A stretch of DNA of 64,000 nucleotides, from NCBI GenBank assembly GCA_009829735.1, contig CM020618.1:150246-214245 (forward strand). Direction: 5' to 3'. Position 1 is the stretch's first letter. Each line of letters opens with the position of its first letter. A model generated the notes under the pieces. It worked only from the letters and a program-made list of their open reading frames with translations, had not been told where the DNA came from and ran no database searches. The translations under genes and the position numbers were made by a program. Positions 1 to 64,000 of this stretch are shown in pieces. This DNA is from Pyropia yezoensis. Its lineage: Eukaryota > Rhodophyta > Bangiophyceae > Bangiales > Bangiaceae.

Positions 1-2032
1 TGAGCGAGGTATGCTCTTCCTCCCCCCCTCTTTCCTCACCCTACCTCACTATCCACATGGCGACTCCCTGTCGAACAGCTTAACAGCCATGTACGATGAT
101 GCCCAACGTCACCACTCCCACCACCCATCTCCCAGTCATACATGCACACCCGACCTGTAGCATGCCAGCCAACCTCCTCCCCACCCTCCCCCGACAGAAC
201 AACGAATAGGTCCTGCGTACTTTCACGCTCCCAACTCACGTGAGAAACACAGGCCAAGTCGACACAAGCCGTCTGCGCACAAGTGCGGCGCGAACGGGTT
301 CCTCCGCGAAAAAGAATGGTGAGGACGCGCAGTTCTGGAGATGGCGGTCCGGATGCGAGCACGGGACAGTGCGCTGCCCTGAAAGAGAGAACAGACAGGT
401 TGGGCGTCAGCGAAGTCGCACCGGTGAGGACCGCACAGTGGATGGCAAGGAGTCGCTCAGCATCAGCTAGGCACACGCGGCCGGAGGGGGACGTGGCGAC
501 AGTACAGTGGGCGCAAACGAGCCGCGCAGGACCAGCCTGTCACACCGGGCAGGAGGGGCAGGAGCGGGATGCGGGCGACTGCAGAGTTCGTGGGAGGGAG
601 CCGCGCAGGACCAGCAACCAGCAGACGGCTCCACACCGCGTCCTAAAGGCAGCGTGCAGCGCGCCCCGCTCGCAGGTCGCCCGCCCTGCAAGCCTATGGC
701 CATATTGCCCGGGCAATGTGGGAGGGGACTGCTCCTGGCTGTGAGTTTGGGCGCGCACTCCCCCGGCCCCGCCCAACCCCCCGGACAGTACCGTGGGCGC
801 GGTGACTGCGCTGGCCATGGCTGCCCTGCCGTGCGATTGCGCGCGGTCCCCGGTGCGCTTGGGCGGGCAAACGTTGGCCGCAGTGTACAATTCGGGATAC
901 CTCCGTGGTGTCCCGCGACGAGAGGGGGATGTGGACTGCACAGGTCACGCAGCGAATGGGGGGACAGACTTGAAACGGATGCTGACACACGGTTGCCCTC
1001 ACAGAAGCGCTGCCCTGCCAGTCCAGTGCCGCTGATTGGCCAGCGTTTCAGTCGGCACGTAGGTTGCGGCGGCGTGTCGTGCGTTCACAGGCACGTGACG
1101 TGTACGCACCGTTTGCTTTGCGATGATTGGCCATTGATGACGCAAGCTCTTTGAATTTCATTTTCGGTGCGCACAAAGTACCCCCATTCCGTCCAGCCCT
1201 CGCGGTCCGTGTCAACGTTGACGCGCCCTTCCCAGTCGACCGGCCGGCGTCCGCGTCCGCATGCGCGTTGCGAGAAGGCTCGTGTCTCATCGGGTCATCG
1301 TTCAAAGGACCCAAACGGGGAAGTGACGGTGTTGTCCGTGTGGTTGTCCGTGGACGGTGTGGTTGCGACTGGGCCAGGACGGGTGGTGGCGGGGGCGGTG
1401 GATGGGGCGGCCTCGGCGGGTCTGCAGCGCCAGACGTTCTTCGAGGAGGCTCCCACCTTGCTCGGCTCCCCTGCGGATAGAGGCTCTGCGATGCGGCTTG
1501 GGGGGCGCCGGTAGCGGGTCGTGGCTGAGGATCGGCGTTGGCCCCGGTGGTGCGGGGAGGCTACCGCCTCGCTCAGTCCTGTGCGGCAGCATCGTGGGCA
1601 AAGCGGGGAGGCTACCACATTGCTCGATCCTGCGGAGGCGTGGCGGAGTTTACTGTCGACGTGTGGCCTGTCATAGAAAATGAAGACCCTACCCTTAGGG
1701 AACCCCACCCTCCGTACGTCTTATACACATGTCCGTTCCCCCCCACCGCGCTTCCGTGGGCCGCACAATGCAGGAAGATATGTCAATGCGAGAGGAGCTG
1801 CACGCTTAAAAGGACGGCGAAGCCCTCCTGCTGCCCTATGCACATGCATGTCTCACAGACATCATGAGTCAACGTGTTACCATGCTAGCAAAAGCCATGC
1901 TTGAGCTTGAGCACATCAATCTTCTCTCGTGTCGTCTGCCGCGGCAGCAGCAAGCGCCAGGCGCCAGGTCCCGAATGACCGACCCCACACGGTCTGGGGC
2001 CAACCTGGAGTTCCATTCAAAAGTCTCGTCCA
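1..2032. other. No supported gene; weak degenerate repeats
   Basis: Six-frame reading gives only short, overlapping, proline/arginine-rich frames with no recognisable domain. Around 1435-1650 there are about three diverged copies of a block containing GGGGAGGCTACC followed by a GCTCG element and TCCTGCGG, a decayed short tandem repeat. I see no RNA gene and no clear transposon end. Confidence 0.5.
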
Positions 2033-3009
2033 TCACCATTTCGCGCAGCTGGTCCGCAATGACCGGCAAGGCGGCGTCATCCCGCGGCAATCGGGTACGA
2101 CACGAAGGCCTCCAGGATAGAGACGGAATCCTGCACCAAGCAAACCACGCACCTCCCTGACAGTTCCTGCTCGTGTCGTCTCGGTCGTGCCGTTCCTGTC
2201 CCCGTCCTCGTTCTCAAAGTGACGATTGGTAGCACCAATAAACATCTTCTTTTGAGTACGCGTAGTGCTTGCTTCCAACGGCGTCGTTCGCGTCGGGATT
2301 GTCGACGTCAGGGTAGCACATGACGATGTCCACATTGACGCCGTCCCTGTTGTCAACGTGGTAAAGAACGGCATTGTACAACACACGCCGAAACATCGAC
2401 CGCCCGTCCACCTGCCGGCGCATGACACACAACTGCAGGGCCTCGTCGCGCCGGCCGAGGTTGTCCTTTTTCACCGTGGTGTAGCCACGGAACACCTCAT
2501 GGATGGCTCCCTCCCTGGCGTGCATGCATCCGGTCCAAAATGTCTTGCATGACATCCCCCACTATGGCTTCCGCTTGCTGGCATACCCAAGCATTTTTGT
2601 CTGGTCCCCGGTATTCTGGCGGCACCAGAGGAGTGATGACATCTCCTCGAGACGCCGGGTCGGCCGACAAGCGCATAAAGTTCTTCTTCAGCGCATTCAG
2701 CGTTGAGGACAGGACCATGTCCCTCGAAACCGCACGGTCAATTAAGTCGCAGATGTCCATCATCGGCGTCGACGCAATGTCCATCGCCACGTCGCGGCGT
2801 GCACGTGATGGAGAGCGTTTGGTGGGTGCAGACGACATGCGCAGAGGTGGGGTAATGAGAGCGCAGACAACAGCGCGTGAAGCAGCCAGCAAGTCAGCGC
2901 AGCTGTTCAGATTGAGGGTGTGTGGGCGACTGAGGTCAGAACGCGAGTCGACGCATGGGGTGGGCCGCCTTTTGTACGAGACACAGGTCTGTGCAAGCCG
3001 CATGTCCAA
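2033..3009 (-). CDS. Unrecognised ORF, split by a small frameshift
   Basis: The frame ending at 2497 (start 3009) and the frame 2214-2555 join into one plausible protein if one small shift near 2520 is allowed; a repeated GCATGCAC at the junction may be the cause. The second part is rich in aromatic and acidic residues (motifs such as YTTVKKDNLGRRDEAL and YNAVLYHVDNRDG) and looks coding rather than random. I do not recognise the family. It lies among transposon fragments and may be an accessory protein of a large DNA transposon or a degraded host gene. The start at 3009 and the 3' limit are uncertain. Confidence 0.35.
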
Positions 3010-4500
3010 GAAACTCTCTTCATAGGGCGACCCCTCTCGGAGAGGACAGTAAGCGCCCCCCCCTCCCCTCGCACCCTACGACGCACATGGTGCTCCCCGG
3101 CCAACGTCCGCCAACCTTTGACACTCGCGTTCTCGTACGCAAAGAGCACTCGAAAGAACAGACATATCCAGTCACAGGAGATTCATCGCACGGCCTCAGG
3201 CAGACGGCGGTCCCCAAGAACAGGTCGCCGTGCAAGGGACACCACAGAGCCAAAACCACATTTCGAAGGGAAGACACCTGCCAAGCCGCCTGAGAGACTC
3301 TTCGCCAGGGTGTCGCGGAACAGGGGAGGCCATCGCTTCATTCAGCGCTGGCCTCTTGCGCTGTCTCGGACAGGTAGCCGCTCGATCATCACGTTCTAAC
3401 GCGACTGGCAAGCGGGGCGAGCGGCTGTATCACGTCAGGGCCGCTCATTGCCTGTTATGATTATGGGGCAGTTAGACTCCGCGTCAATTCCTTTTTCGGC
3501 TGTCTCGTGGCGCTCCCTGACACCGGACGCGTGACCGCTGCCATCCAAGAACACGCCATCCCCATGTAGTCCGTGGAGGCAGCTGGCCGCTCCCTCTGAT
3601 ACCAACGGCCATCGGGAACATGGGCCCTTGCTGGGCCGCGCTGTTCTGTCTTGTCGCCGGTGGCTGGACACGAGAGCGGTGCGCCGTCTCTGTCCGCCAA
3701 GGATACTGGAGTCAGCCTGCCGCCCGAGAGCTGCACGCTGCTGAGGCGCCATCATGATGGTCACCCCCTCAAGCAACGGCCCTCTCTCTCACGGACCTCA
3801 CTCGAGCGCCTTCCGCACATGTGTGGCGCGCGAGATCGCCGTTTCGCCTCTGTCAGTGCCGTCGGGGAAGGGGGGGTTGAAGGGCCACGGCGGTGGCGTT
3901 GGCGGAGACTGTGAGATTCTAGAAGTCCCGACGCAAGCCCTCCCTCATCGTTGGTCTGTTGCCTGTGACAATGCCTCGCACTAATCTCGTCCTCTCTTGG
4001 GGGTGGATCGAGCAGGCGGGCGGGCGCTTCTGCGTACGGCGTCGCGGATCCGTGCCAGTCACGGGAGCTGCCATTACGCCGCTCGGTCGGTGGTGCAAGC
4101 CCTGGGAGATACAGCTCTTGGTGGCACGCTTCATTTTCACGTGCGGCGCTCATCCGCCCATCTGGCACCAAGGAGCCACCACCCCCCTTAATATTGAGTG
4201 CGGCCGCGGGAGGGCAGGTGTGCGCTGGCGCGCTGACCCCCAGACGGCAAGACCCCGTCGACGCCCGCTCACCTCCTATACACCTGGCCATCTCGGCCTC
4301 CCTTCCCTTTACGCGTGGTATTGTGGCCGTGACGCTGCGTGGCTCCGTTGTTGTGGCGGTGACTCTGAGTGGCTCTTGTACTGCGGTGGTGGATCTGTGT
4401 TGGCCCGTTGCTTCGACGCTGCAGCTGACTGTGTCCAATTCAGGCGGGCGCCCGGGCGGGCCAGCGTTCGCCACAACCTCCAAAGGCGACCGACGAGGAC
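3010..4500. other. No supported gene
   Basis: All frames are short or low-complexity. The longest minus frame (3761-4483) is Arg/Pro/Ser-rich with no motif and looks like a composition artefact. Confidence 0.4.
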
Positions 4501-4705
4501 GTGATCATGTCGGTGACGACGGACGAGGACGCGACGGTGTCGTCAGCGGAGGACGCGGTCGGCGGCGCGGACCAGGTAGGCGTTGGAATCCGGCAACTCG
4601 GCATGCGCAATGACTCTGGCCGCAGCGTGTTAAATCTTTGGGCTCGACTTCTCCCCCGGGCATGTTCGACGGTCATCGGAGCGCAATGGTAGCCCCTGAC
4701 GACCT

Positions 4706-5976
4706 TTGTTCCATGGCATCACGAAGCGGCTGGTCACCGGAGCGCTTCGCTGGCTGGATGTGTCGCAGAGGAGGCGGGTCGGCGTCTCACTACGTGAGGC
4801 GCTGGCAAGGAGCCACTATCCAACGACGACAGTGTACAACGCTAAGCTAGACAAGGTGTCAAGTGTCGGCATCTCGGAATGGGCTGCCACGCTGACCGTT
4901 TTCGCAACTGTCCTGCGTCGGACGCTGCACAGTGCCATGCGGAGTGCGACCGCCGCCGTGACGCCGCTGCTGACCGCCATGGAGGTTATTGACTGCTTTT
5001 CCGACATGGTTTGCGCCGCATACTTTTTCCCGCGGCTGGATATGGACGGCGAGACAGCGTGCCGGGCGCGTTTGTCAACGGCAGACCTGCAGTCGAAAGC
5101 GGAGGAGTTCTTCTCGCTCGTTCACGCGGCTTGCTTGCGCGAGGACGCGGCCGTGAAGGCGTTTGGCATGATGTTGGACACGCCTAACCTCCACCGCCTT
5201 CGCGAGCTTGTTGACCATGTTATCCCCGCGCTGTTGCACATCCGTCATGCACAGGAGCTGCTCTTTGAAAACGCGCATCAACCTTTAAAACGTGCTGTTC
5301 TCTCTGGGAATGGTCGTGCCGACGCTCGGCGGGCCATGGCGCGATATGTTCATGACGAGCTGGCTGCCAGGCTCAGGCTGGACTTCACGTTCTTCGAAGT
5401 CCCTCCTGCGTGAATTGGGCATGCTGGCGTGTCCTCCTGTCTGTCCCACGCAAGACCGCTGTGGAGCAAGGCCGGCGCCGTCTGGCGGTGCACGACTGGA
5501 GCTCTCCCTCAAGCCAGTCTACATCCAAGTGTCGTGCGCATTGGCCAGGCCCGCTCCGATCCTGCGTCTCGCATCCGCTGGCGCTGTCGAGCGTCTCGCA
5601 GCAGCACGGAGCGTATGCACGTGAATGATGCCGTATCCGTCCGCGTCGTGGAGACATCTAGCACCATTACTGTACAGGAAGCGCGCGCTATCGGTAACGG
5701 GATGATGGCGTACTCCAGGTGATAGCGTTTTTTACGACGCGTGCTGGCACCCCCTCTGCGGTCGTGCACCCATTCATTCCAATCGGAGGCCGGCGCCACC
5801 GAGTTGCTACGGATACCTTCTTGTATCTAGCGCTCTCTCCTGGTGTGCGGCGCGCGCTGGTACTCCATGATTGCCAGCTCTCGTGTCAGATACTAGCGAC
5901 GGAGGTGTCTCATACTTCAACGAACGTGTGGTTCTTGTTTGGGCGCCGCCATGGCTACCCTGCTCGCAGCGGTTGA
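4706..5976 (+). pseudogene. Transposase-like C-terminal fragment (CACTA/KDZ-like)
   Basis: The open frame 4706-5413 ends in a helical segment with the motif LLFENAHQPLKRAV, resembling the phenylalanine/histidine-rich block near the DUF4218-type region of CACTA/Tnp2-like transposases. The same frame is read through a TGA at 5411-5413 as far as about 5722. A single missing G near 5720 then joins it to a frame ending LSPGVRRALVLHDCQLSC, which resembles the tail seen after the catalytic region in such transposases. I infer a decayed or error-split transposase C-terminus. A short acidic frame at 4501-4600 followed by GTAGGC could be an upstream exon. The family assignment rests on motif likeness only. 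Confidence 0.35.
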
Positions 5977-6079
5977 GGCAGTATAACAAAATGGCTCGCG
6001 GCTTTTGTCAGGCTGGCAGGGGAAAGACATCGTGGCGCTTCTCCTGCGCGGTGCTTCTCACACTAGAACGACTGTTGTT

Positions 6080-7092
6080 TTACATGACCTTCGATACCAA
6101 CGCATGTACGTCCAGCGGTAGAACCTCCATGGTGCAGCACGGAATGCTTACGGTGACCGACCCGCACGCCGCCCCACCCTCCCACGTGTCCATCGACGAG
6201 CTCACAATCGTTTCACGCCATGAGATGAAACAAGGGCACAATACAGGTATAGCAGGCACCTCTTCGCGTGTCACCATGCTCTCGACCAAGTCGTGCACGT
6301 ATGCCCTCCGCCGGACATGATACGAACTCACGGGACGCAACCATCGCGCCCCCACTGTCCAGCACGCGGCTCACAATATAAAACTTCCGACCGTTCCTCG
6401 CTCGTCACACGCTCTAGCAACGTCCGTGCAGGAGCTGACCCATCGGCTCGCTTGAACTGCCTGCGCATGTTCTCCATCACAACGGGCACCTCCAAGGCCC
6501 TCAGTAGAGCCGATGCGCTCGAGAAATGGAGAGTCCAAACAGGACGAGTCGGCCGCCTGCCTGCTGTCCTTGCGGTGTACGCCAGGGAGAGCATCGCCCT
6601 GAGCTCGTCTATGCCGCTTCTGGGGAACAGCACGTCGAGGACGATAGCCGTTTGTTCTTGCCGTGCCCTTCCAGCGAGGGGTCGATTGCCAGGAGGGGCG
6701 CGCGCCGGGCATAGCTTCAGGCGATCCAACAGGCGGTTGGCCAACACTTTCTGGAGCGCCCGTCCTAAGACAAACTCCTCCTGCCGTGCCACTGCTCGAA
6801 GGACGTCCAGGCCGTGCAGGGCTTGCCGAGAGCCGCGGAACTCCTCGCGGACAACAGACAGATTGTCTGACAGCTGGGCCTCGCGCAACGCCAGTTCTTG
6901 AACTTGGCGCCGAAGGCGCTCAAAATCAGCCACTCTCACGGACGTGCGAGCTGCCACTGATGGCCGCGCCCCTTCATCAGCGGGTACGAGTGTCACGGCC
7001 GCATGGACCGCGGCAGGCGTTGGTGCTACACGTCCCCCTTCCTCCGCATGCTCCGGTTGCGGCGCGGCTGAGCCAACGTCGGCTGCCGACAT
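6080..7092 (-). CDS. Unrecognised coiled-coil ORF
   Basis: The ATG at 7092 opens a 254-residue frame with a helical, charged, coiled-coil-like segment around residues 50-110 (for example FERLRRQVQELALREAQLS). Near 6350 a one-base shift moves it to the frame 6080-6355, which continues with plausible coding sequence and ends in LPLDVHALVSKVM. No family recognised. It lies between transposon-like fragments, so it may be a transposon accessory gene or a host gene. Confidence 0.4.
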
Positions 7093-8918
7093 TGTGACAG
7101 CTTTACAACGCCGGAGCCAGAGAAGACCGCAGGCAGCCGAGAAGGGGACAGAAGGATGTCAAACGAGGCGACCACCACATGCCAGCTTCAGTCTGCCTCA
7201 CGAAAGCCACCAAGAACCGGGAACGCCGGCACTCGCGGCACTTGTGCCACCCAGACAGCCCCAAAAACCACGCCCACAGAACGACAAGTAGCGGCTGTGA
7301 CGGCGATACAGGTAGAGTACCAGGAGCTGCGTCTGTGCCGGCTTTACAGGTAGAGAATGCACATCAGAAGGCAATGGCTAAGGAAGCAAGGCCAGGCACC
7401 GGGTCACCTGCGAAGGTAGGGGGGAGGCGACAGTCCCGGACAGCGGGGGGCAGCACCACGCGTAGATGTCGGCGACAGGAAGAACGGACGCGGCGATAGC
7501 GGATACAGTGTGTGCCTTTACGATTGAACTGACGGCGCCGGCAGAGGCGCTCGTGTGAGAACGCAGATCCAGAGGAATCGTCGCATTGCCCGTAGCCACC
7601 GGTCTCCGATCAGGGATTCCTCACGCGACTGCTGCTGGACCCGCCTGTCCTGTCCCGTGCTCGCTTCCGCGTACACGTGTACTGGCGTGTCTTCCGGTCG
7701 CCTTGTCATGCCTTCCACGCATGTCAGCCAATGGGAAGGCCACAATCCCCGTTTTCATCCCTCGGCGGCGCCCAGCGGCGACTGTCGCTCATGACCCACC
7801 TTCATGAGCTAGTCTCGAACCACTAGTCCTCTCGGAGGCGCTTAGTTGGGCCCCACGTGCACCCCCTCGGACCGCGTCCGGTGGGGGGCATCACGGTGGT
7901 ACACCTGCGGGTATGTAACAACCCCCCCCCCCGTGGACCCAACTTTCGCTGGTCTGCTCCTTTGGCGGCGCCTGTGTGCACCTCGTGTGCAGTTCCCACG
8001 CTGGTTCGCGCTCCCTGTCTCTCGCGTGTGCACGGGAGAACATGTATGTTTGTCCCCGGTCGACCATGCCCGGTGGCTGTCTTTGCTGTTGTACACCCAT
8101 GTGCCTGCGGATGTTCTACGCCATCGACGCCCAATACGACTGGGCCTCGGACCATCTTTCTGTGGGCCAGGTGGTCGATCCTGGGTGTGGTCGCTCGGGT
8201 ACGACTCCTTAACACTGTCGTCCGCAGCTCCAGGCGACAGGCGCCGCTGGTGTCGCGATGGTCGGCCTCCCGTTCCGTGCTGATACAAATGTCTCACGAG
8301 AGGAACCGCCGGCGAACGGCGCTACGCCAAGAGATGACCCTGTCGGGTGGCATCCTGTCAGCGTGGCCCGTGGTCTACTCCCGCACCGCTCGGTGGCCAT
8401 GACAGCGATGGCGGGTGTGCGGCCGCGTCCGCTCACGCCTGACCACGTCTTCTGCCCGCGACTGTCTTGGTGGACCGCGCTTAGAGGTTGCCGAGAAAGG
8501 TCACCCTTAGCTGCTTGAGGGGCCCCGGCCCCGCCTGGGTAACCCTCCGCCACTCGATGCCTCGGTGGTACCCGGTTGCGTATTCGGTGGGCTTCCCCGC
8601 TTTGGCTGACGGTCGATAGTGTCGGTCGCTCGTCGCCCCCTTCTCGTTGCCGTGAGACCCATCCGCTGTCCGCCCTACGCGGTAACCGAGTGCAGTGCCT
8701 GTCGTACATCTCGCTCCTCGCGGATTGCGACAGCGGCTCCTCTTTTTCTCCCGCCGCCGCGGGCATAAGGGCATCTCCTGCCAGTTGTCCAACTATTTAC
8801 GTGCTGCGAGTTGTGTCACTGCCCATCGGCGGCTGTGAGCGCCCAAGTGCATAACCGCCGCTGTGTCAAGTGTCTGTCATTAACATTGCATACACCTGTA
8901 CAACATCAACCCCAAGGA
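7093..8918. other. No supported gene; 5' flank of the 8919 ORF
   Basis: Only short, mutually overlapping frames. The region lies between the divergently oriented ORFs starting at 7092 (minus) and 8919 (plus) and may hold promoters for both, but I see no motif I can name. Confidence 0.35.
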
Positions 8919-10487
8919 ATGCCTCGCAAGCGTGCCCGTCCAGCTGACCCTCACGACTCTTCGAACGATGACGGGCGCAGTCCGGGCAGAGCAGATGCCC
9001 GTCGGCAAGTCGGTCGCCGCACAGCTCGACCTGTACCCGCTGACACGCGTGCTTCTGGTGCACCATACGAGGAATACCTTGCACGACCTCCATCTGCGGG
9101 CTCCCCGTCAACTGCCGCAGCAAACGCCACCCCTCTTGCCGGTGGTACATCTACGGCCGCCGACCCTGGTACAATCTTTGCTGGCGCCCCGCTGCCCCCG
9201 GCGGCTGCCGGCACACACTCTTCGTTTCACGATGAGCTGGCGCTGGACAGCACGCGCGCTGCTGGTGCACGGCCTGTCACGATGGACAACCTTCTGGGGG
9301 TGGAGACAAGGCTGTCGGCGTTGATTCACTCGAGATTTGACGCGTTGGTCGACTCCTCAGGTGCTCTGAACGTGATGGTGGGCGCCAAGGTCAAAGAGGA
9401 GCTCGAGCTGCATACAGAGCGCCAGCCAAGTGCCGACTCGCTTGCTGACAGCACCGCGAAGAAAGTGTGCGCCGCTGTCAGGCACACCATTGCGACGACG
9501 CCGCAGTTTCGAAGTGCTGACCAGATGAGCAAGGACGAGCTGGTGGTTGCAGCGAGGCGCGCCGCCGGGGGACCCAAGAAGCTGCGGGAGCTCTTCCCAG
9601 AGATTTTAGTGAAGCGCATACTCGCGCTTGTGGAAGGCGCCTCAGACGAGGAGATACTGGACGTCCTCACCATCTCATTCCCAAGCTCGAACAAGAAGGC
9701 AAAGACGTTCTCTAACACGGAGCTTGAGAAGATGGTGCGCGGTGTTGTTCACCAGCTGTACTCCCTCAACAAGATAACGCCCAAGGAGCAGCGACCTCCC
9801 CTGATGCAAGCCAAGACTTTTCTTAACGTGAAGAACTTTGACGCCCTGGACGAGGCGTTCTTGGGGAATACGCGCACCTCCGTTCACGACGGGCGGTCCG
9901 AGGCACGGAGGGTCTTCTATCGCATGATTGCGTTCTTCTTTATTGTCCTCGGGTCGCGGATTGAGCTCGTGAGCAGTACTGCGGCTGCCCCACTACTCGG
10001 CGCTGGGGCGGGATCATCCTACTTTGCGGTCGAGCAGACTCTCAGGGTGTCGGAGACGGGGGAGGTGCCCGCCGGCGGCGGCGACTCTTTCGTGCGCCAG
10101 GTGACCCGCCGCGTGTGCTTGTACGCTGTAGCTGGGATTTTCCTGCAGGCCATCGTGATGATGCCCTACACATTTGAAGCGGCGGTCATCGACGCAGTTG
10201 CAAAGAACATGCGGCGCATTGTGGCTGCGCCTGATCGGTCCTGGTGCAAAACCAAGGGAAAGGACGCGGAGTGGCTGGTGGGACCGGGTGACTGGGCGTT
10301 ACTTCTGCCAATTCCCGATGGATGGGCGCTCCTGGACAAGGCCGTCCAGAAGATGACGGCGTCGGACCAACTGGTGGCTTCTGCGGGACCTGCAGGGGGT
10401 GCGGCGGGTGCTGAGGACGTTACTGTGCGCGTAGAGGATGCAGACTCGACCGCCGAGCCCGAGGACCTTCCAGACTACCTCCGGTAG
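8919..10487 (+). CDS. Unrecognised 522-residue protein
   Basis: An uninterrupted ORF, one of the few long clean frames outside the LTR elements. I chose the ATG at 8919 because it follows an A/C-rich leader and starts a basic stretch (MPRKRARPADP). Residues 1-130 are Pro/Ala/Ser-rich and probably disordered. From about 150 the protein is helical with mixed charge (for example LPEI-like and KRILALVEGASDEEIL). Residues 330-440 include hydrophobic stretches (YRMIAFFFIVLGSRIEL, LYAVAGIFLQAIVMM). The C-terminus is acidic. I recognise no family. It may be the second protein of the CACTA/KDZ-like transposon whose fragments flank it, or a host gene. Confidence 0.5.
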   Translation: MPRKRARPADPHDSSNDDGRSPGRADARRQVGRRTARPVPADTRASGAPYEEYLARPPSAGSPSTAAANATPLAGGTSTAADPGTIFAGAPLPPAAAGTHSSFHDELALDSTRAAGARPVTMDNLLGVETRLSALIHSRFDALVDSSGALNVMVGAKVKEELELHTERQPSADSLADSTAKKVCAAVRHTIATTPQFRSADQMSKDELVVAARRAAGGPKKLRELFPEILVKRILALVEGASDEEILDVLTISFPSSNKKAKTFSNTELEKMVRGVVHQLYSLNKITPKEQRPPLMQAKTFLNVKNFDALDEAFLGNTRTSVHDGRSEARRVFYRMIAFFFIVLGSRIELVSSTAAAPLLGAGAGSSYFAVEQTLRVSETGEVPAGGGDSFVRQVTRRVCLYAVAGIFLQAIVMMPYTFEAAVIDAVAKNMRRIVAAPDRSWCKTKGKDAEWLVGPGDWALLLPIPDGWALLDKAVQKMTASDQLVASAGPAGGAAGAEDVTVRVEDADSTAEPEDLPDYLR

Positions 10488-10761
10488 CTCTTGAGAGGTA
10501 CAGGCGTATCACGCCGCATCTAGAATCTCTAAGAACGGGTACGGCGAGCGGTGGTCCGAAAAGAGTTGCGCACGGGAGGGCGAGGCGCAAGATGGGTTCA
10601 AGTGGCGCTGGGTCATGTCGGGGTGGGCGGGTTTATGGTGAGTGCAATGCTGGCAACTGTTGGTGTGACCATTGCTCCACGCCGTCGACAATGGCCGTGT
10701 GAGAGCAAAGCCGGAAGCGATGTAAATATACGGCACCATGCTGTAACATTTTCGTCCTGAC
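10488..10761. other. Intergenic, nothing recognised
   Basis: This short stretch lies between two convergent ORFs. I see no gene or clear repeat in it. Confidence 0.5.
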
Positions 10762-12179
10762 CTACTTCAGCGCCTGTTGCACAGCTCGGCAGATGCTACG
10801 AGTACGCGCCGTGGTCCGCGCCATTTCCACGTCCGAGCTGCTGCCATGCAGACCAAACCGACTGCCGGGTACACCCGGTACGCGGTATGAGCACAGCGGG
10901 CAAGGTGCTTTGGCCCCATATCCCATGAGCATACTTGTCTTCACCACTTGAAGGTAGTCGCCGACAAACATTGCACGTCAGCCATCACACGCACGGCGGA
11001 CCCGTCTCGTCTGTGACAGAGCCACCCGCTGGTGGCGCCCTCCACAAGATCAGGTGTTATGGCTCGGAGCACTTCGTCCGAGTTGACACCCGAGGGCGTC
11101 ACGGAGATGGTCCTGCTGCCGTGGCTGTTGTGCCGGTGTTGGTAGAGGAGCGAAGGTAGCTCATGTAGACGCCGCCCAACGACTGCTTCTTGCCGCGCCG
11201 CGTCTCAAAGTCGTCCGAGTTGATGCACAGCGACACTGTCAATACATGGACACCTTCTTGTAATCGCTCACTTTGCGCCGCACCGGTGCATCTTCAACCG
11301 TCGCCGTTGACGTGCCGCCACGACCCTCATCACCAGTGCGGAGATGATGGAGGCTTAAGATCTCAATCAGCTCGTCGCCCTCACAGTCTGAAAGCCACAA
11401 CATTGATGGCAGCTGCGACGCCAACCAGTGCCTTGCAATGATGCACCTCGACACACCGCTGAGGGAGTCACAGGCGACGACAAAGTCCCCAGCGTGCTCA
11501 GATTGGCCGGGCGAGAGACCCGACTCGTGCGAAAGGAAGTATGCGTCCGACACCTTAACCCGGCGAGAAGCATGAGGGGAAGCAAGCTTAATGACAAGCA
11601 AATCGTTGATGGACACGTCAGTACCATCGAGGGTAAAGTGCTGGATGGTCTCACCCGCCAGCAGTACCGTGGGGCGGATGTTAAACAGAGGGGAGTCGAT
11701 GAACTCGGGTTCCAAGGCACGCTCCTCGTCCGTCCGCAGCTCTGCCGCCAAGAAGTTCTCAAACGTCGCCGAGAATGCGACGTCGCGTCGCACGTGTGAG
11801 CTAGGAAGGATGCAATCGACGGACACCTTCTCAGCGCTCCCAGGCGATACGAAAGAGAATGACTGCGTCGGCAGCATCCACGAAGATACCTGCGCAGTGA
11901 GCGTTGCTCTGACGTAGCTCAATGAAGGCAGAGGAACAGGAGAGGATATGTTGAAGCCCTCGCGTACGACGAGGTACTGGTCCTCCCGCAAGCCGCGCGG
12001 CCACGAAGAAGAAGGAGCGCGTACAGGTCCTCCACGCTGCGGAAAATGGAAGTGCAAGGGTGTAGGAACGGCCGGCTGCCACCGGACGACTCGCTTCCAG
12101 ACCCAGATACACTCGCGAAGGATGGAGGGGGTGCGTCGTCGTCGTCTGCCTCATTGCCCAATTCGTCTTCAGGAAGCAC
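10762..12179 (-). pseudogene. CACTA/KDZ-like transposase fragment
   Basis: On the minus strand the frame from 12179 begins with an acidic linker (residues such as ELGNEADDDD) and then IFRSVEDLYALLLLRG, resembling the Phe/Leu block before the catalytic domain of CACTA/Tnp2-like transposases. The 12057-11239 frame follows. The 10971-10762 frame then contains FVGDYLQVVK and AKAPCPLC, the GD-x-x and Cys-x-x-Cys pattern of the catalytic region in this group. The upstream frame near 11000 ends in an acidic VRVMADVQ segment that joins it after a one-base shift. Parts of the catalytic core between 11050 and 11239 are not readable in one frame. I infer a broken transposase; superfamily uncertain. Confidence 0.42.
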
Positions 12180-12926
12180 GTAGGGCGAAAGGTCGTCGTC
12201 GTCGCTCGAGCTGGTCGATGGGGGCCGTGCCGCCGGCGCTGCGCCGGTATCACTTCTGCGAGAGCTGGAGAGCTTGGCAAGGAACTGTCCTCGTCCGTGT
12301 CTGGACTCGACCGCAATCCGGGAGAGGGGGGACCATCAACACCGTCCGTGGCTGCACCGCCTGCGCCGGCGTTAGTGGACACGCTGCCAGTAGGTGTGTC
12401 CATAACGTCCGGCTCGCCGCCAACGAGTCCTCGGTGGTCACGCGTAGTGCCCCTCTGGTCGTGGTCATCGAGGGTCGCGAGTGGGGACGCCTCAGCGCCG
12501 CAGGCGCCGCTTCCTGGCCCTAGCCAGACTGTATGGTCCTCGTGTTGACGTAGGTCGCGGCGACCGCGCCGCATGTTGCCAGTCAATGTTGACCCTGCCG
12601 TCGGCAGTAGCCGTTGTAGTCGGCAGCACCCACGGCAGAAGAACGTGGGGCGCGGCCAGGGGAGAGGACGAGAAGGCAGTGGGCGGGGACGGGGGATAGG
12701 CGACAGAGTGGGCGATGGGGGCCAACGAGAACCGGGTAGTTGACTCGTCGAGGCAGTCGGTGTCTGCCCGTTCCCGTGAGAAGACGCATCAACCGCACCG
12801 CGGCGAAGCAGCACGTTCGTCTCGTCTGAGCAAGGCGCCAGATGCCAGATGGGCGGGTACTGCACATCCGTTCGCTGATGGGGCCACGGGCCGGTCTTAC
12901 CAGGTACCCTAAAATCCCTGTACAGA
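12180..12926. other. Low-complexity spacer before assembly gap
   Basis: Ser/Asp/Pro-rich frames on the minus strand could be the N-terminal extension of the transposase fragment that starts at 12179, but no motif supports this. The 3' end of the hAT transposase (stop near 12909) borders the gap. Confidence 0.3.
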
Positions 12927-15900
12927 NNNNNNNNNNNNNNNNNNNNNNNNNNNNNNNNNNNNNNNNNNNNNNNNNNNNNNNNNNNNNNNNNNNNNNNNNN
13001 NNNNNNNNNNNNNNNNNNNNNNNNNNNNNNNNNNNNNNNNNNNNNNNNNNNNNNNNNNNNNNNNNNNNNNNNNNNNNNNNNNNNNNNNNNNNNNNNNNNN
13101 NNNNNNNNNNNNNNNNNNNNNNNNNNNNNNNNNNNNNNNNNNNNNNNNNNNNNNNNNNNNNNNNNNNNNNNNNNNNNNNNNNNNNNNNNNNNNNNNNNNN
13201 NNNNNNNNNNNNNNNNNNNNNNNNNNNNNNNNNNNNNNNNNNNNNNNNNNNNNNNNNNNNNNNNNNNNNNNNNNNNNNNNNNNNNNNNNNNNNNNNNNNN
13301 NNNGCAGCAGCTCGCTGTACCTTGCCATTGCAACCTCGTCCGAGAACTCCCGCTCCGCGCCACCGCCGTCAACGTCTTGGGCGTCGAGCTCGTCGGGCGT
13401 AGGATGACCCGTCCGACTGCACAGAGCTAACTCCTCGTCCAGCTCTTCCCGCAGGGACCGGCCCGTCTCCCGCAGCTCGTCAAAGTCATTCACGCGAGCC
13501 ACCTCAGGCGTGGAGCCGTCCGGGGGCGCCTGAGAACGAGCATGGCTGGAACGTACGCCGTCCGTGTCAGCGACGGCGATGTCCTCCTCGTCCTCCATCA
13601 GACAGCCGGGCGTAAACGCCTCCCTTGCACTCTTGTCCTTGGCGTGCTCCGCGCGCAGGTGCAGCATCACACGAGTCATGCTTGTCAGGCGGGCCACGTC
13701 GAGCCGGGAGCGCGCCGGCGTGTTGGCAAGGCCCATCCCCGACCATACGCGCTCCATCTCCGCCGCGTGGCAGCACACCGACAGGAGCCGCTGCGCCACC
13801 TGCTGGAGCGCCGTTCCGTTGAACTCGGAGCACATGGCCCACATCACCACCGCGGGAATACGGGCAGTAGTGCCGTTGGGGTTGAACAACAAGAGGGAGT
13901 CGGGCCCGTCAGCGAGATACTTCACCAAGGCCGCAATGGCCCTCCGCGTGACCGCCGCCGACTGCTCACCCTGCAGCGTCCCGAAGCGCGCGGCCAAGCG
14001 CACAAAGTGCTCGACCACGTTGTCCACAGCCGCAAAGCACCCGTGCTGCGTACACAGGCCTGTCAGAGCCCGCTCAGGGTCCAGCACGTGCGCGAGCACC
14101 AGCTCACTGACGTTGTAGTATCGCGTGAAGCGCCACTGCAAGATCTTGAGGGTCGCGCCGCTGAGCTGGTGGATGATGGCGCGTACGGAAGGGTCGGCAG
14201 CGAGCACAAACGGGGGGGCCAAGGTGCCAGACCCATCAGCCGCCAGCGTTGCCGTTTCCGAACGAAGCTTGAGGAAGTAGGCGTGCAGGCGGCCAAATGA
14301 GGAGGCCACGTCGCCAGGTTGGCGTTGCGGCGCTCGGCCATCCCAATCTCCTTGACGATCGGCAGCAGCATCTTGCACAGGACACGCACCATGGACCAAA
14401 AGCGGCGGCTACGCAGCTCGTCAATGACCGCGCCGCCATTCATGGTAGCCAGCAGCGCCGCATCGTCGCAGTACTTCGTGGAGAACAGGTCGAGCGCCGG
14501 CTTCAGCTCCAGCAGCCGGTGCGCCATGCCGTAATGAGAGTACCAGCGTGTCTCCCCCTTGGTCACGAACGCCAGGCGCTTCACCATCAGGGCCTCAAGC
14601 AGGCCCATGAACTTAGTAGAGTTCCTGAACCAGCCGACGACCATGACCATCTTAGCGACGATGGGGGCCAACGACTCGTGGTTCAGGATGCCGCCCGTCA
14701 TGAGGTTCAGCTGGTGCGGGAAGCAGGCGACGATGATCAGGGACTCGTTGGCAGAGGCGAGCATCTTCTTGGCCAGGACATTCGAGCTCGCCGAGTCACT
14801 GACCAGACCCACCACCATCGACGGGCACGTGGCCAGACGCTCTCCGGTGGGCTGCGGGAGGGCAAACTCGCCCGCGCCCCAGCCTTTTGCACCTCCTCCT
14901 CCACAGCGCCTTTCACCAGCTCCGCCGTCTCCGGGACGCCAGTGATGTCGACCGTCCCGCGGAAGTCCGATGACACCACCCCGTCAGTCATGCCCACGTT
15001 GGTGCACACCAGCCCCAGCAGCTTGCGGGCGGCCCGACTCTTCCACCCGTCAAAGGAGATGGTAACGTAGGCTCCCTTGAAGTAGATCTTCATAAAGGCG
15101 TCGATAACCGCCTGCAGCAGACGACGCAGGACGGGGCCACGCATGGTCTTGCGGTCGGGAAGCGCCTTGAGTCCGCGCATCCACTTGGAAAAAAGGTGGC
15201 GCCAGGCAGGAGCGTCCAGCACATTGAACGGGATGGATGAGAAGAGGAGGGCGGCCAGAAGGTCGTCCTGGAACTCCCTGGTCATGCTGGGGGTCCACGC
15301 TCGCGTCAGATGGGAATCCATGGGACCGCCGGTGCTTGTCCCGCTGCCGCTTGATGCCGATGCGTTGAGCTTACGTTGCTTGCGAGACGGGGAAGAAGAG
15401 TCGTCCTCGGCCGCGTCCAGTCTTGCTCGACGCGTCGCAAAGTTGCACTTGGTAGCCAGGTGCGTGGCCATCACGTCAGCCCTGCCGTTGATGGGTGTCC
15501 TGCTCTTCTTGGCGCGCACGCAGAAGAGGCAAAACACCTCCTTAGTCCTAGATGTGGGACTGTAGTCCTTGGTGCCTTGCTCAAAGTACCCCCACACCTT
15601 TCGCACCTTGTCCCTTGTGCGCTTGCTCCCAGAGGCTGGGTTGGCGGCTGTCGTGGCGTCCGTAGACTGGGAGTTGGGCCTTGGTGCCTCGTCGCCGCCG
15701 GCCGCAGCCGGCGCGCCCGCCGCAACCGCGGCACCCACCGCTCCCGCCGCACCCGCCACACCGTCCGCAGCTGTCGCGTTAGGCGCTTGCGGTCGGTCCG
15801 ACTCGCCTGCCACACCAGCCGCCGTCTCGCCTGCCGTTGCCGCCGTGGTTGGCGCCCCCGCCCCTGCCGTTGACGCCGGAGCTGTCTCCCCCGCCCTTGC

Positions 15901-16155
15901 CGCCGCCGCCGTGGATGGTTCCCTCGCCCTTGCCGCCGCCGCCGTGGATGGCTCCCTCGCCCTTGCCGCCGCCGCCGTGGGTGCCGCGCCCAACCTTGCC
16001 GCCAACGCCATCCTTGCCGCCATCGCCGCCGCCGTCCTTGTCGTGTCGTCTGCACCGCCGTCGAAAGTGTAGTAATCGTCCTCGTCCGTCGCGCGTGTCA
16101 CCACACGAGCCGCAGCCAATGCCGCCGCCACGGCGGCGTTCTCGTCGTTTAGCAT
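12909..16155 (-). CDS. hAT transposase (BED finger, DUF659), split into three frames
   Basis: Starts at ATG 16155. An Ala/Thr-rich N-terminus is followed by a BED-type zinc finger (VWGYFEQGTKDYS, Cys-x-x-Cys in FCLFC, then His/Cys in MATHLATKC). Next is a DUF659 block (YVTISFDGWKSRAARKLLGL), the RNase H-like core with VVGLVSDSASSNVL and CFPHQLNLMTGG, and a C-terminal hAT dimerisation region (LLSVCCHAAEMERVW). Two one-base shifts, near 14876 and 14300, divide the gene; each is repaired by adding one base. The gap 12927-13303 removes part of the acidic C-terminus. The protein cuts and pastes its own element. LTR element A has inserted about 105 bp upstream of the start codon. Either a recently active copy with sequencing errors or a young pseudogene. 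Confidence 0.8.
12927..13303. other. Assembly gap (377 N)
   Basis: A run of N falling inside the C-terminal part of the hAT transposase. Open frames crossing it are meaningless. Confidence 0.99.
15893..15985. repeat. Minisatellite inside hAT N-terminus
   Basis: About three tandem copies of a roughly 33-bp unit (core GCCGCCGCCGTGGATGG plus TCCCTCGCCCTT) encode the repeat Ala-Arg-Glu-Pro-Ser-Thr-Ala-Ala-Ala-Ala-Arg in the transposase N-terminal linker. It probably changes length readily. Confidence 0.7.
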
Positions 16156-16255
16156 CGACGGAGGCGGGGGTGTGGGGTGAGTGTGGGAGTGGGTGTGGGG
16201 GGCAGGGGGAGTGAGAGGGGGCGGGGGAATAGGTGGGTGTGGGAGTAGGTGGGGG

Positions 16256-16260
16256 GGGCA
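16256..16260. repeat. Target-site duplication GGGCA, left copy (element A)
   Basis: GGGCA directly precedes the 5' LTR and is repeated exactly at 26495-26499 after the 3' LTR. A 5-bp duplication is typical of Ty3/Gypsy integration. Confidence 0.9.
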
Positions 16261-16799
16261 TGTGGGAGATTGGGCCGGAATTCGGTACCAATACTTTGAA
16301 GATTCGGGTCAAGTGGACCTGACCGGAAGTCGAAATTCACCCGACCCACGATGGTGAAACTTCTGACTTCTGGACGGAAATTCGACTAGGACTTCCGACA
16401 TACTAGAGCAGGGTAATGCTGCTGGTATTTGTTTCTTGGGATTTTTGCACGGGAGCCAGACGGATTTCTACGCTTTGAGTTCTTTGCATGTGGAGTGATA
16501 TGATTGGTTTGTTTGAGGGTTCATTTTCTGAGTGTTTTGAGGGGTTGCGTGAGCGTGTGAGGAGGGTTGATAAGGAGGGACAGCAAGGCGGGGAGGGCCC
16601 ACCTTGGCTGGCCAAGCAAGAAAACACCGTCTGGCTCCGACACATCTTGTTCGTGCCTTGGTGAGTGGACCCGCTCACCACACGCAAGTTCCGTGTTCGG
16701 CTGTGTGGAGGTGCTTGCTTCCGGTGTCCCAAGTTGGGATATCGGCAATACTCCTCTTCCTTCCCTGACTCGGGGTTGGTGCTTGGGAGTACTGCTACA
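16261..16799 (+). repeat. 5' LTR of element A
   Basis: Begins TGTGGGAGATTGGG and ends TGCTACA (TG...CA termini). It is identical in length (539 bp) and, by eye, in sequence to 25956-26494. It should contain the promoter and polyadenylation signals of the element. Confidence 0.95.
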
Positions 16800-16801
16800 G
16801 T

Positions 16802-16819
16802 TGGTGGATCAGCGGGGGA
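16802..16819 (+). other. Primer binding site, element A
   Basis: TGGTGGATCAGCGGGGGA starts two bases after the LTR. TGG is the complement of a tRNA CCA end. Element B has nearly the same site (TGGTGGAGCAGC), so both use tRNAs with a similar 3' end (GCTGNTCCACCA). It does not look like the usual initiator-Met site TGGTATCAGAGC. The primer tRNA cannot be named from this window. Confidence 0.65.
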
Positions 16820-17116
16820 GAGGATATCGACTTTGGTACCTCCCTTGACCGGAGACGGGACCAAGTTGGCCCCTCTCCCCCTTCGGCACCGAGACTTCCG
16901 GTGACACGATCGACTCGCCTACGTTCCGAGCGTTCGCTGGGCGACGAGGTTGGCCACCGTGAGTCTTGGTGGGAGACCCGGAGTTTCGGGAAACCTCACC
17001 GCCTTCCTTGAGGCAGGTGGAGGGGTGGAACGTGCTCTAGGAACTCCCTAGCTGACGATCCCCGACTCTGGACACCGTTTGGTCGTTTTGGTTGACTCCA
17101 CGTGACTCTTGTGGAG

Positions 17117-18880
17117 ATGGCTGGTGAGGGAGACCCCCCCATTGCGCCGAGTGTACCTGGGGAGGGGGAGCGTAGTCCTCCCCCGACGGGCGGAGTACCA
17201 CCCAGGCCGGGCAGTGCGGATGTGGTGGGTCCAGAGGTTGGACCCCGACGGCGATCGGCCAGGTTCCTTCCCAGGCCGTCACAGGAAGAGACGGGCGGAG
17301 TTCGCCCTTCTCCGGTGGGAGCGCCGAGCCAGCGTCAGGCTCCGGCAACCTCTTCGGGGAGTGACGACACTCACTTCGGCATGGGACCGCCGACCGGCAG
17401 AGGTGACGGGACAGGGAGTTCTGTACCCCGGGTTGGTGGGTCCGCGCCACGACTGGTGCCGGAAGGACCGGGTGGGAGCTCGAGTCAAGCTCCACCTGGA
17501 TCATCCGGTATCGTGGATAACTCGGTGATGACTGCCATCGCACAAGTCGTGCGAGAGGAGGTGGGGAAGGCGTTGAAGGGGAGCACCCCTCCGCCTGAGC
17601 AGGCCTCGAGGCGTCAGAAGCGACGGGAGATTCGACGTACTCTCCGTCGTGAGGTGGACTCGGAGTCTGAGTCCTCTGCAAGTGGCAAGTCGGGTGAAGA
17701 AGATCTTACTCGACATGGTCGTGTGACTCACACGGACCGTCTTGGGACTAGAGTCGTCCCAGGAAAGATCGTGGTGAATAATCCATTGTTCAAGGATGTC
17801 TTCGACTGTGAGACATATGGGTTGGTCAACAAGTCGTTGACCTACTCAAATAGCCAGGCCCGTACCCTGGGCCGGCGCAAGAAACACGTTGCGCAATCCT
17901 TCGGGGTCCGTTCAGAATGGGACGGGACTCCACCCCTGAAGGTCTTCCAGTTTTTGCGGAAGTTCGCAAAAGCCTGCGATGACAATGATGTCTCTGAAGC
18001 TGAAGCGTTTTTCATGCTTCAGGACTTCACCAAGGAGCCACTCCGCTCCGAGGTGATGAACGTCATGCCAAGTCGGCATGGTGGGAATCCGGGTGAGGTG
18101 ACCTCCTACCTGGAGTTGGTTAATTGGATCCTTCGTCTTCACGCAGACGAGGCTTCCTTGGCTGTGCAGGTTGAAGAGTTCAACCGCGCCACCCAGAGTA
18201 AGGGTGAAGAGGAACGGGAGTTCGCTGAACGACTCCGTCAGCTGAACGTCCTCTGTGGATTCCTATATCCCCAAGGAGTCATTAAGGGACGCTTTGTGGA
18301 GGGTGTCCACCGAGCAGCTCGAGCGACTGTGCGAGAGCGTAATACTCCGACCATGACTCTGGCGGAGTTGGCACGCATCGCCCAGACTAAGGGTGATGAG
18401 TACCGCTGGCTCGTGTCTGAGCAGCGGAAGGAACGAGAGAAAGAAGTTAAGGGAATGGAAGCAAGTCGCTTCCGCAGAACTGCAAGGATGCCTTCCTACA
18501 CGCGGACGTACCCTGCAGTACCTTCGTCCTCAACTCGAGAGACGGAAGGTATGGTGGCCGCCATCCCTGATAAGTCACAGGGAAAAGCGGGGCCATCGGC
18601 GTCGATGAGTGATCGGCCGTGTTGGCAGTGTTCCAAGTCGGGACACTGGGCAGCCCAATGCCCCACTCTGGACGTTCGTTTGAGAGCCCTGTTGGCTCGT
18701 ATTGGGAAGCTCGGTATTCCGAGGACTGATTCGGATACCCGGCCACACACCACACGTGTGACGGCCATGACTCAACCTAAGTCAGAGGATGAGTCCACGC
18801 TTGAGAAGGGGGAAACCTCTTCCCCCAGCTCAAGTGGCAAGGATACTCCATCATCCGAGTCGGATGAGGGAAACGCCTAG
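17117..18880 (+). CDS. gag: gag, element A
   Basis: The frame is open from 17102, but the first ATG is at 17117 (MAGEGDPPIAP), giving 587 residues. Residues 1-200 are Pro/Gly/Arg-rich and disordered. A helical capsid-like block follows (about 215-440), with conserved FDCETYGLVNKSLTYS, EWDGTPPLKVFQFLRKF and EVTSYLELVNWILRL, all nearly identical in element B. The nucleocapsid zinc knuckle is CWQCSKSGHWAAQC (Cys-x2-Cys-x4-His-x4-Cys). The C-terminus is acidic and Ser-rich. The stop TAG (18878-18880) lies four bases after slippery heptamer GGGAAAC. The protein packages the RNA in virus-like particles. Confidence 0.93.
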   Translation: MAGEGDPPIAPSVPGEGERSPPPTGGVPPRPGSADVVGPEVGPRRRSARFLPRPSQEETGGVRPSPVGAPSQRQAPATSSGSDDTHFGMGPPTGRGDGTGSSVPRVGGSAPRLVPEGPGGSSSQAPPGSSGIVDNSVMTAIAQVVREEVGKALKGSTPPPEQASRRQKRREIRRTLRREVDSESESSASGKSGEEDLTRHGRVTHTDRLGTRVVPGKIVVNNPLFKDVFDCETYGLVNKSLTYSNSQARTLGRRKKHVAQSFGVRSEWDGTPPLKVFQFLRKFAKACDDNDVSEAEAFFMLQDFTKEPLRSEVMNVMPSRHGGNPGEVTSYLELVNWILRLHADEASLAVQVEEFNRATQSKGEEEREFAERLRQLNVLCGFLYPQGVIKGRFVEGVHRAARATVRERNTPTMTLAELARIAQTKGDEYRWLVSEQRKEREKEVKGMEASRFRRTARMPSYTRTYPAVPSSSTRETEGMVAAIPDKSQGKAGPSASMSDRPCWQCSKSGHWAAQCPTLDVRLRALLARIGKLGIPRTDSDTRPHTTRVTAMTQPKSEDESTLEKGETSSPSSSGKDTPSSESDEGNA

Positions 18881-18930
18881 CCGCTGGGACTAAGACTGAC
18901 CCAAAGGCTCCAGCGGTAATGAAGCGGGTT
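18868..18930 (+). promoter_or_regulatory. -1 ribosomal frameshift signal between gag and pol (element A)
   Basis: G GGA AAC at 18868-18874 is in gag register (GAG GGA AAC GCC TAG), and slipping back one base enters the pol frame (GGG AAA CGC CTA). After a 6-nt spacer, CCGCTGG (18881-18887) pairs with CCAGCGG (18910-18916). Loop bases GACCC (18898-18902) can pair with GGGTT (18926-18930), giving a possible pseudoknot or kissing loop with the small hairpin GAAGC/GCTTC. GGGAAAC is an established slippery heptamer in retroviruses. The same layout occurs in element B. Confidence 0.8.
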
Positions 18931-21900
18931 GCTTCACGCTCACCGACCCATGGGAGAGTGAAGGTCCTGACTCGACCTCGAGGGGTGAGACCTAGGGACA
19001 AGGCCCCTCCTCAGAAGCACGACCCGAGTCGGATTGTGTCAGTGCTGGTAGGGAGTAACTACCAGGTCGCAGCTCGACTCTGGCTGCAGGATGGATATGA
19101 GTTTACCTCTCGTGTCATAGTCGACACAGGCTCTGCTGCCTCTCTCATTAGGCAAGACTTATTGCCAGAGGGGACAGATGTGAGCCCCGCCGGCTCACCC
19201 GAGTGGCGTATGTTTGATGTCAATGGGGGACTCCTCCCCATTGTTGGGTCTATTGCATTGACTGTTTGCATTGGGTTCTACCAGACGCAGGTGAACTTTG
19301 GAGTAGTCTCCAATATGTCAGTCCCCGTACTCCTGGGAACTGACTATCTGGACCTCCATGTCCCGGCCGTCTGTGGACCGGAAGGGATAATCCGAATGCG
19401 TAATGGAGAGACTGTCCCCATATTGCGTAAAGGGAGGACTGTTTCCCCTACGACTCATCAACCTAGGGAAAACTCTCCCAAGGGTGGAGGCTCTACGACC
19501 CATGTACGAGTATGTAAGGGTACGGTAGTCCCGCCCCGATCAAGGACCTTTGTGCGAGTACGCACACGGTTTCGAGGGAATGGACTTGTTTCCCCCGTGG
19601 ACCGAGTCTATTATACTCACCAAGTGCAAGTTGCTTGGGGCCCCATGACTTGTGGGGATGACCAAACCTGGTGGGTGGAGGTCCTCAACACGTCGGAGGA
19701 ACCTCGACGACTTCCCGGAGGCATGAAGATTGCGTCGATCTCTACCTTTGAGGGGAATGTCGTTGCTGTGACTCAACAGCAATGGGAGGATATTGGAATG
19801 GCAGGCTCTGCCGACCAATCGAGTTCATCGACGGCTAAGTCGCCGACGGTACATCGGGAGAACATCCCGGAGTGTTTACATGGACGACTGGATGAGTTAA
19901 TCCAGAAGCATCACAAGTTGTGGAATGGTGACCTTGGGCTCATCAAGGCCACCGAACACAGAATCGTGTTGAAGCCAGGGGCTAGGCCAGTTCGCCTGAG
20001 TCCCTACCGTATGGGACCAGACTCACGGGAACTCACCCGAGAGCAGGTCCAACGGATGCAAGACATGGGTGTCATTGAGCCTTGCTCAAGTGAGTGGGCC
20101 AGTCCCATAGTCTTGGTGCCCAAGTCAGACGGCACGATGCGGTTCTGCATCGATTATCGTAAGCTAAACGAGCGGACGGTAAGGGATAGTTACCCCTTAC
20201 CCCGTATGGACGATTGCCTTGACTCACTCGGTGAGGCACAGTACTTTTCCACGTTGGACTGCAACGCGGGGTACTGGCAGATACCCATCCGCAAGGAGGA
20301 CAGACACTTGACCACCTTCACGTGTCACTGTGGAGTTTATCAGTGTACACGGCTCCCTTTTGGGCTTTGCAATGCACCTGCGACTTTCCAGCGTGCTATC
20401 GACTTGATACTTGCCGGAGTCAAGTGGCAGATCGCCCTGGTGTATCTGGACGATATCATTGTGTTCTCCGGGACTGCCGAAGAACACTTGTCCCACTTGG
20501 ACAGAGTGTTTACCCTGTTGGGTGAAGCAGGAGTAACACTCAAACCTACGAAGTGTCACCTCTTTAGTAATGAGGTGGAGTACCTCGGCCATATAGTCCG
20601 GCCAGGTCGCATTCTGGTCAATGAGAAGAACCTCATGGCCATCCGTCGGGCGAAGTTCCCCCAGACGCAGACACAACTCAGGAGCTTCCTGGGTATGTGT
20701 AACGTATACAGACGCTTTGTGGCGAACTATGCCAAAGTGTCTGCACCGTTGAACCACTTGGTAAGTTCCAAGATGCCCAAGCGCTTGGATGCTCCCAAAC
20801 CCCCGGAGCAAGAAGCGTTTGATAGGTTGCGAGAGCTCCTCTGCAACCCACCGGTGTTAGCGATCCCGAGACCGGGGGCTCACTACATCGTTGATGTGGA
20901 CGCAAGTTACGACCAACTCGGTTGTTGCTTACTCCAACAACAGCCTTCGGGGGAGTATTTACCCGTTGGCTATTTCAGTAAGGGACTCTCACCCGCCCAG
21001 AAGAACTATTCTGTGACGGAGGTAGAGGGTCTTGGCGTGGTATGGGCAGTCTCCATGCTACGGCCATACATCGAAGGAAGGAAGTTCCTCATTCGATGTG
21101 ACCACAAGGCTTTGAAGTGGATACTCACCACTACAGCCTGTACGAATAACCGACTCAATCGATGGCGACTCTGCCTCGCTGAGTTCGATTATGATGTTGA
21201 ATATCGGCCAGGCCCGAAGCATGCGGTTGCGGACGCGTTGTCTCGCATACCGACGGATGGGAAAGACACTTCCCCTATCCCTGAGGAACTCCTCATGTGG
21301 CAGTGACCACTCGCTCCGGAACTGTCCTCGACCCGAGGATGCCTGGCATGGCCAAATTATTACCCGTGTCTTTGGATGAGTTTGTCCAGGCACAGGAGAG
21401 CGACAAACTTTGTCGACGACTCAGGAAGGAGCTCGACCAGGCTCAACCGACTCGGTTCTTCCTGAATGACAACGGCATACTCTGCCGTAAGGGATATACC
21501 CAGGGGGACAAGCAAGTCGTCGTCCCCAAGGAGTTACGCAAGAGTATCCTCCAACGGGAGCACTCCTCACCGTTGGGTGGACACCCAGGGTCTACGAGGA
21601 TGTATCAGACCCTACGTAAGAAGTACTATTGGCCATCACTCGTGGCTGATGTGTACGGATATGTAGCCGCATGCGCGACTTGCGCAAAGAATAGACTCAT
21701 GGAGTCCCGGCAGACTTCTTCCATGAGACTCTTTCCTGCAACAGAGCCGTTTGCAGCGATAGCAGTGGACTTACTCGGTCCACTACCACGAACACCTGAA
21801 GGATATGAGTACCTTCTGGTGATGTGTGATCGCTTCACTAAGCTCACACGGGTATCCCCACTCAAGGATATCACAGCCGTGGACGTTCTGAGTGAGTTAC

Positions 21901-22907
21901 TCGACGTCTGGGTTGCCAGTTATGGCATCCCCGACTCTATCCTTTCGGATAACGGACCACAGTTTGCGTCCGTCCTGTATCAGGGAGTCATGAAGATGTT
22001 AGGGGTGCAGACGAACTTCGCCACCCCTTACCATCCCCAGACTAATGGGCAGGTGGAACGATTCAACAGGACTCTAGTGCGCCAGTTGCGTCACTATGTC
22101 CATGACCATGTAGTCACATGGGCTCGTTATGCGTCACTACTCGTGACAGCATACAACTCCCAGGTACACAGTAGTACGGGAGAGGCACCGTTTGCCTTCG
22201 TCTGCCCCCGACGACTTCCGTCAGTAGCTGTGGAGCGTCTCACCCAGACTGAGGGTGAGACTTCGACTCAAACACCGAGTCAGGCGAAAGCCTCCCTACT
22301 CCAGAGACTGGAGGAGATGATACCCCTTGTCCGGGCTACTATGGAGAAGGCCCAAGCCCGTTACAAGAGGTACTTCGATGTCCGAGTCAGACATCGTCGC
22401 GATCCGCTCCGAGTTGGAGATTGGATTTATGTTAACTCCCACGACAATAAGGGAGGGAAATTGGTCTTCAAGACTCTGGGACCATATCACATCCTTAAAA
22501 CGGATGGACGTCGGTTAACCATCGAGAGTGATGATGGTATCCGGACAATAAATGGGAATCACGCGACTCGCGCACCCGAACCCCCAGAGGGAGATCCCGC
22601 TTGGGAAAGGGCTTTGCAAGCATGGAAAGTCCCATCCTTGCCGACCTCTTCCAATAAGCCATTGGAGGCGGTGTTCGACAAGTTTGTCGGGCACGGATAT
22701 GATGAGTCGGGGCGACTCATGCTCCGAGTCAGGTGGTTCGGGTATGGACCAACTTCCGACACATGGGAGTTTGTAGAGGACCTACCAGTAGAGAAGGTCC
22801 GTAGATACTGCCAGACTGTGGGCATATCTATACGCCGACGTAGCACTCGTACGTCGGGGGATGAAGTCCCTGCTCCAAGTCAGAGCAGAGCGGCAAGCCA
22901 ACCATGA
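18875..22907 (+). CDS. pol: pol, element A (protease-RT-RNase H-integrase-chromodomain)
   Basis: Entered by -1 slippage; the first ATG in frame is 18919. Counting from there: retropepsin DTGS at 69-72; reverse transcriptase with YLDD at 509-512; RNase H from about 655 (VDVDASYDQLGC, EVEGL, RCDHKALKW). The frame stops at 21304-21306 and continues -1 from about 21297, probably by a 2-bp TG duplication (ATGTGGCAG for ATGGCAG), because element B is continuous here. Counting from 21297, integrase has zinc-binding H89, H96, C126, C129 and catalytic D158, D218, E254 (exact D-35-E spacing). The tail is a chromodomain (about 455-510, VFDKFVGHGYDESGR, RVRWFGY, DTWEFVEDLP), which guides integration to modified chromatin. 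Confidence 0.92.
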
Positions 22908-23035
22908 GTACAAACACATACCATGGTTCTTCAAAGATTCTCTACTAACAAAGCCGACTATGGCACAATACAAAACGAGAAGAATACCCACCACTCTTCT
23001 CACCAAGGAAAGAACAAGTCGTTCGACCGCTGACT
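22908..23035. other. Convergent gap between pol and antisense gene (element A)
   Basis: 128 bp, A/C-rich compared with its surroundings, separating the pol stop from the end of the antisense gene. It must carry or overlap two opposing transcript ends unless they overlap. No hairpin stood out. Confidence 0.4.
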
Positions 23036-24951
23036 CTAGCGTTCCATATGGCCACCCCCACCACTATAGGGACCGCCCGACCACGAACCCCCAGGGTCGT
23101 AGGCCGGTAGCGGAGGGGCGTAACCCACTCGGGAGGGCCCCGGAGTGGAAGCACTGGGAGGGGCCCGCCGACTCGCGGACCCATCCCCGTCGTAAGATAG
23201 ATGTCCGGAGGTACTCCCTCCGTGACGCGGAAGCTGCTGCTGAGTCGACAGCAGCCGTTGGACAAACTCGTGTCCAACCGCGAGGCGAGTGACCTCAGCT
23301 GCCAATGACTGTCGCGCCGTGGCTGAGTCGCCCGACGCGAGGAAGTGACTGACACGCCGGGTGACCCAAGCCAACGTGTCAAGGGAGGCCACGAGTGAGG
23401 CCTCCACCGTGGCGTCATACATGATGGCTCCCAAGTTGGGAAGCATCTCGCCAACGCCACGCGCAATCGGCATGGGTACCGGAGTTCGGACCCGTAGCGA
23501 ACCCAACGCCACGTCGGGGAAGGGCTCGAGGAACTGGAAGGGTGGAGCCTGAGTCGGCTCCACACCCCCGAGGTCGGAGTCGCGACCCGCGGGGAAGTCG
23601 TCGGCACAGCTCGCCCGCGGCTTCGAGGGGCTCCTCGATGAGCACCACGACGAGTCGTCGCCGATGATGTCGCCCACCCAGAGCCAGGGGGCGACGTAGA
23701 GGGAGTAACCCCCTCTGCGTAGGGAAGGGAAGAGTCCCCCAACCCCTCACGCAAGAACAGCTGTCCCTGCACCAGAGTATGGGTGACATGGACGAACTTT
23801 CGGGGTGGCTCACTCTCCAACCCCGGCTCTGGACGCTTGTTGCGGCGGAGGAAGGGTTCCAGCTGCGCCCAATCGAGTCGATTGTGCAGGGTGACCATAC
23901 CCTTAAGGAGGAACGGAGCCAGGTCCCCCGCGCCCAAGGCTAACCAGTGGAAGCCAAGGGTTTCCATACCCTCCACCAGAGCCGGTGGGAGGTGCCACAG
24001 GTAACCCCGATGGACTACATCGGAGTACCAGCCCCGAGTCACCACGACCACCCAGTGCGTGGCGAGGTAGGCGAAGACCCGGTTACCCTCCGAGCTGGAG
24101 CGTAGCACGGAGCCAAAGTAGGCAACGAGGAGGGGGATCCGAGCCGGAAACCCACAAGGTACCTCCACTGTCTCCCACCACCCTGGGAGAAAAGGGTACT
24201 GGTGCTCACGCTCCTCCAGAGGTACGTGGGTGAACTCCACCCGCGACCCGTGGATGAGGAAGCCCGAGGAGCCCCGGAGTCGGAACTCCTCTCGCACCAC
24301 GCCGTGTTGGGCGTGGGCGTCCTCTCCGCCCAGGTAGGGACGGGGAAGGGCACACCACTCGGTAGACACAACCGCGTGGGTGTCGTCGATCTCCTTGTCG
24401 CCCGACCCCAAGGCGAGGGAGGTTGACAACGCCTGGACTTCAGGCGCGTCCGCCAGGCAGAGTAGCGCTGGTAGGTCGCAGACCACCCCATCAGGTAGAG
24501 TCACCTGGTTGGGGTACCGACGAGTCCGGCGGTACCATACGTCGGTCCGCCGTGGCTCGGGGATGATCAAGTAGACATCCTTGAGCTTGCAGTCGGGAAG
24601 CTCCCCGACTGACTTGGGAGGCGCCCAGGCTCGGGGCCCCATAGGAGGACGGGGCCGCGGCGGGAGTAGCAGCCGTGACTCAGGAAGGCGGGGGATGGGA
24701 GTCACATCCCCTTCCGCCACCGGGTTGGAAGACCCATCCCCCGGTGGGACCACGGGCGAGGGGGCAGTAGGAGGTGATGGGGCGGGGACGGCTGAGGCGG
24801 CCGCCTCCGACCCTCGCCCGGGACGAGTCGTCTCCATGGCCGACCCCCGGCTGAGAGACTCCTCAGTCCCGAGGGCCTCCTCTCCCGTCCGTCGCTTGTC
24901 CGACAGAGACGTCGGAGACGGGGACAAAGGCCGACTCGGCTCACCCGCCAT
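23036..24951 (-). CDS. Antisense third gene of element A, unknown function
   Basis: Runs opposite to gag-pol inside the element. I take ATG 24951 (MAGEPSRPLSPSP) because repeats lie upstream of it, although the frame stays open to 25527. About 120 disordered Pro/Ser/Arg residues are followed by a folded-looking domain (KLKDVYLIIPEPRRTDVWYRR, VVCDLPALLCLADAPEVQAL, YPFLPGWWETVEVPCGFPA, YFGSVLRSS, LATHWVVVVTRG, GYLWHLPPAL, KFVHVTHTLVQGQLFLREG). Near 23715 a one-base shift (one G missing from a G run) leads to the C-terminal frame 23677-23036 (MLPNLGAIMYDA, VTRRVSHFLASGD, Gly/Ser-rich tail). The 24951-23715 block aligns with frames on the minus strand of element B. I recognise no family. Antisense extra genes are known in some plant Gypsy elements, which is the closest precedent. 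Confidence 0.75.
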
Positions 24952-24960
24952 CACGCGACC

Positions 24961-25205
24961 AACCTTGACCGACTCGGTGAGGTTGAGCACGGGGGGGGAC
25001 ACGACCCGCGCCCCCTCCGACGACAACCAACCTTGACCGACTCGGTGAGGTAGAGCAAGGGGGGGGGACACGACCCACACCCCCCACCGACAACGAAGAA
25101 GCCCGACACAAGGGGCAGCGCGGGGAAGACACAACCCCGCCAACGAGGACAAAGGGGGGGGAACACAACCCACGCCCCCACCGACAACGAAGACGCCCGA
25201 CACAG
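24961..25205. repeat. Tandem repeats upstream of the antisense gene (element A)
   Basis: AACCTTGACCGACTCGGTGA recurs at 24961 and 25029 (68-bp spacing), and CCGACAACGAAG recurs at 25087 and 25181 (94-bp spacing), each next to G-runs and ACACGACCC. These direct repeats sit just 5' of the antisense ATG, where its promoter or leader would be. Confidence 0.7.
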
Positions 25206-25942
25206 GGGCGGAAGGGGGAAGACACCACCCCAACCAACGACACCAACCGCACGGCGGGAAGAGACAGACCCGCCGACGCGAGGGAGCAGCGGCGGGAAGG
25301 CACACACCCGCCCGCACACACGAAGGGGAGAGAAGACCCCGCACCGGCGGCCGAGTCCCACCGCCGGCGACCGAGTGCAACACCCCCAACTCGGGGTGCG
25401 CACACCCCTCAACCCTGACTAGAAAGGGGGGGAAGGAGTGAGGAACACCCCGCAGAGAGCCAGCTGGGTGTGGATCGAGCTGAAGGGGGGGACACAACCC
25501 GACCCCCCGAGAGCAACCGTACCCCAACTGAAGGGGCAGGTGCAGGTCGACGTTCCGAGTGAGAACGTCGACGCCCTACTCCTCCAGTTGAGGGGCAGGG
25601 GGTGTGGCGGAGGTACGCCGACACCCAGATTAGGGGGCTCACCCACACGTGAGTCCACCCGTGGAGCACCCTGACCAGGTGGGGGACGACTTTCCCCCAC
25701 ACCTGTTTCGCGTGGAGGGGGCTCCTCTACCCAGTGTCAGGGCAGAGAGCGCACCCCACGGAGAGGGACTGCCTCTCCCGGAGGGCCCCGCCGGACGCGA
25801 GTGCAACCCCGGCGTAACCCTGGTGCACGCTAGACGCCAGCGATGCACCGTACTTTGCATCTCAACTCGGGAATTGCATCCTCCTCTCCCGGTCACTGCG
25901 ACTCGCCGCTGATTGGACGTCCACCGGGACGGCTGGACTTTT

Positions 25943-25955
25943 GAGAAGGGGGAAA
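25943..25955 (+). other. Polypurine tract, element A
   Basis: GAGAAGGGGGAAA, 13 purines immediately before the 3' LTR, the usual primer site for plus-strand DNA synthesis. Element B has a 13-purine tract in the same place. Confidence 0.85.
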
Positions 25956-26494
25956 TGTGGGAGATTGGGCCGGAATTCGGTACCAATACTTTGAAGATTC
26001 GGGTCAAGTGGACCTGACCGGAAGTCGAAATTCACCCGACCCACGATGGTGAAACTTCTGACTTCTGGACGGAAATTCGACTAGGACTTCCGACATACTA
26101 GAGCAGGGTAATGCTGCTGGTATTTGTTTCTTGGGATTTTTGCACGGGAGCCAGACGGATTTCTACGCTTTGAGTTCTTTGCATGTGGAGTGATATGATT
26201 GGTTTGTTTGAGGGTTCATTTTCTGAGTGTTTTGAGGGGTTGCGTGAGCGTGTGAGGAGGGTTGATAAGGAGGGACAGCAAGGCGGGGAGGGCCCACCTT
26301 GGCTGGCCAAGCAAGAAAACACCGTCTGGCTCCGACACATCTTGTTCGTGCCTTGGTGAGTGGACCCGCTCACCACACGCAAGTTCCGTGTTCGGCTGTG
26401 TGGAGGTGCTTGCTTCCGGTGTCCCAAGTTGGGATATCGGCAATACTCCTCTTCCTTCCCTGACTCGGGGTTGGTGCTTGGGAGTACTGCTACA
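25956..26494 (+). repeat. 3' LTR of element A
   Basis: 539 bp, identical by eye to the 5' LTR. Followed by target duplication GGGCA (26495-26499). Confidence 0.95.
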
Positions 26495-28333
26495 GGGCAG
26501 TGGGAGAGGGCGGGGGAACAGGTGGGTGTGGACGTGCGTCCTGGTCGTGCGCGCGTGTGGGGGGAGTCACCTGGGATGTGGTCCAGCCACGCTCATAAAG
26601 CCACCGTCAGCACGTGGTCCGTGCACACGGTCGCCTAGGCGCGGCGGGGCCTAGCGTCGTGTGGAGGCACGAGGTGACGGGCGCATGCGCGCCCCCGGCT
26701 GGCAGACCCGAAGCGGGAAAGGGGGATAGGGTCTCTCACTCATGGCGCGCGCTTGCGGGATGATCCGCAGGGCCAGCTGCAACTCTCTTGCAGACAGGAT
26801 TGCATTGCACTGGTGGCGGCACCTGGTGCCGGATGCATATTCTTTGGGGCCAGCTCGTCACAGGGGTCGTAGGCCACTCTCATCCACGTATGTCCCGCTG
26901 TGTCGTTGCTTCGGTCGGCCACCGAGAGTGACGCGTCCTTGGCAGTCGCGCGAAGGAGTCCCGCTTTTTTTCTTTCCGCGGGAACACCAGACAGCATGGT
27001 TGCGTTGAGCACGCAGTTCTGCTTGATGTAACGTGTCCCGGTGTACAGCACAGTCGAGCCGTGGCTCAGCGCCTACACTGTGTGCCGACCGTCCTCTGGC
27101 AAGGTCGTGTGATGTGCGGCTGGGGTGGGCTGATCTCTGTGTTATGTATCACCACGACTTCTGGTGGACAAAATTTTTTTGAATAAATAGTCTCACTTCG
27201 CAGCACTGGTAAACAGCAGGTGCGGCCATGGCAGGGTTGGCGAGCACCTGCACTCGCGGAATAGACGCTGGCCCGCGCCCGACTCCTGACGAGGGCGCCT
27301 GGCCGTTGCTATGAACGGTTGCAGGTTCGAACCGATATGAGTTCAATTCCCATTCGCACCATTTATTTTTCGTGAATTTATATTCACAGTCTCTTACAGC
27401 AGTGTAAGAGGGGTTATAGGCCAATAGATTATCAGATACATGCACTGGTGCGCACACAATCCAATCATATGAGGTCGTTCATTGAGCACGGCCCGTGCCC
27501 TGGGACCGACCGAGCCCTTCCGTTGGCGGCTACGGCGCCTCCAGTGGCAGACCGCTGATACAGACGCCCTGAGCCATGAACCACCTACCCCGTCAGGTGT
27601 GGGGGCCCGAGATGGCCGTGACGCCTCGTCGGGGTAGCCGCCGTCTCACTCATGCAGTCTTCCAATGTGGCGTCGCGTGTGGCCAGAGTTGGGAACTCTG
27701 GACACACTGGCGGTGTGCATGCTGGCCACCTGTCGGTAGTAGAGTAGAGTGGACCTGGGAAGCACAACCACATAGCTCCGCGAAGATTGATGCGCATAGC
27801 GAGGCGTGTTGTTCTACTCATAGTTCGAGACAAAGGGGCGACAGAGTGGCGCCACCCGGGATTTCTGCCCTCAGTTTCGACATCCATTGTGGAGACATCG
27901 TCTTGTGGGCCGGCAGGTGCGCGGGCGTCCGCTGGCTGTACCAGGCGCGGAGGGGGAGCAGGTAGTGGTGCTCAGGCGGGGTCGGGGAGCGGGGGAACGC
28001 CTCGCCAGCCAACCAACGCAGCGCCGCCCCCGCGTCTGGCTCACCGCCGCAGCTGGAGCACGTGCGCTAGAGAAAGGAGTTCGTGTCCCAGGCGGCACGG
28101 TCTGTGTGCAACTGTTCTTTCCTTCTGAGGACGGACGTCCGAGGGCGAGGAAGGCTCTGAGTCGTTTCCCCGCATCACCCTGCGGCAATCCCCCAGGGTT
28201 TGCGCTTATCTATTGCTCTCAATGGGGCAACTCGTCCACCCCCGGGATGCAAGCGACAGCCTTGGTGGCACCCGCCGACACTGTTACCTCCCCCAGTCGC
28301 CAGCCACGGACTGCACAGCTGTGTCCCCGCCCC
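26495..28333. other. Spacer after element A; possible displaced hAT end
   Basis: The G-rich minisatellite interrupted by element A resumes here. CCTAGGCGCGGCGGGGCCTA near 26633-26652 is an imperfect inverted CTAGG motif of the kind often found at hAT ends; it may be the real terminus of the hAT element. At 27331-27360 a B-box-like GGTTCGAACC is followed by GAGTTCAATTCCC, but no tRNA fold is possible. No protein gene is supported; frames on both strands are short. Confidence 0.35.
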
Positions 28334-30015
28334 TCATGGTGGCGGGCACCCAGCCCGTGCGCGTTGGCCGGCGATGGCGGCACCCGTCGCAGCCGACCGT
28401 TCTGCGGGGGGGTGGCATAGCGGACGGGGCGGACGGGTGGAGGGGGGACATGGGGGGGGGGCCACGGTGCAGCGTGCGCGGTGGCACCGGACGCCGGTGG
28501 CCGCTGTTCTGGAGGCTGCTTGTGAGTGGCTTGCGGGTTCCCCTGCGCCCATGGACGCAGGTCGGTGGCGTCGTGCCCCGCCTCCGCCCTCACGTGCTGT
28601 GAAGGGCGCCGCTCCGGCCGGTGGGGGAGTGAACAAAGAGGGACGCGGGGACAGGTGCAGCGCTGCCAGTGCCCTTGGCTTTCCCCACGGTTTCCGACCG
28701 GGGCGGGTGATTTGGGGTGGGGTACTGTACTGAAAGGTGGGGCTTCTGTGGGAGCGCCACCACGCACGGGGGGGCCCTTCGCTTTGGCGCCGCCGGCGAG
28801 CCCTGCCCTTGGCTCCAGCCACCCCTCCGCCGGCGGCCGAGGCAGGGGTGGGGGGGGCGCTGGCGGAGCGGGGTGGAGAGCCCGCGCCGCCGGGAGGAGC
28901 AGTGTCCCCACCCATTGGGCGGGGGGCGGGGCGGGAGCCGCTCGCCGCCGCCACCGCCGCTGCCGCCAGAGGTGCGCCACCGCCGGCTGCCGCACTGGGT
29001 GACGCGGCGGCGGCCGCCGCGGCGGCCAGCGACGCCGCCCCCCCCCCCCCCCCCGGAGCGTCCACGTCCATGTGCACCCGTCCCCCCCCCGGGGCGTCCC
29101 CCCTGCGCGAGCGCTTCGCGTCCGCCCCCCCCCACCCCTGGAACGGTGGCCGCGGCGGCGGCGCCCGCAGGCGGGCACCCTTGACGTAGCTCCCGTCCGC
29201 CCTGGCCGCCGCGTCGCTCCACGCGTGCGCGGGCGCCACGCCCAGAGGCACGCCAAGAAAGAGGGTGCCGTGCACGGCGGCGGCGGCGGCGGCCGCGTCG
29301 GCCGCGGACGCAAAGGCCACCCATGCCTACCCGCAACGGTCACCCACGCCTACCCGCGCATGCGGCGCGCGTGGCCCGCCAAGATGAAGAGCACCCGCCC
29401 GTGGGGGGCAAAGAGGGCGGCGAGGGAGCGGCGGAGGAGGGGGAGGGCAAGCCGGTCGTTGAGCGCCCGCGCGTAGGAGGTGGAAAGGCGGGGGAGGGGG
29501 GGGGGACGCCGACCGCGACAGCCGGTGAGCGCCGCCGCCGCCACCACCACCACTGCCGCCGCCGCCGCCACGACCGCTGCCGCCACCGCCGCCACCACCA
29601 CCGCTGCTGCGGCCACTGCTGCCGCCACCACCGCCGTTGCGATTCTAGGGGGAGGGGGTCGGTCTGGTGGAGGGGGAGAGGACGCCAGCAGCGGGGGGCA
29701 CACCCCCGCCGCGCCATTGCTCGCCGGGGGCGACTTGGCGCGCCCCGCGGGCAGCCCGCCACCGCCACCGCCCCCGCGGTCGCGGTCACCGCCGCCGCCG
29801 CCGCCGCCGCTGACGCAGCTTCGACCGCCGCCGCCGCCACCACCGCCGCCGCCACCACCGCCGCTGCCATCCATGCCGGCGGGCGCGACGGCGGACGCTG
29901 CCGGCGCCGCGGCGGCTGCCGGCGACATGGGCGCCGGCGTCGGGGTGCGCATCGCCGAAGCGGACGCGCGGCGTCGTCCGCGGTGTGCTGGACGCTGCTT
30001 CTTGACGGCGGACAT
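28334..30015 (-). CDS. U1A/U2B''-type spliceosomal RRM protein
   Basis: ATG 30015 starts a basic, Gly/Ala-rich N-terminus. The RRM begins near 29490: LNDRLALPLLRRSLAALF, then HGRVLFILAGHARRMRG. It continues after a break near 29345 with AWVAFASAADAAAAAAAVHG, TLFLGVPLGVAPAHAWSD and DGSYVKGARLR. The order and spacing match RRM1 of U1A/U2B'' (SNF family), including the MRG-x-A turn and the post-RRM SD...G-(T/S)-(F/Y)-V helix. It would bind a U1 or U2 snRNA loop. The break lies in a 23-bp near-repeat (GCGGGTAGGC twice) that brings in a stop and a frame change. The frame stays open to 28334 but convincing coding ends near 29180. A second RRM is not visible. It diverges from the cyclin gene at 30545. 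Confidence 0.7.
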
Positions 30016-30059
30016 GCGGGAGGACCACTGGGATTAGGGCAGAGGCACTGTGCAATTAT

Positions 30060-30275
30060 AGCCGGTTTCCACGTGAGATGTAGTATTTGTATGGTATACT
30101 TAACTCCTAATCACGCCCCCAATCACGCCCTTTCTGGCGGGGCGTGACGTGTGATCACGCGCTAAATCACGCATGGGATCACGCAAAATACGTGATCTTA
30201 CATCACGTGCGGCGCGTGATACCCAAGCCTAAGCCGCTGTGATCCATCAGGTCGGCCGCCCATTTCGTCACGCAC
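30060..30275. promoter_or_regulatory. Shared divergent promoter with phased ATCACGC repeats
   Basis: Between the starts of the minus-strand RRM gene and the plus-strand cyclin gene. ATCACGC occurs at 30110, 30122, 30154, 30166 and 30178, spaced exactly 12 bp within two groups. CGTGAC/CGTGAT or ATCACG copies lie at 30142, 30191, 30202 and 30215, and GTCACGC near 30267. This looks like a multi-site binding array for an unknown factor. Confidence 0.6.
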
Positions 30276-30544
30276 AGTCCTCGAGACCCCACCGGACTGG
30301 GTTTTTGGAAGGGGGGATCCTCCCCAACTGAGCCAATACTCAAAAGCCATCCACACTTTCCTGCCCAGAGCAGAGGCGGCTTCCGTCCCAGAGGGCCCTC
30401 TAGGGGCACCAAAGGCAGCACCCGTCCTCTTCTCCCTCGCCCCTCCTTCCGTTCTTCCTCTCCGCAGCTCCCGCCCTCCTCGACCCCGTCCACCCCCACC
30501 CCACCCCCCCCCCCTCCCCCTTTCCTGGCAGTGCGCCCGGCCGT

Positions 30545-31800
30545 ATGGCGCCGTCGCCGGCCCCCCCCCCCCCTCCCCCCCACCCCACCCCGCGGGCCGT
30601 CGGCGGCGGCCTTCCCCCCACCCCCCCCCCCGACTTTGCCGCCCGCGCCGCCACGACCGAGCTCATTGCCGAGACCGCCGCGCTGCTCGGCTACCCCCCG
30701 CCCCCACGGCGGTGCTCGCCACCACCGCGCAGCTGCTCTACCACCGCCACGCCGCGCGGGCGCCGGGCCACCCGCCCGTCCGCACCGCGGGGGCGTGCCT
30801 GCTGCTCGCGTCGCAGGTGGCGCCGCCCGCCGCGACGCCGCCGTCGGGGCGGGGGGCAGTGGCGGCGGGGGGGGGCGGGGGGGCGGCGTGTGCCGCCGCT
30901 GCCGCCCCGCCGCCGGTGCGGCTGTCGACGATTGCGACGGTGCTGGCGCACCGGCTGGCGGTGCGGGGGGGCGCCCCCGAGGGGGTGGCCACCGAGCCCC
31001 TGTCGCCGCCGTCGGTGCGCGCGTGGGTGGCCGCGCTCGCCGCCGCGGAGCGGCGGGTGCTGGCCACCGCGGGGTGTGACGTGGCGGTGGAGCTCCCGCA
31101 TGGGGTGCTGGCGGTGGCGGTCAACGCGGCACGGTCGGCGGCCGAGGCAGAGGCGGCGACGGCGGCGGGGGGCGGCGGCGGCGGCGGCGGTGGGGGGGGG
31201 GGTGGGGGTGGGGTGGGGGTGGGGGGGGGGGGGGGGGGGGGGGGGGGGGGCGGCCCCCACCGACGAGGGTGGCTGGCGGGCGCTGCTGCAACTCGCGTGG
31301 GCCTACTGCACCGACGCGTGCCGCTGTGCGGGGGTGGAGGCGGTCCGCCCCCGAGGCGGTTGCCGCCGCCGCCCTCCGCCGCGCCGCCGCGGCGCTGGGC
31401 GGCGGGGGTGGGGGTGTGCCGCCGGCCGTTGCCGACGGTGCCGCCGCCCGCTGACGCGGTGGGTGCCCTGTGGGGGGTGCCCGCCGCGGATGTGGCGGGG
31501 GTGGAGCGGGCGCTCGCTGGCTCTACGCCCTTGGCTCGACGCGGGGGCAGCTGGGGGGGCGGGCGGGGACCCGCTCGTCGCCGACGCCCTCCAGGGGAGG
31601 GGGGTATGGGGGGAGGTGGGGGGGTGGTGGGGAGCACGCCGGGAGAAGAGGGGGGGGGGGGAGAGTGCCGGTGCCACCACCGAGGATGCACCGCCGCCAC
31701 CCCCGCCGCGGCCGCCGTCCCCGGTGGCGTCGGGAGAGGCGGCGACAGGAAGGGGGGCGGGGGGGGGACGCAAGCGCCCGCGGCGATCCCGCTTTGCTGA
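30545..31800 (+). CDS. Cyclin L-like protein, frames split at homopolymers
   Basis: ATG 30545 begins a Pro-rich leader, then FAARAATTELIAETAALLGY. One C missing from the run at 30690-30700 shifts to LATTAQLLYHRH, GACLLLASQVAPP, LAAAERRVLATAGCDVAVEL and PHGVLAVAVNAAR, the order of a cyclin box of the L/K/T group (TAQ helix, ACL-LASK-like helix, ERRVL, then PH). After an Ala/Gly linker and a G-run (about 31190-31250) a second box is readable in shifting frames: WRALLQLAWAYCTDACRC, EAVAAAALRRAAAAL, LWGVPAADVAGVERALA. A basic RKRPRRSRF tail follows. Cyclin L partners CDK11-type kinases that act on splicing and transcription. The exact 3' end is uncertain. Confidence 0.6.
31190..31253 (+). repeat. 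Long G-run tract inside the cyclin gene
   Basis: A nearly pure G tract interrupted by a few T, ending in more than 20 consecutive G. It separates the two cyclin boxes and changes the readable frame. The true length is unlikely to be reliable in the assembly. G-quadruplex formation is likely. Confidence 0.8.
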
Positions 31801-32104
31801 CCGCAGCGACGCGGCGGGGCCGCCGCGCGGGGCGCGGCCACTGAGGCCGACGAGGCAGCGGCGGCAGGTATTGGTGTGGCCGTGGGCCCGTTGGCTGGGC
31901 AGTCCTTCTCACGCCTACGCACACGTACGCCACGCTAGGGTTCCGGTTGGCTACCTATGCCAACACGCACCCCTTCTCCTACCCCCCATCCCTCCCTCCC
32001 CCAACCCGGCTCCCACCACTACCACCCCCCCCCCCTCCCCCCACCCCACTCTCCAACCTCCGGCCAGTCGCTTCCTCACCAGCTGGTACCCATCGGGGGC
32101 GCGG

Positions 32105-32426
32105 GGCACCCATCCTCCCCCCCACCCCCCCAACGCGGCGGCAAGGAGCCCCCCAATGAGCCCATCCGCGGGCGCCCACGCGGCCGCCCGGTGGTAGGCG
32201 GCGAGCGCGTCGGTGCGGCGGCCGTCCCCTCGGCGGCCATCCCCACCGCCGCGGCGGTGCGGGCGTCGCCTGGCCGCATCGCCGCCGCCCGCTCGTACGC
32301 GGCGGCGGCGCCGGCCCAGTCGCCGACGCGGCGGAGGGCGTGGCCCACGTTGAGCAGCAGCACCTCCACCTCGTCGGGCGCCATCGGGGGTGGCGCCCCC
32401 AGCCGGGCCACCGCTCGGGCACCCCG
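32105..32426 (-). CDS. Cdc16/APC6-like TPR protein, C-terminal fragment
   Basis: Reading minus from the gap edge at 32426: ARAVARLGAPPPMAPDEVEV, then LLLNVGHALRRVGDWAGAAA, AYERAAAMRPGDARTAAAVG and MAAEG. After one missing G near 32235 it continues DALAAYHRAAAWAPADGLIG and GLLAAALGG. These are two tetratricopeptide repeats. The N-(V/L)-GHA-x-R-x-(V/L)-G start and the YH-x-A pattern resemble the C-terminus of Cdc16, a scaffold subunit of the anaphase-promoting complex. The rest is lost in the gap 32427-32926. It could be another TPR protein. Confidence 0.5.
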
Positions 32427-32926
32427 NNNNNNNNNNNNNNNNNNNNNNNNNNNNNNNNNNNNNNNNNNNNNNNNNNNNNNNNNNNNNNNNNNNNNNNNNN
32501 NNNNNNNNNNNNNNNNNNNNNNNNNNNNNNNNNNNNNNNNNNNNNNNNNNNNNNNNNNNNNNNNNNNNNNNNNNNNNNNNNNNNNNNNNNNNNNNNNNNN
32601 NNNNNNNNNNNNNNNNNNNNNNNNNNNNNNNNNNNNNNNNNNNNNNNNNNNNNNNNNNNNNNNNNNNNNNNNNNNNNNNNNNNNNNNNNNNNNNNNNNNN
32701 NNNNNNNNNNNNNNNNNNNNNNNNNNNNNNNNNNNNNNNNNNNNNNNNNNNNNNNNNNNNNNNNNNNNNNNNNNNNNNNNNNNNNNNNNNNNNNNNNNNN
32801 NNNNNNNNNNNNNNNNNNNNNNNNNNNNNNNNNNNNNNNNNNNNNNNNNNNNNNNNNNNNNNNNNNNNNNNNNNNNNNNNNNNNNNNNNNNNNNNNNNNN
32901 NNNNNNNNNNNNNNNNNNNNNNNNNN
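32427..32926. other. Assembly gap (500 N)
   Basis: Exactly 500 N, possibly a placeholder of unknown real size. It removes the 5' part of the Cdc16-like gene. Confidence 0.99.
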
Positions 32927-34082
32927 AGCACGAGGTGAGCGGCCCCGCGGCTTGAAAACAAAGCGATCCCAGCGAATCAGCGCGTGCGCACGTGGGCGTA
33001 TGCCCCACTTCCTGGCCCGCCTCCACCGCCGAGCCCGCCCTGACACGACCTCCCGACACCCTTTTTCCCATCCCCCGACCCCCCCGCAGATCCATTCCTC
33101 GTCAACTATGTTGGCATTTGCGTACTAGCCGGTCACTATACCGCGACAGACCGCATCCACTGTTTGTTTCCGGGTGGAGGCGTGGAGGAACATCGTTGAT
33201 GCGTATTTTTTTTAGCTTGCCAGAGAGCTCGTGGGAGAGCTTCCCTGACAGTTTTTTTTTTTTTTTTTTTCTCACATCGCCTTGCTTCTCTTTTTATTTG
33301 TTTGCCCGTTCAGAGACTTAGAGAATGAACGAACGAGCTGGAAACGCACATCCGGGGTGTTCCAGCACTTGAGCGGTGCTCCATCTTTTGAACAGCGTAG
33401 ATATTGCAGTACCCCGATTGTTGTCTCATGGCCTCAATAACGACAACAGACCCTCAACAGGCCAATGGCATGCCTCAGATGGCGCACCACGGGCCAATGA
33501 GTGCTCCGCGTTAGTGTGGAACCAGTGCGATCTGAGACTTTCTCGAGATATTTGTTCACATCGAAGATGAAACAGGCATCCCAGGAACCAGCTGCGACCT
33601 CTCCCAGTGCTCTTGAGTGGATCGTGTCGAGATAGAGGGAAATCCGCCGAGATCGTGAGTGAAAACAACAGCTATCTGACCATCAATCGTTCGGTACGAG
33701 ATCCGCCGCGACTGCAGCCAATCACCGCCTGATCAAAAGGAAAGCTCCACAGCACGCTATTGGCCCGCTGCGAGCTCCCAGCACGCGGTTGGCTCATGGT
33801 TGCTCTTGTCTCCATGAGACAAAATTTCGGGGAACTGCAAAACATACAACGCAGTTGGGCCACAGTCCTCACCTGACACATTTCACGTCGGCGGACAGTC
33901 ACTTTGTCTCGTACTCTGGGAGCGACGCTTCGCAGCGGAGCCGGCCAAAATCCGGAACGGAGAGGATTCATGCGAGGATATGTCGAGAGAACTGGGGGAA
34001 CGGGGCGAGCGCGTGGCGAGGCTTCGCCTGCCACCACGCACCGCAAGATTTTTTTTCTGGCCCGTTTTTCATCCGCCGCTCG
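32927..34082. other. Intergenic; poly-T tract
   Basis: Less GC-rich than its surroundings. A T-run of about 19 lies at 33252-33270. No supported ORF; minus or plus frames near 33430-33660 and 33700-34040 have no motif. Confidence 0.4.
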
Positions 34083-36151
34083 TCAGCGGGTACACCAGGT
34101 GGCGTCGGGCGAGCCGCCGCCAGCGGGGGCCGCACTACCGGCTCTGGGTGACGGCAGAGGTCTGCCACTGCCGCCACCCTCCCCCCAGTGGGAGTGATAG
34201 TGGTCTCTTCCCTCCGGTAGCCCGCCCTCCCACGGCAGATAACTCTGGGTCACTTGGCAGCGACGGTGGAGGCGACGCCGACGTCGCGTCTCCAACACTG
34301 CTGCTGCCACCACCAACACTCTCGCTACCGCCGAAGCCACCGCAGCTGCTGCCGCCGCCGCCACTGCTACCTTGTTCTGCCGTCGCCGCCGCCGCCGCCG
34401 CCGCAGCCTCCTCAGTGCCGCCAGCCGCCGCTGCCCGCCGCCGCTCCGTTGCTCTTTGCCGCCGACAAGCGGTTGCGCTGCCGCCGGCGGGCCGCGGACG
34501 AGTCGGGGTCCGTGGCGTCCAGGGCACCCGGCTTGCGCCGCGTACGCGGCGGCGCCCCAGACGGCGGGTGCATCGGCCGCCGAGTCGGGGGGGAGGGGGT
34601 CAGCCGCGGCGGGGAGGGGGGCTGCCGCAGCGAAGGGCGTCACGCGGCGGCGGCAGCCGCTGCACCGCCGCCGCCGCCCAGGGAGGCGTGTACCACACCC
34701 GCTTCCCAGAGGGTGGCCGCCACCCGCCGCGCACGGTGGGGGAGCAGCGAGCGGGTGCTCTTCAGAGGTGGGCCACAAAAGCCTCTCTCCTCCTGATAGC
34801 TCCCCGGAGGATGCCACCGACGCTATGGGCACCGTCGCTGCTGCTGTCGCGGCCCACCCTGGCCGTGCCACCCGCGACGTTGCGGTCAGGCGGACCCCGC
34901 CCTCAAACGCCTGCACCATCGAGTCAAGGGTGGATGCGGGTGTCTGCTGCCACAGAGCCTCCACCTTTCCAGCACCTGACCTCTCAGACGAGTGGGTGAC
35001 ACCTTGGTAGGCCCAGCACCCACAGTCTGGCAGGCCAGACCTGGTGAGAAGCCGGATAAGGCGGTCGTGGAAGCCGCTAAAGTCCACGGGGCTGATCAGT
35101 CCGCCACTGCCGCCGCCCGAATCGCTCCAACGACCCGCCAAAGGGCCCGCCCAGCTGCGCCGCCACAGCCGCCGCTGCCGCTTCTGCCTCTGACGCGGAT
35201 GACATGTTTTGGCCCGCCGCCATGTCCAGCTGCCGCTGCACGACGAGCGCGTCGTTGGTCAACGCAGGGTGATCAAAGCGGAGCATGGCCCGCCGGATAC
35301 GGCGGCGGCCCGTCAGCGGTCGGGTCGATCCAGAGGGCGTAGCCAGACAGCTCCCCCCCGCCGTCTGGAGCGGGACCCACCGCTAGGACGGTGCCCGCCG
35401 ATTCGTTCATGACAAAGCGGCAGCTGCATGGAAATGGCAACTGCGACGGCAAGGATATCCCTCCAAGGCGCAGTGGTGCGTCTCGCGGTCCCAAGGGTTA
35501 CTCCATTGATGCTGGCAAACGGCAAGTACTGTAGGGAGCAGGGCAGGGGGGGGGAAGATACAGACACTATATCCCAGGGTTCAGGTGGAGGGCGGGCATG
35601 TCAGCACGGGCCGCCAGCAGGGTGGCGTGGCCAGAAAGGCAGCGACCCTCCCAAGGGCCCCCCACGAAGGGGTACAGGCGCCAAGCACGATGCAGTCACC
35701 CACGCGCCCTCATCGTCCAGCTCACCCAGCATCCCGCCCCCTCCCCCCCCCCTCCCCCCAGCACCTTCTCCACCCTCCCGCTCTCCCCTATCGACGCACC
35801 AAAAAAAGACACGTGTACGCCCGTCTCGTTGGTCCCAAGCTCATACCGCATTTGCCCTGTTATCGTCCCCGCCGCGCAGAGGCCCGCGCGACTGATGCGA
35901 AGCGGTGCGTAGGCCTCAGCGGCGGCGGCAAAGGCAGCGGCACCGCGACCAGCGCCGCAGCCGCCCGTGCCCGCCTCACCAAGGGGCAGGGGGGCAGGAG
36001 CCACCGGTGGCAGAGCCCGTCCGTGTCGCGCAGGGCCGCCACGAGTGGGTTTTCGCCCGCCTCTGGCGCTCCCGCCGCCGCCGACACCGATGCCCACGGG
36101 GGGGGCTCCATCGACCGTCCCGTCACCGTCCCCTTGTCGTTCAACGAACAC
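34083..36151 (-). CDS. Unrecognised minus-strand gene in several pieces
   Basis: Coding-like blocks follow one another on the minus strand in different frames: AAAAEAYAPLRISRAGLCAAG and TITGQMRYELGTNETGV (about 35950-35800), RFVMNESAGTVLAVGPAP with GELSGYALWIDPTADG (about 35415-35285), MLRFDHPALTNDALVVQRQL (35286-35225), then FSGFHDRLIRLLTRSGLPDC with ALWQQTPASTLDSMVQAF and RLTATSRVARPGW (35090-34850). Introns or one-base errors separate them; GTGTCTTTTTTTGG after ETGV could be an intron start. No family recognised. Boundaries are approximate and the Pro/Ala-rich ends are unreliable. Confidence 0.4.
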
Positions 36152-36968
36152 CGTGGATGCGGGTAGTGCGAGGGAGTGTCAGGAGGAACGGGGGGGCGAG
36201 GGGCACTGCGGGATGGGGCGTGGCAGATCCAGCAAGGGCGGAAGGGCAAGGGGAGGATAAGCGGGGAGGATAAGCGGGGGGGATGCGGGGGGGAAGCGGG
36301 GGGGGAAGAGAGGGAAAGAAGCGGTCGGGCGGAAGGTGGGCGGGAAAGAGGAGGGGGCGAGAGGGGGGGGATGGTGGGATGACAAAGAAGGCGCGCCCGA
36401 AAATTCCGGCAGCGACCAGAACACGGGGGGGGGCAGGGGTGGCGCGGAGGGGGGGCACGGTGCCAGTGTCCCAACGGCACCCACACCGGCGCACGGGAGA
36501 CGGCCGGTAGAGAACGCAACTGGGGTGGTATGCACAGGGACGAGAGAAGAGGGGGGGGGTGGCTGCGTGCGGCGTGGCACGCACGATGCACCCGCGTGAA
36601 CGCGTCGGGCGGGGGTGCGCGTCGCGACCGTTTCCCACACCCTGCAGTGAGCGCGCATGCGCGTGAGGTTGTGTGGGCCCCACACGCGGCGGGGAGGAGC
36701 GCGCGGCGCAAGCGCGCGTATGCGCGTTGGAAAGTGGTGGCGGGGTCGGGTGGTTCGGTTGTCAGGCGCGGGTGGTGAGGTCCACGTCTGGGGGGGGGGT
36801 ACGTGGGGAGCCTCGCTGCGGGGCGCACCCGCTGTGATCATTATGTATGTATCACGATCATGATGTGCAACGACTGCTGGGTGCTGTGGCCTGGTTCCCA
36901 CCTGTTTCTTTCCTCTGGCCCCGCGCGGGGGGGGTTGGTGTGCAATGGTGTGTCACCTGCGCCAACCG

Positions 36969-36992
36969 TGTGTACAGTACATACTGTACACA
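36969..36992. repeat. Perfect palindrome, 11-bp arms
   Basis: TGTGTACAGTA, CA, TACTGTACACA. A further half copy (TGTGTACAGTACCTG) lies near 37043. Confidence 0.85.
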
Positions 36993-37223
36993 CTGTGGGT
37001 TTGAAATGCCGGGCATGACATCCAGTGGTCTGCGCGAGATTCTGTGTACAGTACCTGATCGCGGACGGCTCGATGGCGCTGTCGTCAGTGTCATGAGGGG
37101 ATTCTGCACATAGCAAAATACGAACATTTGTGGCAGGCTACCTATGTACTACATTATACGTATGTCTCTTTTTTGGCACTCAACAATTTCAGACACCTAC
37201 AGTAACTATTCAATTGTATCGTG

Positions 37224-37255
37224 TTCGTTTATATACCACCTGGTATATAAACGAA
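37224..37255. repeat. Perfect palindrome, 15-bp arms
   Basis: TTCGTTTATATACCA (37224-37238), CC, then TGGTATATAAACGAA (37241-37255). It could form a hairpin or be two abutting terminal repeats. It lies about 390 bp upstream of the pogo/Tigger start. Confidence 0.85.
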
Positions 37256-37646
37256 TACCGATCGACCGCCCAAGCTTCATCATTGTATTGACGGTCGGTT
37301 CCGAAATTAAACGATTGACCAATAACAAGTCGAGCGTCCACGATTGACAGCCCATGGCCCACCTCACCGTCGCCGACGTCACGCCGACGCCACGCCGTCA
37401 TGCACCACCGTGAGCATCCGCACCAGCCGCTTGTCTGCCCGCCCCTGCCCAACCCCTCTCTTTCTCCAATATCGCCCCATCTTGGGCCTTCTCGTCGTAG
37501 GATTTCTCAACAACTGACCTGCGATTTACCTCCTCGCCTTTGTCGACCCCCTCTATCTGTGGCTTCTCCTTGCTGCAGACGACCTCCCCCCCCCTTTTCC
37601 CCACCTTTTTCCATTTTTTTCCAGGTTACGCTTCCCGTTCGTCAAC

Positions 37647-40132
37647 ATGCCTCCGACAACGCCGCGTGCTGCGCGCGCTGTGGCTGCCGCCGCAGCTGAA
37701 GCAGCTGTGCAAGAGATCTTCCCCGCGGCAACGACAGAAACACGGCACGCCGTCAGTGTGGCGGCGGCCGCCGCAACAGCCGCAGCCGCAGTGCACTTCC
37801 AACAGAGCGCCTCACGATCTACTCCCCTCCGACCGGCAGCGTCAAGACGGCCGGCAAGACCGGCGGCATCGGGCGTTGCAGATGGGCATGTCCGCAAGGA
37901 GCGGACACCCATCACCCTGGGCGACAAGATCGCGTTTATCCGTTTAGTGATCGAGGGACGCATACGTCATTACAAGCTGCATTAGACTCCTTTCACGTTG
38001 CCATATCCCTTGAGGCGGCCCGCAGCATTTGCAGGCCGAGAGAGCGGGCTAAGCTCCTAGCGCGGGCGTGCAGCGGCGAGCCACTCGATGCTGTGCGCCA
38101 ACGTCGGTCAAGATTTGAAGCGGTGGATAAGGCGCTGCGCGCGTGGTACGATGGCATCCAGTCCATGGCGCGCAGCGACCTTCCTGTGACTCTGGCAGTG
38201 TTTGAGTCCAAGGCGGCCGATATTGCAGCCGAAATGGGCGTGGGCGGGCTTCATGGCATCGAAGGGCTTTATCCAGAAGTGGGCGCAACGACACCAGCTG
38301 CGCAACGTGGCGCTTTGGGGCCAGGGTGGGTCGGCGATTGACGCTGCTCAACAAGGAGCCGAAAGGATGACCGAGATACGGGAGGAGCTGTCCAACTACG
38401 ACCAGAGCATATATACAATATGGACGAGACGGGGCTGCAGTTTCGGTGTCTTCCTAACCGGGCCTACATCGCGGCGGGGCAACGACGGCGGGCCCGAGGG
38501 ACCAAGGCCATGAAGGCCAAGGATCGGGTCACCCTCGTGTTGGCATGCAATGCCACGGGCTCCCATAAGATCCCCATCTCTATCATTGGGTCGGCCGCCG
38601 TGCCCTTGTGTTTTAAGCCTCCCCGACCGGCCTGCGCTCTTCCCTACTTCAGCCAAAAGTCGGCGTGGATGGATGCGGATGTGTACGACAAGTGGTTCAA
38701 CACGGTGTTTGCCCCAGCTGTGCGGTCACGGACCAGCGAGCCTGTCATCCTCATTGTCGACAACTGTGGGGCGCACACGGAGTTGACGCATCCGCAAGTT
38801 AAGATTTGCGCTCTCCCCCCAAACGTGACGGCCATCCATCAACCTCTAGATGCTGGCGTGATCGCGTGTGTCAAGCGTCGGTAAAAGAAGCGCCTAATAT
38901 CGCTGGTCATCCGCGCGCACGAGGACAGGCAGCGGCGTGAAGCTTCAGCAGGGGCAGCCGGGCCGACCGCAGCGCCAGCACCGGTGCCAACAAGCGGGCG
39001 CAGTGCGGCGACGGAGGCGGCGGCGGGGCCTATCCTGCACACGGCCGCGGGGCCAGGCCCTAGCAGGCCTCCCGAAGCGGCGGGGGCAGCGGCGACAACA
39101 CTCGAGGTGACGAGGCTGGGCCCTCCGTCGGCGGGAATATGGCCGGGGGTGTCAGCACCACCGGGCTGCGAGTGTGACGCCGCCCCCGTGCCAACCGGTG
39201 CGCCGAATGCTGCGGGACCCAATGCGAGCCCCCCCCCAGCACCACCGGGCGGCGAGTGTGACGCCGCCCCCGTGCCAACCGGTGCGCCGAATGCTGCAGG
39301 CCCCAACGCGAGCCCCCTCCCCCCCTCCGCCGCCGAGCCCTGTGCTCCGCGCGCCACTCCTGGGTCGGCCACTCCACGCGCCGCCCCCGGGCCGACGGGT
39401 GCGCCGATTGCGACGGGACCCAACACAAGCCCCGCCCCCCGCCCTGCCGCCGTGCCCTGTGCTCCGTGCGCCACTCCTGGGTCGGCCACTCCACGCGCCG
39501 CCCCCGGGCCGACGGGTGGGCCGATTGCTGTGGATCCCAACACAAGCCCCCCCCCTCCCCCCACCGCGCCGGGATCTATTGAAGCGTTTTCGTTCAACTC
39601 GATTTCGGTTGACGGTTTGCCGTCGCCTACGCCGGCTGACATTGCTTTGGTTTCCAGACCCAATGAGTGGGTAGCCCCCCCAAGCACCGCCCCGGCTGCG
39701 TCAACGAGGCGCAGGCGCTCACGGGCGCCGACCCCGAGGCAAATCCTAGGAGTTCGCGACGGGGCTCCAGTCCACCTGCAAGACGTGGCCGAGCATATCC
39801 TCGAGGAGTGGGCAGCGGTGACGACGGCCACGATTGCCCATTGCTGGGCAAAGGCGCGCATTCTGCCGCTTGGCATGGAGGCGCGCCTCTTGGCTGACCA
39901 CGGAGATTACCGTGCCGCCGTCCAGCCCATTGGCGAGGACGTATGTGAGCTATTGTCCCTAACGGGCACGTCTGCTGTGGCGCAGAACTGCTTTGGCGCG
40001 AGTGACAGGGCTGAGCAAGAGCTGGCTGTGGAGGGATGGCTGGGTATCGAGGAGGACCCAGACGCAATCGAGGACACAGTGGACCAAGAGCGTCGAGCGC
40101 AACCCGCCGATGTTGACGAGGCGAGCGAATAA
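37647..40132 (+). pseudogene. pogo/Tigger-like transposase with CENPB-type DNA-binding domain, broken
   Basis: ATG 37647 starts an Ala-rich region, then TLGDKIAFIRLVIEGRI, a helix-turn-helix start. After a shift near 37975 the CENPB-type domain follows (RSRFEAVDKALRAWYDGIQS, KAADIAAEMGVG, then in the next frame FMASKGFIQKWAQRH). A 2-bp TA expansion (AGCATATATACAAT) near 38410 shifts into the DDE catalytic frame: MDETGLQF, LIVDNCGAH and LPPNVTAIHQPLDAGVI. A TAA at 38882-38884 then sits in frame, followed by KKRLISLVIRAHED, a long Pro/Ala repeat tail, and a conserved helical end (WAAVTTATIAHCWAKARIL) to 40132. The TA, TAA and other shifts break the gene. The DDE region is well preserved, so the copy is young or carries errors. 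Confidence 0.8.
39165..39560. repeat. Tandem repeats in the transposase tail
   Basis: Two copies of a unit of roughly 87 bp (coding ECDAAPVPTGAPNAAGPNAS) are followed by two copies of a unit of roughly 120 bp (coding PCAP, ATPGSATPRAAPGPTG, PNTSP). The expansion gives an unusually long disordered linker between the catalytic domain and the C-terminal helix. Confidence 0.75.
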
Positions 40133-40332
40133 AAATAGGGGACAATTGTATCATTATGAGCTGCTCTTCTGGTTTGGTCGTGAAGCGCTCCGGTGCTTCA
40201 TGCTGTGATGTCTTGCGGTCTGAGGCGCAGAGGGCAGGCGGCAGTCCAGCTCGACAGTGAACGATCGCGCGACGCCGTCAAACGATCGACAATCGTTCCA
40301 AACTGGGGCGAATTTATCAGGGGCCAAAGGCG
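40133..40332. other. Short spacer between pogo/Tigger and element B
   Basis: It contains CGATCG motifs (AACGATCGCGCGACG, AAACGATCGACAATCGTT) that could be subterminal repeats of the pogo-like element. I could not match a terminal inverted repeat with the 5' side. Confidence 0.3.
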
Positions 40333-40337
40333 GCTGG
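40333..40337. repeat. Target-site duplication GCTGG, left copy (element B)
   Basis: GCTGG precedes the 5' LTR and is repeated at 49690-49694 after the 3' LTR. Confidence 0.9.
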
Positions 40338-40806
40338 TGTGGCAGTATTGACCCCCAGGTAGGGGGGCAACACGTGCCATGCAAGGGGCGGCAGGCCACT
40401 AGCCTGATCCGTTCCTCCCCCTGCATTTGGGTCCATATTCCCTAAGTTTGGGATAGTTAGCTTAGTAGTAAATCCAACTTGGATTTGAGGGTTTTCTGCA
40501 TTTATCGTCTTGAATCTTCGTGTGGCCCGGTGGGCAGGTGCTGGGGTGGGAGATTCTGAGTGGCGAGATTCTGAGTGGACCCTGGGGGGATAAGGGGAGG
40601 GACAGCGGGGCTTGGCCCTGCGTCCCCGTCCCGACCAAGAAACTGATGGACCACACACCATCCTCTTGTTTGTCCGTTGGGGGTTTGCCCCACAACAGGG
40701 ACAGAGTGTGTGCGACTTGCACTTCTTCCGGTTCCCCCGACACGGGAGGCAGCCCTAGCACACCGCCCCAACTTGGGTGCCGTGTGTGCTAGTGGTTTTT
40801 GCCACA
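40338..40806 (+). repeat. 5' LTR of element B
   Basis: Starts TGTGGCAGTATTGACC and ends TTTTTGCCACA. It shares TGTGG...ACA termini with element A. A third, truncated copy lies at 60850-60976. Confidence 0.93.
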
Positions 40807-40808
40807 TT

Positions 40809-40826
40809 TGGTGGAGCAGCAGGGGA
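40809..40826 (+). other. Primer binding site, element B
   Basis: TGGTGGAGCAGCAGGGGA starts two bases after the LTR. It matches the site of element A at 11 of its first 12 bases. Confidence 0.65.
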
Positions 40827-40925
40827 CAGAGGTAAACTTTACCTCCGGGTGCACCCGGGTGTAGGGGGCCCTCTGTCTCAGGGGAACGGTGGTCTTGGAC
40901 CGTGTCATACGGATCGTCAGCCAAC

Positions 40926-42872
40926 ATGGCTAGCTCGGACCCCCCGTCGTCCGGGGAGTACACGGGTGACGCACGTACTTCAGTGCCTTTGAATACTGGT
41001 GAGACACAGGTGGGTTTACCTGGGGTCGCAGAGGGACTAGAGGTCCCTCAAGCCAGCAGGACTGGAAGTACGGGCGGGCAACAGGCCACCCCGACTCAGT
41101 CGGGAGTTCACTCGGGTGACACTTCTGATGTGGGTGGGCCGAAGTCTGGCCACCGTGTGGTATACTCAACGGGAACGTCCCAAGGGGTGAGGACTGTCCC
41201 CGCGGGTTCCACTCGGGTTGGAGCCAACTTTGGCTTGGAGTCGTCGCCAACTAGGCTTTCGGAGGACGGTGGACCTCCGTTGGTCGGCGATGGGCTCGCG
41301 CCCATGCCCCCGGTTGAGACCCCTGAGGAACGTGGTTGCCCCTCAGGTGGACTCCCGGAGGCGGACCGAGACTCAACTGGAGTCGTCAATCCACTCCTCG
41401 CGGAAACTGTCCGTCGGGAGGCGACCAATGTGTTGCGGCAGACTTTGCCGGACCTGGTGGTCACGATGACGAATACTATTCTGAATCAGATTGTGGCGAG
41501 TTTGCCAGATGGCCTTAATGTCCAAACCGGATTGGGGCTTTCGAGCCCGCAGGCGCAGGGGGAATCCCCCCTTACGCCTATCTCTGGTCGCCCCGAACTG
41601 GGGGCGACACCTGTGACTCCCAACGAGGGAGCCACACCATACTCGGTGGGGCGTACGCCCTTCACGGGGGAGTTCCCCCCGGAAACGCCGGCGGCTACAC
41701 CAAGCGCGCCGCGCCGGACTACGGGCACTGAGAGTGAACTTACCCCAGTGCCACAGCGGCTGTTCCATCAACGTGAGGTGCCGCCCAAGATCCAGGTAGC
41801 CAACCCGGTCTACCAGAGGATCTTTGACTGTGAGACCTACGCCCTCCACAACAAGTCGGTGGCGTATGGTCCTGACCAGGCCCGAGCCATGGGCCGTGCC
41901 AAGAAGAATGCACTTCATTCTTTTGGGCACAAAGCGGAGTGGGACGGAACTCCCCCCCTCCGTGTCTTTGAGTTCCTACGTCGTTTCACAAAAGCCTGTG
42001 ACGACAATGCCATAAGTGAAGGCATGGCTTTTTACATGCTACAGGAGTTTACGAAGGGCGACCTACGGACAGAACTTATGTCCGTCATGCCCAGCTCCTC
42101 AAGTGGAGGCGCTGGGGAGGTGACGTCCTATTTGGAGCTCGTCAACTGGTTGTTGAGAGCCATGGTTGATGAGGCAGCGTTGGCTTCTCAAGTCGAGGAG
42201 TTTACGCAAGCCCATCAGGAAGAGGCGGAGGACGAGTTGTCCTTTGCGGAGCGAGTCCGTAAGCTCAACAATCTTTGTGGGTTTCTTCATCCACAAGCTG
42301 TGGTGAAGAGTCGGTTTGTGGAGGGACTCCATTGGTCAGTCCGGATGGAGACCCGGGAGCATAACACTGCCCGGGCGACCCTGGCCGAGTTGGCCAGGTT
42401 CGCCTATCGCAGAGGCGAGGCCTACCGCAAGTTGCGGGAGGAACAACGCCAGGAGCGTCAGGCCGAGTTGGCCAAGGAACGGGAGGAGGCGCGCCAGGCC
42501 AGAGAGTTGAGAGAGGCACGCCGAATCCGCAAGGAGAGGGTGGTAGCTGCCGTGGGAACTTCCCAGGGTATCCCTTCGTCTTCCCCAGTTGGGAAGACCC
42601 CTCCCGGAACGGACCATCGATGTTGGAACTGCAACTCCGATGGTCACTGGGCATATGATTGCCCCAAGTTGAGTAAACGCATCCAACAACTTGTTAGGAA
42701 TGCGAGTAAAAAGTCGGCTACGAACGAAGTACGTTCACGCCGCGAGGGTGGGTCTCGACCGGTCGTTGCGGTCGCCACACCCTCGGCGGAGGAGGCGGAC
42801 ACGTCGTCCTCGGACTCGTCGTCTTCCTCCCCGCCCTCAGATTCGGACGCCAAGTCGGCGGGAAACGAATGA
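40926..42872 (+). CDS. gag: gag, element B
   Basis: The first ATG in the open frame is 40926 (MASSDPPSSGEYTG), 648 residues. A long disordered N-terminus precedes the capsid-like block shared with element A (FDCETYALHNKSVAYG, EWDGTPPLRVFEFLRRF, EVTSYLELVNWLLRA). A charged Arg/Glu helix follows, then zinc knuckle CWNCNSDGHWAYDC, then a Ser-rich acidic tail. Stop TGA is at 42870-42872, three bases after heptamer GGGAAAC. Confidence 0.93.
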   Translation: MASSDPPSSGEYTGDARTSVPLNTGETQVGLPGVAEGLEVPQASRTGSTGGQQATPTQSGVHSGDTSDVGGPKSGHRVVYSTGTSQGVRTVPAGSTRVGANFGLESSPTRLSEDGGPPLVGDGLAPMPPVETPEERGCPSGGLPEADRDSTGVVNPLLAETVRREATNVLRQTLPDLVVTMTNTILNQIVASLPDGLNVQTGLGLSSPQAQGESPLTPISGRPELGATPVTPNEGATPYSVGRTPFTGEFPPETPAATPSAPRRTTGTESELTPVPQRLFHQREVPPKIQVANPVYQRIFDCETYALHNKSVAYGPDQARAMGRAKKNALHSFGHKAEWDGTPPLRVFEFLRRFTKACDDNAISEGMAFYMLQEFTKGDLRTELMSVMPSSSSGGAGEVTSYLELVNWLLRAMVDEAALASQVEEFTQAHQEEAEDELSFAERVRKLNNLCGFLHPQAVVKSRFVEGLHWSVRMETREHNTARATLAELARFAYRRGEAYRKLREEQRQERQAELAKEREEARQARELREARRIRKERVVAAVGTSQGIPSSSPVGKTPPGTDHRCWNCNSDGHWAYDCPKLSKRIQQLVRNASKKSATNEVRSRREGGSRPVVAVATPSAEEADTSSSDSSSSSPPSDSDAKSAGNE

Positions 42873-42914
42873 CCGTTGGGGCTGGTCGTCCGAAGCTCAC
42901 AACGGCAGCCTCGG
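42860..42914 (+). promoter_or_regulatory. -1 ribosomal frameshift signal between gag and pol (element B)
   Basis: GCG GGA AAC GAA TGA carries G GGA AAC at 42860-42866 in gag register. A -1 slip gives GGG AAA CGA ATG, entering pol. After a 6-nt spacer CCGTTG (42873-42878) pairs with CAACGG (42900-42905). CCGA (42890-42893) can pair with TCGG (42911-42914). Compared with element A the stem pairs have changed on both sides. Confidence 0.8.
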
Positions 42915-45900
42915 CCAAGTGGGCCAGGAGGACGAACCAACCGTGCCGGATACTGCGGCGACCTAAGGGAGTCCGCCCACCTCGGGTAGGACTCCCCAAG
43001 AACGTAAACCCACGTCGGGTCATCGCGGTGCTGACGGGTGAGAACTTCCAGGTGGCTGGACGGGTGCAACTTGCCCCCGGCCGTGCATGCTGTACCCGTA
43101 TCGTACTTGATACCGGGTCAGGAGCCTCCTTGATACGCAAGTCGCTATTACCAAAGGAGGTGAAGCTCCAACGCTGGAGGTCCAAAGCTGACCATATGAT
43201 TGACATCAATGGTGGGGTACTTCCCATCGTTGGTGCCGTGACCCTACCAACTAGGTTGGGGACCCATGAGGTCGACGTGACCTATGGCGTAGTTGAGAAT
43301 ATATCGGTACCCCTGCTTCTGGGTACCCCTTATGTTGTTACACAAGTGCCTTTGATTTGTGGCCCTGAGTACTGGGTCAAGTTGATGAATGGGGAGACTA
43401 TCCCCATCCTTGGTAAGGGGAAGTCTGTGGCTCCTGTGACAGTCTCACAGTCGAAGCCTGTTTGCTCTGTGAGGGAAGGGTTTACTGCTACCCTGCGTCT
43501 AGCCCGTAAAGTCACGTTGCCCCCCAACTCGGTGGCGCACGTTGATGTTGTAACTGATTTTACGGGGAACGGGTTGGTGCACCCTCACCCCCGTCTTGCT
43601 CGCAAGCACCAAGTGCATGTTGCCCTTGGCACGATGGACTCCAAAGCCGGAGTCCCGTGGAGGATCCAGGTGATGAACCTGAGCCCGACGCCCAAGTACT
43701 TCAAGTCGGGAGCCAAGTTCGGCTATATCGACCAACACGAGGGACCGGTAGTAGCGGTCACCCTCAACGCGGGCGCAAGTAGCGACCCGAAGTCCGGAAA
43801 GGAGAAGCATCAAGCCAAGTCGGCCGCCTCTCCTCGACCCCATGTGAACATGGAGGGTGTCCCCCCCAGGTTGAGGGTTCAAGTTGAACGCCTCTTGGAC
43901 CAATATCACAAGTTGTGGGACGGTCAATTGGGACTCATGAGAGCCACCCAACACCGGATCGAGTTGAAGCCCGGTGCACCCCCTATACGCCAACAACCGT
44001 ATAGGGGAGTACCTCGTTCAAGGGCCCTCGTTAAGGAGCAAGTTGCTCGCATGGAGGCCCTCGATGTGATCGAGGCCAGCAACGCCGAGTGGGCGAGTCC
44101 GGTGGTTATCGTCCCCAAAGTTGATGGGACCCCCCGGTTTTGTATCGACTACCGTAAGCTCAACGAGAGCACGGTGAAGGACAGTTATCCCCTACCTAGG
44201 ATGGATGACTGTCTGGACTCTCTGGGGGAGGCAAACGTGTTCTCTACCCTGGACTGTAACGCGGGGTACTGGCAAATTCCCATTGCCCCGGAGGACAGGC
44301 ATAAAACTACCTTTACCTGTCACTGTGGTACCTACCAGTGCAAGCGTCTACCGTTTGGTCTGTGTAACGCGCCGGCAACTTTCCAGCGCGCTATGGACAT
44401 GATTCTGGCCGGAGTACGGTGGCAGATCTGTCTTGTGTACCTAGACGATATCATTGTGTTCTCCCGAAGTCCGGAGGAACACATTGGCCATCTTGGCCAG
44501 GTGTTCAAGCTACTTGCTGACGCCGGTGTGTCACTGAAGGCGAGTAAGTGCCACCTCTTTACTCAAGAGGTGGAGTACTTGGGACATGTTGTCCATCCGG
44601 GGCGTCTCAGTGTTAACGAGAAGAACTTGAGGGCCATTCGTAAGGCTCAGTACCCCCGGACCCAGACCCAGATGAGGAGCTTCCTCGGGATGTGTAACGT
44701 GTACCGACGTTTCACCAAGGGCTTCGCCAAGGTGGCGAAGCCGTTGAATGAGCTAGTGAGCTCAACGCTACCGAAGAACCTGCCTCCCCCAAGTCGGGTG
44801 GAGCAGGATTCCTTTGAGACTCTTCGGGACCTTCTGCTGAAGCCCCCCATCTTGGCTATTCCCAGGTTGGAAGGCCACTACATCCTGGATGTGGACGCTA
44901 GCTACGACCAACTTGGTTGTGTGTTGCTTCAGCAGCAGCCGGACAAGGAGTACTTGCCGGTGGGATACTTTAGTAAGGGGCTGAACTCGGCCGAGAAGAA
45001 CTACGGAGTCACCGAGTTGGAAGGACTCGCCGTGGTGTGGGCGGTGACGTCACTTCGTCACTACCTGGAGGGTGAGAAGTTCCTCATCCGCTGTGACCAC
45101 CGCGCGTTGCAGTTCATCTTTAAGACGGACTGTACGAATACTCGTCTCAACCGGTGGAGGGTGCGACTGGCACCCTTCAAGTTTGACATTGAATACCGAC
45201 CTGGCAGGCAACATGCCCTTGCCGATGGCCTCTCTCGGGTAGCCACCGAGGGGCTGGACACTAACCCAGTCGATGAGGACATCCCCATCGTGGGGGTAGT
45301 CACGCGCTCGGGTCAGGCGTTGAACCCCGAGGCGCCAGGGAACAAGAAGTACTTGCCCCTGTCCCTGGACGAGGTGGTGAAGGCCCAGGCCGAGGATCCC
45401 TTCTGCAAGTCGCAGAGGGATATACTGGATACAGTGGTAGAGACGCGTTTCTTTCTGGGAGACGATGGCCTCCTCATGAGGAGGGGGATATTCCAGGGGA
45501 CCGAACAACTTGTCGTCCCCGCATCCCTCAAGGACAGTATCCTTGAGAGGGAGCACAACGCTCCCACGGTGGACACCTGGGGTCTAGTAAACTGTACCAG
45601 ACCCTGAGGACCAGGTACTACTGGCCGTCCATGGTGGTGGACATCTACAGTTGGGTGGCTGCCTGCACAAGTTGTGCACAGAATCGTCTGATGGAACGGC
45701 GGCCTACTACGGCTATGCTATTGTTCCCGGCCAGGGAGCCCTTCGCCGCGTTGGCGATGGACATCCTTGGGCCACTGCCTGTGACCGAGGAGGGCAACCA
45801 GTACCTCCTGGTCATCTGTGACCGCTTCACGAAACTTACGCGAGCGATCCCACTGGCAGAGATCACGGCCATGTCGGTCGTGTCAGCCTTCCTAGATCAC

Positions 45901-46850
45901 TGGGTTGCCGCGTATGGCATCCCAGATAGTACACTATCGGACAATGGACCGCAATTTGCGTCTGTACTGTTTCAGGGAGTGCTGGATATGTTGGGGGTTA
46001 AGGCAAACTATGCCACCCCCTACCACCCACAAACTAATGGGCAGGTGGAGCGCTTCAACAAAACTATTGTTAGGCAGCTGCGCCACTATGTGAGTGAGCA
46101 CGTGAAGACGTGGGACCAATACATTTCTATCCTTACTACTGCCTACAATTCGCAGGTTCACTCATCTACAGGGGAAGTACCCCTCGCTTTTGTGACCCCC
46201 CGTCGCGTGCGGTCTATTGCCGTGCGGCGGTCGCTCCCAACTAGGGAGGATGGTGGCAGTACGCCTACTCCTACTGAGAGTAAGGCGGAGTTCGCCGCTA
46301 GGCTTGAAAACCTCATCCCTAAAGTCAGGGCTGAGATGGACAAAGCACAAAAGCGCTACAAGCGTACCTTTGACAAAAGGTGCGCAATGCTAAACATGTC
46401 CCCGAGCAGGGTGACTGGGTGCTGGTACACTCGCACACCCCAACTGGGGGTAAGCTGGTATTCCAGACGAAGGGACCGTACCAGGTCCTTCGTACTGATG
46501 GGCGGCGCTTCACCATCGAAAGTGACGATGGGGTCCGCACAGTGAACGGACAGGACGTGGTCAAAGTTGCACCACCGCCTGCAGGCGACCCAGCTTGGGC
46601 GCGTGCGTTGGAATCGTGGCGCCTCCCCTCACTGCCTGCGGCCAAACAGGGCCCACAGGAGTACGTGTTCGATAAGTTCATCGACCACGGATGGGATGAA
46701 GACACTGACCGCCTCATGTTGAGGGTGCGTTGGTTTGGCTACAAAGCCAAGGATGATACGTGGGAGTATGTGGAGGACCTTCCCGCTGAGAAGGTCCGGG
46801 CGTACTGTGCCCGGAAGGAGATAGACCCTAACAGCCCTCCCTCAACGTGA
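42867..46850 (+). CDS. pol: pol, element B (protease-RT-RNase H-integrase-chromodomain)
   Basis: First ATG in frame 42869. Protease DTGS is at 81-84 and RT YLDD at 524-527. RNase H follows (LDVDASYDQLGC, RCDHRALQF), then an uninterrupted link into the integrase zinc finger up to 45607. One C missing at about 45564 shifts to the frame 45607-46545 (HGGHLG, CTSCAQNR, MDILGPLP, LSDNGPQF, GQVERF: the catalytic D, D, E are intact). One G missing near 46380 shifts to 46380-46850, which carries the chromodomain (YVFDKFIDHGWDED, RVRWFGY, DTWEYVEDLP). Adding one base at each site restores one continuous reading frame, so these may be sequencing errors. Confidence 0.9.
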
Positions 46851-46960
46851 GGGAAGGCCGAGCAACAGTGCCAAGAGAGTGCTTCAAGTCGAAGTGGTAC
46901 GCAGAGTGGCTTTTAACAACAGCCCTAACCCTCACACTCTCACAACAAAGGCAGCTCCAA

Positions 46961-49073
46961 CTAGGCACGCATGCTAGACTCTCCCACTCCACGGCCCTCG
47001 CCCTCCGTGGAGGCGAGCGGCGAGACCCACGCCGATAACGGTCTCCACTCGTTGGAGGGGCGGCGGCTCCAAGTCGGAACCGTCGCGCCCTCACGGTCGC
47101 GAAAGGGCGCCGACCGTGGCCACTCTTCTGCCTGGTCTTGCGCGCAAGTTTGCGACGCAGACGCTGGACAGACTCCGTCTCCGACGGGGTAGAGGACTCC
47201 GAAACGGAGTAAGACAACTCGTCTTCCGATACGGAAGGAGAGCGCCGCGAGTGTCGGCGACGACGGCGAGGAGGCGAGTATGCCCGGCTCGCGCGACGTT
47301 TGCCACGCCCAAGTGGGGGCTGGCTGGGGCATAATAGCCCCAATGCGAGCCAACTCGGCTGTCATAAACTCCGCCACCGACTCGCAACTCGCGGTCGCCA
47401 CTGCAGTACGAACGCGCTCCTCAAGTTGAGGAGTCTCGGAACTCTGTAGGGTTGCGGTCGACGCGGCCAACCAGGAAATGGTGCGCACCAACGTGGTGAT
47501 CATCATCTCTGAGGTTAGAGGCGTGGGCGGCAACACCAACTTGGGGTATACCGTCAGGAGGGTGGCCCCCAAGTTGGGGGACACCGGGTGGAAGACTCCA
47601 CGGCCACGCTGATCGGGATGTTCCCGTGAGGTTGGAAAGGAACAGGAGGAAGCGGAGGGGCCGCCGAGGTGGCGGTACCCGGGTGTAACTGCGACCCCGA
47701 CTTGGGGCCCCCGCAGTAGGTTGAGTCATATGTCATCATATGAGGGCACGGCCATAACTATGGGCTTGTCCGGGGGTGGCGCAGTGTGGCGATCCACCCC
47801 CGGGGCATACGGGTAGTCCCCGATGCCCAACCCCTCTCGTAGGACCACACGGCCGTCGTGAAGTTCACGAGCGACCCACACGAACTGGCGAAGTGCGCCA
47901 TCGTCCTTGGGCCACGAGTGGGGCGGCGCAACTTGTGCTCAATGCTCTCCCACTCGATAAACTTATGGAGCCGGAGCATCTCCTCAAGTAGAGTGAGTTG
48001 TCCTGATGAGCACCCCTCAGCAACTAGCTGAGGGGTGAGCTGTTCCAACCTTGGGGGACCGGAGGGGGAGATGCCAGAGCATCCCGCGCCGCTGAACACA
48101 GGACACCCAGGTCGACATGACCTCGAGGAGCCACTGGGTGGCCAACATGGCCCACACCAGGTGATCAGGGGCAGCCGTCAACATGACGGAGCCGAAGTGG
48201 TCAAGCAACCGTGGCAACAAGCCGGGAACCCGTAGGGGACCTCAACTTGAGGCCACCACTCGGGCTTTTTTGGATAGTACTGCTCCTTGCTGGCAGCAGA
48301 CTGTTGAGAAACTCAAGTTGAGCCGAGTTCACCAAGTAGGGACCTCGCCGGAAGTCTTTCTCCATCCGCACATCAAAGTGATGAGTGTGCGGATCGGCTC
48401 GTGGAGGTACGGTGGGCGAGTTGCCACAGCGTCCCACGTGAAGGTCGGCAAGTCGCCGGGACCCGGGATAGTTCCCCCGCGGTCCACCATGGCCTTGGCA
48501 CGCTGAACGTCCTCAACCTCCTCATCGTCCAGGAAGGCAAACTGGACCGTCCTGAAGCGGCAGGGAACCCGAACCTACGGGGATACTTCCCCGTAGGCGG
48601 TCCCATACCCGGCCCATCGCTGCGCCAAGTCGGCCACAGCGAAGAACAGTCAGCCCCTCCTCATAGAGAGGCCAAGCGGGGTAAAACCACCGCCCCAAGG
48701 CCTCACGCGGGACAACTTGTCCCGCCCCGGGGGAGACCCCGCCGTCAACCCAAAGCCGGGCGACGCGGGAGTCCCGTCCCCCGGAGCGATCGGGAGCCCC
48801 CGCCGGAAGTCCCGGCGGGTGCTGCCCCGTAGGAGGTGTCCTCCATGCGCTCGTCAAGAGAGTCCGTCTCCACTCCGGAGTCGCCATGGCTCTCCCCAAG
48901 TTGGGGAGAGACGCTCTGGCTATCGCAGCACGAGACCCACCTCGAGTTGAGGGGGACTCGGATCGTGGGTATACGGGTGGCCTCCCAGCGTGGGCGGGCC
49001 CAGTGGAAGGTGAAGGGGAGGTGGTGGTGATGGTGAAGTGTGAACTGAGGAGAGCAAGCTGCCGAGTGGGCAA
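46961..49073 (-). CDS. Antisense third gene of element B, frames split
   Basis: Minus-strand frames reproduce, in order, the blocks of the element A antisense protein: RVWDRL (A: DVWYRR), FAFLDDEEVEDVQRAKAM (A: LLCLADAPEVQAL), EWWPQVEVPYGFPA (A: GWWETVEVPCGFPA), HFGSVMLTA, MLATQWLLEVMSTW, RGMLWHLP (A: RGYLWHLP), LLEEMLRLHKFIEWESIEHK, RQFVWVARELHDGRVVLREG followed by YPYAPGV (A: LFLREG, then LPYAEGV), and SPNLGATLLTVYP with TLVRTISWLAAS. Several one-base shifts separate the frames, so boundaries are approximate; MEDTSYGAAPAG near 48843 is a possible start. Conservation of block order and of hydrophobic and aromatic positions across diverged DNA argues for a real protein. Function unknown. Confidence 0.65.
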
Positions 49074-49212
49074 GCTTGAGGAGAGGGGCGGTCAACGTGA
49101 CCGCCTCCACATCCGCGTTACTTACTCAAGGGGGGACAGGCAAGTTCGCGCCCCCACGCCGAGACGTGCGTTTACGCACCCCCTTACAGGGCCGACCGGG
49201 TCGGTCGGAACT

Positions 49213-49225
49213 GAGGAGAGGGGAG
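49213..49225 (+). other. Polypurine tract, element B
   Basis: GAGGAGAGGGGAG, 13 purines directly before the 3' LTR. Confidence 0.85.
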
Positions 49226-49689
49226 TGTGGCAGTATTGACCCCTAGGTAGGGGGGCAACACGTGCCATGCAAGGGGCGGCAGGCCACTAGCCTGATCCGT
49301 TCCTCCCCTGCATTTGGGTCCGTATTCCTAAGTTGGGATAGTTAGCTTAGTAGTAAATCCAACTTGGATTTGAGGGTTTTCTGCATTTATCGTCTTGAAT
49401 TTTCGTGTGGCCCGGTGGGCAGGTGCTGGGGTGGGAGATTCTGAGTGGCGAGATTCTGAGTGGACCCTGGGGGGATAAGGGGAGGGACAGCGGGGCTTGG
49501 CCCTGCGTCCCCGTCCCGACCAAGAAACTGATGGACCACACACCATCCTTTGTTTGTCCGTTGGGGGTTTGCCCCACACAGGGACAGAGTGTGTGCGACT
49601 TGCACTTCTTCCGGTTCCCCCGACACGGGAGGCAGCCCTAGCACACCGCCCCAACTTGGGTGCCGTGTGTGCTAGTGGTTTTTGCCACA
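49226..49689 (+). repeat. 3' LTR of element B
   Basis: 464 bp; five bases shorter than the 5' copy, mostly through one-base losses in C, T or A runs plus a few substitutions (for example CCCCCAGG to CCCCTAGG). Followed by GCTGG. Confidence 0.93.
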
Positions 49690-49893
49690 GCTGGCACCGC
49701 CGACTTGATGGGCTACTTCATGGCGCACCCCCCGTATATAGTCGAATAATGACTGTATGGTACGTTGCACAAAAAAGATACATCGAGCATTATTTTCTTT
49801 CTTCTCCGGCGTTGTTCGGGCCACACCCTCGGCCAATCAGGTGCCTCGGGAATTTGCCCCGGTGTAATGGACTGGTCCTGCTTGATGGTGGGC

Positions 49894-50242
49894 NNNNNNN
49901 NNNNNNNNNNNNNNNNNNNNNNNNNNNNNNNNNNNNNNNNNNNNNNNNNNNNNNNNNNNNNNNNNNNNNNNNNNNNNNNNNNNNNNNNNNNNNNNNNNNN
50001 NNNNNNNNNNNNNNNNNNNNNNNNNNNNNNNNNNNNNNNNNNNNNNNNNNNNNNNNNNNNNNNNNNNNNNNNNNNNNNNNNNNNNNNNNNNNNNNNNNNN
50101 NNNNNNNNNNNNNNNNNNNNNNNNNNNNNNNNNNNNNNNNNNNNNNNNNNNNNNNNNNNNNNNNNNNNNNNNNNNNNNNNNNNNNNNNNNNNNNNNNNNN
50201 NNNNNNNNNNNNNNNNNNNNNNNNNNNNNNNNNNNNNNNNNN
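49894..50242. other. Assembly gap (349 N)
   Basis: A run of N about 200 bp after element B. Confidence 0.99.
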
Positions 50243-52562
50243 GAGAAAGGGGTCGTCCCCAGGGCCATCGACTGCTGGGACGTCCGCGACTGTCGACACG
50301 ACGGTGGGGTTAAAATGGAGAAGGTCCGACCCGCCACGGCGGCGGTGTGAGTCACCACGCCGCTCGGCGCGGGCCGTTTGTGGAAGCTTCTGACCTCACC
50401 GAGGACACGTGCTCTGAGCTGTGCGAGGCCGCAACGGCGGCTGTTCGTACCGTTGTCACCTGCCTCCAGAGGAGCCTCTGGTGCCTCTCGGCGCCGCCAC
50501 GGAGCTGACAGTCTGGAGGTGGACATCGATCGCATTTGACAGCGGCGTGCCCTGGAAGAGTGTGGACCAGTGTTTTCAATCCTAAGACCAATACCCTTGC
50601 CAGCGGCCGCACGATGGCGGCGCGGGGAGGCAGCATAGAAAACGGCGGTGACAGTTGCACCCGCCAGGACTGAAGGCGTTGGCCGCGTGTCCTTGCGCCC
50701 CGCTGTACACGGGGCCACGGCGGCGAGGCAACAATGAATATCTCTCTTGTGCGATTCATGTCGTGGTGGCGGATTGCAGCTCACATTGCACAACCTCCAC
50801 TCAAGCCAACGCAATGGAGGCGGTGGAATCCAAATCTCCGACTTCCACCACGCCGACAAGTTCTCCACGTGAGCGTCGACGCGACGGCGCGGGGGCCATC
50901 TTTTGATTTTCAGTGCCGTGTGACGTGGCGGCCCTTGCCCGAACTGGCGCACGCCTGGAGGGGAGGGGCGGCACGCGCCCTCCCCACTTTCTCACCCCCC
51001 CCAACCGGCCCTAGCCAAGCTAGAGGGCTGACCACGGCGCCGTCGGCCTGCTGCCGGAGACCCGTCCCGCTCCTGCCGCCGTGCAACGTGTCGATGCTTC
51101 CACGAGGGCCCAGAGGGGTTGGCCGCCCCGCCCCCCCAGCCCGTCGGCCAGCGCTGCGCAGCGTGCGCCAGGCCGGGCGCCACGGCTCGCTTGTGGGGCC
51201 CGTTGGCGTGGGCGACCGCGCGACATGCAATGCGGAGGGCCGCGTGCTGAATCACCCTGCAACAGCCGTCGTGGCCGACACGCTGCGGCGTAGTGAGCAC
51301 AGCCAGCGACGGCGGGGGGGGGGGGGCGGACGGGGAGGGTGCAGGACGTGACCCCAGTCACAGCCGTGCAGGCACCCTCGTACGGTGAGGACGTGCAACG
51401 GTGTCTTCCCCGGTCCGACTGGGAGCGTCGTACCACCCTGCTACCACCACACCACCTGGCTGTCGTTCGTCGTGTGCACGGCTTGCTGCGCTCACTGGCG
51501 CCTCGACTGTGCTGGAGCTGCAGCGCTCATCTTCAATCTTCAACTTGCGGCGCTCCCTTTCCTGGTGTTCTCGCGCTCAGCCGCCACCCCTCCCCACCCC
51601 CTGGGCACCCGCACTGTCCACACCTCTCCCCATCCTGCCCGTTGGGCCCACCGGACACGGTACGCTTGCGATTCTGCGGCGCTTTCCGTGGAACGGCCCG
51701 CGCTGAGGCTGGGTTGGTGGTCTGGCCGTGCCTGGACGGTCCCGTCCGCCCAGGCGGTGGGCAGCGGTACCTGCCAGTCGGTTGTGGCTTGGCACTGGCG
51801 CGACGTCGGCAGCTCATCCGTGTCGTGCGCGGCAACGACGCGCCGCGCGCAGCGGGTCTGGGGGTCGCGCTCGGCGAGCCCTACTGACGAGTAGTGCGTC
51901 TCGGTTGTCGTCATCCCCTCGGTTTGTGTTCGCGTCTGTATCTCGCTGGCCGGTGGCATTTGATACCCTGGTTGGCGTCGTGTTACGCTCGGACTGCCGC
52001 GTCTTTGCTGTGTACCAATCGTATTGTCCACCCATTGTGCAACTGCTGTGCGTGGCTGCGGTGCTGTTGCTCTGGGGTCTTGCCCGCTCTCCCACTGTCG
52101 GTGTGACGGCGTGCTTCACACCCTGCTTCTGACTGATCAGTCGACGAGCTCGGCGACCATGGCGTCGGTATCATTATCGCGCGCTGCCATGCGCAAGGTC
52201 GAGAACTGGCCGCTAATGCTGCCTCGGCGGCGGTGGGCCCCACCCTGCAGCAGCGCGGTGTTAACCGGGTCACTGCCACATGGGCGTCAGCGGGAACCCA
52301 CTCTGGGGCTTTGCGGCGCGTGCCAGCGGCGCCAACTTCGTCATCTGCCGACTCACCCTTATCCTTTGCTGCTGCCGCTGCACCTCGAGTCATCCCATGG
52401 CCCGCCAGTCCGGGGATGGATGTGATCAAGATGGCGTGCGAGGCCCGCGCTGCGGGGCACGCTGCCGCGGCTGCACCGGCGGCATCTGCGCCCGGCTTGC
52501 GTCGCGTCCACCATTAGCGCCCGGGGCCTCCGCCTGCGCAATGGTCTCGCGCGCGCTCGCAG
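50243..52562. other. No confidently recognised gene
   Basis: GC-rich with short frames on both strands. ATG 52159 (MASVSLSRAAMRKVENW) could start the leader of the kinase gene downstream, but frame changes before 52563 prevent a firm link. A G-run of about 13 lies near 51315. Nothing else is supported. Confidence 0.35.
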
Positions 52563-54267
52563 TTGGCGGCGGCATCTCTTGGTCACGGCAACGACGTGAG
52601 GGTGCCGTCTGCCGCGGCTGCGTCGGCGTCTCAGTCAGTGGCAGCGGTGGCTGTCCCCAGGTCGCACCGGTCTGGGGGCGTCGTGTCCATCAGGGCGCCG
52701 ACGGCCCCGCCGACAGTCGACGAGCGGGCGGACTCGCACACGCCGCTGGCCAGCAGGAGCTACTCTGCGCGGGCGGAAGTGGTGTTCCAGTCAGTGTGGT
52801 CGCGCATGGAAGCCGAGGGATGCGTCATGTCCTTCCCGACTGAGGGTTGTTTGGCTCAATGGCGCCCCAGGATCAGGCAAGGTACGTTGTTGCGGATGTT
52901 TGGGTGCGTTATTGTGTTGGGTGGTGGTGTCTACGGTTGTTGTGTTTTGGCGGTCCTTGTCAATAAGTGTGGACGCGCCCGACTAGGACCTGACGGTTAC
53001 TGACTGACTTGATGTCGGTGCTGTCTGTCTCTTTTCTGACTGCCACATTCTCCTGGCCTTCGCGTGTGTTCCTGCACGGGCAGGGCACGAACCGAGTTCA
53101 TCCTGAGGGCTCGCGGCATCAAAGCCGCTCCCATTGTCATGTCGGACCTGTTGCGGAAGGAAGCCGAAGGAAGTGCCGCGTCGGGTCTCGCTAGCGCCAT
53201 GAGCAGCGGAGACATGATTGCCGACGATGTGGCGGTGGAAAAGCTATTTCGCGCGCTTCTGGCACCGTCGGCAGCAGCGGGTGTGCTCGTGGACGGCTTC
53301 CCGCGTACGCCGCTGCAAGTCGAGTGCCTGACGCTGCTTGCAGACAAGATGCGGGAGCTCCACGCCGAGCACTATTGCTCATCCTCCCCCAACACGGTGG
53401 CGCCTGACTTTTCGGAAGCGGTAGCTGTATCTACAGCCGCTCACCGGGCGGGGACGTCCCCTCCGCGCGTCCTCTTTCCGCCTCCCCGCTTTCTTGTGGC
53501 CATTTCTGTATGTGTCGGAAGCCGAGTCCATTTCCCGCCAGTTGAACCGCGGTCGCGAGGCGGCGGCTCACAACGCGAAGGTCCGCGACACCGGTGTCGG
53601 CGAGTTGGTGGAGGAGCGGCCCACCGACGCGGACGCGGAGCTCGTGTCTCGCCGATACGGCATCTTTGTGCGGCACCGCAACACCCTGCTCGGTCTTGCG
53701 GACCGGTTCCCCTGCACGATCATAGACGCCAGTGACAGCGTGGCGGATGTACAGCGGCGTCTGGTCCTCGAGTTTGCGACGCAGGAGCTGTCGGCTCGCA
53801 CCTACACCGCTGTCGCATCCATCCCCCGCGCCACCCGGGTGAGGGAACGTGCGCGGCCTGAACTAGTTGCCCGTCTGGACGAGTGGGAACGTACCCAGCG
53901 GCCGCTCTTTGCCTCGGCCGTGCGGATGATTAGCGAGCAGTTTATCCCGGCTTGTCGGCGCGCCGCTTTTGCAGGAGTTGCGGTGGTCAAGGTGAGCCCT
54001 ACGTCCGAAGGGTGGAAGGAGCTCCAACAGCCACTGTGTGTGGACCTGGTGGTGGATATCCTGAGCGAGCGCGGCTACTCGGTGCGGCACGATGTGGTGA
54101 GCCAGCAGGTGCCGACGCGTGTGGACCTGGAGACAGGACTGATTGAGTGCGACGATGGACACCCACCGGTTCGTGGTGCAGTTCCCGTGCGCGCAGCTTA
54201 ACCGCTCTGAGTCCCTCAAAGCGCTGCTGGGGCGTGAGGAGGAGGTGGACCGGGACTATGACCTCTG
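52563..54267 (+). CDS. Nucleoside monophosphate (adenylate) kinase family protein, two exons
   Basis: Exon 1 (5' end uncertain) has FQSVWSRMEAEG, then FPTE and the P-loop WLNGAPGSGK ending at 52881. A 202-nt GT-AG intron (GTACGT...GGGCAG) follows. Exon 2 has EFILRARGIKAAPIVMSDLL, then VLVDGFPRTPLQVE (NMP-binding DGFPRT), LYVSEAESISRQLNRGR (lid-side Arg), KVRDTGVGELVEERPTDADA, ADRFPCTIIDAS. A C-terminal extension follows: FASAVRMISEQFIPACRR, LVVDILSERGYSVRHDVV, and after a shift near 54158 VVQFPCAQLNRSESLKALL to stop 54265-54267. The family with this extension (WLNGAPG, DTGVGEL, ILSERGY) is found in algae and some bacteria. It transfers phosphate from ATP to a nucleoside monophosphate. Small shifts at the P-loop, near 53090 and 53503 break the frame; the T-run at 53503 suggests error. 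Confidence 0.75.
52882..53083 (+). other. Spliceosomal intron in the kinase gene
   Basis: Donor AAG|GTACGT directly after the P-loop lysine codon. Acceptor is a pyrimidine-rich stretch ending CACGGGCAG, with CTGAC branch-like motifs upstream (for example TTCTGACTGCC near 53035). Splicing restores the P-loop Gly-Lys-Gly-Thr. Confidence 0.7.
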
Positions 54268-57200
54268 AGGTGGCGGCAGCTGCTGAGTGGATCTTGGCTT
54301 GCGAGCTTGCCGACGTGGTTTTTGCAGCGATCGGTACCTCGGTTGCCACGGTCCCAGCTGTTGTGTCGTGCCATTTTCCATGCTCTCGACCACCTCGCGT
54401 GGTGCGTGAGCTGTGACGGCTGTTGAGCCAGCCGCTACACCCTCCCCCGGTCTTTACCAACCGTTTCCCTTGCCAACGCCGCGTCGTCTTCTCCCGCGTG
54501 CTTGGCTGTGGCTGACCCGGTGCCGCCCGGTGCCGTGCCCCCTGGGCACCTGAATTTTTTTTGAGGACGCCCCCGTCGTCGGCTGGCTTCCGAACCTTGT
54601 GCCCTCTCTGGCGGCCCACGGTGCGTATCACTGTGGCGCCGCCCCGCGCGCCGTGATGTGGGTTTGGGTGGCGACCACTTCCTTTTCCTCCCGCCGCCAA
54701 CCCCTCCGTTTCTCTTTCTGTTGTTTTTCGCACGGTCAGCGCGGTGGATGTAGTCGCGGTTCCTCCTCCCCCCCCGGCCTCTTATTGCGCCGTGTGTGTA
54801 CTCGTAGGTGTATAGTAGGTAGCTGCTGTGGTTTTCCTCGCTCATCGTCGTGTGCCCCGCGGGGGCGCTCCCCGCCGCGCTGCCGCCGCCACCGCTACTA
54901 TCTACCGCCGGGCTAGAGTGTCCCAGGGCCCGGCGACGCCGGCAGTAAGCCGCCTGGGGGTGACCCCCCCCTCCGCCACCGCGGCGAGCAGCCGTAGTGT
55001 CCCTCGCGGCACCGCTGGGCGGCGGCCGCCCACCGTCACCCCCCGCCCCTGCCGGCAGTGCGTCTGCGGCGTGGGGCGACCGACGCGCGCGGGCTCGCGT
55101 GCCCCCGTCGACGCCGTGCGTCAGGGAGAGACGTGCGGCAGGGGGAGACGCCCACCGGCAGATCGCCCTCGCGGCCGAGTCTCCCCCGCGGGGACGCCGA
55201 TTGGTGGGGGGGTCCTCCCCCCACCGCCTGGCGGCGGAGGCGTTGGGGCGACTGGCAGCGGCCACTGCGGCAGTAACGTGGTACGAAGGGGGGGGGGGGG
55301 GGCAGGGCGGGGAGGGAGCGCGTGCCCACAGCATGGGATCGCGTGACAGTTGCGCGCTGGGGCGCTGGGGGGGGTGGGGTGGGTGGGGGTCGGCACATCC
55401 GCGCCGCCCACAGCCGGCAGCGAATGGCGTGATGTTCCTTCCGTCTATGGTGGTTGCGTCGCCGGCGGGGTGGGGGGGGGAGCTGTCGTCGCCGCTGCCG
55501 CCGCCGCTGCTGCTGCCGCTGCAGTCATTGCTGCCGCTGCTGTCGCTACGTTCGTCCTTGTCGCTGCTGTCGCTACGTCTGTCCCTGTCGCTGCTGCCGA
55601 CGCGGCCGTGTCATGGGCAAGTGGGCTGTGTCAATAGTGTGCTGTCCCCCCTCCCTGCTCTGGCAGCGTGCAGCGGGCGATGGGTGCCGGTCGGGACACA
55701 CAAGAGGGAAGGAAGCCTTGGTACTGGTAAAGTGGCGCCCGCGCCACCCCGCATCCCCCACACCCCGTCCTGCGGCTGCGACGGTGTGCCACGCCGTGCC
55801 CCGTCGCTCCCCCTACGCCCCCTGCTCCCCCATTCCGCCCCCTCCCCACCCCGTTCACCACCGCACCACCCGGCTGCGGGCGACGGCGGCGCTTGCCAAT
55901 CAGCCGGGACCGCCGTCGCCATTACCCGCAGCTCCGCCCGCCTGGAGGCGGGCGGCAGGCCTGCCTGCTCGCCAACGGATCTTCGTTGCCACCAGCCCGC
56001 CCCCCCACCGCGAGACTGGCATCGCGTCTAGGTAGACGCGTAGAGGGGGGGGGGGACGTGTCCGCGAGCGTGTGGGCCGCCCTTCCCCGCTTTTCCCGGC
56101 CTTCCCCACCATCCTTGCCGCCAGCCGACCGCCCTGCGGCGTGCGCAGCAGCCATCCAAAGAGTAGAGGGTGGGGGGTTGGGCAAGGGGCGGCGATGCGG
56201 GCGGGGGGCGGGGGGTGGGGAGGGCGAAGAGGGGGAGGGGGCGAAAGGTTATGGGAGCGGGCGGGGGTTGGGAGGTAGGGTCCGGGGGTGGGGGGGAAGG
56301 AGACACGGCGCCAACGGCCGCGCCGTCGACGGGGCGGCGTGGCGTGGGCGGCGCGGCGCCGGCGTGTGGCGGCCCCCTCCGCGCCGCCCCCCCCGCTGCG
56401 GCTGGCCCGTTTGCGATCCGCGGCGGCCGCGCCGGGGCGCGCCCCGTCGGCATTCTCGCCCCGTCGGCGGCGGCGACGCCACGCCACGCGACGCGCTGTT
56501 GACCGTCAGCGCTGCTGCCGCCGCGTGGGTGGTGGGGGTGTGGGGGGGGGTGGGGGGGTGGAGGGGCGGGAGGGGGGGAGCGGGTGCCAAACGTGGGCGG
56601 ATGTGAGAGAGAGAGAGGGGGGGGGGGGGGGCGGGGTAGCGGCGGTGCTGCCGGGGACGGCTGCTGCTGTATGGACCCCGCCGCCGCACGGCCGGCAGGA
56701 GCGGGTGCCGGCGGGAGCGCCGGTGGCCACCACCGACGGCGGCCGACGGGGCGGTGGGAGGCGGCCGGCGGCTGGCAGGGGGGGGGCAGGGGAGAAGGCT
56801 CCCCCGGGGTGGAGGGCGTGTATAAAGGCATGTCCCGCCGCAGGCAAGGGGGGGTCGGCCGGCCACAGCGAGGGTACCCTCACTCCCGCGCACCGCCCCC
56901 CCCCCAGCCCCCTCTCTCCTCCACCGCGGCTGCCGCGCCAGCCGCTGCGTCACAGTGCCGAGGGCGGATTCCGCTCCCCCTTCCCACTCCCCCTCTGTTG
57001 CCGTCCACAGTCCAAGGGGTCACCATGGCGCGGGGCGGGTCGGCTGAGCGGCGTCGTCGCGGCAGTGGCGGTGGTGGTCGCGGCGGCTGCCGTAGGCGCC
57101 GCGGTCGCAACGTCGGCCGCGGCCGCCGCGGTCGCCGGCGCCAAGGGCACCGGGGGGGGCGGGGAGCTATGCCAAGCAGGTATGGCAGGGGGGGAATGTC

Positions 57201-57590
57201 GCGGGGCGTGTCGGCGGCGGACAAGCCCTCTGCGGACGAAGAGGGGAGAGGGGAAAGGGGAAGCAGATAGAGTCAGGGGTCGGCGGGGGAGGGGGCGCGG
57301 CGGCCGTGGACGACGCCGGTGCCACGAGGCCCCCGCTAAACGCAGTTCCCACCCTCATTTAGCTTTTGAGGTACTATTTCGCTGTGGGTGTCCTCCCCGG
57401 GTCGTCGTCCCCCCCCTTGCTCCTCCGCCCCTTTGGTTCCTGTCTCCCCCTGGCGCTGTCCCTACTGTACTACCCCACCCACCAACCCCCGACCACTCCC
57501 CCCTCCCCCCCCCCCCCCCAGACGGCGGCGCTGCTGCTGCCGGCCATCAACGCCGCGCGGTCCGCACAGGGGCGACACGCCCGCCGCGGG
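54268..57590. other. GC-rich region without a supported gene
   Basis: Long overlapping frames on both strands are Pro/Arg/Gly/Ala-rich and arise from composition. Fragments such as HRQIALAAESPPRGRRLVGG (plus, near 55170) or an Ala/Val-rich hydrophobic segment near 57060-57130 (plus) could be pieces of genes but show no family. Dense G-runs and C-runs around 55280, 56050, 56160-56300, 56530-56640, 57510. Confidence 0.35.
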
Positions 57591-58130
57591 TTACCTCCAC
57601 GACATCACCCGCGGCGGGCTTTCACGACGCCCTGCCCCCGCCGTGGCGGCGCTGCGCCGCCTGGTGGCCGGCCACGCGGCGGCCATGGCCGCCGCCGGCG
57701 CGGCGGCGCCGCCCGCCGCCGCCAGTGGCGGCCGGCACCGTTGCCACCGGCTGCGGGTGACGGTCAGCTCTTTCCCGCTGACCGGCCACAGCTGAGTGCG
57801 GATCTCTCCTTCGGTCATCCCCCGCGTGTGGACGTTGAGGTACAGACGGCCATCCGCCGCCCTGATCAGGCCCTCGGGCGTCAGATCCACGGTCACATTC
57901 CCGTGCCCCGCCGTGCCGCCCTGTGTCAGGGTGGTGAGGGGAAGAGGTCTACAACAATGGCCGGGTTGTTCATCCCCGCAGAGGCCGAGTGCACGTGGAT
58001 GCCCTCGACGGAATCCACGGCGTGGCCAGCCGCGCAAACGACCACCGAAGATGGAGGGTGCGCCCCCACACCATCCCCACCGCCTAGCTGTGGCGGCGTA
58101 GTACCTACGCATCGAAAACAAAAAATACAT
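57591..58130 (-). CDS. CHRD-domain protein (partial, one shift)
   Basis: Minus strand: VVCAAGHAVDSVEGIHVHSA, SAGMNNPAIVVDLFP, then (adding one C to the run at 57938) LTTLTQGGTAGHGNVTVDLT, PEGLIRAADGRLYLNVHTRG and TEGEIRTQL. The IHVHSA block and the YLNVHT...GEIR-x-QL ending are hallmarks of the CHRD domain, first described in chordin and also found in microbial and algal secreted proteins. Upstream minus-strand blocks (RLTTWADGSKWELGDATATE near 58790; LSLTATVHPRLVLLRPVQEG near 58550) may belong to the same protein but are in other frames. Likely extracellular; function unknown. The start is not determined. Confidence 0.65.
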   Translation of the reverse strand: MYFLFSMRRYYAATARRWGWCGGAPSIFGGRLRGWPRRGFRRGHPRALGLCGDEQPGHCCRPLPLTTLTQGGTAGHGNVTVDLTPEGLIRAADGRLYLNVHTRGMTEGEIRTQLWPVSGKELTVTRSRWQRCRPPLAAAGGAAAPAAAMAAAWPATRRRSAATAGAGRRESPPRVMSWR

Positions 58131-58907
58131 TGCCTGGGCTCAAGGGGGCACAACAGGGGCAACGGCGCCGCAACGGGCGCTGCCGCTGCCTCCAAGGGGG
58201 CCAGCCCGTCCCCTTCCCCCCCCCCCCCTCCCCCCCCACCCCACCCGCCCGCTGAAGGGCCGATCGCGCGCCTCCCGGCGGCGGCCGGGAGCGGCACCCG
58301 TCAATGGCGACCGATGCCCGCCGGGATGGGCACCCGCACGACGCTGAGGCCGTCGGTCTCATGCGTCGTCGGCGGCCACGTGCCCGCAAAAGCTGCGCGC
58401 TGCGGCGGCGGCGGTGGGCGGGCGGCGGCGGGAGCCACCTGCTCAGCAGGCGGGCGCGGATGCGGTCGCGCCCGCCTCTCGCCCGTACCACCCCCCCGCC
58501 CCTCCTGCACCGGGCGCAGCAGCACCAGCCGGGGGTGCACGGTGGCGGTGAGCGACAGCGCCGCGGCAGCCGTTCGTGACCGCCGCGCCACCGCCGCGAC
58601 GGCGCCGGGGAGGCACCCCCCCAGCCCCTTCGGGGGGAACAGGGCGCCACTTCACCGCCCCCACGGGGCCCCGCAGGGTGCCCGAGCGGCCTTCCAGGCC
58701 GGTGGGGAGCCCCCGCTCCGTTGCCGTCGCGTCGCCCAGCTCCCACTTCGACCCGTCGGCCCAGGTGGTGAGGCGCATTTCGAGGGTGGCGCCGCAGGGA
58801 GGCACCACCGCTTGGTGCCACGCCCAGGCGGCCTTGGCAACGGGCGGGGGTGAGGCGGGGGCGCCGCCCACCCCCCCCCCCCCTCTCCCCACCCGCCACC
58901 GCCACAC
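58131..58907 (-). CDS. Possible N-terminal exons of the CHRD gene
   Basis: Blocks HQAVVPPCGATLEMRLTTWA, DGSKWELGDATATERGLPTG, LEGRSGTLRGPVGAVKWRPV and later LSLTATVHPRLVLLRPVQEG and THETDGLSVVRVPIPAGIG look coding and run in the same direction as the CHRD domain. Frames change between them. I recognise no domain. They may be upstream parts of one gene or a separate small gene. Confidence 0.35.
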
Positions 58908-59126
58908 CCGTCGCTGCCGCCGCTGCCGCGCCCCCTCCCCCCCCCCCGCTCCCTCTGGTCGTCACGGATTGTGGGTTGGGGAGGGTGGTAGGGGAATGGA
59001 GGAGTGGGCGGGCGGGGGGTGGGGGCGGGGGAGGGGGGGGCAGCAGCCCTCTCTGACCCGCCTTTTGGTGGGTAGGAGTTTGGCGGCGTTTGGCGGCGGC
59101 GGGGGTGGGGGTGGATAGGGTGGGCC

Positions 59127-59261
59127 AATACCGCGCCTCGCGGGCGCTCCCATTGGGCAGGGCAGCGCGCTGCCCTGCCCAATAACCGCGCCTCGCGGGC
59201 GCTCCCATTGGGCAGGGCAGCGCGCTGCCCTGCCCAATACCGCGCCCCGCGGGCGCTCCCA
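59127..59261. repeat. 55-bp tandem repeat carrying perfect 32-bp palindromes
   Basis: The unit AATACCGCGCCTCGCGGGCG + CTCCC occurs at 59127, 59181 and 59236. After the first two copies comes the palindrome ATTGGGCAGGGCAGCG / CGCTGCCCTGCCCAAT (59152-59183 and 59207-59238). Each palindrome has 16-bp arms and no loop. Confidence 0.9.
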
Positions 59262-60566
59262 TTCGCGGCTGCAGCCGCGGGCGGTGGCAAGCCAGCAGGA
59301 AGGACGACGACGGTCGGCGGGAGGACGGGGGTGCCCCATATTGTCGACAAGCGCGAATAACACAAGGCAGGGGTTTAGCCCGGGGAAGGGGAGGGCGTAG
59401 GAGAAACACAAAACCACTACAGCGATCAAAGCGGGAAAGAGGGTACGCCAAGCAGATGTAGCAGGGGAGCAGACTAGGGAGTAGGTACGCCCAACACTTT
59501 CCTCCCCACCCATAATGCCAAGACCGGACCACCTCCGCCGACCCCTTCTTATCCAACATCAATCGGCGGCCGCGGCCGTCGCGCTGCGACCGCCGCGGCC
59601 ACGCCACAGGTGGCATCGGTGCGCGAGCCGCGACGGCAGCCCCCGCCGTCCCGCCGTAGAGCCTCCGACACGTCGGACCGGGGCGGGGAACGAGGGTGGG
59701 CGGAGACACCCCCTTCTTCCCCCATTACCGTGCGATGCCCGCTGCGCACGAGCCGCGAGCAGCGTCAGGGGGGGGCAGGCGGGGCGGCGGCGCTGCCGCG
59801 ACTGGGGCCCGCCGCAGGCCGTGACCGCCACCGCCAGTGCGACTGGGGAATGCCACGGGCAAGACGTCGAGCCACGCCGTCCAAAGGAGAGGAGGGAAGG
59901 GGGGGGGGGAGCAGATGGGCCGCGGTGGCGCGGCTCACGTACATACGCTGGGGCGGGATGGGTGACGTACAGAGGGCGGGAGGGGGGAGGGGTGAGAAAA
60001 AAAATGGAACGCCCCCTCTGCGGAGAGATGACCATCCAGTGGCGGGCGTGTCGCGGAGCGGGTTTTCCTCGGCGCCGCTAAAGGTGCCCAGCAGGAGGGT
60101 CCACGGGGGGGGGCCGATAGGGGCTCCACCAGGGGGCCCTACAAAAAAAAAGCGTCCCAAAATCTAGGTTTCTGAGACGTCCCGGAAACCTGGATATCGA
60201 GGTCTGGAGAACCGGGATATCGGGTTCTGGAAACCTCGATATCCAGTTCCTGGGAACCTCGACATCGAGGCTGAAGCGCCCTACAGGATGCCACAGCCCT
60301 AAGGGAACAGAACCGGAAGAAAACCGGGATTTCTGTCATAGCCAATGAAGCGCTCGGAGGGAAGAGAACCGGAGAAAACCGGGATCGGCTGGACTTTGGT
60401 TGGCTCACAATCGCCCATGAAGGAGCCGACATACATAATATCCAGCCTTACAGACAAGAGCATTACAGCTGTTCCTCAGGCGTTCTTTCTTGCTGTTATT
60501 TCCTGTTGTATCTGTTTCTGCTCATTTCCGTACATGATTCCATTTGTTGCTCATCCCGCCTACCTC
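59262..60566. other. No supported gene; short GATATC array
   Basis: Frames are low-complexity. From 60162 to 60273 there are about four copies of a unit of roughly 23 bp with core ACC-N-N-GATATC (see separate entry). Confidence 0.4.
60162..60273. repeat. Degenerate 23-bp tandem array with GATATC cores
   Basis: Units start at about 60188 (ACCTGGATATCGAGG), 60211 (ACCGGGATATCGGG), 60233 (ACCTCGATATCCAG) and 60256 (ACCTCGACATCGAGG). An older related unit lies upstream. Related ACCGGGAT words recur at about 60331 and 60386. Confidence 0.7.
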
Positions 60567-60790
60567 TCACTCCAGCTGGTTGAGAAAATCCAGCTGCTCC
60601 TGCGCCAGGCGCTGCTCCTCCGTCACATCCGCGGGCGGTACCTCGCTGTCCCCCTCCGTGGTGCCACTGCCGCCACCCGCCTCGGTGCGGCCGCCGTTCA
60701 CAGCTGCGGTGCTTGCCGCCCCATCACGCGCTCGTGCGCGGACGCGCCGCGGCCGACGCGGCCGGCGGTGCATCAGCCCCCTCGATAAAT
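60567..60790 (-). CDS. C-terminal fragment of an unrecognised protein
   Basis: The minus frame ends DVTEEQRLAQEQLDFLNQLE at 60567, after a Gly/Thr/Glu-rich stretch. The acidic, amphipathic end looks like a genuine protein terminus. Upstream, the B-type LTR (60850) and the gap cut the gene, so the LTR may have inserted in it. No family recognised. Confidence 0.35.
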
Positions 60791-60849
60791 GAGCACAGGC
60801 ACCCCAGCTGAACTCGCACACGGCGAGGCGTGGCTTCCGCTCCTCTAGG

Positions 60850-60976
60850 TGTGGCAGTATTGACCCCCAGGTAGGGGGCAACACGTGCCATGCAAGGGCG
60901 CGGCAGGCCACTAGCCTGATCCGTTCCTCCCCCTGCATTTGGTCCATATTCCCTAAGTTTGGGATAGTTAGCTTAG
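60850..60976 (+). repeat. Truncated B-type LTR running into a gap
   Basis: Starts TGTGGCAGTATTGACCCCCA and matches the first 127 bases or so of the element B LTR with a few length differences, then stops at the N-run. After the gap no LTR sequence remains, so the gap hides a solo LTR or a whole element. Confidence 0.9.
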
Positions 60977-61476
60977 NNNNNNNNNNNNNNNNNNNNNNNN
61001 NNNNNNNNNNNNNNNNNNNNNNNNNNNNNNNNNNNNNNNNNNNNNNNNNNNNNNNNNNNNNNNNNNNNNNNNNNNNNNNNNNNNNNNNNNNNNNNNNNNN
61101 NNNNNNNNNNNNNNNNNNNNNNNNNNNNNNNNNNNNNNNNNNNNNNNNNNNNNNNNNNNNNNNNNNNNNNNNNNNNNNNNNNNNNNNNNNNNNNNNNNNN
61201 NNNNNNNNNNNNNNNNNNNNNNNNNNNNNNNNNNNNNNNNNNNNNNNNNNNNNNNNNNNNNNNNNNNNNNNNNNNNNNNNNNNNNNNNNNNNNNNNNNNN
61301 NNNNNNNNNNNNNNNNNNNNNNNNNNNNNNNNNNNNNNNNNNNNNNNNNNNNNNNNNNNNNNNNNNNNNNNNNNNNNNNNNNNNNNNNNNNNNNNNNNNN
61401 NNNNNNNNNNNNNNNNNNNNNNNNNNNNNNNNNNNNNNNNNNNNNNNNNNNNNNNNNNNNNNNNNNNNNNNNNNNN
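60977..61476. other. Assembly gap (500 N), probably hiding an LTR element
   Basis: Exactly 500 N directly after the start of an LTR; probably a placeholder for an unassembled repeat. Confidence 0.95.
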
Positions 61477-62528
61477 CCATGCTGCCATGCCGCCGCCCCC
61501 GCCGCTGCAGCCGCCGACGGCGCGGAGCTGTTGCTGGCAGACGTGCCGTCAGCGCGCTGCCGGCAGCCCCGCCCAAGCGGCCTCGGCCCGACGCTGCGAG
61601 CGCGGGTAGTGGCGCCGCGTCAGCGTATGCGCCGTCGGGGGAGGTCAGCGCGCATAGCGAGCCGCTCGCCGGCGCCGCGCTGGCCACCGCTTTGGACGGC
61701 GCCCCGGGGGCCACGCCCCCCATCCTAGACGGCGCGGCGGCTGCAAGCGTCCCCCTGCGGGGGCGACCGCTCCCGCCGTGTCTGGCAGCCGCCTGGAAGG
61801 TGGCAGCACCCCCGCCGGGGGTACTTCGGATGGCGACGCTCTCGTGGCTTCCGCAACCGCCCCACCCGCGGCCCTGGGCGAGGCAGCGGCAGACGCTAGC
61901 GCCGCGTCGACCGCTGTCATCAATGGGGCTGCAGACACCCCGGTGGCGCGGTGAAGGCTCCACCGCCGGCCGGTGAGGACGGCGGCGAGGTCCTCCCCGC
62001 CGACCCGGCGGCGGCGCGGGCGGTGTGACCGCCCCCCCCCCGGCCGCCGACACCACGCCGGAGGAGCGGGTGCGGTCGACCATCAAGGCCCTCCTTAACC
62101 GGTGGGCGGCAGAGCTCGCCGCCCTCCCCGAGTCGGACCGCCGCACGTACAAGGTGCGCGCCGAATACGCCACCTGCGAGCAGACGGTGGACCACCTGCG
62201 CCCGCTGCTGCGGCAGCTGCGCAAGCGGACGGTTGCGCGCAACATTTTGCGTGCGCTCGAGGAAATCTTTGACCACGTTGCTGCGCGGGAGTACGTGCGT
62301 GCCAACGACCGCTACTTGCGGCTTGCCATTGGCAACGCACCGTGGCCGATGGGCGCGACCATGGTTGGTATCCACGCGCGGTCGGCGCGGGAGAAAATTG
62401 GCGAGGGCAAGGTTGCCCACGTGATGAACGACGAGGAGACCCGAAAGTATATCACGGCGATCAAGCGGCTGGTGACGCTCGCACAAAAGTACCACCCGAC
62501 AGTGCCATCAAAAATGATGTCCTCGTGA
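61477..62528 (+). CDS. PRP18: Pre-mRNA splicing factor Prp18
   Basis: The clear part is 62025-62528: TPEERVRSTIKALLNRWAAE, then DHLRPLLRQLRKRTVARNIL, VRANDRYLRLAIGNAPWPMG, TMVGIHARSAREKIGEGKVA and HVMNDEETRKYITAIKRLV, ending PTVPSKMMSS. The AND-x-Y-x-x-LAIGNAPWP...GIH-x-RSAREKI...H-(V/M)-x-(N)DE-x-x-RKYI signature identifies the helical C-terminal domain of Prp18, the step-two splicing factor that works with Slu7. The N-terminus must lie in the Ala/Pro-rich 61477-62024 region (frames shift, with a nine-C run near 62031) or in the gap. Confidence 0.85.
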
Positions 62529-62719
62529 TCGCTGAATATGATGAGCGGTATCGCGCTGTGACGAGCTCATGGAGGAGGCAAAGGGAGGGAATGGTGGCTG
62601 GTGTGTCTCATGCTCTTTTGAGATGGTCTTTCAGCGCGTCCTGGACGTGAACGCAATCTGGTTCCGTGCTTGCCGGGCATTTACAGAAAAACGATATAGG
62701 GCGCCCCCCCCCGGGAAAC
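62529..62719. other. Convergent spacer between Prp18 and signal peptide peptidase
   Basis: 191 bp between two converging stop codons, with no gene and no clear hairpin terminator. Such short spacing fits a compact genome. Confidence 0.5.
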
Positions 62720-63858
62720 CTACCTACTCACAAGTCCTTTTTGTTCTCCCCGCTGGCTGGTGGCCCACCGCGTTCGCCTCCTTTTCCTTCTCTTCCTCTT
62801 CTTCCTCCTCCTCTTCGTGTAGGCCCATAGCTCCCGCATCTCACCGCGGTAGAGCGCCAGCCCAACCGACGCGAGCAGGCAGGCGGGCACAATGTACAGC
62901 AGTGCCGGCTGGGCAGCGTCGAACACGTTGAGCGCCACCAGCGTAACAACAAGTCCCACCGTGTAGCCAACGAGGACGGTGTGGTAATAGGGGCGGGACC
63001 CACCAGCGTCGGCGGCGCTGCCTCTTCACCCTCGGCCGGGGCTGGCGCCACCGGCGTGTGGCGCATATCCCACCGCAGTAAAAGGGCCACAAACAGTCCC
63101 GGGATCACAATGTCTCCCAGGCCAAGCATGGAAAACTCCCGAGTCGGCAGCGACCGCACCGCCGCCGCCCAGCGGAAACCCTGGGCCTTAGGGAACAGCA
63201 GCTTGATAGGGCCATCAAACTTCTTCGCCACCGTCACCATCACATTGGCGCCAAACACTCGCTTGGAACCAAACACCCAGAAGATGTCGTAAAAGAACAG
63301 GCCGCTGAGCAACACTGCCCCCGACTTGAAGTCACCCAACGCCAGCATCTCAATTGCTGACAGCGCCAACGAAACAGCCAGAATGTTGTTAGCCAGCCAC
63401 AGCTTGGTCCGTGCGTACAGTACGGCCACGGGGACGGCCAACACGAGGCCGCCCACATCCACAGCGGACACCTCCACGAAGTCGTTGAAAAACGAGTGGG
63501 TGGCGCGCGCCCAGTCAGGCATTCCGGGCACGGCCGCCAGGATGGGAAGACAGCACACTGCTGAGCGCGAGAGAGCCCAGCGAAAGCCCGTAAATGCCAA
63601 TCAGCACCGCTACCACCGACGCGGGCAGATACTTGAAGGCGAGGAACAGGCCCAACAGCGCGCACGACGCCATGACGGGGAATCGATAGGCCGCGGCGCC
63701 GCTAATGACATCGCGCTCCTCCTTATCGGTCGAAGGGTCTGCCTGCCGCGCCAGCAGAGATACGGCCGCCCGCTCGCTAGCAATGTGGATGACAAGCAGC
63801 GCCAGCACCAGCATCTGTGCCGGAACGGTATAGGGAGCAAGACGGGGGACACCACCAA
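62720..63858 (-). CDS. Signal peptide peptidase (intramembrane aspartyl protease)
   Basis: Minus strand. First ATG in frame is 63814 (MLVLALLVIHIASERAAVSL); upstream frame LAPYTVPAQ suggests the real start or an exon lies further out. Transmembrane segments follow. A shift near 63545 leads to LPILAAVPGMPDWARATHSF and the catalytic YD in LFFYDIFWVFG (Asp codon at about 63288) and GLGD in MLGLGDIVIPGLF (about 63114). One missing C near 62990 leads to YYHTVLVGYTVGLVVTLVAL and the PAL motif QPALLYIVPACL (about 62908). The C-terminus is Lys/Arg-rich. All three hallmarks (YD, GxGD, PAL) are present. It sits in the ER membrane and cleaves signal-peptide remnants and other type II segments. Confidence 0.88.
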
Positions 63859-64000
63859 GCCGTCAGTAGCGCGACATTCCGCAGCGCTGTCGCATCTGCC
63901 GCGGAGGTTGGTGCCAGCGGAGCTGATAAGACTCCTTCTGCATCATCGGCAACCGCAGCAGAGGTCGACGACGCAGCGGCCGGCGCCAGCTCCGCGGCCG
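63859..64000. other. Upstream region of signal peptide peptidase, window edge
   Basis: A minus-strand Ala/Ser/Thr-rich frame is open to the window end and could be a 5' exon or leader of the protease gene. It is in a different frame from the ATG at 63814. Confidence 0.3.

Follow-up and report, generated by a model that had tools for sequence, protein, structure and literature searches.

An antisense third gene under purifying selection in two related Ty3/Gypsy retrotransposon families of the red alga Pyropia yezoensis

Organization of elements A and B

The 64,000-nucleotide stretch of Pyropia yezoensis DNA analysed here (the window) is part of contig 1 of a genome searched as 107.5 Mb in 11 contigs, and carries two LTR retrotransposons, elements A and B, in which a reading frame runs against gag-pol between the integrase and the 3′ LTR. 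This arrangement raises the question of whether the minus-strand frame is a gene in its own right that is kept by selection and, if so, what its product may do for the elements that carry it.

Element A is bounded by plus-strand LTRs at 16261-16800 and 25956-26495, the latter preceded by a purine-rich tract; the two LTRs show 2 mismatches over a 548-base alignment that extends a few bases into the flanks. Three plus-strand ORFs encode a gag-like protein with a CCHC zinc knuckle (17102-18880; zf-CCHC E 7e-4, slightly under the curated cut-off), a reverse transcriptase (RT)/RNase H (18919-21306; RVT_1 E 9e-36, RT_RNaseH E 7.6e-30) and an integrase with rve and Integrase_H2C2 domains (21297-22907), the C-terminal end of which contains a chromodomain-like stretch at approximately 22686-22787. 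The antisense third gene (23036-24951, minus strand) follows, with its ATG at 24951 and its stop at 23036. Approximately 1 kb (24952-25955) separates this ATG from the 3′ LTR. Two-copy direct repeats of 59 and 41 bases occur at 24958-25208, directly upstream of the ATG, and additional partial matches suggest that they vary among copies, while the segment at 25445-26177 is 90.9% alike in the divergent copy L046 described below.

Element B has the same plan. Its plus-strand LTRs (40338-40806 and 49226-49689; 98.3% identity) enclose plus-strand ORFs for a gag-like protein with a CCHC zinc knuckle (40902-42872; zf-CCHC E 2.1e-5), an RT/RNase H (42869-45607; RVT_1 E 3.8e-36) and an integrase (45631-46850; rve), the frame of which is interrupted near 46545 in the window copy and which has a chromodomain-like stretch at approximately 46671-46805. 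The antisense third gene of element B (46961-48890, minus strand) is broken in the window copy. The stop codons of the integrase and the antisense gene face one another in both elements, approximately 110 bases apart in B and 128 in A. A run of N at 49894-50242, right after the 3′ LTR of element B, represents an assembly gap or a masked stretch, and a partial third B-type LTR start at 60848-60976 (97.7% over 131 aligned bases) is perhaps a solo or cut LTR.

The two elements share 50% protein identity in gag (357 aa), 58% in pol (780 aa) and 68% in the aligned parts of the integrase. Both had been labelled as chromovirus-like; the Gypsy order of RT, RNase H and integrase in A and B agrees with this label, however the chromodomain is represented by weak matches to Pfam Chromo, at E 2.4e-4 and 21.4 bits in A and E 3e-5 and 24.3 bits in B, under the cut-off of 25.1. 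The end of the A integrase also has sequence matches to chromodomain-containing PDB chains, from E 5.4e-5 (plant DNA methyltransferases) and 5.9e-4 (Clr4) downward. A and B are two related Ty3/Gypsy families with chromodomain-like integrase ends, in which an antisense gene is located between the integrase and the 3′ LTR.

The antisense gene in the window copies

The minus-strand gene described in the original prediction was confirmed in both elements, and the ordered sequence blocks said to be common to the two are present in both, those of B being scattered over the minus frames. In element A, the predicted ATG and stop are in place, however the frame of the window copy is not intact. This copy is identical to copy L002 over 1,913 aligned bases apart from a single 1-nt gap in the C-terminal third, and because of this gap the PNLGA block lies in a different minus frame from the earlier blocks. 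The frame is unbroken across the core domain (23707-24639, minus strand). The A-type gene comprises 638 codons in all 16 other loci examined, which were picked among open matches and represent 15 distinct places (L002 and L030 are the same place). In element B, the predicted region was retained, with the first methionine taken here at approximately 48890 rather than at 49073. The window copy of B shares 97.9% identity with the open copy L020, with 17 gaps of one or two bases on the window side, all of them frame-breaking, and three on the L020 side, one of them frame-breaking; the 17 small gaps reflect either decay or long-read assembly error. Open B copies have an open run of 720-724 codons.

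BLASTP alignment of the A and B antisense proteins (36.7% identity over 289 aa, 161 bits) identifies them as homologous on sequence similarity. An open frame of this length was reached in none of 1000 dinucleotide-keeping shuffles of copy L036, the maximum being 416 codons against the 638 of the gene. Across the gene region, the plus strand has no open run longer than 204 codons in the nine copies listed, and therefore the open minus frame is not a by-product of a sense gene.

Distribution among genomic copies

Retention of the frame in other copies had been set as a test of the prediction, and many open copies of both types were found. A genome search with P0004, a relative from Pyropia vietnamensis, returned 71 listed A-type matches, of which 56 are full length without a stop, 8 contain stops and 7 are partial (two of the latter representing one place). 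With the L020 protein as query, 65 of the 69 B-type matches listed are without a stop and 4 contain stops. Because the search scores the best candidates, these counts are to be read as at least the given numbers.

The position of the gene was assessed relative to RT, for which 138 matches were listed; the 115 with at least 93% identity were used and the 23 with 69-70% identity were left out. Among the matches listed, an antisense match lies no more than 8 kb downstream of RT in 76 of these 115 A-type places, on the strand opposite to RT in every case, and in 57 of the 76 the distance is 3.0-3.1 kb. Also among the matches listed, an antisense match is located within 8 kb upstream in three A-type RT places, 39 of the 115 are without an antisense match within 8 kb, and 26 of 101 antisense places are without an RT partner. 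Of the 39 RT copies without a partner, three were examined (L042, L043 and L044); in each, a different deletion had removed part of the gene, and the integrase stretch remained. In the B family, the antisense gene is opposite to long plus-type ORFs at loci L020 to L022 and also at L023. Among the matches listed, the antisense gene is part of most copies, and not a one-off capture.

Selection on the antisense gene

Pairwise dN/dS values were estimated by maximum likelihood with our own GY94 code and a likelihood-ratio test (LRT), using copies chosen for being open. Values of 0.24-0.40 were obtained in 11 of 12 A-type pairs, with LRT of 12-89; the remaining value of 0.83, from the very young pair L002/L031, does not differ from 1. 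The three B pairs gave dN/dS of 0.21, 0.50 and 0.31 (LRT 38.7, 5.1 and 30.5, respectively). Third codon positions were the most divergent in all seven pairs considered, as in the comparison of L002 with L036 (56/24/114 across the three positions). Integrase pieces from the same copies gave dN/dS of 0.09-0.45 in 8 of 10 pairs, the two remaining pairs giving 0.67 and 1.27 (not significant), and by this measure the antisense gene is constrained about as strongly as the integrase. By region, four pairs were compared: dN/dS falls below 1 for the N terminus and for the core in every pair, whereas, on small dS, the linker is clearly below 1 in two pairs and the C-terminal part does not differ from 1 in two.

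The proposal that the third gene is kept by selection is supported by these values well below 1 between copies of both families, which contradict the dN/dS near 1 that had been named as grounds for rejecting it, and purifying selection on the gene acts between subfamilies. That the gene is protein-coding and selected is, in our assessment, close to certain. The antisense genes of L033 and L037 differ at 27, 25, 2, 2, 10, 2, 5 and 5 sites in successive 240-base blocks, a mosaic divergence that points to template switching between subfamilies; such mosaic copies leave the pairwise dN/dS undisturbed, because no tree underlies pairwise values.

Features of the antisense protein

The antisense protein consists of a Pro/Ser-rich N terminus and a core predicted to be helical, followed by an Arg-rich linker in A; the B protein has an Arg/Ser-rich tail. 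The C-terminal part is predicted to be helical at low confidence. Core identity between A and B is 37%, below that of gag. Alignments of 12 and of 20 sequences show full or at least 90% conservation of the residues W, W, E, V, P, G, P and A in the WW-x-x-VEVP-x-GFPA block; the 12-sequence alignment, which includes the 25% identical relative P0016, has 10 invariant columns and 29 more that are at least 90% conserved. An AlphaFold2 prediction of the 311-residue core from 20 sequences is mainly helical, the best of five models having a pLDDT of 85.7 and a pTM of 0.87 and the other four a pLDDT of 75.2 to 43.8.

The original prediction knew of no described family with these motifs, and the libraries searched bear this out. 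No match was found in Pfam for 12 family members at E up to 10 or in PHROG at E up to 0.1, and the PDB sequence search returned nothing significant (best E 0.5 and 0.21). Foldseek searches with the predicted core likewise gave nothing significant in PDB (best E 6.2) or in the viral library BFVD (best E 1.3). Four hypothetical proteins of P. vietnamensis, MMPV_009580, MMPV_009578, MMPV_004663 and MMPV_001338, match the 415-aa query at 51-57% identity over 83-94% of its length and are the only named protein relatives; they are homologs known from protein sequence. Derivation of the gene from a gag or capsid gene copied in reverse was rejected, with hhalign probabilities of 0.12% and 0.49% against single A and B gag sequences.

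Deletion derivatives and the divergent copy L046

Among the matches listed, 9 of 101 antisense places match codons 1-260 or 1-261 alone. The four copies of this deletion form that were examined (L039, L040, L041 and L045) have the same junction at approximately 23064/24172, by which codons ~261-630 are removed, and in each of them the RT match lies inside an open frame of 1,346 codons; in L045, part of the integrase region is also repeated. At five of the nine places the 3′ flanks are unrelated in all 10 pairwise comparisons, indicating separate insertions, and the LTR pieces of the deletion form are 99.7-100% identical to the LTR of element A. Since the deletion form inserted independently, the second half of the gene, and with it the full protein, is dispensable in cis. 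The lack of a need in cis, taken with long-term selection, suggests that the product is shared in trans or that its benefit is seen over long times alone. The deletion form could also be compatible with a protein that is non-essential or inhibitory.

The reverse situation is presented by L046 (1-9901; the same place as L036), which retains LTRs, an integrase remnant and 638 open antisense codons, and in which no gag or RT match was found. Its LTR pieces differ at 17 of 324 aligned sites, and its antisense gene has a dN/dS of 0.25 against that of L002. L046 is possibly a helper or a domesticated copy.

Proposed function and alternative explanations

As the best overall explanation, we moderately favour a selected antisense accessory gene with its own promoter that encodes a trans-acting nuclear helper. 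The gene would be read from a promoter within the ~1 kb that separates its ATG from the 3′ LTR (24952-25955 in element A, minus strand), and the protein would act in trans, a step that we regard as probable. Within the nucleus, the protein may then act on DNA or RNA of the element and promote its spread; this is the least certain step. The nuclear role is proposed from the Arg-rich stretches and the parallels in plants. A positive helper appears slightly preferable to a repressor. A more extended and tentative reading is that the antisense third gene encodes a protein of new fold that serves, in trans, the spread of the entire family. Defective elements would then be of two complementary kinds: those with the integrase kept and the third gene deleted (L039-L041, L045), and those with the third gene kept and gag and RT deleted (L046).

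The deletion form is also what might be expected if the protein were a repressor acting in trans to hold down copy number or to silence the element, in which case a copy that loses its own gene may be released to spread. Its presence at up to nine places, with a junction common to four, unrelated 3′ flanks in five and near-identical LTRs, fits this alternative, as do the other deletions carried by L042-L044 in the same stretch with the integrase left in place. However, the repressor produced by intact copies would hit the deleted copies too, purifying selection across subfamilies makes more sense for a protein that benefits its own lineage, and full-length open matches (at least 56) outnumber the deletion form (9 among the matches listed), and we therefore consider a repressor unlikely. 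The genomic RNA of LTR elements must run on to the 3′ LTR and hence through the gene, and would find its complement in an antisense mRNA; the transcript rather than the protein might then be what matters, by pairing with genomic RNA and feeding small-RNA silencing or by competing with gag-pol transcription. Antisense-transcript effects of this kind are discussed for plant elements in a review (PMC7264820). The codon-level selection and the residues conserved between A and B nevertheless point to a protein, as RNA pairing alone would give no excess of third-position changes, making a role for the transcript in place of the protein very unlikely.

Two further alternatives concern where the gene came from and who keeps it. 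Its antisense orientation, and the absence of a detectable relation to the elements' own gag, would suit a gene of another transposon that landed in an ancestor; however, it sits at the same position, on the same strand, in both elements although 42% of their pol residues differ, has one orientation in 76 of 76 paired copies, and is framed by no repeat of at least 40 bases, in a scan that would miss short terminal repeats. A nested insertion may be the ultimate origin of the gene but hardly its present state, and as an explanation of what is now observed it is extremely improbable. Retention by the host in some copies would account for L046, which has divergent LTRs and is without a gag or RT match, yet keeps 638 open codons at a dN/dS of 0.25; this is a single copy, however, and its divergence may mostly predate insertion, so that domestication is highly improbable.

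Comparison with known antisense genes of LTR retrotransposons

Grande and RIRE2 belong to a Tat-type lineage. Compared by description alone, Grande gene23 and the RIRE2 antisense ORF resemble the antisense gene of A and B in layout, and differ from it in that A and B have chromodomain-like integrase ends. Antisense extra genes are known in plant and fungal LTR retrotransposons, where their function is described as unknown (PMC7264820, PMC11963269). For Grande, both a nuclear product and a promoter of the gene's own are reported (PMC7264820). A role for plant antisense ORF proteins in element spread via the nucleus has been suggested. Retand, of a non-chromovirus lineage of flowering plants, encodes TRP28, for which DNA binding is predicted, and tandem repeats also occur in that region in about half of the elements (PMC11963269). 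Identity of the present protein with TRP28 (PF04195, Transposase_28) was rejected, as PF04195 had no match in the whole genome at E up to 10. A non-plant case is the antisense gene brtn in Boty elements of Botrytis (PMC7264820; title of Zhao et al. 2011 in the references of PMC8365987), which, again by description alone, is likewise an antisense extra gene but belongs to a fungal host; among the named hits of the protein search no fungal relatives were present, most hits being without a name. A literature search, with thin coverage of subscription journals, listed no antisense third gene for the red algal lineage.

The family arrangement in P. yezoensis offers a means of approaching the function of such genes. 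The mobile deletion form separates a need in cis from a need in trans, and with dozens of open copies and many naturally altered ones in a small genome, the function can be approached by observation.

With the aORF-3R type, defined by an antisense ORF between pol and the 3′ LTR, A and B share the place, the strand and retention in most copies. The layout is therefore a known one, now seen in the genome of a red alga, with selection at the codon level and with a protein for which the libraries searched hold no matching family; by these libraries the protein family looks new, and by the literature listed so does the host lineage.
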